A stretch of 64,000 bases of DNA, taken from the NCBI RefSeq assembly GCF_037265215.1, contig NZ_CP147737.1:2760001-2824000 (forward strand). Reading direction: 5' to 3'. Each line of letters opens with the position of its first letter. Position 1 is the stretch's first letter. The position numbers and the translations under genes were made by a program. The DNA comes from Xenorhabdus griffiniae (GTDB taxonomy: Bacteria; Pseudomonadota; Gammaproteobacteria; Enterobacterales; Enterobacteriaceae). Shown one piece after another: positions 1 to 64,000 of this stretch. The notes under the pieces were generated by a model. The model was not told the DNA's origin and searched no databases. It was given only the letters and a program-made list of their open reading frames with translations.

Positions 1-2
1 TG

Positions 3-152
3 GGTCAGGTACAAGTCTCGGCTCAGATGCGAGAAAAATATCAAATAACCCTTAGTCCGAATGGTGTGAGACACATTTGGCTGCGGGAAAAGATGAATAC
101 AAGTGCTCTACGAGTTGAGAAAGCCAGAACCTCGCTTGCTATTTTATTATGA
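3..152 (+). pseudogene. Transposase fragment (IS481/integrase-type N-terminal remnant)
   Basis: An open frame enters the window at its left edge and stops at a TGA ending at 152. It encodes about 49 residues including GQVQVSAQMREKY and SPNGVRHIWLREKMNT. This resembles the helix-turn-helix segment of IS481-type transposases, where I recall GQVRVSNELR...SPSGVRSIWLRH. The catalytic DDE core that should follow is absent: after the stop there is only noncoding sequence. I read it as the truncated relic of an insertion element. The family assignment rests on remembered similarity only, and the part upstream of the window is unseen. Confidence 0.45.
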
Positions 153-306
153 CACTCTGCAGTTGAGCAATGAACACGGGAGCAGGTATACTGAAGCGAC
201 AAAGTCCCTCGGTAATTAGTCCGTCAGTCTCCCTCGGTAATCACACTAGTACAAATAACGACCTTTATTTTTACTTTTTCACCAGAGAAGTAAATGCTCT
301 TTTCTT
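153..306. other. Noncoding stretch with a short direct repeat
   Basis: No coding frame is supported here. The 12-mer TCCCTCGGTAAT occurs twice, near 206-217 and 231-242. With the transposase remnant just upstream this may be the scar of a lost mobile element, but no inverted ends were found. Confidence 0.3.
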
Positions 307-334
307 TTGTCTAAGAAACTAACGTATGTATAAT
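307..334 (+). promoter_or_regulatory. Candidate sigma-70 promoter of the phosphoethanolamine transferase gene
   Basis: A perfect TATAAT lies at 329-334. TTGTCT (4 of 6 to TTGACA) lies 16 bases upstream at 307-312, and the ATG is 37 bases downstream. The surrounding DNA is AT-rich, so chance matches are likely. Confidence 0.4.
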
Positions 335-370
335 AATGCGTTTTTATATAACTATTAAATAGTATAACTT

Positions 371-1912
371 ATGAACATAATGAATAAAGTCTTATACAAA
401 TACATTTTGACTATTCTTTCAGCATTTGGGGTGTCTTATCTGCTTAATGTTTTTATCTTTCAAAAAGATTCTAGTATCCCTCATTTGTCAACTTTTGCAC
501 TAATCTTATCAATTTTTCTGTTAATTAAAAGAAAGAATAAAATTCTGGTCAGTAGTGGTGGAATGTTACTTTTCTTTCTTATTATCCAAATAAATTATTC
601 TCTTGTGTTTGGTGAAAGAGTGTCAGTATCAGTTCTTGACTCATTCGTTGAGACGAATAAAAAAGAATCATTGTCTATGGCTGGTCATTTATCTTTTATA
701 CTGATATTACCATCATTAGTGGCAACAATAGTTTTATTTCATTTAATAAGAAAAAAATCAAAAAATATTCAGTATCACATTACATTCAAATCATTACCCG
801 TATTTTTATTCTTTGTCACATTTTATCTTAGTGCTTCTGTTGTAGACAAAAAACTAATATCAGACTTCAGAGAAGATGATAAAACAGTCGGTAGATTTAT
901 AAGAGATAGATATCCCGCAGTTATTGGAGATTTTGCTTATTTATATATTTCCAGCAATTCAAATGATAAGTATGCAAACACCAATGAAATAAATGAATTT
1001 AATAAGTCAATAATAGGAAAGCGAAAACCTGATATTAATGCCGTTATTTTAATAGTGGGTGAATCATCATTATCGACTCATTATAGCGCATATGGATACA
1101 AATTAGACACAACACCCAATATGAGTCATATATTTTCTTCTAACGAGGGATGTATAATCAATAACGCACACTCTAGTGCACCAATAACAAGAAACTCTGT
1201 TTCTATGTCACTTGCTTTTCATATACCAGAGAGTGAAGAAAATTTATTTAAAAATAAATCAATAGTAGAAATAGCCAAGTCAAATGGCTATAAAACATAT
1301 TGGTTGGGTTCACAAGATCTAGATGGACTCCACTCATCTAAATATGGATTTATAGCAAAAAAATCTGATGTAATAAAACTCACTAATTTTAAAGATGACA
1401 ATCTAAGCTCTCTGCTAAATGAAGTTATTTTAGATAATTCAGATAGTAAATTTATTGTAATTCATTTACATGGAAGTCATATGCCTTATAATAATTACGA
1501 TAATGCTGATAAAATAGCGCTACCTAATGCTGATAACTATGACTTAACTATCCATCATACAGATAGAGTTATAAAGAATATATATGATGTTATTAATAAA
1601 AAAAACATCAATTACTCATTAATATACACTTCTGACCATGGAGAAATTGTTAATAAAGGGCATGGCTATCAAAAAGGTAGAGAACAATATCTTATACCTT
1701 TAATGTACAAATCAAACAATCATCAATATAACTGTCAATTCATAGAGTCATTCCGAAATAAGGATGGTTATCTTAGTGGATTAATGAATAAGTATATATT
1801 ATCAACTCTCATAGGTTATGATATTGATCCATCAATCCTTGATAAAGAAAGAAATAATGATAGAGTGTTAACAGCAGATGAATCTGTTTTACCATTTTCA
1901 CAAATAGAATAA
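371..1912 (+). CDS. Inner-membrane phosphoethanolamine transferase-like protein (sulfatase fold)
   Basis: A 513-residue membrane enzyme of the EptA/CptA/OpgE class, which moves phosphoethanolamine from phosphatidylethanolamine onto lipid A, LPS core or glucans in the periplasm. About five hydrophobic helices occupy residues 8-165, then a periplasmic sulfatase-type domain follows. Visible motifs are VGESSLSTHYSAYGY (metal site), a Thr in SSAPITRNSVSM where the family has its nucleophile, HLHGSHMPY, and TSDHGEIVNKGHGY near the C terminus. Base composition is much more AT-rich than the flagellar genes nearby, and a transposase relic lies upstream, which suggests horizontal acquisition. The acceptor (lipid A or another glycan) cannot be told from sequence. 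An alternative start is the ATG at 380. Confidence 0.75.
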   Translation: MNIMNKVLYKYILTILSAFGVSYLLNVFIFQKDSSIPHLSTFALILSIFLLIKRKNKILVSSGGMLLFFLIIQINYSLVFGERVSVSVLDSFVETNKKESLSMAGHLSFILILPSLVATIVLFHLIRKKSKNIQYHITFKSLPVFLFFVTFYLSASVVDKKLISDFREDDKTVGRFIRDRYPAVIGDFAYLYISSNSNDKYANTNEINEFNKSIIGKRKPDINAVILIVGESSLSTHYSAYGYKLDTTPNMSHIFSSNEGCIINNAHSSAPITRNSVSMSLAFHIPESEENLFKNKSIVEIAKSNGYKTYWLGSQDLDGLHSSKYGFIAKKSDVIKLTNFKDDNLSSLLNEVILDNSDSKFIVIHLHGSHMPYNNYDNADKIALPNADNYDLTIHHTDRVIKNIYDVINKKNINYSLIYTSDHGEIVNKGHGYQKGREQYLIPLMYKSNNHQYNCQFIESFRNKDGYLSGLMNKYILSTLIGYDIDPSILDKERNNDRVLTADESVLPFSQIE

Positions 1913-1920
1913 GCTAACAT

Positions 1921-1984
1921 AAATAGGTTTTCATAATACTGAGAGTATCAGATGTTGGAGTTCCTTACCCCGCGCGCCGCGGGG
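1921..1984 (+). repeat. R1 palindromic repeat, left half
   Basis: Starts AAATAGGTTTTCATAAT and runs through TTCCTTACCCCGCGCG into the central GC hairpin, then diverges. It matches the left half of the complete copy at 28085-28184. It begins 8 bases after the stop of the transferase gene, where the short GC hairpin could also stop transcription. Confidence 0.8.
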
Positions 1985-2148
1985 ATAATACTTTGGGCAT
2001 CCATCGTGGATTTTTTCACGGTGACACGACAGAAGGTGATTTTTTCGGTCGCGGTAGAAATAGCCATTGCTGGCTACCCCCACAAAGATCCGGTTTGAAC
2101 GGTATTCGCTGGAGGCGGACAACAACGCCTGATCCATATCACCTTGAT

Positions 2149-2178
2149 GATACGACCGTCTGCTAGGCGGTCTTTTTT
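2149..2178 (+). terminator. Rho-independent terminator
   Basis: The short stem ACCG/CGGT around a TCTGCTAGG loop is followed by CTTTTTTTG on the plus strand. The uninterrupted T run makes this plausible, but the gene it serves is unclear. Confidence 0.5.
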
Positions 2179-2374
2179 TGCCTGAATAAAATGTAGTTTC
2201 AAATGTAATAATTATGTGATGAAATTTGAATTTGACACGTCATTAGACGCCGCCACGCCTGCCCACTAAAGGCAGTGTTTTTTATACACCTGCAAGGGAT
2301 CTTCTAAAGCCCGCTGATACTGGTGCTTTGCGGGGTATGAGATCTTGATTTGATCTTGCGGATTGAAGGACAAA

Positions 2375-2461
2375 ATGAGTGATTTTATGCGAGAGGGAAT
2401 ATCACTGCTTTTTTATTCGAAAACTGAAACTGCCTTACTGATATGTAATGATAGTTTGTAG
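2375..2461 (+). CDS. Possible 28-aa leader peptide or relic
   Basis: ATG at 2375 is preceded by AAGGA at good spacing and encodes a 28-residue peptide (MSDFMREGISLL...). Its TAG stop overlaps the AGGAG ribosome site of the next gene, so it could be a translationally coupled leader or a gene relic. No family recognised. Such short frames arise by chance easily. Confidence 0.2.
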   Translation: MSDFMREGISLLFYSKTETALLICNDSL

Positions 2462-2469
2462 GAGATTTT

Positions 2470-2817
2470 ATGGCCCGACTACTTACAAAAAATGAGTACA
2501 TTGAAAATTTTATTGAATCCGAAAGACAGACATATAGAGTAAGCTGGACTACACATAATCAGTTGAATACACTAATTTTATATGAATCTGTCCCATATTA
2601 CAGCTCTGCTCATTTAGATTTAGATGTTGGATATAGTGGTAACCTATCTGCACTCACCTATTACCCACGACCTCCGTCGAGCGGCGCATTGATATTATTT
2701 CAATATGATTTATGGTACGACACTGCTTTCAATCAATTACCCATAAATGGGTTTATGCAAGATGCCGTCCGGCGTGTCATGAAATATTGGACGCCCCATG
2801 ATTGGCGAGGGTTTTAA
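2470..2817 (+). CDS. Hypothetical protein, 115 aa
   Basis: Encodes 115 residues with a clean AGGAG ribosome site (about 2460-2464) 5-6 bases before the ATG, which is why I believe the frame. The protein is rich in Tyr, Leu and Trp. It has no signal peptide and no obvious membrane segment. It contains TYYPRPPSSGALILFQYDLWYD and ends in RRVMKYWTPHDWRGF. I do not recognise the family. It stands between a transposase/repeat-bearing accessory region and fliE. It could be an orphan accessory gene such as an immunity-type protein, but nothing in the sequence shows that. Confidence 0.5.
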   Translation: MARLLTKNEYIENFIESERQTYRVSWTTHNQLNTLILYESVPYYSSAHLDLDVGYSGNLSALTYYPRPPSSGALILFQYDLWYDTAFNQLPINGFMQDAVRRVMKYWTPHDWRGF

Positions 2818-3239
2818 TTTATATCCCTATCCCGCCCCTCAAAGGCGGGATTATTCACAACTTCGTAACATGTCACAACCTCACTTCATGCTAGCCCTGT
2901 GTCACCCAACATTGAGAATCATCCAAAAAGCAGCATTCCGCCACCGGAAACGCATCACCGCACTGGCTAACCATCTATACCCATCTAACTTCAAGATGTG
3001 TGTGATTCGGGCAAATCTGGAAGTTCCTAATCAAAAGGTCAGGCGTCAGACACAGAAAATCCTACCAAACACGACATACATACGCCTGCTGGATGCTTTC
3101 CGCTGGCGCCAATCCTTCATTTATTGCAACTCAAATGGGACATGTTTCGTCACAAATGGTTCACCGTGTTTACGGTGCGTGGATGAGTGAAAATAGCAAT
3201 GAACAATAAATATCAATTTAAAATCAAATAGATAAAGAT
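2818..3239. other. Intergenic stretch upstream of the flagellar cluster
   Basis: No gene supported. A 130-codon frame (2798-3190) overlaps the preceding gene, lacks a ribosome site and runs across a partial R2 repeat, so I leave it out. The only structure seen is that repeat at about 2977-3012. Confidence 0.4.
2977..3012 (+). repeat. R2 repeat, left-end fragment
   Basis: TATACCCATCTAACTTCAAG followed by ATGTGTGTGATT matches the left end of the R2 family (compare 15232 and 29580). The hairpin and right end are missing. Confidence 0.65.
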
Positions 3240-3551
3240 CTAAACCTGCATATTCATAATCTCATGATAGGCACTAACCAGTTTATTTCTTACCTGGATA
3301 CCCATTTGCAGGGAAATACTCGATTTTTGCATATTCACCATGACATCATTTAGCTCCACACCAGGTACTCCCAGCGTGAAATCCTGTGCCTGCTTCGTCG
3401 CCTGTAAGCGGGTTTGGTTTATTTTTTCCACTGCCGTAGTCAGCTGGCTGGCAAAACTGCCTTGTATTGGCATGGGCTTAGCAATATTTGCAGCTTGTAA
3501 CGCCTGAACCTGCATCTGTTGCAGTACACCTTCAATTGCCGGAATTGGCAT
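3240..3551 (-). CDS. fliE: Flagellar hook-basal body protein FliE
   Basis: A 103-residue protein, the usual FliE length (104 in E. coli). FliE joins the MS ring to the proximal rod and is the first substrate of the flagellar export apparatus. Recognisable features are the N-terminal MPIPAIEGVLQQMQ and the C-terminal half with GVELNDVMVNMQKSS and SLQMGIQVRNKLVSAYHEIMNM, the helical rod-type ending. It is encoded on the minus strand, divergent from fliF, with 239 bases between them, the standard enterobacterial arrangement. The shared interval should hold class-2 (FlhDC-dependent) promoters, but I could not place a FlhDC box. Confidence 0.95.
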   Translation of the reverse strand: MPIPAIEGVLQQMQVQALQAANIAKPMPIQGSFASQLTTAVEKINQTRLQATKQAQDFTLGVPGVELNDVMVNMQKSSISLQMGIQVRNKLVSAYHEIMNMQV

Positions 3552-3790
3552 AAAAACCTCGCGTTAAATCACCCTATTGATTATGAGATGCCACCGTAAC
3601 ATAGCCTTTCTAAACTAAAGCGGGTAATTGAAGTAAAAATTCGAAGCTTATTGTGCCATTAAAAGGGGTGTGAACAGCGAATAATGATGGGATTAATAAT
3701 AGGAAGAATCTTTTCGCTTGCGTATGGGGAGTCTGTTTTGTTACGCCACGCTTTTAGTATTCATGTTGACCAGCAAGGCAAGGATCGTCT

Positions 3791-5503
3791 ATGAGTGCAG
3801 CAACAACCGACGTTGAAAACCAAAATAAAGGCTTCAACGCTATCATCAGCAGGATAAAAGCTGATCCAAAAGTTCCGTTATTAGTTGCTGGCTCTGCTGC
3901 CATCGCTATTGTTATCGCCCTGTTTCTCTACTTGCGCAGCCCCGACTATCGGGTGCTTTACAGCAATCTGAGCGATAAAGATGGTGGCGAGATTGTTACG
4001 CAATTAACCCAAATGAATATCCCTTACCGTTTTGCCGAGAACGGCGCGGCTATCATGATACCGACCGATAAGGTGCATGAAACGCGTCTGAAACTGGCAC
4101 AACAAGGGTTACCCAAAGGGGGAGCCGCGGGTTTCGAACTCTTGGATAAAGAAAAATTCGGTATCAGCCAGTTCAGTGAGCAGGTTAATTACCAACGCGC
4201 GCTGGAAGGCGAATTGGCTCGTACCGTGGAATCCCTTGGTCCAGTCCAGAGCGCCCGTGTCCATCTGGCCTTGCCTAAACCTTCTTTGTTCGTTCGTGAA
4301 CAGAAATCGCCATCAGCCTCAGTGACTGTGGGATTGTTACAAGGCCGAGTGCTGGATGAAGGACAAATCAACGCCATCGTGCATATGGTTTCCAGTAGTG
4401 TTGCCGGCTTACCGGCAAGTAATGTCACGATTGTGGATCAATCTGGACGTTTGCTGACACAAAGCGATGCGACCAGCCGTGATTTGAATACCACGCAGTT
4501 GAAATATACCCAAGAAGTGGAAAATCGTTTCCAACATCGAATTGAAACCATTCTGGCTCCTGTGGTTGGCCGTGGCAACGTTCATGCACAGGTCACTGCA
4601 CAAATTGATTTCTCCCGTCGCGAAGAAACAGCAGAAGAATATAAACCTAACCAGCCACCGAATCAGGCTGCTGTCCGCTCTAAACAGAGCAGCACCAGCG
4701 AGCAAAGCGGCGGGCCATTGGTTGGTGGCGTGCCAGGGGCGTTGTCAAATCAGCCAAGTGCTGCACCAAGTGCACCAATCGAGAAACCGAACGCAAATGC
4801 CAAAGGCAACGGTGACGAAAAATCTGACCAACAGCGCAATAACGCTAACAAAAACAATAGCTACGAGCGTATGTTAAGCAACAACCGCAATAACCGTTAT
4901 GACGAAACCACTAACTATGAAGTGGATCGTACCATTCGTCATACCCAATTGCAGGCTGGCGCAGTGGAACGCCTTTCGGTTGCAGTTGTGGTCAACTATG
5001 CCACCGTGAAGGGAGAAAATGGTCCTGAAACACAAGCGCTGACACCAGAACAACTATCACAAATTGAAGCATTGACTCGTGAAGCCATGGGCTTCTCTGC
5101 TGACCGTGGCGATAGCCTGAATGTGGTTAACACACCGTTCAATGACACCACCGAAGTGATAGAGCCTTTGCCATTCTGGCAGCACCCTGCCCTGCTGGAA
5201 AAACTGTTAGAAGCAGGTCGTTGGTTACTGTTGGTACTGGTTGCATGGCTACTGTGGCGTAAGATGGTCGTGCCACAAATCGCCAAAAAACGTGCTGCGG
5301 AAAAAGCTGCGCTGGAAGCGCAAAAGAACCCGCCGAAACAGCAAACAGAAACCAATGCTGAATTGGACGAAAAAATGCGCCGTAAGCTAGCTCGCCAACG
5401 TGTCAATGTTGAGCTTCAAAGCCAGCGTCTGCGTGAACTTGCAGAAAAAGATCCTCGCGTCGTCGCGCTGGTGATCCGTCAATGGATGAGTAACGAACAA
5501 TGA
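3791..5503 (+). CDS. fliF: Flagellar MS-ring protein FliF
   Basis: A 570-residue inner-membrane protein that polymerises into the MS ring, the base of the motor. The first membrane helix is at about residues 27-48 ([18 protein letters not shown]) and the second at about 463-485 ([12 protein letters not shown]). Between them are the ring-building modules, with the conserved [19 protein letters not shown] segment, and a low-complexity Asn/Ser/Pro-rich linker (about 290-370). The cytoplasmic C-terminal tail that binds FliG follows. The stop overlaps the fliG start (ATGA), indicating coupled translation. It opens the fliF-K transcription unit. Confidence 0.96.
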
Positions 5504-6492
5504 GCCTGACAGGAACAGAAAGAAGTGCCGTCATGTTAATGACCCTGGGAGAAGATCAGGCGGCCGAGGTGTTCAAGCACCTGAATTCCCGCGAAGTACA
5601 ACAACTGAGTGTCGCGATGGCGGGGATGAAACAAGTCTCCAACCAGCAACTGGTTGAAGTGCTGGCAGAATTTGAAGAAGATGCCGGGCAGTTTGCTGCC
5701 CTCAGCATCAACGCCAACGACTATCTGCGCAACGTACTGATCAAGGCATTGGGAGAAGAACGGGCTTCCAGCCTGCTTGAGGATATCCTTGAATCCCGTG
5801 ACACCACAACCGGCATCGAAACGCTTAACTTTATGGAGCCGCAAATGGCAGCCGATATGATCCGCGATGAACATCCGCAGATCATTGCCACCATTTTGGT
5901 TCACTTAAACCGTGGTCAGGCAGCGGATATCCTCGCCCTGTTTGATGACCGTCTGCGTAACGATGTCATGTTGCGTATCGCCACGTTTGGTGGTGTACAA
6001 CCCTCGGCGTTAGCGGAATTGACAGAAGTCCTGAATAACCTGCTGGATGGTCAGAACCTGAAACGCAGCAAAATGGGTGGGGTTCGTACTGCTGCAGAGA
6101 TCATCAACTTGATGAAAAGTCAACAGGAAGAAGGTGTCATTGAAGCGGTTCGTTCCTACGATAACGAACTGGCGCAGAAAATCATTGATGAAATGTTCCT
6201 GTTCGAAAACCTTATCAACGTGGACGATCGCAGTATCCAACGTTTGTTGCAGGAAATTTCCACCGATTCCTTGCTGGTGGCATTGAAAGGTTGCGATCAG
6301 GCATTGCGCGATCACTTCCTCAACAATATGTCGCAGCGTGCTGCTGAAATCATGCGCGATGATTTGGCAAACCGTGGCCCTGTGCGGATGTCTCAAGTGG
6401 AAGCCGAACAGAAAGCCATCTTGCTTGTTGTTCGTCGTCTGGCAGAAAGTGGCGAAATGATCCTCAACGGTGGTGACGATACCTATGTCTGA
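5500..6492 (+). CDS. fliG: Flagellar motor switch protein FliG
   Basis: A 330-residue rotor protein (331 in E. coli) that sits on the MS ring and receives torque from MotA. Visible are the N-terminal FliF-binding part ([20 protein letters not shown]), the middle [13 protein letters not shown] region bearing the EHPQ motif, and the C-terminal torque helix containing [12 protein letters not shown] with its charged residues. Overlaps fliF by four bases at its start and fliH by eight at its end, so the three are translationally coupled. Confidence 0.97.
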
Positions 6493-7189
6493 TAAGTCGA
6501 ATAATGGCAACTGGCGGCCGTGGCAGCCAGGCGAATTGACTCAGTGGGAAACCCTGCGGGAAAAACTGGAACCCATAGATGAAGCACAGGAGCCAAGCGA
6601 ACAAGAGCGGCTGCTGGAACAGGCAAGAATACTGGACGAGCTAAAAGCGCAGGCCCGTCAGGCTGGTCATGCGCAGGGGTTTGCCGAAGGTCAGATCCAA
6701 GGCTATGAGCAAGGGGTTCAGGAAGGCCGCCAAGCCGGACTGGAACAAGGTTTGCAGGAAGCCAAACAACAACAGCAAGTGATTACTGAACAGTGGAAAG
6801 CTTTGCTAGCGGACTTTAGCCATTCACTGGATGGATTAGATACCGTTATTGCTTCCCGCCTGATGCAACTTGCATTGACTGCGGCTCATCATATTCTGGG
6901 GCAACCTGCGGTTTGTGATGGCACCGCCCTGCTGAATCAAATCCGCGAATTTATTCAGCAAGAACCTATGTTCAGCGGTAAACCCCAATTACGTATCCAT
7001 CCTCAAAATATTCCGCTGGTTGAGCAGCAACTGGGGGAAGTTTTAGCACTGCACGGCTGGCGTTTAGTTGCGGATAACAAACTGCATCCGGGTGGCTGTA
7101 AAGTCAGCGCCGATGAAGGGGATATGGACGCCAGTTTAGCTACCCGCTGGCATGAAATGTGTCGTCTGGCAGCACCAGGAGAATTGTGA
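6485..7189 (+). CDS. fliH: Flagellar export ATPase regulator FliH
   Basis: A 234-residue stator of the export ATPase. It binds FliI as a dimer and carries chaperone-substrate complexes to the gate. The long Gln/Glu-rich helix contains the GxxxG-type repeats typical of FliH ([21 protein letters not shown], about residues 58-90), followed by the FliI-binding C-terminal domain. I chose ATG 6485 ([10 protein letters not shown]) over the upstream GTG at 6470 because it gives the family length and the usual short overlap with fliG. The stop overlaps the fliI start (TGATG). Confidence 0.94.
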
Positions 7190-8553
7190 TGACGGCAAGA
7201 TTGGGCCGCTGGCTGGCAACTTTGGATTCATTGGAAAAGCGACTGGAAAAAACCCCCAAAGTACGTCGCTATGGGCGCCTGACTCGCGCCACTGGCCTGG
7301 TACTGGAAGCCACTGGTTTACATATGCCGCTCGGCGCTACCTGCCTGATCGAGCGGCAAAATGGCAACGCGATTGAAGAGGTTGAAAGTGAAGTCGTCGG
7401 CTTCAATGGCGAAAAACTGTTGCTAATGCCACTGGAAGAATTGGAAGGTATTGTGCCAGGCGCTCGCGTTTATGCCCGTTCTTATGGCGAAGATGCGGGC
7501 GCCGGACGCCGCTTACCTCTCGGAGCGGAATTACTCGGCAGGGTTCTGGATGGTGCAGGCCGCCCCCTTGATGGTTTACCTGCTCCCGACACAGGTTATC
7601 GTGCCTCCTTGACAACAACGCCATTTAATCCCCTGCAAAGAACCCCTATCAGCAATGTACTGGACGTTGGCGTTCGTGCCATCAATGCTTTGCTGACAGT
7701 GGGACGCGGGCAACGTATGGGATTATTTGCCGGCTCCGGCGTCGGTAAAAGCGTGCTGCTTGGCATGATGGCTCGTTATACCCAAGCCGATGTGATCGTT
7801 GTGGGATTAATTGGTGAGCGTGGCCGTGAAGTTAAAGACTTTATTGAAAATATTTTGGGTGCGGAGGGATTATCACGCTCAGTCGTCGTTGCCGCTCCTG
7901 CCGATGTTTCACCTTTGCTGAGGATGCAAGGTGCCTCTTATGCCACGCGTATCGCCGAAGATTTCCGCGACAGAGGCAAACATGTCTTGTTGATCATGGA
8001 CTCCCTGACTCGTTACAGCATGGCACAGCGTGAAATCGCACTGGCTATCGGCGAACCACCAGCAACCAAAGGTTATCCCCCTTCTGTATTTGCCAAGTTA
8101 CCAGCACTGGTGGAAAGAGCCGGCAATGGTGTCAGTGATGGCGGTTCCATTACTGCATTTTACACCGTGCTGACAGAAGGTGATGACCAGCAAGATCCGA
8201 TTGCCGATGCTGCCCGCGCCATCCTGGATGGTCATATCGTGCTATCCCGTTCACTGGCGGAATCTGGCCATTATCCTGCTATTGATATCGAGGCATCTAT
8301 CAGTCGAGCCATGACCGCGTTGATCGACAATACCCATTATCGTCGAGTGCAACATTTCAAACAGTTGCTTTCCAGCTATCAACGCAACCGAGATTTGATC
8401 AACGTTGGTGCTTATGCGGCGGGCAGTGATCCTCTGCTTGACAGAGCGATTGAGCTTTATCCTCATATGTCCCAATTCCTGCAACAAGGTATTGACGAGC
8501 GTAGCGAATACGATGAAGCCTGTACTCAGCTTCAACAATTATTGCCAACATAA
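7189..8553 (+). CDS. fliI: Flagellum-specific export ATPase FliI
   Basis: A 454-residue F1-beta-like ATPase that powers flagellar type III export. Walker A is [11 protein letters not shown] (about residue 175), GERGREV carries the catalytic Glu, and Walker B is HVLLIMDS. The start is set at ATG 7189 (MTARLGRWL), which overlaps the fliH stop by one base. The longer upstream reading would intrude into fliH and exceed the family's length. Followed by 139 noncoding bases before fliJ, an unusually wide gap in this operon that holds a sigma-28-type promoter. Confidence 0.97.
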
Positions 8554-8601
8554 TATTTTTCCTATGGGAATTTAACTCAAAAATACTTTTGCCAAGAGGT
8601 A

Positions 8602-8628
8602 TAACATTTATCAATACGGTGCCGATAT
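8602..8628 (+). promoter_or_regulatory. Sigma-28 (FliA)-type promoter upstream of fliJ
   Basis: TAACATTT at 8602-8609 (6 of 8 to TAAAGTTT) and GCCGATAT at 8621-8628 (7 of 8 to GCCGATAA) are separated by exactly 11 bases, the spacing of enteric FliA promoters. It lies in the 139-base gap between fliI and fliJ, 65 bases before the fliJ start. It would give class-3 expression of fliJ and fliK. Confidence 0.65.
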
Positions 8629-8692
8629 AAGTTTACTATTGATGTCATTCAGTAACGCTGATGTCTGTTTGGTGATTAACACGAGGAAATAC

Positions 8693-9139
8693 ATGCAACA
8701 ACACTCCCCTCTCATGACTTTGCGTGAACTTGCCCAGGATGCGGCAGAAAAAGCAGCATCGCAGCTTGCGCAGATTCGGCAAAGTCATCAACAAATGGAG
8801 CAACAACTCACAGCGTTAATGAATTATCAGGATGAGTATCGTACCCGCCTGAATGATACGCTCAGCAATGGTATGTCCTGCTCGACTTGGCAAAATTACC
8901 AGCAGTTTATGAAAACGCTGGAAATGGCAATTGAACAGCACAGATTACAACTCAATCAATGGAAAAAGCGTCTTGAACAAGCCCTGTCACAATGGCAGGA
9001 AAAACAGCAACGCCTGAACGCCTTCGACACACTGCAACAGCGGGCAGAGCATAATTTGAAGTTACACCAAAATCGCATGGAGCAAAAACAAATGGACGAG
9101 TACGCACAACGCGGTGCACAACGGAGAATGAAACAATGA
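8693..9139 (+). CDS. fliJ: Flagellar export chaperone-escort protein FliJ
   Basis: A 148-residue coiled-coil protein (147 in E. coli) that inserts into the FliI hexamer and couples it to the FlhA gate. The sequence is almost entirely helical and Gln/Glu-rich. LMNYQDEYRTRLND, WQNYQQFMKTLEMAIEQHR and QKQMDEYAQRGAQRR align with remembered E. coli FliJ. ATG 8693 (MQQHSPLMTLRELAQ) is chosen because it gives the family length. The upstream ATG at 8639 would start close behind the sigma-28-type promoter and add residues not seen in the family. Overlaps fliK by four bases. Confidence 0.93.
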   Translation: MQQHSPLMTLRELAQDAAEKAASQLAQIRQSHQQMEQQLTALMNYQDEYRTRLNDTLSNGMSCSTWQNYQQFMKTLEMAIEQHRLQLNQWKKRLEQALSQWQEKQQRLNAFDTLQQRAEHNLKLHQNRMEQKQMDEYAQRGAQRRMKQ

Positions 9140-10572
9140 ATATCACTCTTTTGCCTACTGATTTAAAACTCACGGACAAAGGTACGGATAAAAGTCAGCC
9201 GACTTTAAATAATACCGTGAACGATAACCATTCTTCTCAATTTGGCCAACTTCTCAATGCAGAAACAGCCTCTATGCGCAAGCCCATTACTCAGGCAGAT
9301 AAAAATCGTCTGACAGAGGAAAAATCCACTTCTGATCAAACAGCAGAAAGCGGCTGGCCGCAATTGGCAGCAGTGTCAGATAACAGTATGGTCAAGGATA
9401 AATCATCGGTAGAGGCAGCACCGCAAGAAAACCGTGCTGAATTTGCTGTATTAAAAGATGACGATCTCTTATCAGCCGAAGCATTAAGTGCGGCGATACC
9501 CATCCAGCTTGCTGGACTGCTGACTTCTCATCCCCATTCCGCGGTGCTTGCTGAAAACTCACAGGGTTTGGTGGGCAAGGGATCGTTAGAAAATACATTG
9601 TTGGAAAACCCTTCACCAGAAGATGCCTTGTCGGAAACGGTCTGGTTGGATAACGAAAACAGCCCTGCTAATACACTGCTGGTTAGCAACGCCAAAGATA
9701 GCAGATTAACTGACACTAATTTTGTTGAACGGTCTACAGCGGGTGAGCAAGGTGAAAACATCCAACTCTCGGCTCAACAAGCGGCGATCCCTCTGAACAA
9801 TAAGACAGCGGATCCCGTCAGCCTTCAAGCTGAATTGGCGCCGCTCGCTGGACAACTCAAACTAACGACCAATCATCTTGCCACCAATAATAAGGTTGAA
9901 TCTGACAAGACTCTTCTCAAAGAGACAGTTTCAGGCAATAGCAAAGATCCAAATCTGCTCCAGATGGCAATTCCAGCAGCGTCTGCATTGCCATCTTCGA
10001 CGGCAGAAACAGCTTCTATCGACTCACCTGCGGTATTGGCAAGCCCTTCCCTGCTTTCAGCCGGACAGCCGTTTCAGCTCAACAGTAGCGCTACCACTAC
10101 GCCTTTATTAAATGCTCATCTTGGCAACGAAGAGTGGCAGCAACAACTCAATCAACATGTGCTGTTCTTTCATCGTAACGGTCTGCAACAGGCAGAACTT
10201 CGCTTACATCCTCAAGAGCTGGGCGCGTTGCATATCCGCATGAGCGTTGAAGACAATCAGGCACAATTGCATTTTGTTTCCGCCCATCAGAATGTGCGTG
10301 CGGCTCTGGAAGCGGCATTACCCGGGTTACGCCATGCACTGGCTGAAAATGGTATTCAATTGGCACAAAGCAGTGTTAACAGTGATGCGCACGGAAACGG
10401 TCAACAAGCGTATTTTGCCAATAACCCGAACAGCAATTCTGATCCCCATGCTGAAACGCAAGAGTCTGGTTTAACCGCTACAACCGAGATCACCGCTTCT
10501 TCTGTACCAGCCATCAAGGTGACACCTCAACAACTCACCTTGGCCAGAGGAGGTATTGATATTTTTGCCTAA
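9136..10572 (+). CDS. fliK: Flagellar hook-length control protein FliK
   Basis: A 478-residue secreted ruler that measures the hook and switches the export gate to filament substrates. The long N-terminal part (1-330) is low-complexity, rich in Ala, Ser, Asn, Glu and Thr, as expected for the ruler. The conserved C-terminal switch domain lies at about 335-415 (AELRLHPQELGALHIRMSVEDN, then HFVSAHQNVRAALEAALPGLRHAL). Longer than E. coli FliK (375); length of this ruler varies widely. Last gene of the fliFGHIJK unit; a repeat-bearing gap follows. Confidence 0.93.
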   Translation: MNITLLPTDLKLTDKGTDKSQPTLNNTVNDNHSSQFGQLLNAETASMRKPITQADKNRLTEEKSTSDQTAESGWPQLAAVSDNSMVKDKSSVEAAPQENRAEFAVLKDDDLLSAEALSAAIPIQLAGLLTSHPHSAVLAENSQGLVGKGSLENTLLENPSPEDALSETVWLDNENSPANTLLVSNAKDSRLTDTNFVERSTAGEQGENIQLSAQQAAIPLNNKTADPVSLQAELAPLAGQLKLTTNHLATNNKVESDKTLLKETVSGNSKDPNLLQMAIPAASALPSSTAETASIDSPAVLASPSLLSAGQPFQLNSSATTTPLLNAHLGNEEWQQQLNQHVLFFHRNGLQQAELRLHPQELGALHIRMSVEDNQAQLHFVSAHQNVRAALEAALPGLRHALAENGIQLAQSSVNSDAHGNGQQAYFANNPNSNSDPHAETQESGLTATTEITASSVPAIKVTPQQLTLARGGIDIFA

Positions 10573-10581
10573 TTACCACCG

Positions 10582-10685
10582 ATACGCATTAAACTTCAAG
10601 CTGCAATTTACAACACGATATGAAACCTGATTTCTCCCCGCTTCACGGGGAGATATCACATGCATCTTGAAGTGAGACTGGTATA
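10582..10685 (-). repeat. R2 palindromic repeat, complete copy
   Basis: Reads ATACGCATTAAACTTCAAG, then ATTTACAACACGATATGAAA, a TCTCCCCG/CGGGGAGA hairpin, then GCATCTTGAAGTGAGACTGG and TATA. Same order of parts as 29682-29786 and the reverse of 15232-15322. It fills about a third of the 318-base gap between fliK and fliL. The rest of that gap shows no gene and no convincing promoter. Confidence 0.85.
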
Positions 10686-10890
10686 AACATTCGCCTAATT
10701 TTGTGAGACATCCGCATAAAACGAAAACCGGTCGATAACAAACGTGTGAGTTAATGGTTTTTTCCCCGTTTGTTCCAGCCATTGCCGAAACAAAGACGCG
10801 GGATAATTGATCTCGAATTTGATGGATAAGGGTTTCGCCACGGAATGCGCGGAGACTTATTCGCAACAGAAAACAGGAATTTATCTGTCC

Positions 10891-11367
10891 ATGTCTGATT
10901 ATAGCTACGAGCATAAACGCACAAATCCAATTTGGATGATACTGTTAGTATTGATTGCTGTTCTTGGTGTTGCCATCGGAGGGTATAGCTGGTGGGTAAT
11001 GAATCAGTCAGCCAATAACAGTACAGAAAAAACCAAAGCCATTGATGCTCCCGTATTTATGACTTTGGAGCCTTTTACCGTCAATTTGATTGACAACGAA
11101 GAGCATTTCGATCGTGTTCTCTACGTTGGCATCACATTGCGTTTGACTGACGAGAAAATCCGTCAGCGCTTCCATGCATATCTGCCAGAAGTTCGTAGTC
11201 GTATGTTGCTGTTATTATCTCGTCAGAAAGCCGCTGATCTGGCAAAAGATGACGGCAAAATGAATTTGGTGGCAGATATCAAACAGACATTACACCCGAC
11301 ACTAATACCCGGTGAACCCGATCAGGAAATCACCGATGTATTGTTTACTACGTTTATTCTGCGATAA
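10891..11367 (+). CDS. fliL: Flagellar basal-body protein FliL
   Basis: A 158-residue single-pass membrane protein (154 in E. coli) that surrounds and stabilises stator units. A membrane helix is at about residues 14-35 (IWMILLVLIAVLGVAIGGYSW), followed by a periplasmic stomatin-like domain with MTLEPFTVNLID and YVGITLRLTD. Start taken as ATG 10891 (MSDYSYEHKRTN), matching the family; the longer frame reaching back to 10807 has no ribosome site. First gene of fliLMNOPQR. Confidence 0.94.
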   Translation: MSDYSYEHKRTNPIWMILLVLIAVLGVAIGGYSWWVMNQSANNSTEKTKAIDAPVFMTLEPFTVNLIDNEEHFDRVLYVGITLRLTDEKIRQRFHAYLPEVRSRMLLLLSRQKAADLAKDDGKMNLVADIKQTLHPTLIPGEPDQEITDVLFTTFILR

Positions 11368-11372
11368 TCACA

Positions 11373-12380
11373 ATGAGTGACAATATTCTTTCACAAGCGG
11401 AGATCGACGCTCTGCTCAATGGTGACAGTGCCTCTGCTGATGACGTAGAACAAACTGCGTCCCAAGAAAATGAGGTTCGCCCTTACGATCCCAATACGCA
11501 ACGCCGTGTTGTACGCGAACGTTTGCAGTCACTGGAAATCATCAATGAACGTTTTGCCCGCCAATTCAGGATGGGGCTGTTTAACATGCTGCGCCGTAGT
11601 CCGGATATTACGGTTGGTGCTATCAGGGTTCAGCCTTACCACGAATTTGCCCGCAATCTGGCCGTGCCAACCAACCTCAACCTGGTTCACCTGAAACCAT
11701 TGAGGGGAACGGCGCTATTCGCTTTCGAACCTAGCTTAGTTTATATCGCCGTTGATAACCTGTTTGGGGGGGATGGCCGTTTTCCAACCAAAGTGGAAGG
11801 TCGTGAATTTACCTATACCGAACAGCGGATCATTAACCGGATGCTGAAACTGGCACTGGATGCCTATCGTGATGCCTGGGATTCTATCTTTAAACTTGAA
11901 GTGGAATACGTGCGTTCCGAGACGCAGGTGAAATTCACCAATATCACCACTTCACCGAATGACATCGTGGTAACGACACCGTTCCAGGTAGAGATCGGGG
12001 CATTGACCGGGGAATTCAATATCTGTATTCCTTTTGCCATGATCGAGCCTCTGCGCGAGCGCCTGACCAATCCCCCTGTGGAAAATGTGCGTCAGGAAGA
12101 GAGCCAGTGGCGTGAAAGTTTAGTGAAGCAAGTTCAACATTCAGAATTAGAACTGGTGGCGAACTTTGTTGATATTCCTCTGCGGCTGTCAAAAATCCTT
12201 CAATTGAAAAGAGGCGATATCTTGCCGATTGAAAAACCTGAACGTCTGATCGTTCACGTTGATGGTGTGCCTGTGCTCACCAGTCAATATGGAACACTGA
12301 ACGGGCAATATGCCCTGCGTGTTGAACACCTGATTAACCCTGTTTTAACTGCTCTGGATGAGGAAAAGCCCAATGAGTGA
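11373..12380 (+). CDS. fliM: Flagellar motor switch protein FliM
   Basis: A 335-residue C-ring protein that binds phospho-CheY and sets rotation direction. The N-terminal CheY-binding helix is LSQAEIDALLNGD. The CheC-like middle domain includes FRMGLFNMLRRSPDITVG and the GG motif of DNLFGGDGRFPTKVEGREFT. The C-terminal SpoA domain (about 255-325) pairs with FliN. Its stop overlaps the fliN start by eight bases. E. coli FliM is 334 residues. Confidence 0.97.
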   Translation: MSDNILSQAEIDALLNGDSASADDVEQTASQENEVRPYDPNTQRRVVRERLQSLEIINERFARQFRMGLFNMLRRSPDITVGAIRVQPYHEFARNLAVPTNLNLVHLKPLRGTALFAFEPSLVYIAVDNLFGGDGRFPTKVEGREFTYTEQRIINRMLKLALDAYRDAWDSIFKLEVEYVRSETQVKFTNITTSPNDIVVTTPFQVEIGALTGEFNICIPFAMIEPLRERLTNPPVENVRQEESQWRESLVKQVQHSELELVANFVDIPLRLSKILQLKRGDILPIEKPERLIVHVDGVPVLTSQYGTLNGQYALRVEHLINPVLTALDEEKPNE

Positions 12381-12780
12381 TGCTAAACAACCTACAGATA
12401 CCAGCTCGACTGAAGATATGTGGGCAGAAGCGCTGGAACAACAGGCCGCACAGCAAACCTCTGACGGCGGCGCGTCAATATTTGAGAATCTGGAAGCGCA
12501 GGATGCGTTGGCCCAACTTTCCGATATTGATTTGATCATGGATATTCCTGTCAAGCTCTCTGTCGAGCTAGGCCGTACTAAAATGACCATCAAACAACTG
12601 TTGAGACTGTCACAAGGCTCAGTCGTTCCCCTTGATGGTTTAGCGGGAGAACCATTGGATATTCTGATTAATGGTTATTTGATCGCGCAGGGAGAAGTGG
12701 TTGTCGTATCGGATAAATACGGTATCCGTATCACAGATATCATCACTCCTTCTGAACGCATGCGTCGCTTGAGTCGTTAA
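12373..12780 (+). CDS. fliN: Flagellar motor switch protein FliN
   Basis: A 135-residue C-ring protein (137 in E. coli). A variable acidic N-terminal part is followed by a SpoA domain at about 55-130 (DIPVKLSVELGRTKMTIKQLLRLSQGSVVPLDGLAGEPLDI). It also docks FliH and so places the export ATPase. ATG 12373 (MSDAKQPTD) is preferred to the upstream in-frame start at 12358 on family length and typical overlap with fliM. Confidence 0.96.
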   Translation: MSDAKQPTDTSSTEDMWAEALEQQAAQQTSDGGASIFENLEAQDALAQLSDIDLIMDIPVKLSVELGRTKMTIKQLLRLSQGSVVPLDGLAGEPLDILINGYLIAQGEVVVVSDKYGIRITDIITPSERMRRLSR

Positions 12781-12782
12781 CT

Positions 12783-13256
12783 ATGATGGCGAACCAGCCT
12801 TCCGTTCATACTTCTTTTCAACTGGGTGCGGCATCTGATGCTGCACCTGTTAACACGGCAGCCAGCCATGCCCATGTGAATATGATCAAACAGACCGGCA
12901 ATAGTGATCCTCTTCCAGCCAGCCAAACGTTGATGCAAGTCAGCAGTGCCCTGGGGGGGATTTTATTGCTGATTTTCTTCATAACATGGTTAGTTCGTCG
13001 TTTGGGTTTTTCCCCTGCCAAAAGCAGAAATCATCGTTTGCTAAACGTTAAGGCAAGCTGCGCCCTTGGACCGAAAGAGCGGGTTGTGGTGGTAGAAGTC
13101 GAGGATAACTGGCTGGTTTTGGGAGTCACCGCCCAACAGATCAGTATGCTGCATCAAATGCCGGCACCGCCTGACAACGTGGACAAGGAAACTGCACTCA
13201 AATCGCTACCATTTGGGCAGATGCTAAAAAATACACTCCAGAAAAAGCAAAAATAA
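12783..13256 (+). CDS. fliO: Flagellar biosynthesis protein FliO
   Basis: A 157-residue membrane protein that chaperones assembly of the FliP export-gate ring. One membrane helix at about 55-75 ([20 protein letters not shown]), then a cytoplasmic beta-rich domain ([23 protein letters not shown]). Longer at the N terminus than E. coli FliO (121); two ATGs in a row (12783, 12786) leave the exact start open. Three bases from the fliN stop and nine from fliP. Confidence 0.92.
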
Positions 13257-13264
13257 CAAGGACG

Positions 13265-14059
13265 ATGATGAAAAATAGCGTTTTTATGACAGGCAAGAAA
13301 TTTGTTTCACGGCGTTACGCAATGCGTTTGACGACTCTGTTTATGGCGCTCTTGCTGCCACTGTTCCCCATGAACGCGGCGGCTGAGTTTCCTGGTATCA
13401 TCAGTCAGCCCCTGGCCAATGGCGGACAAAGTTGGTCATTGCCAGTCCAAACCCTGATTTTCATCACGGCACTGGGGTTTATCCCTGCGGCCTTGCTAAT
13501 GATGACCAGCTTTACCCGCATCATCATTGTACTGGGTTTGCTGCGCAATGCGCTGGGAACACCTTCAGCGCCCCCTAATCAGGTGATGTTGGGTTTGGCG
13601 TTGTTTATGACTTTTTTCATTATGGCGCCGGTGTTCGACAAAGTGTACCAGAACGCTTATCTGCCCTACAGTGAGGATAAAATCACCCTGGAAGTCGCAC
13701 TGGATCAGGGAGCCAAGCCTTTGCGCCAATTCATGTTACGCCAGACACGGGAAAATGACCTGGCACTGTTTGCCCGCCTTGCCGATCAGGGTGCATTTGA
13801 AACCGCAGATTCTGTTCCAATGCGCGTGCTCGTTCCCGCGTTTATTACCAGTGAATTGAAAACCGCGTTCCAGATTGGCTTTACGCTTTTCATTCCGTTC
13901 CTGATCATCGATCTGGTTGTTGCCAGTGTTTTGATGGCATTGGGGATGATGATGGTTCCGCCTGCGACCATTTCACTGCCGTTCAAACTTATGCTGTTTG
14001 TTTTGGTTGATGGTTGGCAACTCTTGCTGGGTTCATTAGCACAAAGTTTTTATGTTTAG
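13265..14059 (+). CDS. fliP: Flagellar export gate protein FliP
   Basis: A 264-residue core of the type III export gate. Cleavable signal-like N terminus (about 1-40) then the invariant [45 protein letters not shown] block, and near the C terminus [32 protein letters not shown]. The N terminus is about 20 residues longer than in E. coli; starts at 13265, 13268 or 13289 are possible. Four membrane helices expected. Confidence 0.96.
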
Positions 14060-14112
14060 CGTGAAACCTAAATCTTATTGGAATAAAGATCAAAAAGCGG
14101 TTTGAGGAAATT

Positions 14113-14382
14113 ATGACTCCAGAATCGGTAATGGCCCTCGGTGTTGAAGCAATGAAAGTGGCGTTAGCACTGGCCGCCCCTCCTCTCTTATCGGCCTTAA
14201 TTAGTGGCTTGATCATCAGCTTATTACAGGCGGCAACCCAGGTAAACGAGATGACCTTATCGTTTATTCCAAAAATCCTGGCCGTTTTCGTGACTATCGT
14301 CACTGCCGGACCATGGATGTTAAATTTGTTGCTGGATTACATGCGTACCCTGTTTAGCAGTATTCCGGCTATTATCGGTTAG
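14113..14382 (+). CDS. fliQ: Flagellar export gate protein FliQ
   Basis: An 89-residue protein (89 in E. coli) with two membrane hairpin helices (ALALAAPPLLSALISGLIISLLQA and ILAVFVTIVTAGPWMLNLLLDYM). Four copies pack around the FliP5-FliR1 gate. The conserved LLQAATQVNEMTLSFIPK loop is intact. Ribosome site TGAGGA before ATG 14113. Two bases separate it from fliR. Confidence 0.96.
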   Translation: MTPESVMALGVEAMKVALALAAPPLLSALISGLIISLLQAATQVNEMTLSFIPKILAVFVTIVTAGPWMLNLLLDYMRTLFSSIPAIIG

Positions 14383-14384
14383 TT

Positions 14385-15167
14385 ATGATCCCATTTGATA
14401 GCGAAACACTTTCCCGCCTCGTCAGTGATTTTTTCTGGCCCATGGTGCGCCTGCTGGCTTTGTTCAGCACAGCTCCCATTTTCAGTGAAAAACAGATACC
14501 GATAAAAGTTAAAATGGGCTTGGCGTTAGCGATCACCGCGTTACTGGTTCCAACCCTTCCCTCCTCTCAAATTCCGATTTTTTCTGTTGCCGGCATTTGG
14601 GTTTTGATCCAACAAGTATTGATTGGTATGGCCCTGGGATTGACCATGCAGATCGCCTTTGCCGTAGTGCGTCATGCTGGTGAAGTGCTCGGTTTACAAA
14701 TGGGACTGTCATTCGCCACATTTTTTGATCCCACGGGTGGGCCGAATATGCCTATCTTAGCCCGCATCCTCAATATGATGATGATGTTGCTGTTCCTGGC
14801 TTTTGACGGGCATTTATGGCTATTATCGATTCTGGCCGATACATTTTATTCTATTCCTGTTCAATCAACCCAATTGAACCCAAAGGGGTTTTTATTGCTA
14901 TCCCAAAGTGCCAGCCTGATTTTTATTAATGGCATGATGTTAGCAATGCCAATGATTACCCTGCTTTTAGTCCTGAACTTTTCTCTGGGTATGTTAAACC
15001 GCATGACACCACAACTTTCTGTATTTGTAGTCGGTTTTCCATTAACTCTGACAGTGGGGATTTTCACGCTTTCCCTGTTATTTCCAACATTGGTGCCATT
15101 CACTGAGCGGTTATTTGGAGAGATGTTTGACCAGTTAGCGATAATTATTCATGAACTGGTACGGTAG
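14385..15167 (+). CDS. fliR: Flagellar export gate protein FliR
   Basis: A 260-residue integral membrane protein (261 in E. coli), single copy in the export gate. Six or so hydrophobic helices. Recognisable blocks are FWPMVRLLALFSTAPIFSEKQIPIKVKMGLALAI, GLTMQIAFAVVRHAGEVLGLQMGLSFATFFDP and FPLTLTVGIFTL. Last gene of the flagellar cluster here: in E. coli the next gene is rcsA, but here an NRPS island follows. Confidence 0.96.
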   Translation: MIPFDSETLSRLVSDFFWPMVRLLALFSTAPIFSEKQIPIKVKMGLALAITALLVPTLPSSQIPIFSVAGIWVLIQQVLIGMALGLTMQIAFAVVRHAGEVLGLQMGLSFATFFDPTGGPNMPILARILNMMMMLLFLAFDGHLWLLSILADTFYSIPVQSTQLNPKGFLLLSQSASLIFINGMMLAMPMITLLLVLNFSLGMLNRMTPQLSVFVVGFPLTLTVGIFTLSLLFPTLVPFTERLFGEMFDQLAIIIHELVR

Positions 15168-15231
15168 CTGTTATTTTTTTGATATATCCCCATGTGACTG
15201 CTCCCCGCCCTGTCGAGGGTTTACGGCGGAT

Positions 15232-15322
15232 TTTGCTAACTTCAAGATGCGTGTGATTTCTCCCCGCGAAGCGGGGAGAAATCGGGTTTCATATCGTGTT
15301 GTATTGAAGTTTAATGCGTATA
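15232..15322 (+). repeat. R2 palindromic repeat
   Basis: Reads TTGCTAACTTCAAGATGCG, then TTTCTCCCCGCGAAGCGG and a matching GGGGAGAAA arm (hairpin), then TTTCATATCGTGTTGTA, and ends GAAGTTTAATGCGTATA. Its extreme left end is degraded compared with 29580. Confidence 0.8.
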
Positions 15323-15345
15323 CCCACCAATCTGGTGGGATAATT
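15323..15345 (+). terminator. Terminator-like hairpin after fliR
   Basis: CCCACCA (15323-15329), a three-base loop ATC, TGGTGGG (15333-15339), then ATAATTTCC. A strong 7-bp stem with a poor T tail. Likely end of the fliLMNOPQR transcript. Confidence 0.5.
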
Positions 15346-15619
15346 TCCATCTTGTCCTGATATTCCGCTTTAACCATCCGCTATAACGCCCGCATTCATT
15401 ATCAACATTTAAGTAACAAAAAAATATCGACACACGGTATTTATTTCAGTTAATTTAATTTCAAGATGTTACTATCAAGTGTGTATTTAGCGCAGAAATA
15501 CACCAAATCATCGACAACTCGTTCATGTTTACAGAGAAACAGTTATAGGCATAACTTCATTTATTTTCAAACGGATGCAACAAATAAAAACCAAATAATT
15601 ACACAAAGGAGTCATGATA

Positions 15620-18600
15620 ATGTTACACGAAAACGCTTCACAAACTTCTTCAGTCGCTTGTAATAACCATTCTCTCTCCTTGTCTACCTATCCCCTCAGT
15701 TCTCCCCAGCAAGCCATCTGGTTTGATCAGGCAATTCATCCCAATTCTTCCAACTACAACCTCAGCATTTTTATCTGCATTGAAGGGGAATTGAATGAAA
15801 CATTATTTGCCCGTGCCTTTGAATCTGTTGTTTACTGTCATGACACTCTGCGTTTGCAATTTCTCAACACCCACGCTTTACCCAGGCAAAAGGTTGTTCG
15901 TTCTCTCTCGGTAGCCGTGGATATACAGGATTTTTCATTGCATCCAGATGCTGAAACCAGAGCAAAGCAATACATGGATGACGAGTTCATACGTCCATTT
16001 CGCCTAAATGAAACACTGTGGCGTTCCAATTTATTGCGCGTCAGCAATAACTATCGGTACTGGCAATTTTGCTGTCATCATTTAGTCATTGATGGCACAG
16101 GTATGTTCATACTCACCAATCAGGTTATCGATGCCTATAATCGCCTGATGAATGGAGAAATCCTGAACAATTCTGCTCACTCTTATCTGGATTTTATTAC
16201 GGATAACCTCAATTACCTGGCTTCTGAACACTACTCACACGATCAGCAATTTTGGTTAAAACGCTATGAAAACCAGCCTCCTCCCTTGCTCCAGCCGGCC
16301 AATTTCAATAACACGATAAACCATAAACAAACCAAGCCTGTTATTTGGGCCATCGACCAGGCTTTGTTTAAACGTATCGAAAAAGTAGCTGGCGGACAGG
16401 GATTGCCTTTCCTGCATTTCATGTATGCCATTCTGGCCTGCTACTTTGCACGAACAGCAGATGTCAATGACATTGTTATTGGTATTCCTGTGCACAACCG
16501 CAAAAATACGCGACAAAAATCCACGATGGGTATGTTCGCCTCCGTGCTCCCCATTGGCATCACCCTTTCGCCAGAGGATACGTTTCGTGATGTCATGCGC
16601 AAAGCTGCAACCGAAATGAGTCTTTGCCATGAGCATCAACGCTTTCCCATCGCAGAACTTAACCGACAAATACACGCGCGCCAACAAGCAGGAAATGCTC
16701 GATTATTTGATGTAACTTTATCTCTCGAACCCTTTAAAGCCAATTTGCATATGGCAGGAGAAGACGTCAGCGTCAAACAATTAGAACTACATTCCGGTGC
16801 CCCCTACCCTCTTTGTATCAGAATGAAGCAATACACAAACACCGCCCGTTCTGAAGAGACCTGTTCCCCGATTTCCATTGAGTTCTATTATTCTCCTGAT
16901 TATCTGAGTAGCACGGAAGTTATAACGCTCCGCTCCCGTCTTGCTGTCCTGCTTGATGCCGCTCTCACTTCTCTGGCGATGCCTTCTCTTACGCAGACCA
17001 AAATAGCCAATCTGCCAATCCTGCCCGACATCGAGCATCAGCAGGTATTGGTGGATTTCAACGCCACCCACGCCGAGTTTCCGCAAGATACTCTGATTCA
17101 TCAACTGTTCGAAACACAAGTACGGCGCACACCCAATGCCATTGCCGCGGTTTTTGAAGAGCAATCGTTAAGCTACGATGAACTAAATAAACGTGCCAAT
17201 CGTCTGGCGCATCATCTGATTGCTCTCGGCGTACGTCCTGATGATCGAGTGGCAATTTGTATTGAGCGTAGTCTGGAAATGGTGATCGGTTTATTAGGTA
17301 TCCTCAAGGCCGGTGGAGCTTTTGTTCCCCTTGATCCGACTTATCCAGCCACACGGCTGACCTATATGCTCAATGACTCCGCTCCCGTGGCGCTGATTAC
17401 TCAAACAACGATGACAGAAATAGGGAATAGTCACCTGCCAACCATTCTGCTTGATATTCCAGACGATTCTGTTTTGGATGAAAAATCGGAAGAAAATCCA
17501 GAGGTTCAAACCTTGGGACTGACCTCCCGTCATCTGGCTTATGTTATCTATACTTCAGGCTCCACAGGGCAACCCAAAGGCGTCATGATCGAACATCGCA
17601 GTTTGTGTAACTTGATCACTACTCAGCAAGACATACTCACCATCTCTCCAGACAGTCGGATTTTGCAATTTGCCTCAAACAGTTTCGATGCCTGTATTTG
17701 GGAATGTTGTATGGCTCTGTTGGCGGGCGCTCGCCTTTACCTTGCCAGACGGGAAAACTTGCTGCCGGGAACAACGCTGTTTCACTACTTAGAGACTCAC
17801 GCCATTACTCATGCCCTCTTATCCCCCACGGCTCTGGCAACTATGGACTCGCTTCCGGCAACCCTACAAACCTTAATAGTGGGAGGAGAAGCGTGTCCGC
17901 CTACGCTGACCAAACGCTGGGCGCAAGGACGACAGATGATCAATGCATATGGCCCGACGGAAGCCACTGTTTGTGCGACTCTTTGTCGATGTGAAAGTCA
18001 GGGAAATCATGCCCCGCCGATTGGTCGTCCCATCGCCAATACTCAGATCTATATCCTTGATATACACGGTCAACCCGTGCCGTGCGGAGTTGTGGGAGAA
18101 ATATATATCGCTGGCGTCGCTGTTGCCCGCGGTTACTTGAACCGTCCTGAACTTACTGCTGAACGTTTTCTCATCAACCCGCTCGCTTCTGAGCACAATG
18201 CTCGTATGTACAAAACCGGTGATCTGGGACGTTGGCTCCCCGATGGCAAAATTGAATATCTCGGCCGTAATGATTTCCAGATCAAACTGCGTGGTTTCCG
18301 TATTGAGCTGGGAGAGATCGAAGCAAGACTGCGGCAATGCCACGGCGTACGTGAAGCCGTAGTATTACCTTGTGAAAAGCTGCCTTGTGAAAACAGTTCA
18401 GTAGCAAAACAGCTAGTTGCCTACTTATTACCGCAAACCGGTGTTGAACTGGAACCCATGGCATTAAGGCAGCAACTCGCACAACAGCTTGCAGAATACA
18501 TGATACCCAGTGCCTTCGTGACACTTGATGCCTTTCCACTGACACCCAATGGCAAACTTGACCGTCAGGCGCTTCCCAAACCCGATCATACGGCAATCGT

Positions 18601-21600
18601 CACACGCAGTTATCAGGCGCCCATAGGTGAAGCAGAAACCCTTCTGAGTCAAATTTGGCAAATATTGCTTGGCGTGAAATATGTCAGCCGCTGCGATCAC
18701 TTTTTCGAGCTTGGCGGGCACTCGCTGATAGCTGTTAGCCTGATCGAAAAACTACGTGAATTGGGATGGTGTCTTGATATTCAGGTTGTCTTCACTAAAC
18801 CTGTCTTGAAAGAGATGGCAAAAGCGCTACTGTCGGTTCAAAAAGACACGGTTCCAGGGAATACAGAACAAGAAAATACCACGATATTCACTGTACCCCC
18901 CAATCTTATCCCTGACGGCTGTACTGCCATTACCCCCGACATGTTGACTTTAGTGTCCTTATCCCAGCACGAGATTGATGCCATCGCCGCGACCATCCCG
19001 GGTGGTGCGGCCAATATCCAGGATATTTATCCTCTCGCACCGCTACAGGAAGGAATTTTGTTCCATCATCTGTTGCAAAAACAGGGCGATACTTATCTGT
19101 TACGCGAGTTGCTTGCTTTCAACACCCGCGAACGGCTCGATACCTTTTTGGCAACCCTACAACGAGTCATTGACCGTCACGATATTCTGCACACTTCAAT
19201 CTACTGGCAGGGGTTAGCACAGCCAGTCCAGGTCGTCTGGCGACAAGCAGCTTTGAACATTAATACATACTTACCCAATGACGAACAGGATATCCCTTGC
19301 CAATTACTGGCGCGTACCGATCCACAACAGTACCGTCTTGATGTGAGTCAGGCCCCCCTCTTCTCCGCTGATATCGCCTATAACCCGCATCAGGATGAAT
19401 GGTTACTGGTTTTGTGTATCCATCATTTAGTCTGTGATCATGTCGCACTGGAACGCATCATTGATGAAATTGATGCATTATTACCTGACCATCGCGACAA
19501 TGAACATCCTGACAACTGTCATGCTGAAAAATTACCTCCAATATTGCCTTATCGTAATTTTGTCGCCCAATGCCTGCATACGCCGGCTTCAGATCATGAA
19601 GTTTATTTTCATAAGGTACTCTCTGACATAGATGCACCAACAGCACCTTTCGGGATACTGGATATTCACAGTGAAGATAAGCAGATAACCGAGGCCAGAC
19701 AGCCACTGAATATGGCGCTGTCCAGAGCCATTCGCACACAAGCCCGACGTCAGGGTGTCAGCCCCAGTATATTGTTTCATGTTGCTTTAGCGCTGGTGCT
19801 GGCAAAAACCAGTGGCCGCGACGATGTCGTCTTCGGTACGGTATTGTTGGGGCGTATGCAGGGCCGTACTGGCATCGATCAAATGATGGGGCTGCTTATC
19901 AATACGTTACCCATTCGGATCGGGCTGACAGATAATAGTGCACAAGCGAGCGTTCAAGAAACTTACCTCAATTTGATGAGGTTGCTGGAACACGAACAGG
20001 CAACACTGACACTGGCTCAACATTGCAGTAGCGTGATCCCTCCTTTGCCACTCTTTAACACACTACTCAACTATCGTCATAGCCAGGCGGATACGACCTT
20101 GGCTAAATGGGAAGGTGTGCGTCTGCTGATGGTAGAAGAGAGAATCAATTACCCTATTGGTTTATTTGTTGATGATTGGGGTGATGGATTTAGTTTGGTT
20201 GCTCAAACCGTATCGGACATCGATCCGATTCGTTTGATCGGCTATATGACGACTGCCCTGGCGGGACTGGTCGAAACACTGGAAACCTCACCCCACCAGC
20301 CTGTTTTGGCTATTTCGATTTTACCCAGCGCAGAACGCCAACAAGTGCTGGTGGATTTCAACACGCTTCCACCGTCTCCAGACTTTGTATTCTCTCAAAA
20401 TACAGCAACCGACTTCTCACAAGACACATTTATTCATCAACTGTTTGAAAAGCAAGTACAGCAAAATCCCGATGCGATTGCTGTCATCTTTGAAGAGCAA
20501 TCATTGAGTTATGTTGAACTGAACCGTCAAGCCAATTGTTTAGCGCATTATCTGATTACCTTGGGTGTCCGTCCTGATGATCGGGTAGCGATTTGTGCTG
20601 AACGCAGTCCCATCATGATGGTGGGATTACTCGCTATCCTTAAAGCTGGTGGGGCTTATGTCCCGCTCGATCCAGGCTATCCGACCGAACGACTGGCTTA
20701 TATACTTGAAGATGCTGCTCCCGTTGCCTTACTCAGCCAAACGTTATTCAGTCAAACAATGTTAATCAATCGACTGACCAACGTACCCATTGTCGATCTC
20801 AGTAACCTTACATTCCTTACCACAAACATGCCAAGTAGCAACCCAGATCCCAAAGTGCTTGGCCTAACCTCACACCATCTGGCTTATGTGATTTATACCT
20901 CTGGTTCAACTGGTTTACCCAAAGGGGTTATGAACGAACACCGTAGTGTCGTGAATGGTCTGCTCTGGTCACAGAAGACTTATCAATTAACTCCGCAGGA
21001 TCGGATCTTGCAGAAAACACCATTTAGTTTTGATGTTTCTGTTTGGGAGCTATTCCCACCCCTGATGTTTGGGGCCAAATTGATTCTGGCTCGCCCCGAT
21101 GGTCATAAAGATCCGCACTATTTACGGTCTGAAATAGAAAAACACCGGATTACGCTTATCTACTTCGTGCCCGCCATGCTCCAGCAATTTGTCCATGCTA
21201 TTCCTGCTGGTTGTTGTCCTTCCTTGCGTCATATTTTATGCAGTGGTGAAGAGTTTCCTTATGCCTTGCAGCAGAAATGTCTGTCCCATTTTGCTCACTG
21301 CCAGTTACACAATTTATATGGCCCAACTGAAGCTGCGATCCATGTCACCGCTTGGCAATGCGTGCCAGAACGGTATATCGGACGAGTACCGATTGGAAAG
21401 CCCATAGCCAATATCCAAATTTATTTGCTTGATAGTCACCAAAAACCCGTGCCAATCGGTGTTACAGGCGAGCTTTACATTGGCGGCATCGGTGTTGCCC
21501 GCGGTTATCTGAACCTTCCAGAGTTAACCACTGAACGCTTCCTTGCTGATCCTTTTTCTTCAGATCCTGATGCCCGCTTATACAAAAGTGGTGACCTGGC

Positions 21601-24600
21601 GCGTTGGTTGCCTGATGGCAATATTGAATATCTTGGCCGTAATGATTTTCAGGTCAAGATACGTGGTTTCCGTATCGAACTTGGTGAAATTGAGACGACA
21701 TTAGCGCAATGTCGCGGTGTACGGGACGCGGTTGTGGTTGTCCGCGAAGAGACATCCAATGAAAAGCGGCTGGTTGCTTATCTGCTCGCCGAACCCAATG
21801 CGACACTGGTCCCCGCAGAACTACGCCAGCAACTGGCACAACACCTTGCCGAATATATGCTGCCTAGCGCCTTTGTCACGCTTGATGCTTTTCCATTAAC
21901 ACCCAATGGCAAAATCAACCGTCAGGCCCTGCCAATGCCAGATCAAACAGCACTCGCGACACGCAATTATGCAGCGCCCATCGGAGACATAGAAACAGCG
22001 CTGGCCGGAATTTGGCAAGAATTGCTGAAACTGGCACAAGTCGGTCGTCATGATCATTTCTTTGACCTTGGTGGTCATTCTTTGCTCGCCATTCAGCTTG
22101 CCGCACGAATACGCCAGAAACTGGCGCGAGAACTGCACTTGCAGCAACTCTTTTCCCATCCGGTTCTGGCCGATTTAGCTGCCTTGCTCATCGACACGCC
22201 TGTCACAGCGCAAATCGTTATTCCCGTTACCGATCGCAATCAACCGCTACCGCTTTCTTTCTCCCAGCAACGCTTGTGGTTCCTTGCCAGACTCAACAGC
22301 AAAGCCAATCTGGCCTATCATATTCCGATAATCCTGCATCTCAGCGGAAAGCTCGATCATACTGCGTTTACGGCTGCACTTGACCAACTCGTTAGCCGAC
22401 ATGAAAGTTTGCGCACCCGTTTTGTCCTGATTAATGACCAACCTTACCAACACATCGATAATGCAGACACGGGTTTTTCTCTCACCAGTCATGATCTGCG
22501 CAGGCTAGACGAAACGTCTCGTCTGAGCCGCATTAACGAATTAGCAGAACTTGAAACACAAACCCCATTCGATTTCGCTAATGAGCCAATGATTCGAGGT
22601 CATTTACTGCAACTGACTGATGAAGAACATGTGTTGATCCTTACCCAGCATCACATCATTACCGATGGCTGGTCAGTAGGAATCTTGTTCCGCGAGCTGA
22701 GTGCCCTCTATCGTACCGCGCAAGGGAAATGTGGCGATCCTTTACCTCACTTACCTATCCAGTATGCAGACTATGCCGTCTGGCAACAAAAATGGCTACG
22801 AGATGAGGCTCTGACTGCACAACGGGATTTCTGGCAGAAACAACTGCAAAACGCACCGACATTGCTGACTCTCCCGATTGATCACCCACGCCCGCCAGAA
22901 CAAAGTTACACCGGCGCTTATGTGCCCGTTCACTTGAATGCTGATTTATTGTCGGCTCTCAAAGCGCTCGGACAACGGCAGGATGCCACATTATTTATGA
23001 CCTTGCTTACAGCCTGGAGCATCGTGCTTGCCCGTTTGAGCGGACAAGATGATATTGTGATTGGCACCCCCGTTGCCAACCGTTCATTGAATGAACTTGA
23101 AGGCTTGATCGGCTTTTTTGCCAATACCCTGCCTGTACGTATCGAACTGGAACAATGCAACTCGGTGGCAAATCTACTCGCTCACGTTCGTAAACAGACG
23201 CTGGCAGCTTATGCACATCAAGATCTGCCTTTTGAACAATTGGTGGAAACCCTAAAACCCGAACGCAGCTTGAGCTACAACCCGATTTTTCAGGTTATGC
23301 TGGCCCTGAACAATACCCCCACTCAATCCCTTGAGTTACCGGGTTTATCTGTCTCGAAGATGGTGCCTCCACATCGCAGCGCGTATTTTGACCTGACACT
23401 GTCACTGACCGAAAGCCAGGATAGTCTCAGTGGTTATCTGGAATATGCATCAAGCCTGTTCGACCGGACGACAGTTGAACGCATGGTCAGTTATCTCAAT
23501 AATGTACTGACTGCTATGACAACGAATGAAACACAGGCTATTGCTCACCTGCCAATGTTATCCGTTGCAGAACGCCAACAATTATTGGTTGATTTCAATG
23601 CGCCTCAAGCTGATTTTCCGCATAATACCTTGATTCATCAACTGTTCGAAACTCAGGTACAACGTACACCAGATGCTACGGCGGTGATCTTTGAAAAACA
23701 AACCTTAAGTTATGAAGAACTGAACTGCCGTGCCAACCAACTGGCACATCGTTTGATTGCTTTTGGTGTACGTCCCGATGACCGCGTAGCAATTCAGGTT
23801 GAACGGGGTTTGGACATGATCATTGGACTGTTTGGGATCTTAAAAGCCGGTGCCGGTTACATTCCGCTTGATCCAGAATACCCTGCCGAACGGCTGATTT
23901 ATCAATTGTCAGACTGCAAACCTGCCATATTGCTGACTCAGAAACATTTACAGACACGCTTACCAATACAAGATATTCCCATCTGGCTGCTGGATGATGA
24001 AACTTACCAAGATAATCTGCAAAAACAGCCTGTTTATAACCCTGACAGCAGGCAAACAGGCGTTCAGCCGCATCATTTGGCCTATATCATCTACACTTCG
24101 GGTTCAACCGGTAACCCCAAAGGTGTCATGCTGGAACATCGCAATGTTGTCAGCCTTATCCATGCTCATTGCCAGATCAGTGAACCTGGTTTGGGGGATC
24201 GTATTCTGCAATTTGTGACTTTCGCGTTTGACATTTCAGTGTCAGATATTTTTCCTACCCTGGCATCGGGTGCCACGCTGGTTTTGCGTCCACCTTCTAT
24301 CAAAATACCGAATAGCTCATTTGTTGATTTTTTACGTGAACAGAAAGTGACGATCATCAATATACCGACGGCTTTCTGGCATCATTGGGCTCAAGAAATG
24401 AAGGCAGGACGTGTCGGTTTCAGCCCCTATATACACACCGTGATTGTTGGCGGAGATAAAGTGGAATACCGCTATTTAATAGATTGGCTGTCGTGCCCGG
24501 AAACCCAATCCTGCCGCTGGTTCAACGCTTATGGTCCAACAGAAATTACCATCACTGCTACGGCTATGCAGATAGATAAAGAAATGGTGATAGATAAAAA

Positions 24601-27196
24601 ATATGCTCCGCCTATCACTAACAATATTCCGATTGGCCGGCCACTGTCCAACACACGTATCTATATTTTGGATGCATTTTGTCAGCCAGTGCCTGTTGGC
24701 GTAAGTGGTGAAATCTATATCGGCGGAATGGGGGTCGCCCGTGGTTATTCCAACCAACCGGCGCTGACAGCAAAGAAATTTATTGTCGATCCCTTTAGCG
24801 AACATCCCAACGCTCGCATGTATAAGACCGGGGATTTGGCTCGCTGGCGATCTGACGGCAATATCGAGTACCTTGGTCGCAATGATTTTCAGATCAAGCT
24901 ACGCGGCTACCGGATCGAACTGGGGGAAATTGAAACCAGATTGATGCAATGCCACGGCGTGCGTGAAGCTATCGTGCTTGCCCGTGAAGATAAGCTGGGT
25001 GATAAGCGCCTAATTGCTTATCTGATCGCCGAACCGAATATAAAACTGGCACCAACAGAGCTGCGCCAGCAACTCGCACAATATCTCGCCGACTATATGC
25101 TACCCAGTGCATTTGTGACACTGGATGCTTTTCCATTGGCTCCTAATGGCAAAATTAACCGCCAGGCACTACCGATGCCGGATCAGACATCCATTGCAAC
25201 CCATAGTTATGAAGAGCCGCTCGGTGAAATGGAAATTGCCCTGGCTGAAATTTGGCAAGCTTTATTAGGACTGAAAAAAGTTGGGCGTTATGATCATTTC
25301 TTTGAACTTGGTGGGCATTCTCTGATGGTTATCAACCTGATTGAGCGGCTGCGCAATCGAGGTTGCCACCTTGATATTCGTACTGTATTTTCCACACCAA
25401 CACTGGCTGAAATGGCGAAAATAATACAGGTAATTCAGGATGATGCCCCTTCGCTCACCGTGCCGCCCAATCTTATCCCGGCTGGTTGCACCGCCATCAC
25501 GCCTGATATGCTGCCGCTGGTTTCTCTGACACAACGCGAGATTGATATTATCGCTGCAACTACGCCCCATGGTGTCAACAATATTCAGGATATCTATCCG
25601 CTTGCACCATTACAGGAAGGTATGCTGTTCCATCATCTACTGCAACCACAAGGAGATGCTTATCTGTTACATCTCCTGCTTGCTTTCAATACTCGCGAGC
25701 GTCTCGATGCTTTTCTGGCTGCTTTGCAACAGGTGATTAATCGTCACGATATTTTGCGTACTGCCATCTGCTGGCAGGGCTTAACACAGCCCGTTCAGGT
25801 GGTTTGGCGTCAGGCTTCTCTGCGCATCAGGACCTTTGTGCCCGATAACGATAAAGACGTGCCATCTCAATTGTTGGCACAGACAGATCCGTACCAACAC
25901 CGACTCGATATCAGCCAGGCTCCGCTACTCTCTGCTGATATCGCACATGATCCGGATCAGGACGAGTGGTTGTTAGCGTTGTGTTGTCACCATATCCTTA
26001 ATGACCATATCTCTTTGGATATTATCGTTGCCGAAATTAATGAACTCCTGCATCATCGTACGGAGCAATTACCGCCTGTATTACCGTACCGCCATTTTAT
26101 CGCCCAATCCTTGCATATGCCGATGCCCGATCACGTAGCCTATTTCCGGAAAGTGCTCGCGGATGTGGATACGCCAACAACCCCGTTCGGCATATTGGAT
26201 GTACACAGTGGAGACAGACCAGTCACTGAGACTAACAGGCCACTTGGTGCAGCACTGACTCGTGCTATTCGCAAACAGGCTCGCCGTCAAGGTGTTAGCC
26301 CTGGGATCCTGTTCCATGTTGCGTTAGCACAAGTGCTGGCAAAAATAAGTGGGCGAGATGATGTCGTCTTCGGAACAGTTTTGTCAGGGCGTATGCAAGG
26401 AAGTGCCGATATTGAGCGAATTCTGGGACTGTTTATCAACACCTTGCCCGTGCGGATCACACTTGCGGGGAACAGTACACAAGAAACCGTACAAACAACT
26501 TACCGCAGTTTGACGCAGTTACTTGAACATGAACAGGCACCCTTGGCGCTGGCTCAACGTTGCAGCGGAGTAGCACATCCTCTGCCGCTTTTTAATACAC
26601 TCCTCAATTATCGCCATAGCCAACCGGATGTTACCAATACTCTATGGGAAGGTATACGTCTGGTAACAGGACGAGAAAGGACTAACTATCCCATCTATCT
26701 GGCTATAGATGATTTGGGTAAAGGCTTCCTGTTGACAGCTCAGACAATATCGGGAATCGATCCGGCACGCCTGATTGCTGAGATGACATCTGCTTTAGCA
26801 GATCTGGTAAAAACATTAGAAACCGAACCCCAAAAACCAATCATGAGTATTGCTACCCTGTCTGCCACAGAGCGCCAGCAGCTATTAACCGGTTTCAACG
26901 CTATTCAGGCTGAATTGCCGCAAAATGCACTGATATCACAATCTACTATTGGAACAACTTCCGGTTACGAAGCGCCCCTTGGTGATGTGGAAACTGCACT
27001 GGCTGAAATTTGGCAGAAATTGCTGAAACGAGAACAGATCGGTCGTTATGACAATTTCTTTGCATTAGGAGGTCATTCATTGATAGCAATACAATTGCTG
27101 GCTCGTATGCATGAGCAAGACATGGAAATTCCATTAGCAACCTTGTTCACTCATCCTACACTGTGTGAACTGGCCAGCGTTATAAGCCCAAATTGA
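15620..27196 (+). CDS. Nonribosomal peptide synthetase, C-A-T-C/E-A-T-C-A-T-C/E-T (no TE, last module lacks A)
   Basis: Giant peptide synthetase, about 3858 residues. Domains: C1 (15-465, HHLVIDG; EntF-like initiating type), A1 (480-985), T1 (Ser in GGHSL, about 1031), dual C/E2 (1092-1570; N-terminal HHLLQKQGD signature, HHLVCDH core), A2 (1580-2105), T2 (about 2150), conventional C3 (2207-2647, HHIITDGWS), A3 (2660-3185), T3 (about 3231), dual C/E4 (3281-3747; HHLLQPQGD, HHILNDH), then directly T4 (about 3816). The last module has no A domain and there is no thioesterase. All three A domains keep YTSGSTG and PNGK. By-eye ten-residue codes: A1 DAWLIGAVCK (hydrophobic, Leu/Phe-like), A2 DVWYLSLIHK (Ser-like with two changes), A3 DISNIGAITK (unassigned). 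C/E logic predicts D-aa1, L-aa2, D-aa3. The start is put at ATG 15620 because AAAGGAG sits 8 bases upstream; ATG 15614 would be only 2 bases away. No MbtH, PPTase or transporter gene nearby. Confidence 0.96.
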   Translation: MLHENASQTSSVACNNHSLSLSTYPLSSPQQAIWFDQAIHPNSSNYNLSIFICIEGELNETLFARAFESVVYCHDTLRLQFLNTHALPRQKVVRSLSVAVDIQDFSLHPDAETRAKQYMDDEFIRPFRLNETLWRSNLLRVSNNYRYWQFCCHHLVIDGTGMFILTNQVIDAYNRLMNGEILNNSAHSYLDFITDNLNYLASEHYSHDQQFWLKRYENQPPPLLQPANFNNTINHKQTKPVIWAIDQALFKRIEKVAGGQGLPFLHFMYAILACYFARTADVNDIVIGIPVHNRKNTRQKSTMGMFASVLPIGITLSPEDTFRDVMRKAATEMSLCHEHQRFPIAELNRQIHARQQAGNARLFDVTLSLEPFKANLHMAGEDVSVKQLELHSGAPYPLCIRMKQYTNTARSEETCSPISIEFYYSPDYLSSTEVITLRSRLAVLLDAALTSLAMPSLTQTKIANLPILPDIEHQQVLVDFNATHAEFPQDTLIHQLFETQVRRTPNAIAAVFEEQSLSYDELNKRANRLAHHLIALGVRPDDRVAICIERSLEMVIGLLGILKAGGAFVPLDPTYPATRLTYMLNDSAPVALITQTTMTEIGNSHLPTILLDIPDDSVLDEKSEENPEVQTLGLTSRHLAYVIYTSGSTGQPKGVMIEHRSLCNLITTQQDILTISPDSRILQFASNSFDACIWECCMALLAGARLYLARRENLLPGTTLFHYLETHAITHALLSPTALATMDSLPATLQTLIVGGEACPPTLTKRWAQGRQMINAYGPTEATVCATLCRCESQGNHAPPIGRPIANTQIYILDIHGQPVPCGVVGEIYIAGVAVARGYLNRPELTAERFLINPLASEHNARMYKTGDLGRWLPDGKIEYLGRNDFQIKLRGFRIELGEIEARLRQCHGVREAVVLPCEKLPCENSSVAKQLVAYLLPQTGVELEPMALRQQLAQQLAEYMIPSAFVTLDAFPLTPNGKLDRQALPKPDHTAIVTRSYQAPIGEAETLLSQIWQILLGVKYVSRCDHFFELGGHSLIAVSLIEKLRELGWCLDIQVVFTKPVLKEMAKALLSVQKDTVPGNTEQENTTIFTVPPNLIPDGCTAITPDMLTLVSLSQHEIDAIAATIPGGAANIQDIYPLAPLQEGILFHHLLQKQGDTYLLRELLAFNTRERLDTFLATLQRVIDRHDILHTSIYWQGLAQPVQVVWRQAALNINTYLPNDEQDIPCQLLARTDPQQYRLDVSQAPLFSADIAYNPHQDEWLLVLCIHHLVCDHVALERIIDEIDALLPDHRDNEHPDNCHAEKLPPILPYRNFVAQCLHTPASDHEVYFHKVLSDIDAPTAPFGILDIHSEDKQITEARQPLNMALSRAIRTQARRQGVSPSILFHVALALVLAKTSGRDDVVFGTVLLGRMQGRTGIDQMMGLLINTLPIRIGLTDNSAQASVQETYLNLMRLLEHEQATLTLAQHCSSVIPPLPLFNTLLNYRHSQADTTLAKWEGVRLLMVEERINYPIGLFVDDWGDGFSLVAQTVSDIDPIRLIGYMTTALAGLVETLETSPHQPVLAISILPSAERQQVLVDFNTLPPSPDFVFSQNTATDFSQDTFIHQLFEKQVQQNPDAIAVIFEEQSLSYVELNRQANCLAHYLITLGVRPDDRVAICAERSPIMMVGLLAILKAGGAYVPLDPGYPTERLAYILEDAAPVALLSQTLFSQTMLINRLTNVPIVDLSNLTFLTTNMPSSNPDPKVLGLTSHHLAYVIYTSGSTGLPKGVMNEHRSVVNGLLWSQKTYQLTPQDRILQKTPFSFDVSVWELFPPLMFGAKLILARPDGHKDPHYLRSEIEKHRITLIYFVPAMLQQFVHAIPAGCCPSLRHILCSGEEFPYALQQKCLSHFAHCQLHNLYGPTEAAIHVTAWQCVPERYIGRVPIGKPIANIQIYLLDSHQKPVPIGVTGELYIGGIGVARGYLNLPELTTERFLADPFSSDPDARLYKSGDLARWLPDGNIEYLGRNDFQVKIRGFRIELGEIETTLAQCRGVRDAVVVVREETSNEKRLVAYLLAEPNATLVPAELRQQLAQHLAEYMLPSAFVTLDAFPLTPNGKINRQALPMPDQTALATRNYAAPIGDIETALAGIWQELLKLAQVGRHDHFFDLGGHSLLAIQLAARIRQKLARELHLQQLFSHPVLADLAALLIDTPVTAQIVIPVTDRNQPLPLSFSQQRLWFLARLNSKANLAYHIPIILHLSGKLDHTAFTAALDQLVSRHESLRTRFVLINDQPYQHIDNADTGFSLTSHDLRRLDETSRLSRINELAELETQTPFDFANEPMIRGHLLQLTDEEHVLILTQHHIITDGWSVGILFRELSALYRTAQGKCGDPLPHLPIQYADYAVWQQKWLRDEALTAQRDFWQKQLQNAPTLLTLPIDHPRPPEQSYTGAYVPVHLNADLLSALKALGQRQDATLFMTLLTAWSIVLARLSGQDDIVIGTPVANRSLNELEGLIGFFANTLPVRIELEQCNSVANLLAHVRKQTLAAYAHQDLPFEQLVETLKPERSLSYNPIFQVMLALNNTPTQSLELPGLSVSKMVPPHRSAYFDLTLSLTESQDSLSGYLEYASSLFDRTTVERMVSYLNNVLTAMTTNETQAIAHLPMLSVAERQQLLVDFNAPQADFPHNTLIHQLFETQVQRTPDATAVIFEKQTLSYEELNCRANQLAHRLIAFGVRPDDRVAIQVERGLDMIIGLFGILKAGAGYIPLDPEYPAERLIYQLSDCKPAILLTQKHLQTRLPIQDIPIWLLDDETYQDNLQKQPVYNPDSRQTGVQPHHLAYIIYTSGSTGNPKGVMLEHRNVVSLIHAHCQISEPGLGDRILQFVTFAFDISVSDIFPTLASGATLVLRPPSIKIPNSSFVDFLREQKVTIINIPTAFWHHWAQEMKAGRVGFSPYIHTVIVGGDKVEYRYLIDWLSCPETQSCRWFNAYGPTEITITATAMQIDKEMVIDKKYAPPITNNIPIGRPLSNTRIYILDAFCQPVPVGVSGEIYIGGMGVARGYSNQPALTAKKFIVDPFSEHPNARMYKTGDLARWRSDGNIEYLGRNDFQIKLRGYRIELGEIETRLMQCHGVREAIVLAREDKLGDKRLIAYLIAEPNIKLAPTELRQQLAQYLADYMLPSAFVTLDAFPLAPNGKINRQALPMPDQTSIATHSYEEPLGEMEIALAEIWQALLGLKKVGRYDHFFELGGHSLMVINLIERLRNRGCHLDIRTVFSTPTLAEMAKIIQVIQDDAPSLTVPPNLIPAGCTAITPDMLPLVSLTQREIDIIAATTPHGVNNIQDIYPLAPLQEGMLFHHLLQPQGDAYLLHLLLAFNTRERLDAFLAALQQVINRHDILRTAICWQGLTQPVQVVWRQASLRIRTFVPDNDKDVPSQLLAQTDPYQHRLDISQAPLLSADIAHDPDQDEWLLALCCHHILNDHISLDIIVAEINELLHHRTEQLPPVLPYRHFIAQSLHMPMPDHVAYFRKVLADVDTPTTPFGILDVHSGDRPVTETNRPLGAALTRAIRKQARRQGVSPGILFHVALAQVLAKISGRDDVVFGTVLSGRMQGSADIERILGLFINTLPVRITLAGNSTQETVQTTYRSLTQLLEHEQAPLALAQRCSGVAHPLPLFNTLLNYRHSQPDVTNTLWEGIRLVTGRERTNYPIYLAIDDLGKGFLLTAQTISGIDPARLIAEMTSALADLVKTLETEPQKPIMSIATLSATERQQLLTGFNAIQAELPQNALISQSTIGTTSGYEAPLGDVETALAEIWQKLLKREQIGRYDNFFALGGHSLIAIQLLARMHEQDMEIPLATLFTHPTLCELASVISPN

Positions 27197-27218
27197 TACC
27201 ATTGACCAAAACGAAATC

Positions 27219-27250
27219 AAGTGGTTCCACACCTCGTGGAGCCACTTTTC
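27219..27250 (+). terminator. Terminator after the NRPS gene
   Basis: AAGTGGTTCCAC (27219-27230), loop ACCTC, GTGGAGCCACTT (27236-27247), then TTC: a 12-bp stem with one G-T pair. It lies between two convergent genes and may serve both. Its presence argues that the NRPS reading frame ends naturally here. Confidence 0.75.
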
Positions 27251-27285
27251 AGTCGATTACCTAACAGGCAATGTCTGCGGCAGAC

Positions 27286-28044
27286 TTAATTAAAATTAGG
27301 TTGACCATTGGATGCATTAACCCCACCATCTATCGGCAAGTTCACCCCATTAATAAAACTGGCGTCTTCGCTGGCCAAAAATGCAATGGCTGCTGCCACT
27401 TCAGAAGGTTGGCCCGCTCTTTTTAACGGAATGCGGCTATCGAAATGCGCAAGGGTTTCATCATCAAAGCGAGCAACCATTGGCGTCAATACTAAGCTTG
27501 GGCAAACAGCATTGACACGAACCCCTTGTGAACCATGATCCAGTGCCATCGCGCGGGTTAAATTTACGACAGCGCCTTTGGCTGCGCAATAGTGAGCGCC
27601 ACCCCAATCACCCCCCAAGCCTGATACCGAAGCATTATTGACAATACACCCTTTGCTTTTCAGTAAATGAGGCAAAGCAAAATAGCTACAATTGAGTACA
27701 CCATTAAGATTCGTCGCCAGCGCGGCATTACCGTCTTCTTGTGATGTACTCAATAAATCACCAACCACATACAAACCTGCGTTGTTCACCAAAATATCTA
27801 TCCGGCCAAAATGCCTGATTGTTTCATCAACCATATTTTTAGCCGATTCCCGATCCGCAACATCTGTCTGAATCACTAACGCTTTGTTTGATGACAATTC
27901 ACTTAATACACGATTAAGCTTCTCTGTGTCCCGCCCAGCTAACACCACAATGGCACCTTCTTGTGAGAAACGCTTCGTTGTAGCCTCACCAATACCACTG
28001 CCTGCACCAGTAATAATGACAACTTTATTCTCAAATCGAATCAT
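27286..28044 (-). CDS. SDR-family oxidoreductase
   Basis: A 252-residue classical short-chain dehydrogenase. Rossmann motif TGAGSGIG (about 11-18), NNAG (about 87), catalytic Ser in NNASVSG and Tyr/Lys in YCAAK (about 151-155), then the usual CPSLVLTPM and the C-terminal INGVNLPIDGGV. NAD(P)-dependent oxidation or reduction of an unknown alcohol/ketone. Convergent with the NRPS, so not in its operon, yet it sits inside the island bounded by R2 repeats. It could tailor the peptide or an acyl/amino-acid precursor, which is a guess from position only. Ribosome site AAGGATAATAAA before ATG 28044. Confidence 0.9.
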   Translation of the reverse strand: MIRFENKVVIITGAGSGIGEATTKRFSQEGAIVVLAGRDTEKLNRVLSELSSNKALVIQTDVADRESAKNMVDETIRHFGRIDILVNNAGLYVVGDLLSTSQEDGNAALATNLNGVLNCSYFALPHLLKSKGCIVNNASVSGLGGDWGGAHYCAAKGAVVNLTRAMALDHGSQGVRVNAVCPSLVLTPMVARFDDETLAHFDSRIPLKRAGQPSEVAAAIAFLASEDASFINGVNLPIDGGVNASNGQPNFN

Positions 28045-28084
28045 TTTATTATCCTTATTGATATATCTTCAAAGCTTACCGGTT

Positions 28085-28184
28085 AAATAGGTTTTCATAA
28101 TACTGAGAGTATCAGATGTTGGAGTTCCTTACCCCGCGCGGCGCGCGGGGTAAGGAATACTCCTATCATTTTGAAACACTATTT
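28085..28184 (+). repeat. R1 palindromic repeat, complete copy
   Basis: 100 bp. Left end AAATAGGTTTTCATAAT; right end, read on the other strand, AAATAGTGTTTCAAAAT, giving imperfect inverted ends. The middle is a long hairpin: GGAGT-TCCTTACCCCGCGC pairs with the reverse of GCGCGGGGTAAGGAATACTCC apart from a 2-base bulge. No coding capacity. Other copies at 1921, 28370 and 48062. Confidence 0.9.
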
Positions 28185-28281
28185 AATATAAAATATCAGA
28201 GTCTTCCCTCAACAAAATTATATTAGTTAGCCACAATATAAAATATTACTTATTTAATATTAAATATAATGTACTTATTTA

Positions 28282-28352
28282 TATACGCATTAAACTTCAA
28301 GTTGCAATTTACAACACGATATCACACGCATCTTGCAGTTAGATTGGTATAT
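28282..28352 (-). repeat. R2 repeat lacking its central hairpin
   Basis: TATACGCATTAAACTTCAAG and ATTTACAACACGATATC are joined directly to ACACGCATCTTG and AGTTAGATTGGTATA. The roughly 35 bases of GC hairpin found at 29682-29786 are missing, a clean internal deletion. Confidence 0.8.
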
Positions 28353-28369
28353 ATCTGACAATTAAAGCC

Positions 28370-28487
28370 AAATAGGTTTTCATAATACTGAAAGTATCAG
28401 ATGTTGGAGTTCCTTACTCCGCGCAGTGGGAAAATATAAAGCCTCGTCTCGTCTTGCGGATTGCAACTTGAAGTTTATCGAATATAT
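28370..28487 (+). repeat. R1 left half fused to R2-type right half
   Basis: AAATAGGTTTTCATAATACT through TTCCTTACTCCGCGC (28370-about 28425) is R1. It passes into TCGTCTTGCGGATTGCAAC and TTGAAGTTTATCGAATATA (to 28487), which is the right end of the R2 variant also seen at 37425 and 62378. The junction lies at the hairpin centre of both. Confidence 0.8.
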
Positions 28488-28611
28488 ATTGATGCTTGTT
28501 TTAGGTGCAAAAAATAAATTAGATTGATTAACCATGTACACTTTATCTTATATAAATAATTTTTTCGCAAGGAGTGCAATACCTAATTAATTCACCTACC
28601 TTAAGGGGAAA

Positions 28612-29541
28612 ATGATGACATACAAACAACTTCACTCTCCCGAACCAAAATATCCATCATGGAAATCCAATGATGCTCCATTACTTATCATCCTTGGACA
28701 ATCCAATAGCTATGGTCATGGCACACAATTGCCGCCAAATAAAAGGATTACTCAAGGTTTAAATAATGTATTCACACTATCCCTGCCAGAGGTTTATAAC
28801 ACTCATTTTTCCAAAATTCACTGGACAGGATTAACCAGCTTCGGAAGCGCCAATATTGGTGCTCCCGCTGGCTTACCTCGCGGTAACCAGGATCATCCTT
28901 ATAACGCGGCCAACCGCTTTGCGAAATTTTGGCAAGATCATATCAATCAGGGCAATGCTCTGGATTTACCCGATCTTTACGTGATTTTGATGGGCTGGGG
29001 AGGACAAGGAATGTATCTAGATAATTACCCTGATAACCGCTGGGCACCGGAGCGTGATGCCAGAGATGTGGAATCCCTCTATCCCCGTGCAATTAGAACC
29101 TTACGCATGGCAATTCAATCATTGCGTAATATGGGCAAAAAACCGCGTATTTTGGCTATTCATTGGAATCAATGGGAAGCAGAAACAGAGAGTTTAGATG
29201 CAGCCAAAGCATCAGAGATAAATTTTATCCGCATTATTACCGGTATTAACAATGCTATCGGCTCGCACAATATTCCGTGGCGGTTATATTACCCACTCTC
29301 AGTCGCTTTTGATCCCATCAATACCAGCTATGTGCATGAAGCAATTAAAGCCGTTATTGCCGCAGCACCTAAATATCGTACTTTAATTGATGCAAGGAAT
29401 TCGCCAAATTACACGGGCATCGCTTCTGAATATGGTGTCTTCCTATCCGATGAAATGCATTATAATGGCGAAACCCAAACCTGGTTCGCCCAACAAGAAT
29501 GGGAACGGATTCTAACCGGTTATCGCGGCTATGAAATATAA
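28612..29541 (+). CDS. SGNH-type hydrolase / acetylesterase-like protein
   Basis: A 309-residue protein without signal peptide. LIILGQSNSYGHG (about 26-38) is the GQSN nucleophile block of sialate O-acetylesterase/CE6-type SGNH hydrolases. LSDEMHYNGETQ (about 282-293) supplies the C-terminal Asp-x-x-His, and MGWGGQG and HWNQWEAE lie where the oxyanion residues are expected. Likely cleaves an ester (acetyl or similar) from a carbohydrate or other small molecule. It lies downstream of a TE-less NRPS but 1.4 kb away, past an opposite-strand gene. A role in product release or deacylation is therefore speculation. Ribosome site AAGGGG before ATG 28612 (28615 also possible). Confidence 0.7.
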   Translation: MMTYKQLHSPEPKYPSWKSNDAPLLIILGQSNSYGHGTQLPPNKRITQGLNNVFTLSLPEVYNTHFSKIHWTGLTSFGSANIGAPAGLPRGNQDHPYNAANRFAKFWQDHINQGNALDLPDLYVILMGWGGQGMYLDNYPDNRWAPERDARDVESLYPRAIRTLRMAIQSLRNMGKKPRILAIHWNQWEAETESLDAAKASEINFIRIITGINNAIGSHNIPWRLYYPLSVAFDPINTSYVHEAIKAVIAAAPKYRTLIDARNSPNYTGIASEYGVFLSDEMHYNGETQTWFAQQEWERILTGYRGYEI

Positions 29542-29579
29542 ATAATATGGCGGCTTATGCCACCATATAAATTAAGATA

Positions 29580-29684
29580 TATACCCATCTCACTTCAAAA
29601 TGCATATTGTTTCTCCCCGCGCAGCGGGGAGAAACAATGAGTTATGTTGTCTTATAATGAGCAACTTGAAAGGTAATGCGTATA
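29580..29684 (+). repeat. R2 palindromic repeat, forward copy of an inverted pair
   Basis: TATACCCATCTCACTTCAAA, then TTGTTTCTCCCCGCGC and its complementary arm, ending GAAAGGTAATGCGTATATA. Immediately followed by a second copy in reverse orientation. Confidence 0.85.
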
Positions 29685-29786
29685 TACACATTAAACTTTA
29701 AGTTGCCATTTACAACACGATATGAAATGTGATGTCTCGCTGCTTCATGAGGAGACATCACACACATCTTGAAGTTAGATTGGTAT
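29682..29786 (-). repeat. R2 palindromic repeat, reverse copy of the pair
   Basis: TATACACATTAAACTTTAAG, CATTTACAACACGATATG, a GTCTCGCTGC/GAGGAGAC hairpin, then ATCTTGAAGTTAGATTGGTA and TA. It shares its first bases with the end of the preceding copy, so the two abut head to head at the right edge of the NRPS island. Confidence 0.85.
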
Positions 29787-29813
29787 AGTTTAACCGATTC
29801 TATTTAAGCCGCA

Positions 29814-30698
29814 TTATTTTAGATATTCACCACTACGAAGGGCTTCAATACGTTTATCCAACGGCGGATGAGATAAGAACAACTCACTGAAACTTTTACC
29901 CTTACCATTAATGCAGAATGCCATCATGCTGCCCTCTTCCTGAGGTTCATAACTGGTCTTAAGACGTTGCAATGCAGCAATCATCTTTTCGCGACCAACC
30001 AATTTCGCTGATCCTGCATCCGCATGGAATTCACGGTAACGGGAGAACCACATAGTAATAATACTAGCCAAAATACCAAATACGATCTCCAACACCATGG
30101 AAAGCACCATGTAGACGATGGGATTACCATTACTGCTGCTTTCACTTTCATCATCGCTGCTGGAAAGGAAACTCGCAGCAGCCTGTGCAATAATACGTGA
30201 AATAAAGATGACGAATGTATTCACGACACCCTGCAACAATGTCATTGTTACCATATCACCATTAGCAATGTGGCTAATTTCATGAGCAATGACGGCTTCA
30301 GCTTCATCACGGCTCATATTGTTCAATAGCCCCGTACTAACAGCAACCAGAGAAGCATTACGGCGCGCTCCTGTAGCAAATGCGTTAATATCCAAGGCAT
30401 CATAGATAGCCACTTGTGGCATAGTAATTCCAACTTGATCCGCCTGACGACGTACAGTTTCCATCAACCAGGCTTCAGTTTCGTTGGAAGGTTTTTCAAT
30501 AACCTGACCACCAACAGAACGCAAAGCCATCCACTTCGACATTAACAAAGAAATGAATGCTCCACCAAAACCAAACAAACCAGCCATAATCATGAGGCCA
30601 GCAACACTGCTCCGCTGAACCCCTGTAAGTGAAAGTATTATTCCAAACACCACCATGACAGCAAGGTTTGTGAGAAGGAACAAGGCAATTCTCATCAT
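29814..30698 (-). CDS. htpX: Membrane heat-shock metalloprotease HtpX
   Basis: A 294-residue zinc protease of the inner membrane that degrades misfolded membrane proteins together with FtsH. Two N-terminal membrane helices ([41 protein letters not shown]), the zinc motif HEISH at about 140-144, further hydrophobic segments at about 158-210 flanking a Ser-rich loop, and the third zinc-ligand region [18 protein letters not shown]. Close to remembered E. coli HtpX along its full length (293 residues). Ends the core block on the NRPS-island side. Confidence 0.97.
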
Positions 30699-30827
30699 AT
30701 AAATTTGCTTCCTTTAATTATCAAACAGTTCAACTAAGAGTTAAGCCATAAGATGGGGATTCATCCCATATTATTCAAGTTTTTTAAGACGTTAAGCGAT
30801 AGAATCAACATAACTTTACAATATGAT

Positions 30828-30857
30828 AAAAAGGCCGACTAACAAGCCGACCTTTTA
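30828..30857 (-). terminator. Terminator after prc
   Basis: On the minus strand AAGGTCGGC, loop TTGTTA, GTCGGCC and TTTTTAT form an 8-bp stem with G-T pairs and a T run, 20 bases after the prc stop. Confidence 0.75.
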
Positions 30858-30876
30858 TCTATAACGAAGTTTAAAA

Positions 30877-32976
30877 CTACCTTGTTACAGCCATTTCAGC
30901 AGGCTGATGCGCCAAATCCAGGGCAATTTTTACAGATTCATCTAAATAAGGATCTGGCCCTTTATAATCTTTTGGCAAATCATCAAGCGACTTGAGCGTT
31001 TTTTTGTCTTCCCGTTTAAAGCGTTCATTAAGGCGATTCAATTTGATTGTTTCGTATTCCTTGTTTTCTTTCTCTCTTTGAGCATAGTTCAAGGAATAAA
31101 CGCCCTTACGTTCTTTGATGACTTTATAGTAAGCAATATCCTGTTTGATATATTTAAATTCAGGATCATTAGCAATCCGTTGATTATGCAGCTTAGTCAA
31201 TAGTGGCGTTAACTCTGAAATCACTTTCAAGGAAGTATAATGCGCAGGCTGAACGCTGTCCCAAGGTAACGCATTATCTTCTTGGCTTTCCCCTATTTCA
31301 GAAGGTTCTTCTCCTGTCGGCATAATGATATCAGGCGTTACCCCCTTAATCTGGGTACTGCCACCATTTATCCGATAAAATTTCTGGATCGTATATTGCA
31401 CAGAACCAATTTCTGGCCATTCAGGCCGTAGCATTTGATCATAAATACGGTTCAAAGGGCGATATTGCTGAACTGTACCTTTACCGAAAGAGGGATCTCC
31501 CACGATCAGTCCACGGCCATAATCTTGCATGGCCGCTGCAAAAATTTCAGAGGCAGAAGCACTTCTGTTGTCAATCAGAACAACCAGAGGACCTTTATAA
31601 TATACGGCTTCATCTGTATCTGCCTCCACTTTCACTCTACCAGTATTGTCCCGAACCTGGACAACCGGACCAGTAGGAATAAATAAACCAGATAACGATA
31701 CAGCTTCGGTTAATACTCCACCACCATTGCCACGCAAATCAATAACAATCGAGGAAACCCTCTGTTTAGTGAGTTTCTGCAACTGCACTTTTACATTGTT
31801 AGTCAAGCCGACATAGAAACTTGGTATATCCAGAATACCAACCTTCTCTTTCCCTACCGTTTTTACTGACATCTTGACAGCACGATCTTCAAGGCGGATA
31901 TTCTCGCGGGTTAAGGTAACAATGTGGTTTTTTGCCCCTTTTGTGCTTGGTATGATTTCAAGGCGAACTTTACTCCCCTTCGGCCCTTTAATAAGAGCAA
32001 CAACATCTTCCAAACGCCATCCAACAACATCGACAATGGGCTTACCTGCTTGCCCAACACCAATGATTTTATCTCCAACTTTCAATAAATTGCTTTTGGC
32101 CGCCGGACCGCCTGCGAGCAATGAATTAATGGCAATATACTCATCATCGTATTGTAAAGCAGCACCGATACCCTCAAGAGATAAGCTCATTTCTGAATTA
32201 AACTGTTCTGTCTCACGAGGTGAGAGATAACTGGTATGCGGATCTATTTCACGGGCAAAAGCCATCATGATGCTTTGAAAAACATCCTCACTCTTGGTTT
32301 GTGTGAGGCGTTTTAATAACGTCCGATAACGCTTAGTCAGGGTTTCTTTAATTTCTTTATCATCTTTTTTGCCGGATAACTTGAGGTTTATCCAATCAAA
32401 TTTGATTTTGGCATCCCAAAGCCTATCCAACTCTTCAACACTCTTTGGCCATGGTGCTTTGATGCGGTCAGTTTCAATAGTGTCATGACCGTTTAAGTCA
32501 ACGGGTTGTTCTAAACGGGAGAGCACATATTGATAACGTTCAAAGCGGCGCTTTTGCATCAGATTAAAGAGATCATAAGGAAGTTTTAGATCGCCATTTT
32601 CAAGCTCTTTTCCTAATTTTCCCTTTTGAGGCGCGAATGGAGCGATATCAGATGCTAAAAAAACATTATGTCCATAATCCAGTTGATTCAGGTAACGATC
32701 AAAAATTTTTCCTGAAAAATCTGCATCCAGATAAAACTGGCGATAATGAGAACGAAGGAAGCGGGAAACAATCCGCTTACTTACAGTGGAATGCTGTGGT
32801 TCCGGTTTTAAATCTGGCAGTTGGCTCAGACTGATAACAGCCGTATTGTGATCATTAATGACATTGGCGTTAGTAGCGTGGCTACCACTCGCAACATTAT
32901 CATTAATAGTATCTGCATAACCTATACTAGAAAATGATAGACCTAAAACGAAAGCCAATGTAATGAGTTTGTTCAT
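30877..32976 (-). CDS. prc: Periplasmic tail-specific protease Prc (Tsp)
   Basis: A 699-residue periplasmic serine protease that removes C-terminal nonpolar tails and trims peptidoglycan hydrolases with NlpI. Signal peptide at residues 1-22 (ends SIGYA), PDZ domain at about 240-325 (SLEGIGAALQYDDEYIAINSLLAGGPAAKS), protease core with Ser in NRSASASEIFAAAMQDYGRG and Lys in GDPSFGKGTVQQYR, and a C-terminal helical domain. ATG 32976 (MNKLITLAFV) gives the normal signal peptide, but a TTG at 32982 lies 5 bases behind GGAGG and could be the true start. Twenty bases downstream of proQ, as in E. coli. Confidence 0.96.
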   Translation of the reverse strand: MNKLITLAFVLGLSFSSIGYADTINDNVASGSHATNANVINDHNTAVISLSQLPDLKPEPQHSTVSKRIVSRFLRSHYRQFYLDADFSGKIFDRYLNQLDYGHNVFLASDIAPFAPQKGKLGKELENGDLKLPYDLFNLMQKRRFERYQYVLSRLEQPVDLNGHDTIETDRIKAPWPKSVEELDRLWDAKIKFDWINLKLSGKKDDKEIKETLTKRYRTLLKRLTQTKSEDVFQSIMMAFAREIDPHTSYLSPRETEQFNSEMSLSLEGIGAALQYDDEYIAINSLLAGGPAAKSNLLKVGDKIIGVGQAGKPIVDVVGWRLEDVVALIKGPKGSKVRLEIIPSTKGAKNHIVTLTRENIRLEDRAVKMSVKTVGKEKVGILDIPSFYVGLTNNVKVQLQKLTKQRVSSIVIDLRGNGGGVLTEAVSLSGLFIPTGPVVQVRDNTGRVKVEADTDEAVYYKGPLVVLIDNRSASASEIFAAAMQDYGRGLIVGDPSFGKGTVQQYRPLNRIYDQMLRPEWPEIGSVQYTIQKFYRINGGSTQIKGVTPDIIMPTGEEPSEIGESQEDNALPWDSVQPAHYTSLKVISELTPLLTKLHNQRIANDPEFKYIKQDIAYYKVIKERKGVYSLNYAQREKENKEYETIKLNRLNERFKREDKKTLKSLDDLPKDYKGPDPYLDESVKIALDLAHQPAEMAVTR

Positions 32977-32995
32977 GCCCAAGTTGGCCTCCGTA

Positions 32996-33706
32996 TCAGA
33001 ACTTTAAGTGTTCTGCGCGTACAATCATTGCCAAACCAGTAGGTAACTGCACTCTGACACCATCTTTTGCAATTTCAAGCACAGATGCATCCATTAAGCT
33101 TTTTCCTACGTTTACTTTGATAGTCTGACCGACTGTCAAAGAGGATACGTCAGTGACTGAGTTTAACTCAGGTTGTGCAATTTTTTTTATGGTTTTATCT
33201 GCCGGTTTACGCGATTGTTGCGAGCGATTTTGCGAACGCACTGGACGTTTTTCACTATCACCAGCTCTCTTTTGATGTCGAGGAGCCGGTTTTTTATTCA
33301 CAGGGCGTTCAGTTTTCTTGTCAGATACGTTTTCAGTTTCACGTTTCTTGGCACGCTGTTCAGATCGTTGAGCCTGTACTCGTGCTTTCGCTTCTGCCAA
33401 TTGTTGACGCGCATGTTCAATATGTTCAATTTCCAGCTCGCCACACATGTTTCCGTCAAGGTCAACACGCTGGGCTCCTTCTTTTACACCATAGAGATAA
33501 CGCCAACTGGAGGTATACAAGCGCAAAGCAGAACGAAGCTGTGTTTTACTCAAACACTCCTCATCCTTAATACGTTCAACGATGTCCTGGAAGATCCCGA
33601 TCTTCAAAGGACGTGCTTCACCTTCTGCTACAAAACAAAGCGGGAAGCGCTCAGCCAAGAAAGCAATGACTTCTTTACTACTGTTCAACTTAGGTTGATT
33701 TTCCAT
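32996..33706 (-). CDS. proQ: RNA chaperone ProQ
   Basis: A 236-residue global RNA-binding protein that stabilises structured sRNAs and mRNA 3' ends. FinO-like domain at residues 5-120 ([49 protein letters not shown]). A long basic linker rich in Lys, Arg and Gln spans about 125-180. A C-terminal Tudor-like domain follows ([24 protein letters not shown]). Upstream of prc in the conserved msrC-proQ-prc order. An sRNA it may handle, SdsR, is encoded 0.9 kb upstream. Confidence 0.97.
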
Positions 33707-33801
33707 GAAATTTCCTGATTACAACGGTTTTGCCAACCAGCGCAGGCATGAACAGGCGACATTATAATAGCGTTGCTGATAAATGCCACGTTATACGTAT
33801 G

Positions 33802-34299
33802 TTAAGTTACGTTCTGTTGTTGATATTTTGACACAACACATTGTTCCAAATGGTTACAAAGCCTGATAACTAGCGCTTTCAAGCCATTTTCATCATTCTC
33901 GTCAAACCGATCAAAAACCGTGCTATCAATATCCAAAACGCCAATAACTTGCCCATTAACTTCTAAAGGAAGCACAATTTCAGCATTACTGGTGGCATCG
34001 CAGGCTATATGACCGGGAAAAGCATGCACATCAGAAATACGCTGTATACACTTACTTGCAACAGCCGTTCCGCATACACCCTTTCCTACAGGAATACGAA
34101 CGCAGGCGATCTTACCCTGAAATGGCCCTAATACTAGGGTATCATCATCAACTAAATAAAAACCAACCCAATTAACATTACTCAAACGTTCGTATAACAA
34201 CGCACTTGTGTTAGCAAGAGAAGCGATAAGATCGTATTCCCCTGATAGCAAGGCCATCAGACTATCTGCTAGCTCTTGATAAAATTCATTCTTATCCAT
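33802..34299 (-). CDS. msrC: Free methionine-(R)-sulfoxide reductase
   Basis: A 165-residue GAF-domain enzyme that reduces free methionine-R-sulfoxide with thioredoxin as donor. The three functional cysteines are visible in GKIACVRIPVGKGVCGTAVA and GHIACDATSN, followed by EIVLPLEVNGQVIGVLDIDST. Same length as E. coli MsrC (YebR, 165). Ninety-five bases separate it from proQ. The yebS and yebT genes that lie divergently in E. coli are not present here. Confidence 0.94.
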   Translation of the reverse strand: MDKNEFYQELADSLMALLSGEYDLIASLANTSALLYERLSNVNWVGFYLVDDDTLVLGPFQGKIACVRIPVGKGVCGTAVASKCIQRISDVHAFPGHIACDATSNAEIVLPLEVNGQVIGVLDIDSTVFDRFDENDENGLKALVIRLCNHLEQCVVSKYQQQNVT

Positions 34300-34565
34300 A
34301 AGCTCCTACGCAATAGACAATATTTAACAAAATAGAAACAATTATTTCACGCAAAATTTTTACCATATTTAACAGACTATTTCTAAGCATAATCTGCCAC
34401 TATGATTTAAATTTTCTTTCAGAATACCGTCTCTCTTCCTGAATTTAAATTTTCTTTAATTATTTTTACCAGTATTCACTTATAAAATTTAGGGAGATAT
34501 CACAGCTTATTTAAAAACTAACGTGACTTGCATCAGGATAGTGTCTTGTGACTTTAAGCACACGC
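34300..34565. other. AT-rich interval between msrC and sdsR
   Basis: No gene. It should carry the msrC promoter (minus strand). I see no further structure. Confidence 0.4.
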
Positions 34566-34664
34566 AAAAAAAGGCCGAGTTTACTCCTCTACTCGGCCTA
34601 GGGAAAATAGCTCTATTAAAGAGCCTTGCGCTAAAAGTTGCTATTGAGACGTAGAACAACTTAC
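34566..34664 (-). ncRNA. sdsR: Small RNA SdsR (RyeB)
   Basis: On the minus strand the block CAACTTTTAGCGCA is followed by AGGCTCTTTAATAGAGC (hairpin), ATTTTCCCTAGGCCGAG, a loop, CTCGGCC and a seven-T run. This matches the remembered E. coli/Salmonella SdsR order: CAACTTTTAGCGCA, a GGCTCT hairpin, ATTTCCCT, then the terminator stem. SdsR is a stationary-phase, Hfq-bound sRNA that represses ompD, mutS and others. It sits next to yebY as in E. coli, although the pphA gene on the other side is gone. Length of about 98 nt fits (104 in E. coli). The 5' end is estimated from the sigma-S-type -10 box. Confidence 0.85.
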
Positions 34665-34671
34665 GACTTAA

Positions 34672-34678
34672 AGCGTAG
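34672..34678 (-). promoter_or_regulatory. Sigma-S-type -10 element of sdsR
   Basis: CTACGCT on the minus strand fits the extended -10 preferred by RpoS (CTAYRCT). It lies 7 bases before the estimated RNA start. sdsR is strictly RpoS-dependent in enteric bacteria. Confidence 0.45.
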
Positions 34679-34710
34679 TTGACATACAATGATTTACCAA
34701 ATTTTAACCA

Positions 34711-35061
34711 TTATCGGTGGGATGGATGGTCACATAGAGCCAATGCCGCTTTCTGGAAAGGTTCAACACTCATTTTTTGATTGGGATGATCGGGGTCATT
34801 TAAGAGGATTGTCTCTAATGATGATGCAATCACTTTATTAGCTTGCATCAGTTGTATTGCGCGATCATTCAACGGATATTGCATCAACGTGCTGGGATTT
34901 ATCACAAACAACGCGCCATCTGCCCGACAATCAAGCATGACCTCTTCGCGAGTAAATGCCCACTGTTTGCCAAACTGTAGCTTGCTAATGGTTTTTATTG
35001 GTGCAGCCACTCCCTGAAAAGAGAGAAGCAAAAGAGGCAAAGCCCAAAATAGTCGTTTCAT
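34711..35061 (-). CDS. yebY: YebY-like periplasmic protein (DUF2511)
   Basis: A 116-residue protein with a signal peptide ([20 protein letters not shown]). The mature part includes [24 protein letters not shown] and a second Cys in LALCDH, likely a disulfide pair. Same context as E. coli yebY: third gene after copC-like yobA and copD-like yebZ, all on one strand. Copper handling in the periplasm is the likely theme, inferred from context. Its transcript probably reads on toward the sdsR terminator. Confidence 0.85.
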
Positions 35062-35138
35062 TATCTTTCCCCTGATAGATACGTGCCGTGATTTTATCGT
35101 TAATTTTCCTGTTCATGTACCCAAATCTGCACCAATCA

Positions 35139-36059
35139 TTACGCAGGCGGTTGCGTTGCAAAAATCGCTACGCATAACAGTGCCGTTGTACCCAGAATAA
35201 TTTCCAAACAGCTATTGATTATCAATTGCTGATAGCTCCTTTTCTGCTTCAATTTGGGAACGAGAATATAGCGGTTAATCAAAGCCAAAAGAACCATTCC
35301 AATAACCAGCACTATTTTTAACCATAACATGGATTGGTATTCTGACAGATCACGACTGAAAATGGGCCAATCTGGAATAAGAATCACACTACTCACAATG
35401 CCTGTCACAATCACCAGAAACACGGCAAAATGCCCATAAAGAGAGAATTTCCGCATGGCTATTACACTATCTGCATATAAGTCAGTCGCATTAGGCGATA
35501 AGCTTGTTTCTGCTGGCGGCCGTAATCGCAAGAATTGCAGACACACTAAGAATGGCCACAATCCACCAAACCAGTAACCTGCACTGAGTAAATGGATAAC
35601 CTGATTGGCTTGAAGTAATAGCCCTATGCTTCCTTCATACATAGCTGCATGTCCAATGAAAGCATGGCTTGAAAGTAAAATAATTGAGCAACCTAACAAC
35701 AGGAAATTTCTGACCTTAATATTGGAAAGGAACAATCCCCCCACAGCTAGTGCAGCTATTAATAACTGCCATCTCCAGACTTGCCCAAAAGAGGTTCCCA
35801 AGACTGCCAGCCAAATATCCAGAGCATAAATATCGTGCCAGCCATCCCCCATTAATCCAGTCTGCACAATAAACCAGATAATTGAAGTTATCAAAGCCAG
35901 CACGGTGCTGATTAATACTCCAATTTTTAACCGTTCTCCCATTAGGATCGAAAAATGCCCGGAAACAATTACGGTGAATAAGCTAAGGCCGAACATCAAC
36001 ATGACGACCACAAAATGAGAGAAACGGCAGAATATGTATAGCGCCTCTAGAGAGATCAT
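35139..36059 (-). CDS. yebZ: CopD-family copper-handling membrane protein (YebZ)
   Basis: A 306-residue inner-membrane protein with about eight hydrophobic helices. His/Met-bearing segments typical of CopD are seen (FCRFSHFVVVMLMFGLS; SHAFIGHAAMYEGS; QVIHLLSAGYWFGGLWPF). CopD proteins work with periplasmic CopC in copper transfer or tolerance. Its start codon overlaps the stop of the copC-like gene by one base (TAATG), so the two are coupled. Confidence 0.92.
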   Translation of the reverse strand: MISLEALYIFCRFSHFVVVMLMFGLSLFTVIVSGHFSILMGERLKIGVLISTVLALITSIIWFIVQTGLMGDGWHDIYALDIWLAVLGTSFGQVWRWQLLIAALAVGGLFLSNIKVRNFLLLGCSIILLSSHAFIGHAAMYEGSIGLLLQANQVIHLLSAGYWFGGLWPFLVCLQFLRLRPPAETSLSPNATDLYADSVIAMRKFSLYGHFAVFLVIVTGIVSSVILIPDWPIFSRDLSEYQSMLWLKIVLVIGMVLLALINRYILVPKLKQKRSYQQLIINSCLEIILGTTALLCVAIFATQPPA

Positions 36060-36445
36060 TATCTTACGGTAAAACTATAAACGCCTTTGGTTTTATGGCC
36101 ATCGACAGAGAGTACACTCCAGTCAACACTGTATTTTCCCGCAGTAAGTTTACCTTCAACTGGCAGGATTAACTTGGTTTTGGTTTCAGGATCGAGTTCC
36201 AACTTACCTGTTTTAACTACAGCTTTTTCTGGACCAATCAATTTTACCTTACTAAATCCCAGTTCAATACGTTCTGAGAAGTTCAAGGTGATAGTTTGTG
36301 GAGCAGCTTCAACCGTTGTATTTTCTGCGGGAGTCTGATCTTTCAAATGTGCATGGGCCAAAGCCTGCTGACAAGATATGCCGACAAACAGAACCACAAG
36401 CGCCGATAATTTGGTCCAGAATGAGCGGAGGTTAAGAATAAACAT
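36059..36445 (-). CDS. yobA: CopC-family periplasmic copper-binding protein (YobA)
   Basis: A 128-residue exported protein. Signal peptide to about residue 30 (cleavage after QQALA), then the mature protein starts with His (HAHLKDQTPAENTTV), the N-terminal copper ligand of CopC proteins. The rest is a beta-sandwich with LNFSERIELGFSKVKLIG and DWSVLSVDGHKTKGVYSFTV, where DGHKTKG supplies the second conserved His. First gene of yobA-yebZ-yebY. Confidence 0.93.
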   Translation of the reverse strand: MFILNLRSFWTKLSALVVLFVGISCQQALAHAHLKDQTPAENTTVEAAPQTITLNFSERIELGFSKVKLIGPEKAVVKTGKLELDPETKTKLILPVEGKLTAGKYSVDWSVLSVDGHKTKGVYSFTVR

Positions 36446-36679
36446 ATAGATAACCCTTTAATATGTAGATGAATTTTTATGCTTGAAGGGAGATTCTATA
36501 CCAAAAAATCTGTTTAATCTGCGGTAATTGACGAGTAATGTCCTGACCTGTGAGACACTACGCAAAAAATGGAGATCATAGAGATAAGATCATAGAGATA
36601 AAAGAGGAAGAGCCGTAACCCCAGTTTCATAATGCATGAAAAAACACGCAAAGAAACGGGTGTTACGGTAGAAAAACAA
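36446..36679. other. Interval between yobA and ftnA
   Basis: No gene. On the minus strand CCGTAACACCC (near 36674) can pair with GGGGTTACGG (near 36620) across a wide loop, followed by CTCTTCCTCTTTTA. This may be the ftnA terminator. Confidence 0.3.
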
Positions 36680-37186
36680 TCAGGCGTGTGCCGGTGCCAT
36701 AGACAATCCCTTAAGCTCTTTATCCAGCAGGAACAGCGCTTTTCCGCCTTCACCCACCATATCCAATTTGTCCAGAATGGATTTGAACAATTTCTCTTCT
36801 TCATGCTGTTCAGCAACATACCACTGCAAGAAATTAAAAGTAGAGTAATCTTGTGTCGTCATCGCTACATGGGCAAGCTTATTAATCTCTTCTGTGATCA
36901 GTTTTTCATGCTCATAAGTCTGATTAAATACATCAGAGATAGACTTGAATTCTACAGGAGGAGCCTGAATAGCACCTAATACAGGCATTGAACCCGTGTC
37001 ACCCAAATAATCAAACAAGCGTTGCATATGTTGCATTTCTTCCTGTGAGTGAGTCTTTAAAAACGCTGCTGCGCCTTCATATCCCTTATCACTACACCAT
37101 GCACTCATTTGCAGATATAAATTCGCAGAATAAAACTCCAGATTTAATTGCTCATTTAATTTTTTGATCATTTCTTGTTTTAACAT
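36680..37186 (-). CDS. ftnA: Ferritin FtnA
   Basis: A 168-residue non-heme ferritin that stores iron as a 24-mer shell. Ferroxidase ligands lie in [36 protein letters not shown] (ExxH) and the later QYxxEQHEEE region ([14 protein letters not shown]). Start set at ATG 37186 ([10 protein letters not shown]) because a GGGAGAG ribosome site precedes it and it matches E. coli FtnA (MLKPEMIEKL). The upstream ATG 37210 would add eight residues. Confidence 0.95.
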
Positions 37187-37553
37187 CAGCCAACTCTCCC
37201 AATAATTCATTAAACTTGGCGTATTATGCCAATTAAAATCACATAATACAAAAACAAAATAAAAACAAATAATTGATTGATAAATAACAGTTTATTTATA
37301 AATCCCAACAAGAATAAATCTCATTAAATATCAGGAAATAAGAATCAGTTTTATTTAATTAGTTTTTTATTCAAAAAAAACATTTTTAATAAAAATGAGA
37401 ATTGATATTATTTATGTTTATTATATCAATCCAACTTCAAGATGCGTGTTATATTTCCCCGCCTCGTCTTGCGGATTGCAACTTGCTAAACAAAAAAGAG
37501 TCGATTAATTTTCTTATTAGAGAAAGTTAAAATGAGTTTTCAGAGAGGCCAAA
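37187..37553. other. Divergent intergenic region ftnA/holE
   Basis: Very AT-rich, with no gene. Contains a short R2-variant repeat at 37425-37486 near its holE end. Promoters of both genes must be here, but none stands out. Confidence 0.45.
37425..37486 (+). repeat. R2-variant repeat, hairpin-deleted
   Basis: TATATCAATCCAACTTCAAG, ATGCGTGTTATATTTCCCCG, then CCTCGTCTTGCGGATTGCAA and CTT. The right arm of the hairpin and the extreme right end are missing compared with 62378-62484. Confidence 0.75.
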
Positions 37554-37784
37554 ATGGAACATAACTTAGCCAAATTATCTAAAGATGAGATGGATAAAGT
37601 CAATGTTGATTTAGCAGCATCCGGTGTTGCTTTCAAAGAACGTTATAACATGCCTGTTATTCCTGACACGGTTGAACAATCACAACCAGCCCATCTGCGG
37701 GAATATTTCCAACAACGTTTACAGCACTATCGCCAGCAATCAAGAGTACTGTCACGCCTGCCTTATGAGCCTAAAAACCGCTAA
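37554..37784 (+). CDS. holE: DNA polymerase III theta subunit
   Basis: A 76-residue protein (76 in E. coli) that binds the epsilon proofreading subunit in the polymerase III core. Sequence [31 protein letters not shown] and the C-terminal [19 protein letters not shown] match the family along its length. Monocistronic: repeats upstream, a strong hairpin terminator downstream. Confidence 0.95.
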
Positions 37785-37800
37785 GGGAATCCGATGAGCA

Positions 37801-37836
37801 AAGATAACCACCACTTTTCTGGTGGTTATCTTATTC
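37801..37836. terminator. Bidirectional terminator between holE and pip
   Basis: A 13-bp perfect stem, AAGATAACCACCA (37801-37813) with TGGTGGTTATCTT (37820-37832), loop CTTTTC. Placed between convergent genes. Confidence 0.85.
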
Positions 37837-37844
37837 CAGCTAAT

Positions 37845-38807
<963 letters not shown>

Positions 38808-38820
38808 TCAGTGTTTAAAC

Positions 38821-38847
38821 AAAACGGGATACTCTCCAGTATCCCGT
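38821..38847 (-). terminator. Terminator after the yebF-like gene
   Basis: ACGGGATAC, loop, GTATCCCGT (9-bp stem), followed on the minus strand by TTTTGTTT. Lies between the yebF-like stop and the pip start. Confidence 0.75.
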
Positions 38848-38881
38848 ACATATTTAAAGAAAAGATAGCATGACAAATTAT

Positions 38882-39253
38882 TTACTTTATTTCACCATAA
38901 CTGATAGTTTCTTGTTGACAATCAATGATGACATTGTAACTTTTATCTTTTTTCGTACCGCGGACGATTAACGGAACCTGCAATGCGTCCTGATCACCCG
39001 TAATATCATTGACATTTACCCACGCAATCGGTTTTGCCGTGCCTAATTGCTTTCTGTCTTTATCCCAGCGATTAATACGATTTTGTAAAAAATCTTGTTT
39101 AACCTGCGCTGCCACTTGATCTTTGGTTAAATTTTTACAAGAAATAAACTTCGCCACACGCTCATTATCAGCAGCGCTGGCAATAAACGAAACAGACAAC
39201 AGAACACCCGCACTCAATAAACTAATACGACGAATAAATTGACTTTCTTTCAT
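38882..39253 (-). CDS. yebF: YebF-like exported protein
   Basis: A 123-residue protein. The signal peptide ends near SFIASA (about residue 27). The mature part has two cysteines (FISCKNL, VIIDCQQ) and aligns with E. coli YebF: VAAQVKQDFLQNRINRWDKDRK against remembered [22 protein letters not shown], then IAWVNVNDITG and LQVPLIVRGTK. YebF is exported across both membranes via OmpF/OmpC in E. coli and is related in fold to colicin M immunity protein. Function otherwise unknown. Confidence 0.88.
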   Translation of the reverse strand: MKESQFIRRISLLSAGVLLSVSFIASAADNERVAKFISCKNLTKDQVAAQVKQDFLQNRINRWDKDRKQLGTAKPIAWVNVNDITGDQDALQVPLIVRGTKKDKSYNVIIDCQQETISYGEIK

Positions 39254-39355
39254 GTTACCCTCCTATTACCATTCAAACAGTATGGATTAAAAGTTGCGAT
39301 AAATTAACATGTCGTAGAAAGCAATTATGTGAGTTTTGTTAAAAATGCGTTGCAA

Positions 39356-39538
39356 CTAGTTTTCATCATCTTCAAATAAAACAGGGATCTGCTCATGGTT
39401 TCGGTGCGTTTCGCGTAATTCCTGAGCAACAATAGCAATGGCTTCTCCGCTGCCCATTCCTTCGGAAATAAGCTGGTGGATCCTCTCTACGGCCGCTTGT
39501 TGCTCTTCATGGGATAATGCTGGCATACCTGAAAACAT
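39356..39538 (-). CDS. yoaH: YoaH family small protein (UPF0181)
   Basis: A 60-residue acidic protein, [42 protein letters not shown], matching E. coli YoaH (59). ATG 39538 preferred over the upstream start at 39556 on family length. Divergent from pabB as in E. coli. Function unknown. Confidence 0.93.
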
Positions 39539-39687
39539 CGTTATAACCTCAAACAAAACATAGCACTTAATGGCAAACGGCGATTATAGCCTGTTTTATC
39601 TCAAGTCAGGAGCAAGATTGTGTGATAATCTCCGTGGATTAATATGTTATTCCTTGTGGATTGCTCAACACCAATATTGATTCCGCC

Positions 39688-41058
39688 ATGAAAATTGCAT
39701 TACAAAAACGACAATTACCGTATTCTCCTGATCTCGCCATTCACTATTTCGCCCCTCTGTCTGCATTACCCTGGGCCATGCTGTTACATTCTGGAACCGC
39801 CGAACATCCGCATAATCGATTTGATATTATTGTCGCCGAACCTGTAACAACCCTTGTCACTCAAGGAGCTTCTACCGAAATTCATTGCAATGGTCAGGTC
39901 TCTCTTTCCAAAGAAGATCCCTTCCAGCTATTAAAAAACCATCTTCACGCTTGGGATATTGAGGCTCAATTTGATCCGGACCTCCCTTTTCAAGGAGGAG
40001 CATTAGGGATATGGGGATACGATCTCGGACGACGTATCGAAAAGTTACCTGAATTAGCCACCCACGAACTGAGCTTTCCTGATATGGCTATAGGGATCTA
40101 CGATTGGGGATTAATTATTGATCATCAGTTACAGAAGGTGACATTACTAAGCTACCACAATATTGACGAACGGCTGACATGGTTAGAGTCTCTGCGAGAA
40201 CACAGGAAAGAAGGATTTTCCCTGACAAGTCCGTGGCAATCCAATATGACAGCACAGCAATACCACGAAAAAATTGCTCATATCCACCGCTACCTGCGAG
40301 AAGGGGATTGCTATCAAGTTAATTTATCCCAACGGTTCCATGCTCATTATAAGGGAGATGAATGGCAGGCATTTATCCAGCTCAATGAAAGCAACCATGC
40401 TCCCTTTTCTGCCTTTATCCGCTTGCCTGAGCACTGCATTATCAGCGTTTCACCTGAACGTTTTATCCTTTTGAAAGATCATCACATTCAGACGCGCCCA
40501 ATAAAAGGAACGCGGCCCCGATTGCAAGCCCCCGCAGAGGATCAATTACAAGCAGAAAAATTGGCAAACTCACGCAAAGATCGTGCGGAAAACCTGATGA
40601 TTGTTGATCTGTTGAGAAATGACATTGGGCGAGTTGCCACGCCAGGATCAGTCAAAGTCCCTGAATTATTTGTGGTTGAACCGTTTCCGGCCGTACACCA
40701 TCTGGTCAGCACCATCACAGCAACCCTGCCTGACACATATCATGCTACAGATTTACTGCGCGCCTGTTTTCCAGGCGGATCAATTACGGGAGCCCCTAAA
40801 ATTCGAGCCATGGAAATCATTGAAGAACTGGAACCACATCGCAGACATGGATATTGTGGTGCTGTTGGCTATATTAGTTTCTGCGGTACAATGGACAGCA
40901 ATATTACTATTCGTACCTTACTGACAGAAAAAGGAAAAATTTACTGTTGGGCCGGTGGTGGTATCGTCGCAGATAGCATCGCTGAAAAAGAATATCAGGA
41001 AACATTTGATAAACTTGGACGGATCTTACCTCAATTAGGGGAACTCGCTCTATCATGA
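39688..41058 (+). CDS. pabB: Aminodeoxychorismate synthase component I
   Basis: A 456-residue chorismate-binding enzyme that, with glutaminase PabA, makes 4-amino-4-deoxychorismate for folate. The PIKGT motif with the nucleophilic Lys, SKDRAENLMIVDLLRNDIGR, FPAVHHLVSTITATL and PGGSITGAPKIRAMEII are all present. ATG 39688 (MKIALQKRQLPY) gives the family length; a TTG at 39661 is an alternative. Stop overlaps nudL by four bases. Confidence 0.96.
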   Translation: MKIALQKRQLPYSPDLAIHYFAPLSALPWAMLLHSGTAEHPHNRFDIIVAEPVTTLVTQGASTEIHCNGQVSLSKEDPFQLLKNHLHAWDIEAQFDPDLPFQGGALGIWGYDLGRRIEKLPELATHELSFPDMAIGIYDWGLIIDHQLQKVTLLSYHNIDERLTWLESLREHRKEGFSLTSPWQSNMTAQQYHEKIAHIHRYLREGDCYQVNLSQRFHAHYKGDEWQAFIQLNESNHAPFSAFIRLPEHCIISVSPERFILLKDHHIQTRPIKGTRPRLQAPAEDQLQAEKLANSRKDRAENLMIVDLLRNDIGRVATPGSVKVPELFVVEPFPAVHHLVSTITATLPDTYHATDLLRACFPGGSITGAPKIRAMEIIEELEPHRRHGYCGAVGYISFCGTMDSNITIRTLLTEKGKIYCWAGGGIVADSIAEKEYQETFDKLGRILPQLGELALS

Positions 41059-41624
41059 CATCGCTCTCTGACTTCATTCATCGGTTTCAATTGCAGCTTC
41101 CTGCAAAACCAGCATATTTAGCCAGCAACCAACGGAATGCGGCAGTATTATTACCGATTATATGTAAGCCAGAACCAACGCTGTTATTCACCCAACGCTC
41201 CGCAAGCCTCCGCTCCCACGCCGGGCAAATTGCTTTTCCGGGCGGAGCGGCAGATCCTGAAGACGCATCTCTGATTGCCACCGCGTTGCGTGAGGCAGAA
41301 GAAGAAGTCAGCCTACCGCAAGATAAGGTACAAATACTGGGGCAATTAGCCCCTCTGGATAGCATTGGCGGTTATCGTGTCACGCCGGTAATTGGGCTTA
41401 TTGCCGAACCCATCTCTTTTCGCACCAATCCCGCAGAAGTAGCAAACATTTTTGAAATCCCGCTGCTTGAGGCACTTTCCCTTCCCCATTATCGGTATCT
41501 GGATATAAAACGCCGTAATCAACAGCGCCGAGTCTATTTTTATTGGCACCAAGAGCATATGATTTGGGGATTAACCGCCGCTATTATTTATCGCTTAGCC
41601 CAGCAAGTACAAAAAACGTTCTAA
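41055..41624 (+). CDS. nudL: Nudix hydrolase NudL (YeaB), CoA pyrophosphatase-like
   Basis: A 189-residue Nudix hydrolase. The Nudix box is GGAADPEDASLIATALREAEEEVSL, preceded by RSHAGQIAFPG, which marks the CoA-pyrophosphatase subfamily (UPF0035 motif). Likely splits CoA or related nucleotides. Coupled to pabB through an ATGA overlap, as in E. coli. Confidence 0.93.
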   Translation: MTSLSDFIHRFQLQLPAKPAYLASNQRNAAVLLPIICKPEPTLLFTQRSASLRSHAGQIAFPGGAADPEDASLIATALREAEEEVSLPQDKVQILGQLAPLDSIGGYRVTPVIGLIAEPISFRTNPAEVANIFEIPLLEALSLPHYRYLDIKRRNQQRRVYFYWHQEHMIWGLTAAIIYRLAQQVQKTF

Positions 41625-41793
41625 ATTGACCACAAAACACTACAAAACTGTGCATTACTTATCCATAATCATATCAATTGCTATTATAATTAAAAAAAAA
41701 CTGTAAACTCCTTTATCAACACTACCAAATAACAGTAAAGTAGCGCGCTTTATATAAATAACTATATTTCTTTCTTCTTTAAAGGAGTCTGGC

Positions 41794-43158
41794 GTGATTA
41801 GCGTTTTCGACATGTTTAAGGTGGGTATTGGCCCATCCAGCTCTCATACTGTTGGTCCTATGAAAGCAGGCAAACAATTTGTCGATGATCTTGTAAACCA
41901 AGGAGTAATGTCCTCTATCACGCGTGTAGCTGTTGATGTATACGGCTCACTTTCATTAACCGGGAAAGGTCACCATACGGATATCGCTATCATCATGGGC
42001 CTGGCAGGTAACATGCCCGCAACTGTTGATATTGATTCAATTCCAGGTTTTATTCGTGATGTTGAGCAAACTGAACGTTTGCCGCTGGCAAATGGTTTAC
42101 ACGAAGTCGATTTTCCTCGCGATGGCGGTATGAACTTCCGTAGCGATAACTTATCACTGCACGAAAACGGCATGCAAATTCATGCATTCGCAGGTGACGA
42201 AAAGGTTTACAGCAAAACCTACTACTCCATCGGTGGTGGTTTTATTGTTGATGAAGAACATTTTGGCAAGCCATCCCAGGATTCCAAGCCGGTTTCTTAC
42301 CCTTACAGCTCTGCGGCTGAGCTGTTAATGAATTGTAATAAAACCGGCTTGTCTGTTTCTGGCTTGATGATGAAAAATGAATTGGATTTACACAGCAAAG
42401 AAGAAATTGCTGAGTATTTCGCAGACGTATGGGCAACTATGCAAGCTTGTATTGAGCGTGGCCTGAATACAGAAGGGGTTTTGCCTGGCCCATTGCGTGT
42501 TCCTCGCCGTGCCGCCGCATTGCAGCGTATGCTGACATCATCAAACAAATTGTCTAATGACCCAATGAATGTTGTTGATTTAATTAACATGTTTGCATTG
42601 GCCGTCAATGAAGAAAATGCAGCGGGTGGCCGCGTTGTTACCGCCCCAACCAATGGCGCGTGTGGTATTGTTCCTGCTGTTTTGGCCTACTACAACCATT
42701 GCATTGAGCCTGTGACAGCGGAACTATACACCCGCTATTTCCTGGCTGCGGGTGCCATTGGTATCTTATATAAGATGAATGCCTCTATTTCTGGTGCTGA
42801 AGTTGGCTGTCAGGGTGAAGTTGGGGTAGCTTGCTCGATGGCAGCAGCCGGCATTGCCGAATTATTTGGCGCAAGCCCTGAACAGGTTTGCATCGCAGCA
42901 GAGATTGGCATGGAGCATAACCTTGGTCTGACGTGTGATCCAGTTGCAGGCCAGGTGCAAGTTCCTTGCATTGAACGCAATGCTATTGCTTCCGTTAAAG
43001 CGATCAATGCTGCCCGTATGGCACTTCGCCGTACCAGTGAACCTCGTGTTTCTCTCGATAAAGTTATTGAGACTATGTACGAAACGGGCAAAGATATGAA
43101 CGCAAAATACCGTGAAACTTCACGCGGTGGTTTGGCGATAAAAGTTCAGTGTGACTAA
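41794..43158 (+). CDS. sdaA: L-serine dehydratase 1
   Basis: A 454-residue (454 in E. coli) iron-sulfur enzyme that deaminates L-serine to pyruvate. SSSHTVGPMKAGKQF at the start belongs to the beta domain. Cluster cysteines are in TNGACGIVPAV, GAEVGCQGEVGVACSMAAAG and HNLGLTCDPVAGQVQVPCIERNA. GTG start at 41794 with AAAGGAG 6 bases before it. Ends in the conserved ETSRGGLAIKVQCD. Own promoter likely: TATAAT at 41685-41690, -35 weak. Confidence 0.97.
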   Translation: MISVFDMFKVGIGPSSSHTVGPMKAGKQFVDDLVNQGVMSSITRVAVDVYGSLSLTGKGHHTDIAIIMGLAGNMPATVDIDSIPGFIRDVEQTERLPLANGLHEVDFPRDGGMNFRSDNLSLHENGMQIHAFAGDEKVYSKTYYSIGGGFIVDEEHFGKPSQDSKPVSYPYSSAAELLMNCNKTGLSVSGLMMKNELDLHSKEEIAEYFADVWATMQACIERGLNTEGVLPGPLRVPRRAAALQRMLTSSNKLSNDPMNVVDLINMFALAVNEENAAGGRVVTAPTNGACGIVPAVLAYYNHCIEPVTAELYTRYFLAAGAIGILYKMNASISGAEVGCQGEVGVACSMAAAGIAELFGASPEQVCIAAEIGMEHNLGLTCDPVAGQVQVPCIERNAIASVKAINAARMALRRTSEPRVSLDKVIETMYETGKDMNAKYRETSRGGLAIKVQCD

Positions 43159-43236
43159 TGTAAGCGTTGCTCACTCATTAGACAGAAAGCGATATTATCG
43201 CCTCCTTTTTCTACATTTAAATTTTAGCTGAAATCG

Positions 43237-43267
43237 TATCCCTGCCAATTGGTAGGGATATTTTTTT
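43237..43267 (+). terminator. Terminator after sdaA
   Basis: TATCCCT, loop GCCAATTGGT, AGGGATA and a run of seven T at 43261-43267. Confidence 0.85.
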
Positions 43268-43667
43268 GGCTGAAACGAGTTACTAAAGTACATTATTTTC
43301 CATTTTACGGTAAAAACATCACAATTTTTTTATAAGAAAATTAAGAAAATGTTACCGGAAACAAAAGAAAATACCAAACCATAAGAAATAAGAAGATTTT
43401 TTTAAAAAATCATTATTATATTTCGGAATAAAATATTGTTTTAACCTATTAAAATAGTCTATCTTAATTTTTCTGACTGATAGCAATTTTCTTGAAGGCA
43501 GCAAATGATATTCTAACTATATATTTACTTATGTAACAAAATATAAAACCATGACAGTTTTATGTTCACGACTATCCTATTGATTGATAGGAAGTTAAAT
43601 ACATTAGAAATATTGAGTATGAACTTGCAGTAGTCTGAGTGCAATTGTTATAGAAAGGGGAAAACAA
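43268..43667. other. AT-rich regulatory region upstream of manX
   Basis: No gene in 400 bases. It should contain the manXYZ promoter and sugar-responsive operators (Mlc and CRP in E. coli), but I cannot place either with confidence. Confidence 0.4.
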
Positions 43668-44636
43668 GTGAGTATAGCCATTATGATTGGCACACACGGG
43701 GCTGCGGCGGAACAGCTGCTTCGTACCACAGAGATGTTGATTGGGGAGCAGGAAAATGTTTCTTATATCGACTTTGTGCCCGGTGAAAATGCTGATACGT
43801 TATTCGAGAAATACAACCAAAAGCTGGAATCGCTTGATACAGAACAAGGTGTACTGTTTTTCGTCGATACCTGGGGTGGCAGCCCATTCAATGCCGCAAA
43901 CCGCATCGTAGTTGATAAAGATAACTACGAAATCGTCACAGGTGTCAATGTTCCGATGCTGGTTGAAGCTTTCATGTGCCGTGACGATGATCCAACGATG
44001 GAAGAGCTGGTTGCCGTTGCATTGGAAACCGGCAAAGAAGGCATTCGAGCCCTTAAAGCAAAACAAGATGAAGAGCCAACCAAACCTGAACCCGTAAAAC
44101 CCGCTGCACCTGTTTCCGCCGTTTCAGCTTCAGCAACCTCTGCGGGCGGCCATATGAAGATTGCCCTCGCGCGTATTGATGATCGCCTTATCCACGGCCA
44201 AGTTGCTACTCGTTGGACTAAGGAAACTAACGTCAAACGTATCATTGTCGTCAGTGATGAAGTTGCCCAGGATACGGTTCGTTCTACCTTGTTGAAACAA
44301 GTTGCACCTCCCGGCGTTAGCGCACATGTCATAGATGTTGCTAAGTGCGTTCGGGTTTATAACAACCCCAAATATGCTAACGAACGCGTCATGTTGCTCT
44401 TTACCAATCCAACAGATGTTCTGCGTATTGTCGAAGGTGGCGTCGCTATCGAATCCATCAACATCGGTGGCATGGCTTTCCGTCAAGGAAAAACCCAAAT
44501 CAACAACGCGATTTCCGTTGATAAAACTGACATTGAAGCCTTTGAAAAACTGAACTCACGCGGCATAGAACTTGAAGCCCGTAAAGTTGCCAGTGATACC
44601 CGTTTGAACATGATGGATCTGCTGAAAAAAGTTTAA
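43668..44636 (+). CDS. manX: Mannose PTS EIIAB component
   Basis: A 322-residue cytoplasmic phosphotransfer protein. IIA domain at 1-130 with the phospho-His in MIGTHGAA, an Ala/Pro/Lys-rich linker (about 132-163), and IIB domain at about 163-322 with the second phospho-His in RIDDRLIHGQVATRW. Passes phosphate from HPr to incoming mannose, glucose or amino sugars at ManYZ. GTG start after AAAGGGG. First gene of manXYZ. Confidence 0.97.
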   Translation: MSIAIMIGTHGAAAEQLLRTTEMLIGEQENVSYIDFVPGENADTLFEKYNQKLESLDTEQGVLFFVDTWGGSPFNAANRIVVDKDNYEIVTGVNVPMLVEAFMCRDDDPTMEELVAVALETGKEGIRALKAKQDEEPTKPEPVKPAAPVSAVSASATSAGGHMKIALARIDDRLIHGQVATRWTKETNVKRIIVVSDEVAQDTVRSTLLKQVAPPGVSAHVIDVAKCVRVYNNPKYANERVMLLFTNPTDVLRIVEGGVAIESINIGGMAFRQGKTQINNAISVDKTDIEAFEKLNSRGIELEARKVASDTRLNMMDLLKKV

Positions 44637-44719
44637 CCATCAGAACAAATGTCATTTTATTAACCATTAGTCAATAACAAAATTCTTACCAAATTACATT
44701 TGGTTACAGGAGAAAAACA

Positions 44720-45520
44720 ATGGAAATTACCGTTGTTCAACTTGTGTTGATATTCATCGTTGCCTGTATTGCAGGTATGGAGTCAATTCTCGATGAATTT
44801 CAATTCCACCGTCCATTAGTTGCTTGTACATTAGTCGGCTTAGTGCTTGGCGATATGAAAACCGGCATTATCATCGGCGGTACACTGGAAATGATCGCCC
44901 TTGGCTGGATGAATATCGGTGCAGCAGTCGCCCCCGATGCAGCATTAGCTTCCATCATTTCAACCATCCTGGTTATCGCCGGTGGGCAAGATGTCGGTGC
45001 CGGTATCGCACTGGCTATTCCACTGGCAGCAGCAGGCCAGGTTCTGACTATCATCGTCCGTACCTTGACTGTGGGTTTCCAACATGCAGCCGATAAAGCC
45101 GCAGAAAACGGTAATCTTCGTGCAATTAGCGTCATTCACATTTCAGCTTTGCTGCTTCAAGCTATGCGAATCGCCATCCCGGCCCTGATCGTTGCAATAT
45201 CAGTAGGAACATCAGAAGTTCAGCATATGTTGAACTCCATTCCACAAGTGGTCACCAGCGGCCTGAATATCGCCGGTGGTATGATCGTGGTTGTCGGTTA
45301 TGCAATGGTGATTAACATGATGCGCGCAGGTTATCTGATGCCGTTCTTCTACCTTGGTTTCGTTACGGCAGCCTTCACTAACTTCAATCTTGTGGCATTA
45401 GGTGTGATTGGTATTGTGATGGCAATCCTGTATATCCAGCTTAGCCCTAAATATAATCAATCACAGGCAGCCGCTTCTGCTGGCAATACGCCAAACGACC
45501 TTGATAACGAATTAGATTAA
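44720..45520 (+). CDS. manY: Mannose PTS EIIC component
   Basis: A 266-residue membrane protein of the PTS mannose family. Starts MEITVVQLVLIFIVACIAGMESILDEFQFHRPLVACTLVG, with the GAAVAPDAALAS sugar-site segment and several further helices. Forms the channel with ManZ and is also the entry point of mannose-PTS-dependent phages and bacteriocins in other bacteria. Ribosome site AGGAGAAAAACA before the ATG. Confidence 0.97.
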   Translation: MEITVVQLVLIFIVACIAGMESILDEFQFHRPLVACTLVGLVLGDMKTGIIIGGTLEMIALGWMNIGAAVAPDAALASIISTILVIAGGQDVGAGIALAIPLAAAGQVLTIIVRTLTVGFQHAADKAAENGNLRAISVIHISALLLQAMRIAIPALIVAISVGTSEVQHMLNSIPQVVTSGLNIAGGMIVVVGYAMVINMMRAGYLMPFFYLGFVTAAFTNFNLVALGVIGIVMAILYIQLSPKYNQSQAAASAGNTPNDLDNELD

Positions 45521-45533
45521 GAGGATGAACAAC

Positions 45534-46382
45534 ATGTCAGAAGCAACAAATATGGGTCAGAAGAAGCTGACACAAAGCGATATTCGTGGTGTATTCCTCC
45601 GCTCTAACCTATTTCAAGGGTCGTGGAACTTTGAACGGATGCAGGCACTCGGTTTCTGTTTTTCGATGATACCTGCCATTCGTCGTCTGTACCCGGAGAA
45701 TACCGAAGAAAGGAAGCAAGCTCTCAAACGACATATGGAATTTTTTAATACCCATCCTTATGTTGCAGCGCCTATCCTGGGTGTCACTATGGCAATGGAA
45801 GAGCAACGGGCCAATGGAGCTGACATTGATGACGGGGCTATCAACGGTATCAAAGTGGGTTTGATGGGGCCTTTAGCAGGGGTTGGTGATCCTATTTTCT
45901 GGGGAACTGTTCGTCCGGTATTTGCCGCTCTGGGAGCCGGTATTGCCATGAGTGGTAGTCCGTTAGGCCCTGTTCTGTTTTTCATCCTGTTTAATTTAGT
46001 GCGATTACTTACCCGTTACTTGGGTGTCGCTTATGGCTACAAAAAAGGGTTAGATATCGTTAAAGATATGGGCGGTGGCTTCTTGCAGAAAATGACGGAA
46101 GGTGCGTCCATTCTCGGCTTGTTTGTCATGGGTGCCCTCGTCAACAAATGGACCAAAGTCAATATTCCGCTCGTGGTTTCTGAAGTGCCTGATCCAATCA
46201 CGGGTGAGATGAAAGTGACTACTGTTCAAACCATCCTTGACCAGTTAATGCCTGGCCTCATGCCATTGTTGTTAACATTTGGCTGTATGTGGCTACTGCG
46301 GAAGAAAGTCAATCCGTTATGGATTATCGTCGGCTTTTTCGTGCTGGGGATTGTCGGTTTCCGTTTTGGTTTCCTCGGTTAG
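45534..46382 (+). CDS. manZ: Mannose PTS EIID component
   Basis: A 282-residue membrane protein (283 in E. coli). KKLTQSDIRGVFLRSNLFQGSWNFERMQALGF, GPLAGVGDPIFWGTVRPVFAALGAGIA and a C-terminal LLRKKVNPLWIIVGFFVLG are clear family marks. ATG 45534 (MSEATNMGQ) is chosen because AGAGG ends at 45524, leaving 9 bases; ATG 45525 would touch the ribosome site. Confidence 0.97.
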   Translation: MSEATNMGQKKLTQSDIRGVFLRSNLFQGSWNFERMQALGFCFSMIPAIRRLYPENTEERKQALKRHMEFFNTHPYVAAPILGVTMAMEEQRANGADIDDGAINGIKVGLMGPLAGVGDPIFWGTVRPVFAALGAGIAMSGSPLGPVLFFILFNLVRLLTRYLGVAYGYKKGLDIVKDMGGGFLQKMTEGASILGLFVMGALVNKWTKVNIPLVVSEVPDPITGEMKVTTVQTILDQLMPGLMPLLLTFGCMWLLRKKVNPLWIIVGFFVLGIVGFRFGFLG

Positions 46383-46412
46383 AACTGATATTCCTGCATG
46401 ACTTGAATATTC

Positions 46413-46440
46413 GGGGGGAGGTTTTGCCTCCCCTTTCTTT
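46413..46440 (+). terminator. Terminator after manZ
   Basis: GGGGAGG, loop TTTTG, CCTCCCC, then TTTCTTT: end of the manXYZ transcript. Confidence 0.9.
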
Positions 46441-46461
46441 GTGAGAAAATAGGGATTAAAA

Positions 46462-46920
46462 ATGAGTTTGAATGATATTATTCTAATAGTTTTAATTGTA
46501 TTAATGCTCGCTTTTGCGATTTATGATGAATTTATTATCAATCAGCTCAAAGGCAAAACGCTATTAAATATCAAACTCAAAAGAAAACAGCGGCTTGATG
46601 CGCTGATATTTATCATTTTGATTGCTATTATTATTTACAATAATGTCACATCACATGGCAGTCAGTTCACGACCTATTTATTAACTTTTATCATCCTGGT
46701 GACATTGTATTTAGGTTATATTCGCTCACCAAAACTAATATTCAAAAAACAGGGTTTTTATTATGCCAACCGTTTCTTTTCTTATGAAAACATTAACGCA
46801 ATGAATTTATCTGAAGACGGCATTCTGATGATGGATTTAGGGCAAAACAAAATATATGTATCCGTCACAAAACTGGATGACTTAGAAAAAATTTATCAAT
46901 TTCTGGTTAACAACAGATGA
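46462..46920 (+). CDS. yobD: YobD inner-membrane protein (UPF0266)
   Basis: A 152-residue protein with three hydrophobic helices (IILIVLIVLMLAFAIYDEFII; LIFIILIAIIIYNNV; YLLTFIILVTLYLGYI) and a cytoplasmic tail with FSYENINAMNLSEDGILMMDL. Same position after manZ as in E. coli. Function unknown. Confidence 0.93.
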   Translation: MSLNDIILIVLIVLMLAFAIYDEFIINQLKGKTLLNIKLKRKQRLDALIFIILIAIIIYNNVTSHGSQFTTYLLTFIILVTLYLGYIRSPKLIFKKQGFYYANRFFSYENINAMNLSEDGILMMDLGQNKIYVSVTKLDDLEKIYQFLVNNR

Positions 46921-47074
46921 TTGCAATTGGCAGATTCGATTAAATAAGATCAATAATTCATATTGGTCTTATTTCCCTCCTAAAACAGATACAGATAACG
47001 ATAAGCATTATCATTTTCATATTTAAATTGTGGCAAAATATCTTTTGCCTTTTATTCTTAATATGATATTGTCC
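46921..47074. other. Spacer upstream of the mntP leader
   Basis: AT-rich, no gene. TATGAT near 47062 may be the -10 of mntP. Confidence 0.3.
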
Positions 47075-47338
47075 GTCGCAGTCATTGGGGAGTAGCCTGT
47101 TCCAGAAAATCTCTGGAAAATTCGTATCAACATACTCGTTTAAAATAAAACGTGGTACGAATACCTAAAGAACCTAATAACATCCAGGTTTTTACATTCC
47201 CGTTATATTTCAAGTGACGATTAACAAAGTTGCAGCTTGAAAGATACGGGGATAAATCGGTTGGCAAGACCATAGACACATAACAGCGCCGTTGGTTGGG
47301 GGTGTGTTGTGTGTGTATGGAATCACCCAACCGAGGCT
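47075..47338 (+). promoter_or_regulatory. yybP-ykoY manganese riboswitch (mntP leader)
   Basis: The leader of mntP holds TTGGGGAGTAGCC (47085-47097), a small hairpin, CAACATACTCGTTTA, then far downstream GGCAAGACCATA and finally CCAACCGAGGCTATTTT just before the start codon. These are the marks of the yybP-ykoY aptamer in enteric mntP leaders: GGGGAGUAG, ACAUACUCG and the closing CCGAGG. It senses Mn2+ and raises mntP expression when manganese is high. Unusual here: a palindromic repeat-like segment lies inside the leader (47199-47250). Borders are approximate. Confidence 0.82.
47199..47250. repeat. Palindromic repeat-like segment inside the mntP leader
   Basis: CCCGTTATATTTCAAG and CTTGAAAGATACGGG form an imperfect inverted pair around TGACGATTAACAAAGTTGCAG. 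It resembles the CCCGTCATACTTCAAGTTGC repeats I recall from Serratia and Yersinia and is distantly like R2. Confidence 0.5.
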
Positions 47339-47344
47339 ATTTTG

Positions 47345-47929
47345 ATGAATCTCTATGCAACACTTATTCTCGCGCTTGCCCTTTCCATGGATGCTTTTGC
47401 CGCTGCTGTAGGAAAAGGGGCCGCCCTTCACCGCCCTCATTTTCGTGAAGCCATCCGCACTGGTATCATCTTTGGTTTGGTTGAAGCCTGTATGCCTTTA
47501 ATCGGTTGGTCATTGGGCCTGTATGCCAGCCAATATATTATGGAATGGGATCATTGGATTGCCTTTTTCTTGCTCCTGATCCTTGGCTGCCGCATGATAA
47601 TTGATAGCTTCAAACGTGAACCTGAAACTTCTTATCAAGCTACTCCTCAACGCCATAGTTCAGCGGCATTGGTTCTCACTGCAATTGCAACCAGTCTGGA
47701 TGCTATGGCAATAGGTGTCGGCCTTGCCTTCTTACAGGTTGATATTCTCCACACAGCCATGACAATTGGCCTGATGACTATGATTATGGCCACATTAGGC
47801 ATGTTAATTGGGCGTTATATTGGCCCGCTATTGGGTAAAAGAGCCGAGTTAGTTGGGGGATTGGTCTTAATTGCCATTGGCTTCAATATATTATTCGAGC
47901 ATCTTAAATTATTCTGGTATGCGAAATAA
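47345..47929 (+). CDS. mntP: Manganese efflux pump MntP
   Basis: A 194-residue, six-helix Mn2+ exporter (188 in E. coli). Two DUF204 repeats, each with a conserved Asp: [17 protein letters not shown] and [22 protein letters not shown] 47345 ([12 protein letters not shown]) follows the riboswitch directly; the upstream in-frame start at 47309 lies inside the aptamer and adds residues foreign to the family. Protects against manganese excess. Confidence 0.96.
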
Positions 47930-47988
47930 GGTTATTATTTAACGTTTTTCACGTTGTCGTTTTATTAACTCAATTTACTCCGGATATA

Positions 47989-48017
47989 TATACGCATCTT
48001 GAAGTTAGATTGGTATA
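47989..48017 (-). repeat. R2 right-end fragment
   Basis: TATACGCATCTTGAAGTTAG followed by ATTGGTATA, the outermost parts of R2 joined without the middle. It lies 60 bases after mntP. Confidence 0.7.
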
Positions 48018-48061
48018 GTTCGTTATATTCCGGAGATTTGTTCCTTTGTCACCATACTTCT

Positions 48062-48154
48062 AAATAATAATACTGAGAGTATCAGATGTTGGCGTTCCTT
48101 ACCCCGCGCGCCGCGCGGGGTAAGGAATACTCCTATTATTTTGAAACGCTATTT
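48062..48154 (+). repeat. R1 palindromic repeat, left end shortened
   Basis: AAATAATAATACTGAGAG (lacking the GGTTTTC of other copies), then the full hairpin with CCTTACCCCGCGCG and its complement, and the right end TTTTGAAACGCTATTT. Sits between the convergent ends of mntP and rlmA, where it can act as a two-way terminator. Confidence 0.85.
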
Positions 48155-48187
48155 AGCGGTTATAAGATGACAGAAATTATTTTATTA

Positions 48188-49003
48188 TCAAATACGTCGA
48201 TACATTTTTAACGTAAAATCTGCTTCACAAGCAAACTGTTCTCTCGATATCAAATGCGTTTTAACCTTTTCTGATGCCCGCCAGGCAAAAGGGGTCATCT
48301 GCAATAAATTATGTGCTTGTTCACCATTTAATGACATGGTATAGGCCAACGTTTCGGTTGAAATTAATTCAAATTCTTCCCATTGTTCCTGATTTTCAGG
48401 ATGTAAATGCACTTCCTGATAAATAAGCTCTTTCAATTGATACAAATGACGAGGCCCTGGTGTTACTGTCAGGACAATCCCCTCTGTTTTCATTACCCTG
48501 GCCAATTCTGCCGCTTTGCAGGGAGCGTAAATCCGCAAAATACCATCCAGTGAACTGTCCGCAAATGGCAACCGGTGGCTAGATGCTACGCAGAAATTAA
48601 CATCGGGATAACGCCTGGCACCATAACGAATTGCGACTTTCGCCACATCCAATCCAAACACTGTCAATTTCCACTGAAGATTGAGCTGTTCTTGAACCGC
48701 AGCGGTGTAATAACCTTCACCACAACCAATATCCAGCAAAGCTTTGGCGCCTTCTGGTAAATATTCACCAAGCAACTCAACCGTTTTTTGTCGCAGAGCC
48801 TGATAATGGCCTGAGTGCAAAAATGCCCTTCTCGCTTGCATCATCTCCACACTATCCCCAGGCTCTTTTGAGCGTTTATGCTGAACGGGCAGTAAATTGA
48901 CATACCCTTCTTTTGCACAATCAAATTGGTGATTATTCTCGCAACGCCATTGGTGGTGAGTAAACAGTAAAGGTGTGTGACATAAAGGACATTGATAAGA
49001 CAT
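48188..49003 (-). CDS. rlmA: 23S rRNA (guanine-745-N1)-methyltransferase
   Basis: A 271-residue SAM-dependent methyltransferase. Zinc-finger start [14 protein letters not shown]...[24 protein letters not shown] motif [12 protein letters not shown] (about 90-101), then [23 protein letters not shown]. Modifies G745 of 23S rRNA. Follows mntP in E. coli in the opposite orientation, as here. Confidence 0.95.
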
Positions 49004-49200
49004 AACATTCCGACGGATAGGGAAAATCAGGGGGCGTACTATACCATATTTCTGATATATACGTTTTTAAACTCCATACTTTTGAAATTTAAACGTGACA
49101 CTCCACTGCCTGACTGCGTTAAAGAAATTATATTGACTATTCTCAACACCCTATTTATTTTTACCACCTAATAACACTTTCATTACAAATAGGGGATGAT

Positions 49201-49755
49201 ATGCCATACGATAATCTAGAGACCAAACGGCTTCTATTAAAAAAACTCGCTTATGATGACGCTATTCAAATTCAGCAAAAATTTCCTCATTGGGATGTTG
49301 TCAAATACTTAGATAGCAGTGCAGTTCCCTGGCCTTATCCCAATGATGGTGCAGAATACTTTGTTAAAAAGGTGGCTTTTCCCGCCATACAATCAGGAAA
49401 AGCCTGGCTATGGTCTATTCGGATAAAAAAACATCCTGATGAACTCATCGGAATGATCGGGTTACATGACCGGCAAGATAATAACCGAGGGTTCTGGCTT
49501 TCCCTGGAGCATCAAGGCCAAGGATTGATGCGCGAAGCCTGTGAGAAAGTGACTGATTATTGGTTTCACGTACTGGGGAAATCCGTTCTTAGAACACAAA
49601 AAGCCAGTATTAACCACGGTTCGAAAAAAATCTCATTAGCGCAAGGTGAAAGGTTGATAAAAGTGGAAGAAAAAGAGTATGTTTCAGGAAAATATGCTTG
49701 TGAGTTCTGGGAAATAACCAGGGAAGAATGGTGTAATCGACATGCGCCTTCTTAA
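49201..49755 (+). CDS. GNAT-family N-acetyltransferase
   Basis: A 184-residue RimJ/RimL-type acetyltransferase. Starts LETKRLLLKKLAYDDAIQIQQ, acetyl-CoA region NRGFWLSLEHQGQGLMREACEKVTDYWF (about 97-124), and an unusual HGSKKISLAQGERLIKVEEKEY toward the end. Substrate unknown; protein N-termini, amino acids or small-molecule amines are all possible. Monocistronic, convergent with the uhp genes. Not part of the E. coli order here. Confidence 0.88.
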   Translation: MPYDNLETKRLLLKKLAYDDAIQIQQKFPHWDVVKYLDSSAVPWPYPNDGAEYFVKKVAFPAIQSGKAWLWSIRIKKHPDELIGMIGLHDRQDNNRGFWLSLEHQGQGLMREACEKVTDYWFHVLGKSVLRTQKASINHGSKKISLAQGERLIKVEEKEYVSGKYACEFWEITREEWCNRHAPS

Positions 49756-49772
49756 TAAATTTTAACTACCCA

Positions 49773-51101
49773 TTAATCCTGCATTTTCTGCCTGGGAAAC
49801 TGGGCTTGCAGGAATGGCAGTAATAATAAACCTATCAATACAGCACAAACAGAAATAGTAATAAATAACCCCTTCCAATGATAATATTTTAAAATAATGG
49901 CAAAAGGATAACCAGCAAGTGCAGCTCCCGTATACGCAAAAAGGCCGACAAACCCCGTCGCCGCCCCCGCTGAATCTTTATGGGAACATTCCGCCGCAGC
50001 CATACCAATCAACAATTGTGGCCCAAAAACAAAAAAACCAATGGCGAAAAAGCCAATGGATTGAAAAATCAAATCAGTCATAGGCATCAGCCATAAGGCA
50101 GCCACCGATAAGAAAATACCCATCGCAAATATCAAATTCATCGGCCCACGGTTACCGCCAAACACGCGATCCGATCCCCAGCCTGCCACCAGCGAACCCA
50201 TAAATCCCCCCACTTCAAAAAGTGATAATACAGCGTTCGCACTCACTAAATCATAATGGTGATATTCTGTCAGATAGAGGTTTCCCCAATCGTTAATAAC
50301 CGTACGGACGAGATAAACCAAAACGTAACTCAATGAAAGCAACCAAATATATTTATTGCCAAAAACATAGGTTTTCAGTATTTCTTTGGTCGTTAGCCCT
50401 TGCCCTTGATTTTCCTGTACCTTTTCTAAATGATCATTACGAAATTGGCCAATGGTCGGTAACCCCATAGTTGCAGGCTTGTCACGTAACCGCCAACATA
50501 AAAATATTCCGGCCAAAATACCTAAACAGCCCGGCACAATAAACCCTTCTCGCCAGCTAAAATGTAATGTTAAGAAACTGATAAATAACGCAACCAAAGC
50601 GCTGCCTGTATGGTGTGATGTATTCCATAAAGACCACCAAAAACCACGCTCTGAGCGAGAATACCAACTGGTGAGCAATTTGGCGCAGGGTGGCGAACCC
50701 CAGCCCTGAAACCACGCATTTAATATCCACAAAAAGGTAAACATCACAATCGAGCTGGACAGACCAAAAAAGATATTAATGATCCCTGTCGCAATTAACC
50801 CGATTCCCATGAAATAACGTGGATTGGAGCGATCAGAGATAATGCCGGAAAGAAATTTGGAACAACCATAAGTGATATAAAACAGGGTTCCAATCAGGCC
50901 AATCTCGCCTTTATCAAGGCCGAGATCGGTTATCATGGCAGGCATCGCATAGTTGAAACTTTTACGGGTAAAGTAAAACAGCGCATATCCCACATAGAGA
51001 CTCAGCATGATATGCAAGCGCCAGTAGCGATACTGTTGTCGGATTTCCTCAGCAGATAGCGGCTCGTCATGCATCGGCCTGGATTGAGAAGAAGCTGTCA
51101 T
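49773..51101 (-). CDS. uhpC: Hexose-phosphate sensor/transporter-like UhpC
   Basis: A 442-residue major-facilitator membrane protein, 12 helices, of the organophosphate:phosphate antiporter family. FTRKSFNYAMPAMITDLGLDKGEIGLIGTLFYITYGCSKFLSGIISDRSNPRYF is the family's opening. UhpC senses external glucose-6-phosphate and activates UhpB. Last gene of uhpABC, 9 bases after uhpB. Confidence 0.93.
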   Translation of the reverse strand: MTASSQSRPMHDEPLSAEEIRQQYRYWRLHIMLSLYVGYALFYFTRKSFNYAMPAMITDLGLDKGEIGLIGTLFYITYGCSKFLSGIISDRSNPRYFMGIGLIATGIINIFFGLSSSIVMFTFLWILNAWFQGWGSPPCAKLLTSWYSRSERGFWWSLWNTSHHTGSALVALFISFLTLHFSWREGFIVPGCLGILAGIFLCWRLRDKPATMGLPTIGQFRNDHLEKVQENQGQGLTTKEILKTYVFGNKYIWLLSLSYVLVYLVRTVINDWGNLYLTEYHHYDLVSANAVLSLFEVGGFMGSLVAGWGSDRVFGGNRGPMNLIFAMGIFLSVAALWLMPMTDLIFQSIGFFAIGFFVFGPQLLIGMAAAECSHKDSAGAATGFVGLFAYTGAALAGYPFAIILKYYHWKGLFITISVCAVLIGLLLLPFLQAQFPRQKMQD

Positions 51102-51110
51102 AAGCGTATT

Positions 51111-52649
51111 TTAAAGTTTAGGCAAAGTGATAGACAAGTCCGTCCCCGAAGATGTCGAGTCAGCTTGTCGTTTTTCACTGTGAATTGAGAACGTTCCACC
51201 CAGCGCCTGCACACGTTCCCGCATACCACGTAAGCCAAACCCTTTCATATGATCCTCAGACTTACAGCCAATACCATTATCTCTGATTAATACATGGATC
51301 ATCCCGTTGATGGAAAAATGTAATTCAATACGATCCGCTTGAGAATATTTCATGGCATTATTCAGCGCTTCCTGACAAAGGCGATATAACGTAATTTGGG
51401 TGGTGTCACTTAGTTGCGCAATTGCCATAGCTGAATCCGTTTCCCAATAAACATCTACCAATATGCCATGGGATGCAAATTCCATATCCCGCAATAATTG
51501 CTCAATAGCCTCTTTCAAACCGAGGTCATCAAGAATTTTAGGTCGCAGCCGACTAAGTAACCCTTTAGTTGTATCATAAACGTTGAGGGATAACGATTCG
51601 ATCGTTTTCGCACAATTAGCGCTAATCGGTGCAACTTCTACCCGCTGGATAATATTGGCCTGAGTACGAATAGCGGTAATATTCTGACCAATTTCATCAT
51701 GCAGTTCACGCGCAATTTCCCGCCTTACCGATTCTTCTGCTTTTACCAATTGACGGGACAAGCTGTGATTGCAATGAAGTTGACGCTTTAATTGTGCATT
51801 AAGATCACGCTGACGCTGCACCGCCATTCCCAGCATGATCCCCGTTAGCGTTTGAGCCAATAGCGATAACAAGAGATCCGTGATCTCTATATTCGAAACA
51901 CCATTATTCGAGACACCATTGCGCGCGGCAATCAAGGCAATGCTGTTTAGCAAAGTGCCAACCACCGCCCCTTGCCAGCCGTAACGAAAAGCCAGCAAGA
52001 TAATGGGAATGGCCAGACAAAACGGGGCAAAATAACGCAACTCATTCGGCAGACCAACTTGAAGAAAAATATTCAGTATAAACAATGAACTATAAAGAAT
52101 AATGTGCTTCAGGTGAAACTGAATACGATGTGATACAAGATTAGCAGTCAGAGGAAACCAAATATTTTGGAACAAGTAGTGCCATATTAAATAGCATAAA
52201 GGAACTAACATAACACCACCGGTTAAACTCACCAAAAATGCAATACTCAAAGCAGAATTATGATTACTGATCGCCGCCACATTAATCATAGATGTTGTCA
52301 GAATGATACCAGCCATGACTACAAATCGCTGCCATTGGTTGCCACAATAATAACGACTGGCAAACCAAACAAGAGGAAAACTGGCCACGCTAGCTGTTAA
52401 CACCGTCAACCATTGTAGTTGCCCCATGAGGAGCGTCAAACAAATGGTAAGCCCCCATTCTGCACTGTAAATAGTCGTCCAATAGCGTTTGGGGGTATGG
52501 AGAACAATACCGAGGCGCAAAGCAAAAGGAAAAAACAGGATCGCCAGTTCAGAGTCATTGACAAAATAGTAGGCGATAACCCATAAGCAGAACCACCAAC
52601 AAGAAAACAGTAACCAGCCGCAAAATGAATTAATCAGATATTGACGCAT
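51111..52649 (-). CDS. uhpB: Sensor histidine kinase UhpB
   Basis: A 512-residue membrane kinase. MASE1-type N-terminal part with about eight helices (1-285), then the HisKA_3 dimer region with the phospho-His in REIARELHDEIGQNITAIRTQ, and an HATPase domain with CQEALNNAMKYSQADRIEL, RDNGIGCK and GFGLRGMRERV. Phosphorylates UhpA when UhpC reports sugar phosphate. Start overlaps the uhpA stop by one base (TAATG). Confidence 0.95.
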   Translation of the reverse strand: MRQYLINSFCGWLLFSCWWFCLWVIAYYFVNDSELAILFFPFALRLGIVLHTPKRYWTTIYSAEWGLTICLTLLMGQLQWLTVLTASVASFPLVWFASRYYCGNQWQRFVVMAGIILTTSMINVAAISNHNSALSIAFLVSLTGGVMLVPLCYLIWHYLFQNIWFPLTANLVSHRIQFHLKHIILYSSLFILNIFLQVGLPNELRYFAPFCLAIPIILLAFRYGWQGAVVGTLLNSIALIAARNGVSNNGVSNIEITDLLLSLLAQTLTGIMLGMAVQRQRDLNAQLKRQLHCNHSLSRQLVKAEESVRREIARELHDEIGQNITAIRTQANIIQRVEVAPISANCAKTIESLSLNVYDTTKGLLSRLRPKILDDLGLKEAIEQLLRDMEFASHGILVDVYWETDSAMAIAQLSDTTQITLYRLCQEALNNAMKYSQADRIELHFSINGMIHVLIRDNGIGCKSEDHMKGFGLRGMRERVQALGGTFSIHSEKRQADSTSSGTDLSITLPKL

Positions 52650-53260
52650 TAAAGATCACTAGTAGCAAAATAATTTGCCAAACCAACGTTATTCGTTACC
52701 CCTAATTTACTCATCGCATTGGCTCGATGGACATGTACGGTTTTATGGCTTAATCCTAATTCAGCCGCGATGGCTTTAACATCCATACCACTCGCCAACA
52801 TCTCTCCAACTTGTCGTTCTCGTCTGGTCAGGTATTCCAATGAAGACGGATTGCTCTTTGATGATGTTAAATTAAGTACAATATCCGGTGTAAGATAACA
52901 ACCATTATTGGCGGTCGTCCGCACCGCTTGAATCAGTTCATCCGGGCTGCAACGTTTACTGAGATAACCGCGCGCACCTGCTTTCAAGGCATTTTCCACC
53001 ATTGTGGCAGAATCATGAACACTCAGCATAATACAGGTAATACCTGAGGGAGGATCTTTCAGTAGTGAAAGCCCGCTTTCATCTTTCATTGAAATATCAA
53101 GAATACAAACCATTGCACCCGATCCCGGTAAGCCTTGTCTGGCTTCAGCACATGAACTGAACTCTCCCACGACTTCAATATCAGGCTCTAAATTCAGCAA
53201 CTGCGCGAATCCTGAGCGTACAACAACATGATCATCAACTAATGCTACTTTAATCATCAT
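52649..53260 (-). CDS. uhpA: Response regulator UhpA
   Basis: A 203-residue NarL/FixJ regulator. Receiver domain with DD (10-11), phospho-Asp in [12 protein letters not shown] and Lys in [11 protein letters not shown]. LuxR-type helix-turn-helix at about 140-195 ([45 protein letters not shown]). Activates uhpT. Tandem ATGs (53260, 53257) with no clear ribosome site; E. coli begins at the equivalent of the second. Confidence 0.95.
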
Positions 53261-53369
53261 TATTTATTATCGAATTAAGCATCGGACTAAACTACTCTTA
53301 TTGATATGGCTTCGCAATAGTACGCCATAGATAGAAAATAGGGGATATTAAGGCAAAAAATGATGGCAA

Positions 53370-53397
53370 GATGCTACTGCGGATATACAGTAGCATC
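53370..53397. terminator. Perfect inverted repeat between uhpT and uhpA
   Basis: GATGCTACTG and CAGTAGCATC (10-bp stem, 8-base loop). On the minus strand a T run follows only after about 9 bases. It may be a leaky terminator behind uhpT or an attenuating hairpin before uhpA. Confidence 0.5.
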
Positions 53398-53416
53398 AGT
53401 AAATTTTTAATCTGGC

Positions 53417-54793
53417 TTAATGTGCTTTCTTCGCTTTTCGGATCTTTTTCTCTTCCGCAATAGCCACGAAAGCAAGCAAAGTAAGACATACGAATGCTGA
53501 AGTATCCAAGGCAACAAATGTCCCTTTCCAACCTGTTAAACCAAAGACAGGCACACCATCCGCAATCATTCCCAAGCCAAGCTTGGCAAAGCTGTCACCG
53601 ATTAAATAAGCAAATGTTCCTTTAACACCATCAGCCACACTGATTGCTTTTTTCGGTACAAATCCAACAGCCGCCACACCAATCAACAACTGTGGACCAA
53701 ATACCAGGAAACCAAGCACAAACAGGGAACCCAGATACATATATTCACTGGTTGCATGTTGATAGAATTCAAGGCAAACAATAATCAACCCTAACGAGAC
53801 ACAGGCAACCAGAGCACGACGACCATTTGCCAAGTCTGACAAATACCCCCACATTAATGTCCCTACCAGCGCACCTATTTCGAACATGGTAAAACCCGTG
53901 ATGGCGGTTTCTTTTGATTGTCCCAGTTCCTGATACGCATACACGGTTGACCATTGGTCGATACCAATACGCACAATGTAAAGAAAGATATTGGCAAAAC
54001 AGAGTAGCCAAATGACTTTGTTTTTTAATACATATTCAACAAAGATCTCACGTTTAGTCATCTGGTTTTCTTCTGCCGCGATATCTTCTTCGCTGACAGG
54101 TTCATCAAATAACTCTTCTACCTTACCCAAGCCGTAACTTTCTGGAGAGTCGCTACCATAACGCAATCCAATGAAACCAATGATCAGGGCAATGATTGAA
54201 GGGAAAATAAACATCCCTATCACATGACCATCAAAGAAATAATTGGCCCCAAAGAGTGCCACCCCAGCCGCAGCAGCCCCCCCGACATTATGTGACATAT
54301 TCCACAAACCCAGATAGGTTCCACGCTTGTTACGGGGAGTCCATTTTGTAATGGTGGAATAGCTGGCCGGCCCACCTATACTTTGGAAAAAGCCACTCAA
54401 CGCATAAAATGCCACCATCAGGAAAATACTGACGCCGGAATTTCCCATACTCATGCTAAACCCTAACATGGCAATGCCAGACAGGATCAGCATAAATGGC
54501 AGGAATTGTTTGGTATTTTTGCCATCGGCATAATAAGCAACAACGGTTTTACCAATACCATAAGTAATAGAAAAACCTAACCCTATCAACCCAAGCTGCG
54601 TCATCGACAGACCATAAGTTGAGATCATATCGTTTTGGGCTATGTTAAAGTTCTTACGTACCAAATACATAGCCATATAGCCAATAAAAACCACCAAATA
54701 CGACTGCATAAAGGGTTTGAACCACATTTTGCGGCGTACTTCCACTGGTAGATCCAGTGTTGGCTTACGAATTTGTTCTAGAATCTTAAGCAT
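53417..54793 (-). CDS. uhpT: Hexose-6-phosphate:phosphate antiporter UhpT
   Basis: A 458-residue MFS transporter (463 in E. coli). [82 protein letters not shown] and [21 protein letters not shown] are characteristic. Imports glucose-6-phosphate and, in other species, fosfomycin. Placed upstream of uhpA on the same strand, the reverse of the E. coli order uhpABC-uhpT. Confidence 0.96.
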
Positions 54794-55164
54794 TTGAAAT
54801 CCTTAGATAACTACGAGAAAAAGCGCCTTTTTGAAGCAGGTGAAGATAAAAAAGGCAAATCGCAAGAAAGCAAAAGTTTTCGTAGTTATAGTTTTCGTAA
54901 ATATAGTTTTGCAGATATAGTTATTATCTGGTCAGTTTAGAAAACTAAAGGAAGATTGGCTTGAGCTATGGTCTTAGTTGGACTAGGAATATTTCCTAGT
55001 TTTATCCTGTTCGAGCATAAAGCGTGAAAGAAATCACACTCTTTACTCAAATTTGTATTACATTGTGCATTATTCCATCTATGGAAAAATGATTTTTACT
55101 GGATGCATGGTTTACCGTCAAAAGTTGCATACTGATATGGTGTGATTTAGTGTGATATGGAAGC
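54794..55164. other. Region upstream of uhpT
   Basis: About 370 bases with no gene. Must contain the uhpT promoter with UhpA sites, which I could not define. GTGTGAT is repeated near 55139 and 55150. Confidence 0.35.
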
Positions 55165-55187
55165 AAAAAAGCCCTGAAATCAGGGCC
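55165..55187 (-). terminator. Terminator after guaA
   Basis: On the minus strand GCCCTGA, loop TT, TCAGGGC and six T. Confidence 0.9.
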
Positions 55188-55225
55188 TTAATTAGAAAAT
55201 CATGATGATTTGGGGAAGATCTAAA

Positions 55226-56803
55226 TCATTCCCACTCAATTGTCGCTGGTGGTTTACCGCTGATGTCATAGACTACCCGCGAAATACCATCAATTTCATT
55301 GATGATTCTGTTCGAGACACGCCCCAAGAAGTCATATGGCAGATGCGCCCAATGAGCGGTCATAAAGTCAATGGTTTCTACCGCCCGCAAGGATACAACC
55401 CAGTCGTATTTACGGCCATCTCCCATAACACCAACAGAACGAACTGGCAGGAATACGGTAAATGCCTGGCTGACTTTATGGTACAGATCCGCTTTATGCA
55501 GTTCTTCGATAAAGATAGCATCAGCGCGGCGCAGAAAGTCACAATATTCTTTCTTCACTTCGCCCAATACGCGAACACCAAGGCCTGGACCTGGGAATGG
55601 ATGACGATACAGCATGTCATATGGCAAGCCCAATTCCAGACCGATACGACGTACTTCGTCTTTAAACAACTCTTTCAGCGGTTCAACCAGCCCCAGCTTC
55701 ATATCTTCTGGCAGGCCACCAACATTGTGGTGAGATTTAATCACATGGGCATTGCCAGTAGCAGATGCGGCTGACTCGATAACATCTGGATAAATCGTGC
55801 CCTGTGCCAACCATTTAACCTGAGTTTGTTTCGATGCTTCTTCATCAAACACATCAATAAATACGTGACCGATGGTTTTGCGTTTAGCTTCTGGCTCATC
55901 AATGCCTGCCAGTGCAGATAGGAAGCGCTCTTCTGCTTTAACATGCACGATGTTCAGGTCAAATTTACCCGCAAACATCTCCATCACTTGATCCGCTTCG
56001 TTCAAACGCAGCAAGCCATTATCGACGAAAACGCAAGTCAGGCGCTTACCAATCGCACGGTTCAACAGCAGTGCAGTCACAGAAGAATCCACGCCGCCAG
56101 ACAGAGCCAAAATAACATGGTCATCACCAATCTGTGTACGCAGACGTTCTACGATATCATCGATGATAGAAGCAGGCGTCCACAAAGCTTCACATTGACA
56201 AATATCCAGCACAAAACGTTGCAGGATATTCAGGCCTTGGTGAGTATGGGTGACTTCAGGGTGGAACTGTACGCCATAAAAACGTTTTTCATCGTTAGCC
56301 ATGATAGCAAACGGGCAAGTATCTGTGCTGGCAATGGTTGTAAAGTCAGCAGGGATTGCCGTTACTTTGTCACCATGGCTCATCCATACATCCAGCAGCG
56401 GTTTGCCTGCTTCACTCAGGGCATCTTGAATATCGCGGAATAGTTCACAATTATTCTTGATTTCAACCTGCGCATAACCAAATTCACGCTCATCAGAGTT
56501 GGAAACTTGACCACCCAATTGCATAGACATGGTTTGCATACCGTAGCAAATACCCAACACAGGTACACCTGCATTGAAAACATACTCCGGCGCACGTGGG
56601 CTATTATGCTCAGTCGTACTTTCTGGTCCACCAGAAAGAATAATACCATTCGGATTAAATGCACGAATTTGTTCTTCAGTGACATTCCATGTCCAAAGTT
56701 CACAATAAACACCGATTTCACGAATGCGGCGAGCAATAAGCTGGGTATACTGCGAGCCAAAATCAAGGATCAGAATGCGATGCTGATGGATATTAGTTGT
56801 CAT
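55226..56803 (-). CDS. guaA: GMP synthase (glutamine-hydrolysing)
   Basis: A 525-residue enzyme (525 in E. coli) that aminates XMP to GMP. Class I glutaminase domain with Cys in [15 protein letters not shown] and His-x-Glu in [14 protein letters not shown]-pyrophosphatase P-loop [14 protein letters not shown] (about 230). C-terminal dimerisation domain with [16 protein letters not shown] and ending [12 protein letters not shown]. Second gene of guaBA, 79 bases after guaB. Confidence 0.98.
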
Positions 56804-56882
56804 TTGAGGTGAATTCCAAAAACAAGTGGCGATTAAAAAATAAAAAAGTCAGTGGCCCAATGATGGGCCACTTTGAATAAAA

Positions 56883-58349
56883 TTACAGACCTAAACGATA
56901 GTTTGGTGATTCTTTGGTGATCGTCACGTCATGAACGTGGCTTTCCTGAATACCTGCACCACTGATACGAACGAATTCGGCTTTAGTTCTCAGTTCATCA
57001 ATGGTTGCACAACCCGTCAGTCCCATACAGGAACGTAAACCGCCCATTTGCTGGTGAACGATGGTTTTCAGCAGGCCCTTGTAAGCTACGCGACCCTCGA
57101 TGCCTTCAGGAACCAGTTTGTCAGCCGCATTATCAGATTGGAAGTAACGATCTGAAGAACCTTTGGACATCGCGCCCAAAGAACCCATGCCGCGATAAGA
57201 TTTGAACGAACGGCCTTGGTAAAGTTCGATTTCACCTGGAGATTCTTCTGTTCCTGCCAGCATGGAGCCAACCATCACACATGATGCACCCGCCGCAATT
57301 GCTTTAGCAATGTCACCAGAGAAACGGATACCACCGTCTGCAATAACAGGAATGCCTGTGCCATTCAGTGCTTCAACTGCATCTGCAATAGCCGTGATTT
57401 GAGGAACGCCAACACCAGTAACGATACGGGTTGTACAAATGGAACCAGGACCGATACCTACCTTAACAGCGTTCACACCCGCGTCTACCAGTGCCTTGGC
57501 GCCTTCACCTGTCGCTACGTTACCGCCGATGATGGGCAGATCAGGATACTTAGCGCGAGTTTCACGAATACGCTGCAATACACCTTCAGAATGGCCATGG
57601 GAAGAGTCAATAAGCAGAACATCTACTCCCGCAGCAACCAATGCGTCAATACGTTCTTCGTTGCCAGAACCCGCGCCTACCGCAGCGCCAACACGCAGAC
57701 GACCTTGTTCGTCTTTACATGCGTTTGGCTTACGCTCTGCTTTCTGGAAATCTTTCACGGTAATCAAGCCAAGCAAGTGGAAGTTATCATCAACAACCAG
57801 CGCTTTTTCAACACGTTGTTCGTGCATTTTTTGCAAAACCACTTCACGGGCTTCACCTTCTTTTACCGTCACCAAACGTTCTTTAGGCGTCATCACCGCA
57901 GTTACAGGTTGTTCCAGATCAGTCACAAAACGCACATCACGACCAGTAATGATACCTACCAGTTCGTTTTTTTCTGTTACCACTGGGTAACCCGCAAAAC
58001 CATTGCGTTTGGCCAGTTCATGAACTTCGCGCAGAGTCGTCTGTGGCGTGACAGTAACAGGATCAGTCACCACACCACTTTCATGTTTCTTCACGCGGCT
58101 GACTTCTTCAGCTTGGCGTTCAATTGACATATTTTTATGAATGAAGCCAATGCCCCCTTCTTGTGCCAGTGCGATTGCCAGTGAAGATTCCGTCACAGTA
58201 TCCATGGCTGCGGAAAGCATAGGTATGTTCAGGCGAATAGTGGAAGTTAATTGAGTGGACAAATCTGCTGTGTTAGGCAAGACTGTTGAGTGGGCAGGAA
58301 CCAACAATACATCGTCAAAAGTTAATGCTTCTTTTTTAATTCGTAACAT
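56883..58349 (-). CDS. guaB: IMP dehydrogenase
   Basis: A 488-residue enzyme (488 in E. coli) for the first committed step to GMP. Catalytic core with the Cys loop [15 protein letters not shown], flap [16 protein letters not shown], and tandem CBS domains at about 95-200. Start set at 58349 ([13 protein letters not shown]) to match the family; two more codons are open upstream (58355). A PurR-like operator lies in its promoter. Confidence 0.98.
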
Positions 58350-58404
58350 GGGCAATATCTCACCAGGCTATGGAGCAATAAGAGGGATAAAATATTGCCG
58401 CGGC

Positions 58405-58430
58405 ATTATACAGGCCGAAATCGGTTGCCT
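58405..58430 (-). promoter_or_regulatory. guaBA promoter -10 and PurR-like operator
   Basis: On the minus strand TATAAT (58405-58410) stands 56 bases before guaB. AGGCAACCGATTTCGG (58415-58430) just upstream agrees with the PurR consensus ACGCAAACGTTTTCGT at 12 of 16 positions. guaBA is PurR-repressed in E. coli. The -35 is poor. Confidence 0.6.
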
Positions 58431-58522
58431 CCAGCATTTTTTGAAAAAAATTCTTGATTAGTAATATGATGGGATTAATATCAGTCGATTAAGTCATTGT
58501 TTTAAAATTTGATCTAGCTCAC

Positions 58523-59890
58523 ATGTCACTACCAATCAATACCGGAATTTTTTCCGTTAGCCGTTTAAACCAGACTGTTCGTCAGTTGCTTGAGCTGGAA
58601 ATGGGCAGAATTTGGTTATCCGCCGAAATATCCAATTTTTCTCAGCCATCGTCAGGGCATTGGTACTTCACATTAAAAGATGAGCGAGCACAGGTTCGTG
58701 CGGCTATGTTTCGCAGCCACAATTTGAGGGCAACGTTTCGTCCACAAAATGGTCAGCAGGTATTGGTGCGGGCACAAATCACATTGTATGAGCCAAGGGG
58801 TGACTATCAACTGATTGTAGAAAGTATCCAGCCTGCCGGAGATGGTTTGCTGCAACAACAGTTTGAAATGTTAAAGCAAAAGCTTTCCACCGAAGGCTTG
58901 TTCGATCAAATTCATAAAAAATCATTGCCCTCTCCGGCCAAACGACTTGGTGTCATCACTTCCAGTAGTGGCGCAGCACTGCATGATATTCTGCATATCC
59001 TGAAACGCCGTGATCCTGCCTTGCCAATCGTCATTTATCCTACAGCTGTTCAGGGAGCCGAAGCGCCATTACAGATTATTCGGGCAATCGAACTGGCAAA
59101 TGCACGACAAGAGTGTGATGTTTTGATTGTCGGGCGAGGGGGCGGATCTTTGGAAGATTTGTGGTGTTTCAATGATGAACACGTGGCACGGGCAATATTC
59201 CAAAGCCATATTCCCATTGTTAGTGCTGTCGGTCATGAAACCGATGTCACTATTGCGGATTTTGTCGCTGATTTACGCGCACCGACACCTTCTGCGGCAG
59301 CAGAGTTAGTTAGCCGCAATCAAATAGAGTTATTGCGACAAATACAATCCCTGCAACAACGTCTGGAAATGGCAATGGATTATTTCTTTGCTCAAAAACA
59401 ACAGAGAGTTAATGTATTGCAGCATCGCCTCCAGCAGCAACGTCCTGATTTACAACTGGCGCGCCAGCAGAATCATTTAGCTGAGTTACGGCAAAAGTTG
59501 ATTGATCGTTTTTTACGTTGCCTGAAACAGCGATCAGTTTCGTATGAGAAGCTGAATCAACGATTGTTACAAATCCATCCTGAGCGGGAAATTCAGCGCT
59601 ACAGCCAATCCATCCAACAATTTGATTTTCGTTTAAAACAGTCCATCGAACGACAGTTAGGGCGTTATCGGGAAAAGTTTGCCATTTCCTGTTCGCGCAT
59701 GGAGGCTGTTAGCCCACTGGCAACGTTAAGTCGTGGTTATAGTATTAGCGAAGCTCCTGATGGAAAGTTGCTAAGACAGGTTAAGCAAGTCAAAGCAGGT
59801 GATATGCTGAAAACACGGTTGCAGGATGGCTGGATTGATAGCCAGGTAACGCAGGTTACAAAAGCCAATAAGAGAAAGAAATTAAAATAG
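58523..59890 (+). CDS. xseA: Exodeoxyribonuclease VII large subunit
   Basis: A 455-residue nuclease subunit (456 in E. coli). N-terminal OB fold with [38 protein letters not shown], catalytic core with [17 protein letters not shown] and [28 protein letters not shown], a long coiled coil at about 265-395 and a C-terminal segment [12 protein letters not shown]. Degrades single-stranded DNA with XseB. Divergent from guaB, as in E. coli. Confidence 0.97.
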
Positions 59891-59894
59891 ATTT

Positions 59895-59925
59895 ATATAC
59901 CAATCTAACGTCAAGATGCATGTGT
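59895..59925 (+). repeat. R2 left-end fragment
   Basis: TATATACCAATCTAACGTCA followed by AGATGCATGTG, about 6 bases after the xseA stop. The rest of the element is absent. Confidence 0.65.
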
Positions 59926-59928
59926 ATA

Positions 59929-59960
59929 GATAGCGGTGGTTCTTCACCGCTATCGTTATA
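59929..59960. terminator. Hairpin between xseA and the TonB receptor gene
   Basis: GATAGCGGTG (59929-59938), loop GTTCTT, CACCGCTATC (59945-59954): a perfect 10-bp stem with a weak T tail, between two convergent genes. Confidence 0.6.
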
Positions 59961-59992
59961 TGGCTATTTAGATGCTATTTCCGCTAGCGAAA

Positions 59993-62260
59993 TTAGAAAC
60001 GAATTTCTGCTCCCATGACGTAGGTTCTGCCACGAGCGGTTTGGGTTTTAGTATCTTGGTCCGCCATCATCGGTGACGTATTCATACGGTTCAATGCGTC
60101 AGAATAGTTTCGATTAGTTAGATTCTGCACAGAGAATTTAAGCAATAAATTTTTATTAATCTGATAATCGCTATACAGATCAATTATTGTTGGAATTTTA
60201 TCTGATTTTTCCATTACGATTTTATTATCATCATCCCGTTCATCTCCAGGACTCTGATGATAAGATTGCCCTGTATATTTTATAATAGTTCCTATCCGAA
60301 GTTTTTCATCCAAGAAACGAACACCGGTATCTAATGTCAAATAGCGTTCCGGCAATTGAGATTCCGGACTTGCGCCAAAATAATATGTCGCTAATGATGT
60401 CGGTTGCTGTGTTTTCTGTTGACTATATGCCAATGAACTATAGAACATACCCGCATCATAGTTAGCAGAGATCTCATATCCTTTCATAGTTACTGGTTTC
60501 AGGCTATTGGTATAGATATAAGCGCTAACATTCGGGTTAAGTGAATCCTCTTCTTCGGCGGTCAATTTTCCATCAAGCTTACACAATTTCTTTCCAGTAC
60601 AAAGCATATACTGATCACTACTAATGTAATTTTTTATTTTGGTATGGAATAATGTTGCTTTTAAACGAAATGTATCTCCATCTACAATTAAATTCGGACG
60701 GTAGCTATTAAATCCAATTTGATAGGTCTCCGCTTTCTCCCCCTTCAGAAATGGATTAATAGAAGTACCACCGTCATTGGAATGAAAAATTTCCTGAGCA
60801 TTAGGGGCTCGCATTGAACGGGTATAGCTTACAAACGGTTGAAACTCAGGAATAATTTCTGCCGATAATAAGATATTTGGATTAAATCCACGCTCTTTCA
60901 GGTTTAATTGCGCTTCCCCTTGTGGGAAACACTCTACGCGTTCTTCACAAGCTGGCTTGAATCCTTTGACACTATAATCCAGATAATTTAACCCCAGATT
61001 AGCAGTATAAATACCACGTTCAATTTTCAACCTACTATAAATGCTGGTAATATCTTGCTTACCACTTGGAGCAAACCCATTATTTGTCCGTATTTCACTA
61101 TCACTTTTTTTATCATCTGAACTTATATCTATTTTTTTATGATATTCAGTTCTCATCCATTTGCTACCCAGCGTGAAAGCAAAATCAGTGCCACCATAAT
61201 TGAATCGGCTGGTATTGCTGATATTAATAGAATCGGATTGACTTTTTGCTTCACTCTTATCCAATACCCCCACTGAATGGCCTTGAAGACTTTGTTGACC
61301 ATTGCTGGTACTCAACATGACTTTGGTATCAACCAATTCAGTAAATGGCGTATAGTGATATTTCAAATAATAATCATTATTATCAATATGACGCTTGTTA
61401 AATTTATTATGGTAAAAACGACCGCTTAATTCCAGATCATGAAAATCATTCGGTTTAATATTGAGTTTCATCAATTGAGAATTTGGCTTTTGTTTAAATG
61501 TTTTGTTGGTACCAAACTCTTCACTGCTGATACCATCCGCATTTCGATAATGAGCTTCAATATTATGCCCACTAACAGCAAATAGCGCGCCTAAAGAACC
61601 TTCTGGGCTGAACGCTTGTGTTTTTCCTGCAAAAGCCATCATACCACTTCGGCCGATACCATTATTACCATATGACCATTTAGTACGAACGCCCAGATTA
61701 TTACCTGCGAATATGACATCATCAACACCGATAGTACGGAAATTAGCACTTCCAACTAAGGCATTAATAGAGTCAGCGTCATCCGCTTGCCCTCGTGAAA
61801 TATCAACCCGAACAATAAAGTTGGGATCAATCAAGGCACCAAACTGGCTATACGGTTGTGCACCATGTGCAAGTTCATTGGGGGAAGAACCATAAAAGGT
61901 CTGACTAACACCATCCACCATCATATTAACGCGGCCAAAGCCACTTAAGCCACGGATATTAACACTCACCACTCCTTGCCCCTGGCTTGCATCCATCTGA
62001 GTATAAGTGCCTGGCAAGCTACGCAATATGCTATCTACGGATTCTAATTTATTATCTTCCCCCACAGAGCTATAAGCCCCAGGTTTTTCCATGGCCTCAA
62101 TCTGAGGAGAATTATGATTATCCTGAGAGCCTGAAACTTTCAGGCTACTGAATCGTATGACCTTCTCTTTTTTATCATCATTGCCATTTTCAGCATAAGC
62201 GATACCCTGAAGCCCAATCAGCATTGCGCTGGCTCCCGCTATTTTTGCCACAGTTTTCAT
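59993..62260 (-). CDS. TonB-dependent outer-membrane receptor, HasR/hemin-receptor-like
   Basis: A 755-residue outer-membrane barrel. Signal peptide to about residue 23 (GIAYA). Plug domain at about 50-170 with SVDSILRSLPGTYTQM, VNIRGLSGFGRVNMMVDGVSQTFYG, close to what I recall for HasR. Then a 22-strand barrel. RSMRAPNAQEIF and, further on, NPFLKGEKAETYQIG correspond to the FRAP/NPNL box of heme receptors. The C terminus is RGRTYVMGAEIRF with the final aromatic. Substrate probably heme or a heme protein; a siderophore cannot be excluded. No hasA-type hemophore, tonB or heme-degradation gene lies nearby, and I found no clear Fur box. Confidence 0.85.
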   Translation of the reverse strand: MKTVAKIAGASAMLIGLQGIAYAENGNDDKKEKVIRFSSLKVSGSQDNHNSPQIEAMEKPGAYSSVGEDNKLESVDSILRSLPGTYTQMDASQGQGVVSVNIRGLSGFGRVNMMVDGVSQTFYGSSPNELAHGAQPYSQFGALIDPNFIVRVDISRGQADDADSINALVGSANFRTIGVDDVIFAGNNLGVRTKWSYGNNGIGRSGMMAFAGKTQAFSPEGSLGALFAVSGHNIEAHYRNADGISSEEFGTNKTFKQKPNSQLMKLNIKPNDFHDLELSGRFYHNKFNKRHIDNNDYYLKYHYTPFTELVDTKVMLSTSNGQQSLQGHSVGVLDKSEAKSQSDSINISNTSRFNYGGTDFAFTLGSKWMRTEYHKKIDISSDDKKSDSEIRTNNGFAPSGKQDITSIYSRLKIERGIYTANLGLNYLDYSVKGFKPACEERVECFPQGEAQLNLKERGFNPNILLSAEIIPEFQPFVSYTRSMRAPNAQEIFHSNDGGTSINPFLKGEKAETYQIGFNSYRPNLIVDGDTFRLKATLFHTKIKNYISSDQYMLCTGKKLCKLDGKLTAEEEDSLNPNVSAYIYTNSLKPVTMKGYEISANYDAGMFYSSLAYSQQKTQQPTSLATYYFGASPESQLPERYLTLDTGVRFLDEKLRIGTIIKYTGQSYHQSPGDERDDDNKIVMEKSDKIPTIIDLYSDYQINKNLLLKFSVQNLTNRNYSDALNRMNTSPMMADQDTKTQTARGRTYVMGAEIRF

Positions 62261-62377
62261 TAATATATTATCCTAATATTGAAGAATATTTATTATCGCT
62301 CACATTGCTTCACAAATTTGTGCAATAAAACACCCAAGACGCTGATAAAATAATCAGCATCCTGAGTAATAATTAGC

Positions 62378-62484
62378 TATGCCAATCCAACTTCAAAATG
62401 CGCGTTATATTTCCCCTCACAGAGAAGGGGAATATAAGGCATCACTTCGTTTTGCGGATTGCAACTTGAAATTTATCGATTATA
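62378..62484 (+). repeat. R2-variant palindromic repeat, complete
   Basis: TATGCCAATCCAACTTCAAA, TTATATTTCCCCTCACAGAG and its complementary arm AAGGGGAATATAA, then TCGTTTTGCGGATTGCAACT and GAAATTTATCGATTATA. Same subtype as 37425 and as the right part of the fusion at 28370-28487. It separates the TonB receptor gene from ptrB. Confidence 0.8.
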
Positions 62485-62488
62485 TTTT

Positions 62489-64000
62489 TTATTGATCTTT
62501 TAATTCTGGAAAATAAGTTTTAGCGTCATCTAACATTAATAAGAAACTATAATCAAAGGCAATGTCATTCAGACGATTAAAACGTCCTGGTTTTCCACCA
62601 TGCCCCGTATCCATATTAGTCTCTAACAATAACAGACTGTCGCCCTGTTTCATTTCCCTTAATTTCGCTACCCATTTTGCCGGCTCCCAATATTGCACTT
62701 GGGAATCATGCAAACCTGTCGTCACTAATAAATGAGGATAGCGTTGATGTTGAATATTGTCATAAGGGCTATAGGATTTCATACGGAAGTAATCTTCTTT
62801 ATTATTTGGATTACCCCACTCTTCATATTCACCCGTTGTTAATGGAATAGAGGGATCAAGCATGGTTGTCAAAACATCCACAAAAGGCACTTTTGCAATC
62901 ACACCACGGTATAATTCTGGCGCCTGATTAATGACCGTCCCCATTAATAACCCCCCCGCGCTGCCACCTTCAGCATAAACGCGCTTGCTATTACCATATC
63001 CATCAGCAATCAAGGTCTTGGTCGCATCTATAAAATCGTGGAAACTGTTTAGCTTATTTTTGAGTTTCCCCTGCAAGTACCAATTTTTACCCAAATCACC
63101 ACCGCCGCGGACATGTACCAAGGCATAGACAAAGCCTCGATCCAGCAAGCTCAGCAAGGCAGAACTAAAATAAGGATCCATGCTGATACCGTAAGAACCA
63201 TAACCATAAATCAGGATCGGATTCTCACCTTTTTTAAACAAAGATTTGCGGTATACCAGAGAAACAGGAACTTCCACGCCATCACGAGCTTTCACCCAGA
63301 TGCGCTGGCTTTGATAGTTTTCTTTGTTGAATCCTTTTACTGTCTGTTGCTTCAACAATTCACGCTCACCCGTTTGCATATTCCATTGGAATACTGAACT
63401 TGGTGTTGTCATCGATGAATAGCTATAGCGTAAAACATGGGTATCAGGTTCTGGGTTATAACCCAATGATGCCATATAGGCCGGATCATCGAATTGAACC
63501 CGTTTTTCCTGTTGGGTTTTCCAGTCAATCTGGCGGATCGATGACAATCCTTTAGTGCGTTCCTGCACAACCAACCAATCGTTGAACAGGGCAAAATTTT
63601 CCAGATCGGTATTTTCCTGTGGGGCAATCACGGTTTCCCAAGGGGAATTAATGCTATCTGTCCGATACAAGCCAAACAATGGGTTTTCGTGATTAGATCG
63701 GATATAGAACTGCCCACGAAAATGGTCTAGATCATATTCACGTTCAGCTTGACGAGCAGAAAAAACCTGCGGCTCTGATTGTGGGTGATTAGCATCAATC
63801 AGTCGATATTCTGAACTCGTGTAACTGGTACTCGAAATCAAAATATAATCAAGTGAAGTGCTTTCCGCAATCGACAGATAGAAGCGCTCATCTTCCTCTT
63901 GATAGATCTTTTTATCTTGTTGGCTATCAGTGCCATATTGGTGACGGAATAACTGATAAGGCAGCAATGTTTGTGGATCTCTGCGCACATAAAACAGCGT
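62489..64000 (-). CDS. ptrB: Oligopeptidase B (C-terminal part, runs off the window)
   Basis: The frame stays open to the window edge, so this is the C-terminal roughly 503 of an expected 680-690 residues. Prolyl-oligopeptidase-family serine peptidase that cuts short peptides after Arg or Lys. Catalytic Ser in YAEGGSAGGLLMG, Asp in TTGLHDSQVQYWEPAKW and His in DTGHGGKPGRFN are all present. The first visible residues (LFYVRRDPQTLLPYQLFRH) belong to the propeller domain. Cytoplasmic. The N terminus and start codon lie outside the window. Confidence 0.96.
   Translation of the reverse strand, partial: TLFYVRRDPQTLLPYQLFRHQYGTDSQQDKKIYQEEDERFYLSIAESTSLDYILISSTSYTSSEYRLIDANHPQSEPQVFSARQAEREYDLDHFRGQFYIRSNHENPLFGLYRTDSINSPWETVIAPQENTDLENFALFNDWLVVQERTKGLSSIRQIDWKTQQEKRVQFDDPAYMASLGYNPEPDTHVLRYSYSSMTTPSSVFQWNMQTGERELLKQQTVKGFNKENYQSQRIWVKARDGVEVPVSLVYRKSLFKKGENPILIYGYGSYGISMDPYFSSALLSLLDRGFVYALVHVRGGGDLGKNWYLQGKLKNKLNSFHDFIDATKTLIADGYGNSKRVYAEGGSAGGLLMGTVINQAPELYRGVIAKVPFVDVLTTMLDPSIPLTTGEYEEWGNPNNKEDYFRMKSYSPYDNIQHQRYPHLLVTTGLHDSQVQYWEPAKWVAKLREMKQGDSLLLLETNMDTGHGGKPGRFNRLNDIAFDYSFLLMLDDAKTYFPELKDQ

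Follow-up and report, generated by a model that had tools for sequence, protein, structure and literature searches.

The final module of the LpcS synthetase of Xenorhabdus griffiniae carries no adenylation (A) domain, and this A-less end of the lipocitide/bovienimide enzyme is an old trait, conserved and already described in the literature. The gene, which is lpcS of Xenorhabdus, lies in a 64-kb stretch of the genome (the window; 64,000 nucleotides) and encodes an NRPS with, according to Pfam, four Condensation, three AMP-binding, three AMP-binding_C and four PP-binding stretches (Table 1). It has the published layout, with four modules, a T3-C/E4-T4 end and, by Pfam, no thioesterase (TE). In the LpcS sections of PMC9177418, the products, lipocitides and bovienimides, are given as acyl-D-Leu-L-Ala-D-Cit-OH or -NH2, and the end of the enzyme is described as an "unusual terminal T3-C/E4-T4"; in the corresponding part of PMC11566119, lpcS of X. 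griffiniae ID10 is reported as a group IIA bovienimide gene. As far as these sections go, the published enzymes and ours agree in genus, layout, T3-C/E4-T4 end and wide spread within the genus.

Table 1. Location of lpcS, its domains and the downstream hairpin in the window
Feature	Position	Strand	Basis or remark
lpcS, tetramodular NRPS C1-A1-T1-C/E2-A2-T2-C3-A3-T3-C/E4-T4	15614..27196	+	3860 aa; Pfam, orthologues, published architecture
C1, starter condensation domain	15686..16993 (bounds approximate)	+	Pfam; type by our reading
A1, Leu-like code	17057..18583	+	Pfam; code by our reading
T1	18614..18823	+	Pfam
C2, dual C/E type	18956..20293	+	HHLLQKQGD motif
A2, Ser-like code in the X. griffiniae clade	20447..21937	+	code
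T2	21971..22183	+	Pfam
C3, ordinary condensation domain	22247..23587	+	Pfam; type by eye
A3, FDISVS core	23639..25177	+	core alignment; citrulline taken from the published product
T3	25211..25423	+	Pfam
C4, dual C/E type	25583..26884	+	HHLLQPQGD at 25631; HHILNDH at 25988
Scar where A4 core was lost, joining A-domain lead-in to A-T linker	26885..26968	+	alignment, dN/dS
T4 carrier, intact	26981..27178	+	Ser at 27077-27079
Hairpin 3' of stop, short T run	27219..27247	+	between convergent lpcS and dehydrogenase gene

An earlier note on this DNA had described an in-frame absence of the last A domain, and both the Pfam count (4 C, 3 A, 4 T) and the spacing of landmarks bear this out: modules 1-3 have 552, 571 and 572 residues between the FN lead-in and the carrier motif GGHSL (the note had put them at about 500), and module 4 only 58. 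The A-domain remnant FNAIQAELPQNALI is present and starts at 26894, two bases ahead of the position given before, the HHILNDH and GGHSL motifs of C4 and T4 are both intact, and the reading frame is open up to 27196. Of the strong terminator placed behind the stop, the strong hairpin is real (-22 kcal/mol, z -5.35), but its T run is short and a terminator scan gave no site on the + strand. An AlphaFold2 model of T3-C4-T4 is poor (mean pLDDT 59.5).

We take an early HH[I/L]xxxxGD motif together with HHxxxD to be the mark of dual C/E domains, here C2 and C4. At C4, both H, the G and the D of the early motif are kept in 27 of 27 orthologues. At C2, the motif is whole in the window; across the aligned rows, the first H is found in 26/27 and the second in only 9/27, which counts against the explanation favoured below. 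The core of A3 (FDISVS) is identical in 28 of 28 rows, whereas A2 is Ser-like in the X. griffiniae clade and a different, FDLAVY-type domain in L054, the LpcS locus of a genome that is putatively X. bovienii SS-2004. Judged from these motifs, dual C/E types at C2 and C4, by eye absent at C3, would fit a D-L-D product, as would the domain types and A codes taken together. Since A2 looks Ser-like, Ser probably replaces the Ala of lipocitide in the X. griffiniae product.

Of 30 Xenorhabdus genomes, 27 have the A-less junction in one contiguous stretch; across C4-T4, identity to X. griffiniae VH1 is 97%, and L054, orthologous to our LpcS by identity and tree, has the same end at 76% identity over that region. 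No junction-spanning match was found among the matches listed in 291 other genomes of the family sample, a plasmid search gave no match, and in at least some lineages lpcS lies elsewhere in the genome. Since the same junction is read through in 27/30 genomes, including the putative SS-2004, it is neither an error nor a recent event; a sequencing or assembly error is thus ruled out, given also the near-identity of VH1. The recent deletion considered in the earlier note does not hold either, as the end is nearly genus-wide and under purifying selection, and the erosion of the scar has reached different stages in different lineages. Although the last module lacks the A domain that the others have, and lpcS is described as silent under laboratory conditions in the LpcS account of PMC9177418, it is extremely improbable that a recent deletion, a pseudogene or an error explains the end: purifying selection acts on both sides of the shared junction, and activation in SS-2004 is reported there to have yielded products. 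As a ground for refutation, the note had named the finding that most homologues share the A-less end with a known function; this largely applies, the end being widespread in Xenorhabdus and its product known, but it does not extend to the job of T4.

Purifying selection holds C4 and T4 as tightly as the other domains, while the scar between them evolves almost freely. Pooled over sequence pairs, which are mutually dependent, dN/dS is 0.128 and 0.157 for C4, 0.159 and 0.128 for T4, 0.099-0.242 for the nine other LpcS domains, and 0.62 and 0.50 for the A4 scar. The HHxxNDH of C4 and the Ser of T4 are each kept in 27/27 orthologues; such strict conservation of the Ser is also expected for a loaded T4. 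A relic of the A10 motif persists in the scar of six rows out of 28, each with a shuffle fraction no higher than 0.0005, not counting L066 (0.025), L050 (0.055) and L051 (0.09), and is absent from the scar in the window itself (0.95). The six relic-bearing rows show no clear clustering on the tree, equally few changes being reached in 42 of 500 label shuffles. Because these rows still keep the relic, the loss is old: the A4 core was lost in frame long ago, and C/E4 and T4 are now joined by an eroding scar.

What, then, might such an end do? We see about an even chance that C/E4 has two tasks, epimerising the third residue and then freeing the chain by way of water or ammonia, and that T4 is its needed but unloaded partner. 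C/E4 would epimerise the third residue on T3, leaving a D residue next to the end, and would then admit a small nucleophile onto the T3-bound chain, with water giving the carboxylic acid and ammonia the carboxamide; ammonia is a guess from the carboxamide product. T4 would hold no amino acid, but the C/E4 step, or stability, may depend on its folded, Ser-bearing form, as with T13 of glidonin synthetase.

That synthetase offers the closest demonstrated mechanism for the LpcS end. Its termination module 13 has the layout C13-A*-T13-TE1-TE2, C13 adds free putrescine, and inactivating either C13 or T13 abolishes the product (PMC10587159). As at the LpcS end, the A domain of this terminal module is truncated; its C domain is active and passes the chain to a free amine, and its T domain is needed, as we propose for LpcS. 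Unlike the LpcS end, it keeps the C-terminal subdomain of the A domain and tandem TEs, and its nucleophile is putrescine. By this analogy, the carboxamide product of LpcS would be compatible with a glidonin-type transfer by the terminal C domain to a free amine. The rhabdopeptide/xenortide (RXP) NRPSs, as presented in the relevant part of PMC9872161, are likewise found in Xenorhabdus as well as Photorhabdus, have a last C domain and make amine-ended products, but a C domain closes or makes up their last module, no T being mentioned behind it there, and the amines are bulky. Thus, of the earlier suggestion that the module caps or releases the peptide in a new way, release is the best supported reading, but its kind is not new, having precedents in glidonin and RXP synthetases.

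Release could also lie elsewhere. C/E4 might only epimerise, leaving release to a type II thioesterase or to uncatalysed hydrolysis or ammonolysis, and T4 might be a structural remnant that stabilises C4. We consider this unlikely, even though LpcS itself has no TE, free-standing thioesterase-like ORFs occur elsewhere in its genome, and in the glidonin case A*-T13 was judged structural, with A12T12 alone and free putrescine giving some product (PMC10587159): a structural T4 has no obvious need of its Ser, yet every orthologue keeps it, although T13 inactivation abolished glidonins too. A TE is fused behind T4 in 1 of 27 orthologues (locus L058 of genome G018), so LpcS release may need help. 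Genome G018 also encodes an NRPS with tandem TEs, and the fused TE shares 78% identity with the second of these, against at most 71% with any other of the matches listed; a secondary gain is therefore likelier than an ancestral TE kept in G018. No convincing TE relic was found behind other LpcS orthologues; the C-terminal tails of L054 and L057 bear a faint likeness to a TE end. Pointing the other way, in the X. griffiniae genome the two nearest relatives of T4 among 63 other matches both precede tandem TEs; by our reading of the lists, a TE adjoins about 9 of all 63, giving a chance of about 0.02 for both nearest. The module may thus once have had a T-TE-TE end.

Alternatively, T4 might be loaded after all. 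A separate A or A-T protein could charge it in trans, the added residue being cut off later. In the part of PMC8949500 that deals with it, SyrE module 9 (C-T-TE) is likewise a last module without A, loaded by the A-T protein SyrB1, which is encoded upstream; it differs from LpcS in ending in a TE. The conserved Ser and fold of T4 would suit trans-loading, and AMP-binding ORFs of about 460-1130 aa, NRPS-type or not, lie outside the large NRPSs of the genome and count against an unloaded T4. We nevertheless regard trans-loading as distinctly unlikely, given that the products reported in the LpcS section of PMC9177418 have three residues, in keeping with the three A domains, that the window holds no A domain besides these three and no clustered stand-alone A-T partner, that no partner gene is seen alongside lpcS (about 2 kb of flank per locus, the A-domain scan covering the window), and that the gene's location differs between at least some lineages. 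Very unlikely, in our view, is loading of T4 by one of LpcS's own A domains, with the last residue of the resulting tetrapeptide cleaved and its nitrogen left as the carboxamide: this would explain the carboxamide and the conserved T4 Ser together, but we know of no enzyme that cleaves such a peptide. Nor does a tetrapeptide appear in the LpcS product section of PMC9177418.

Returning to release by C/E4, we tentatively put forward a fuller, somewhat doubtful version, in which C/E4-T4 is a release device that epimerises the last residue and passes the chain to ammonia, yielding a C-terminal carboxamide without thioesterase, amidotransferase or extra amino acid; T4 would be its never-loaded but obligatory partner, and the device would have arisen by in-frame A loss in a Xenorhabdus ancestor.

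X. griffiniae is a symbiont of insect-killing nematodes, and the LpcS products are reported to damp insect nitric-oxide production in PMC9177418, whose account of LpcS offers no explanation of acid and carboxamide release. Among Xenorhabdus-specific synthetases LpcS is the most widespread, and its A-less end is fixed. To what is known, our analysis adds that T4 and its Ser are under full selection without an A domain of their own, while the neighbouring A scar decays, a contrast that makes the release question testable on one small fragment. The LpcS end is also an ancient example from nature of domain loss making a terminator out of a module, useful for NRPS engineering.

The A-less end of lpcS, the nonribosomal peptide synthetase (NRPS) gene of the lipocitide/bovienimide family in the window, is real, old, conserved and selected, and it is of a kind described before. 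Pfam matches in its product number four for Condensation, three for AMP-binding and four for PP-binding. The FN lead-in and the carrier motif GGHSL are separated by 552, 571 and 572 residues in modules 1–3 versus 58 in module 4, and both C4 and T4 are whole domains (positions 2–456 of 456 in the Condensation profile and 2–65 of 67 in the PP-binding profile). Therefore, about 500 residues are gone in frame, which bears out the earlier note, where the terminal module was said to have lost its adenylation domain with the frame kept. Among four named records, the closest is that of X. griffiniae VH1 (97%). The gene is described as silent in the laboratory, and its activation in X. bovienii SS-2004 gave acyl-D-Leu-L-Ala-D-Cit with a COOH or CONH2 end (Shi et al., PMC9177418); an lpcS predicted to be a bovienimide gene of group IIA is reported from X. 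griffiniae ID10 (PMC11566119). Given the lpcS end in the former study and the gene in the latter, the A-less end was already in print.

Coordinates of lpcS, its surroundings and related features in other Xenorhabdus genomes
Feature	Location	Strand	Remark
lpcS open reading frame	window 15614-27196	+	3860 aa
A2 domain	window 20447-21937		
Scar between C4 and T4	window 26885-26968		site of the lost A4 core
Inverted repeat	window 27219-27247		3' of the lpcS stop; T run short
Open reading frame with SASA carbohydrate-esterase match	window 28612-29541		beyond the dehydrogenase gene
Second lpcS-like gene, L069	G019:C48:103000-120000		near the first copy
Thioesterase (TE) fused to LpcS	L058:1662-2576	-	genome G018
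Thioesterase-like stretch	L057:14427-14512	-	short; 5' of lpcS
Thioesterase-like stretch	L054:1932-1967		shorter and weaker than that of L057
Open frame with thioesterase match, L109	G006:C86:257245-258084		286 aa; about 4 kb downstream of lpcS

A 248-residue query spanning the junction finds an unbroken match in 27 of the 30 genomes of the genus; in G007, G016 and G024, the top match covers only 168, 167 and 83 residues, respectively (L037, L036 and L038), and the G024 assembly is only 82% complete. In a family sample of 295 genomes, those with a match include four of the genus, and among the matches listed for the other genomes, none extends across the junction. We aligned 28 rows, namely 26 fetched orthologues, the window and L069, the least conserved part being the stretch that joins C4 to T4. 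An A10 motif, a relic of the A domain, is recognizable in this scar in six rows (L053, L058, L059, L060, L061 and L068; at most 1 in 2000 shuffles as good), and at that level it was not found in the other 22, including the window; the next-best shuffle fractions are 0.025 (L066), 0.055 (L050) and 0.09 (L051). On the tree of the remaining protein, the six rows require four changes, a number as low as that in 42 of 500 shuffles, and are thus not clearly clustered. This history is best explained by a single old deletion followed by repeated erosion; that separate lineages gained the motif by chance is unlikely.

Pairwise Nei–Gojobori estimates, pooled over non-independent pairs with L069 left out, gave dN/dS values of 0.128 for C4 and 0.159 for T4 in seven near relatives, and of 0.157 and 0.128 in eight other close pairs. 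The nine other LpcS domains range from 0.099 to 0.242, and the scar reaches 0.62 and 0.50 in the two sets. The HHxxNDH motif of C4 and the serine of T4 are present in 27 of 27 rows. With this serine and its low dN/dS, T4 is thus no decaying remnant.

As three A domains correspond to three residues and to acid and amide products, the data point to chain release at C/E4 with no fourth residue added. By analogy with the glidonin and RXP systems, the nucleophile at C/E4 would be water or ammonia. Like LpcS module 4, glidonin module 13 (C13-A*-T13-TE) has lost its A core and has both C and T; its C13 moves the chain onto free putrescine, inactivation of C13 or T13 abolishes the product, and the authors assign a stabilizing role to A*-T13, also mentioning other putrescine-adding NRPSs with terminal C-T didomains (PMC10587159). 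The RXP synthetases of Xenorhabdus and Photorhabdus, whose peptides bear terminal amines, likewise end in a C domain (PMC9872161). The main active alternative is that T4 is loaded in trans, as in SyrE (PMC8949500); however, the 64-kb window holds no A domain beyond those of LpcS.

The two nearest of T4's 63 other matches in the window's genome both precede tandem TEs, which suggests that the lost module may formerly have had a TE end. Among the 27 orthologues, a long extension behind T4 occurs only in L058, where 346 residues follow the serine's neighbor versus 38–57 in the others. This extension is a TE fused behind the A-less C4-T4. In the same genome, an NRPS has tandem TEs, the second of which shares 78% identity with the fused TE, and this synthetase was apparently the source of the copy. 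L109 is 70% identical to this fused TE. The stretch in L057 is perhaps a relic of another NRPS.

Among the 27 fetched stretches, some of them too short to show these neighbors, fliR adjoins lpcS 13 times and the dehydrogenase gene does so 14 times. In G005, lpcS lies about 340 kb from fliR, and this orthologue (L054) has the same A-less end: lpcS changed location and its end stayed constant. The SASA open reading frame recurs beyond the dehydrogenase gene in five of the 27, many of which end short of that position. By eye, many relatives show an inverted repeat similar to that of the window behind the stop codon, also when their coding tails are different. L069 has an open frame of 4725 aa with five carrier motifs, and it ends in the same way, without an A domain in its last module.

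In the window, C2 and C4 have an early motif that we take to mark the dual C/E type; by eye, it was not seen in C3. Judged by these motifs, dual-type C2 and C4 but not C3 would fit a D-L-D product, the second His of the C2 motif being kept in only 9 of 27 rows. We read the A-domain codes by hand, using GrsA numbering. The A3 core is FDISVS in all 28 rows. The A2 core is FDVSVW (Ser-like) in 17, which include the window and form one group on the tree, and FDLAVY in nine, including L054; L061 and L069 have A2 cores of other kinds. The window's product is thus probably acyl-D-Leu-L-Ser-D-Cit, and the predicted L-Ser agrees with the separate bovienimide group of the X. griffiniae lpcS. The FDVSVW and FDLAVY rows appear to differ by an exchange of the A2 domain, which should alter residue 2 of the lpcS product.
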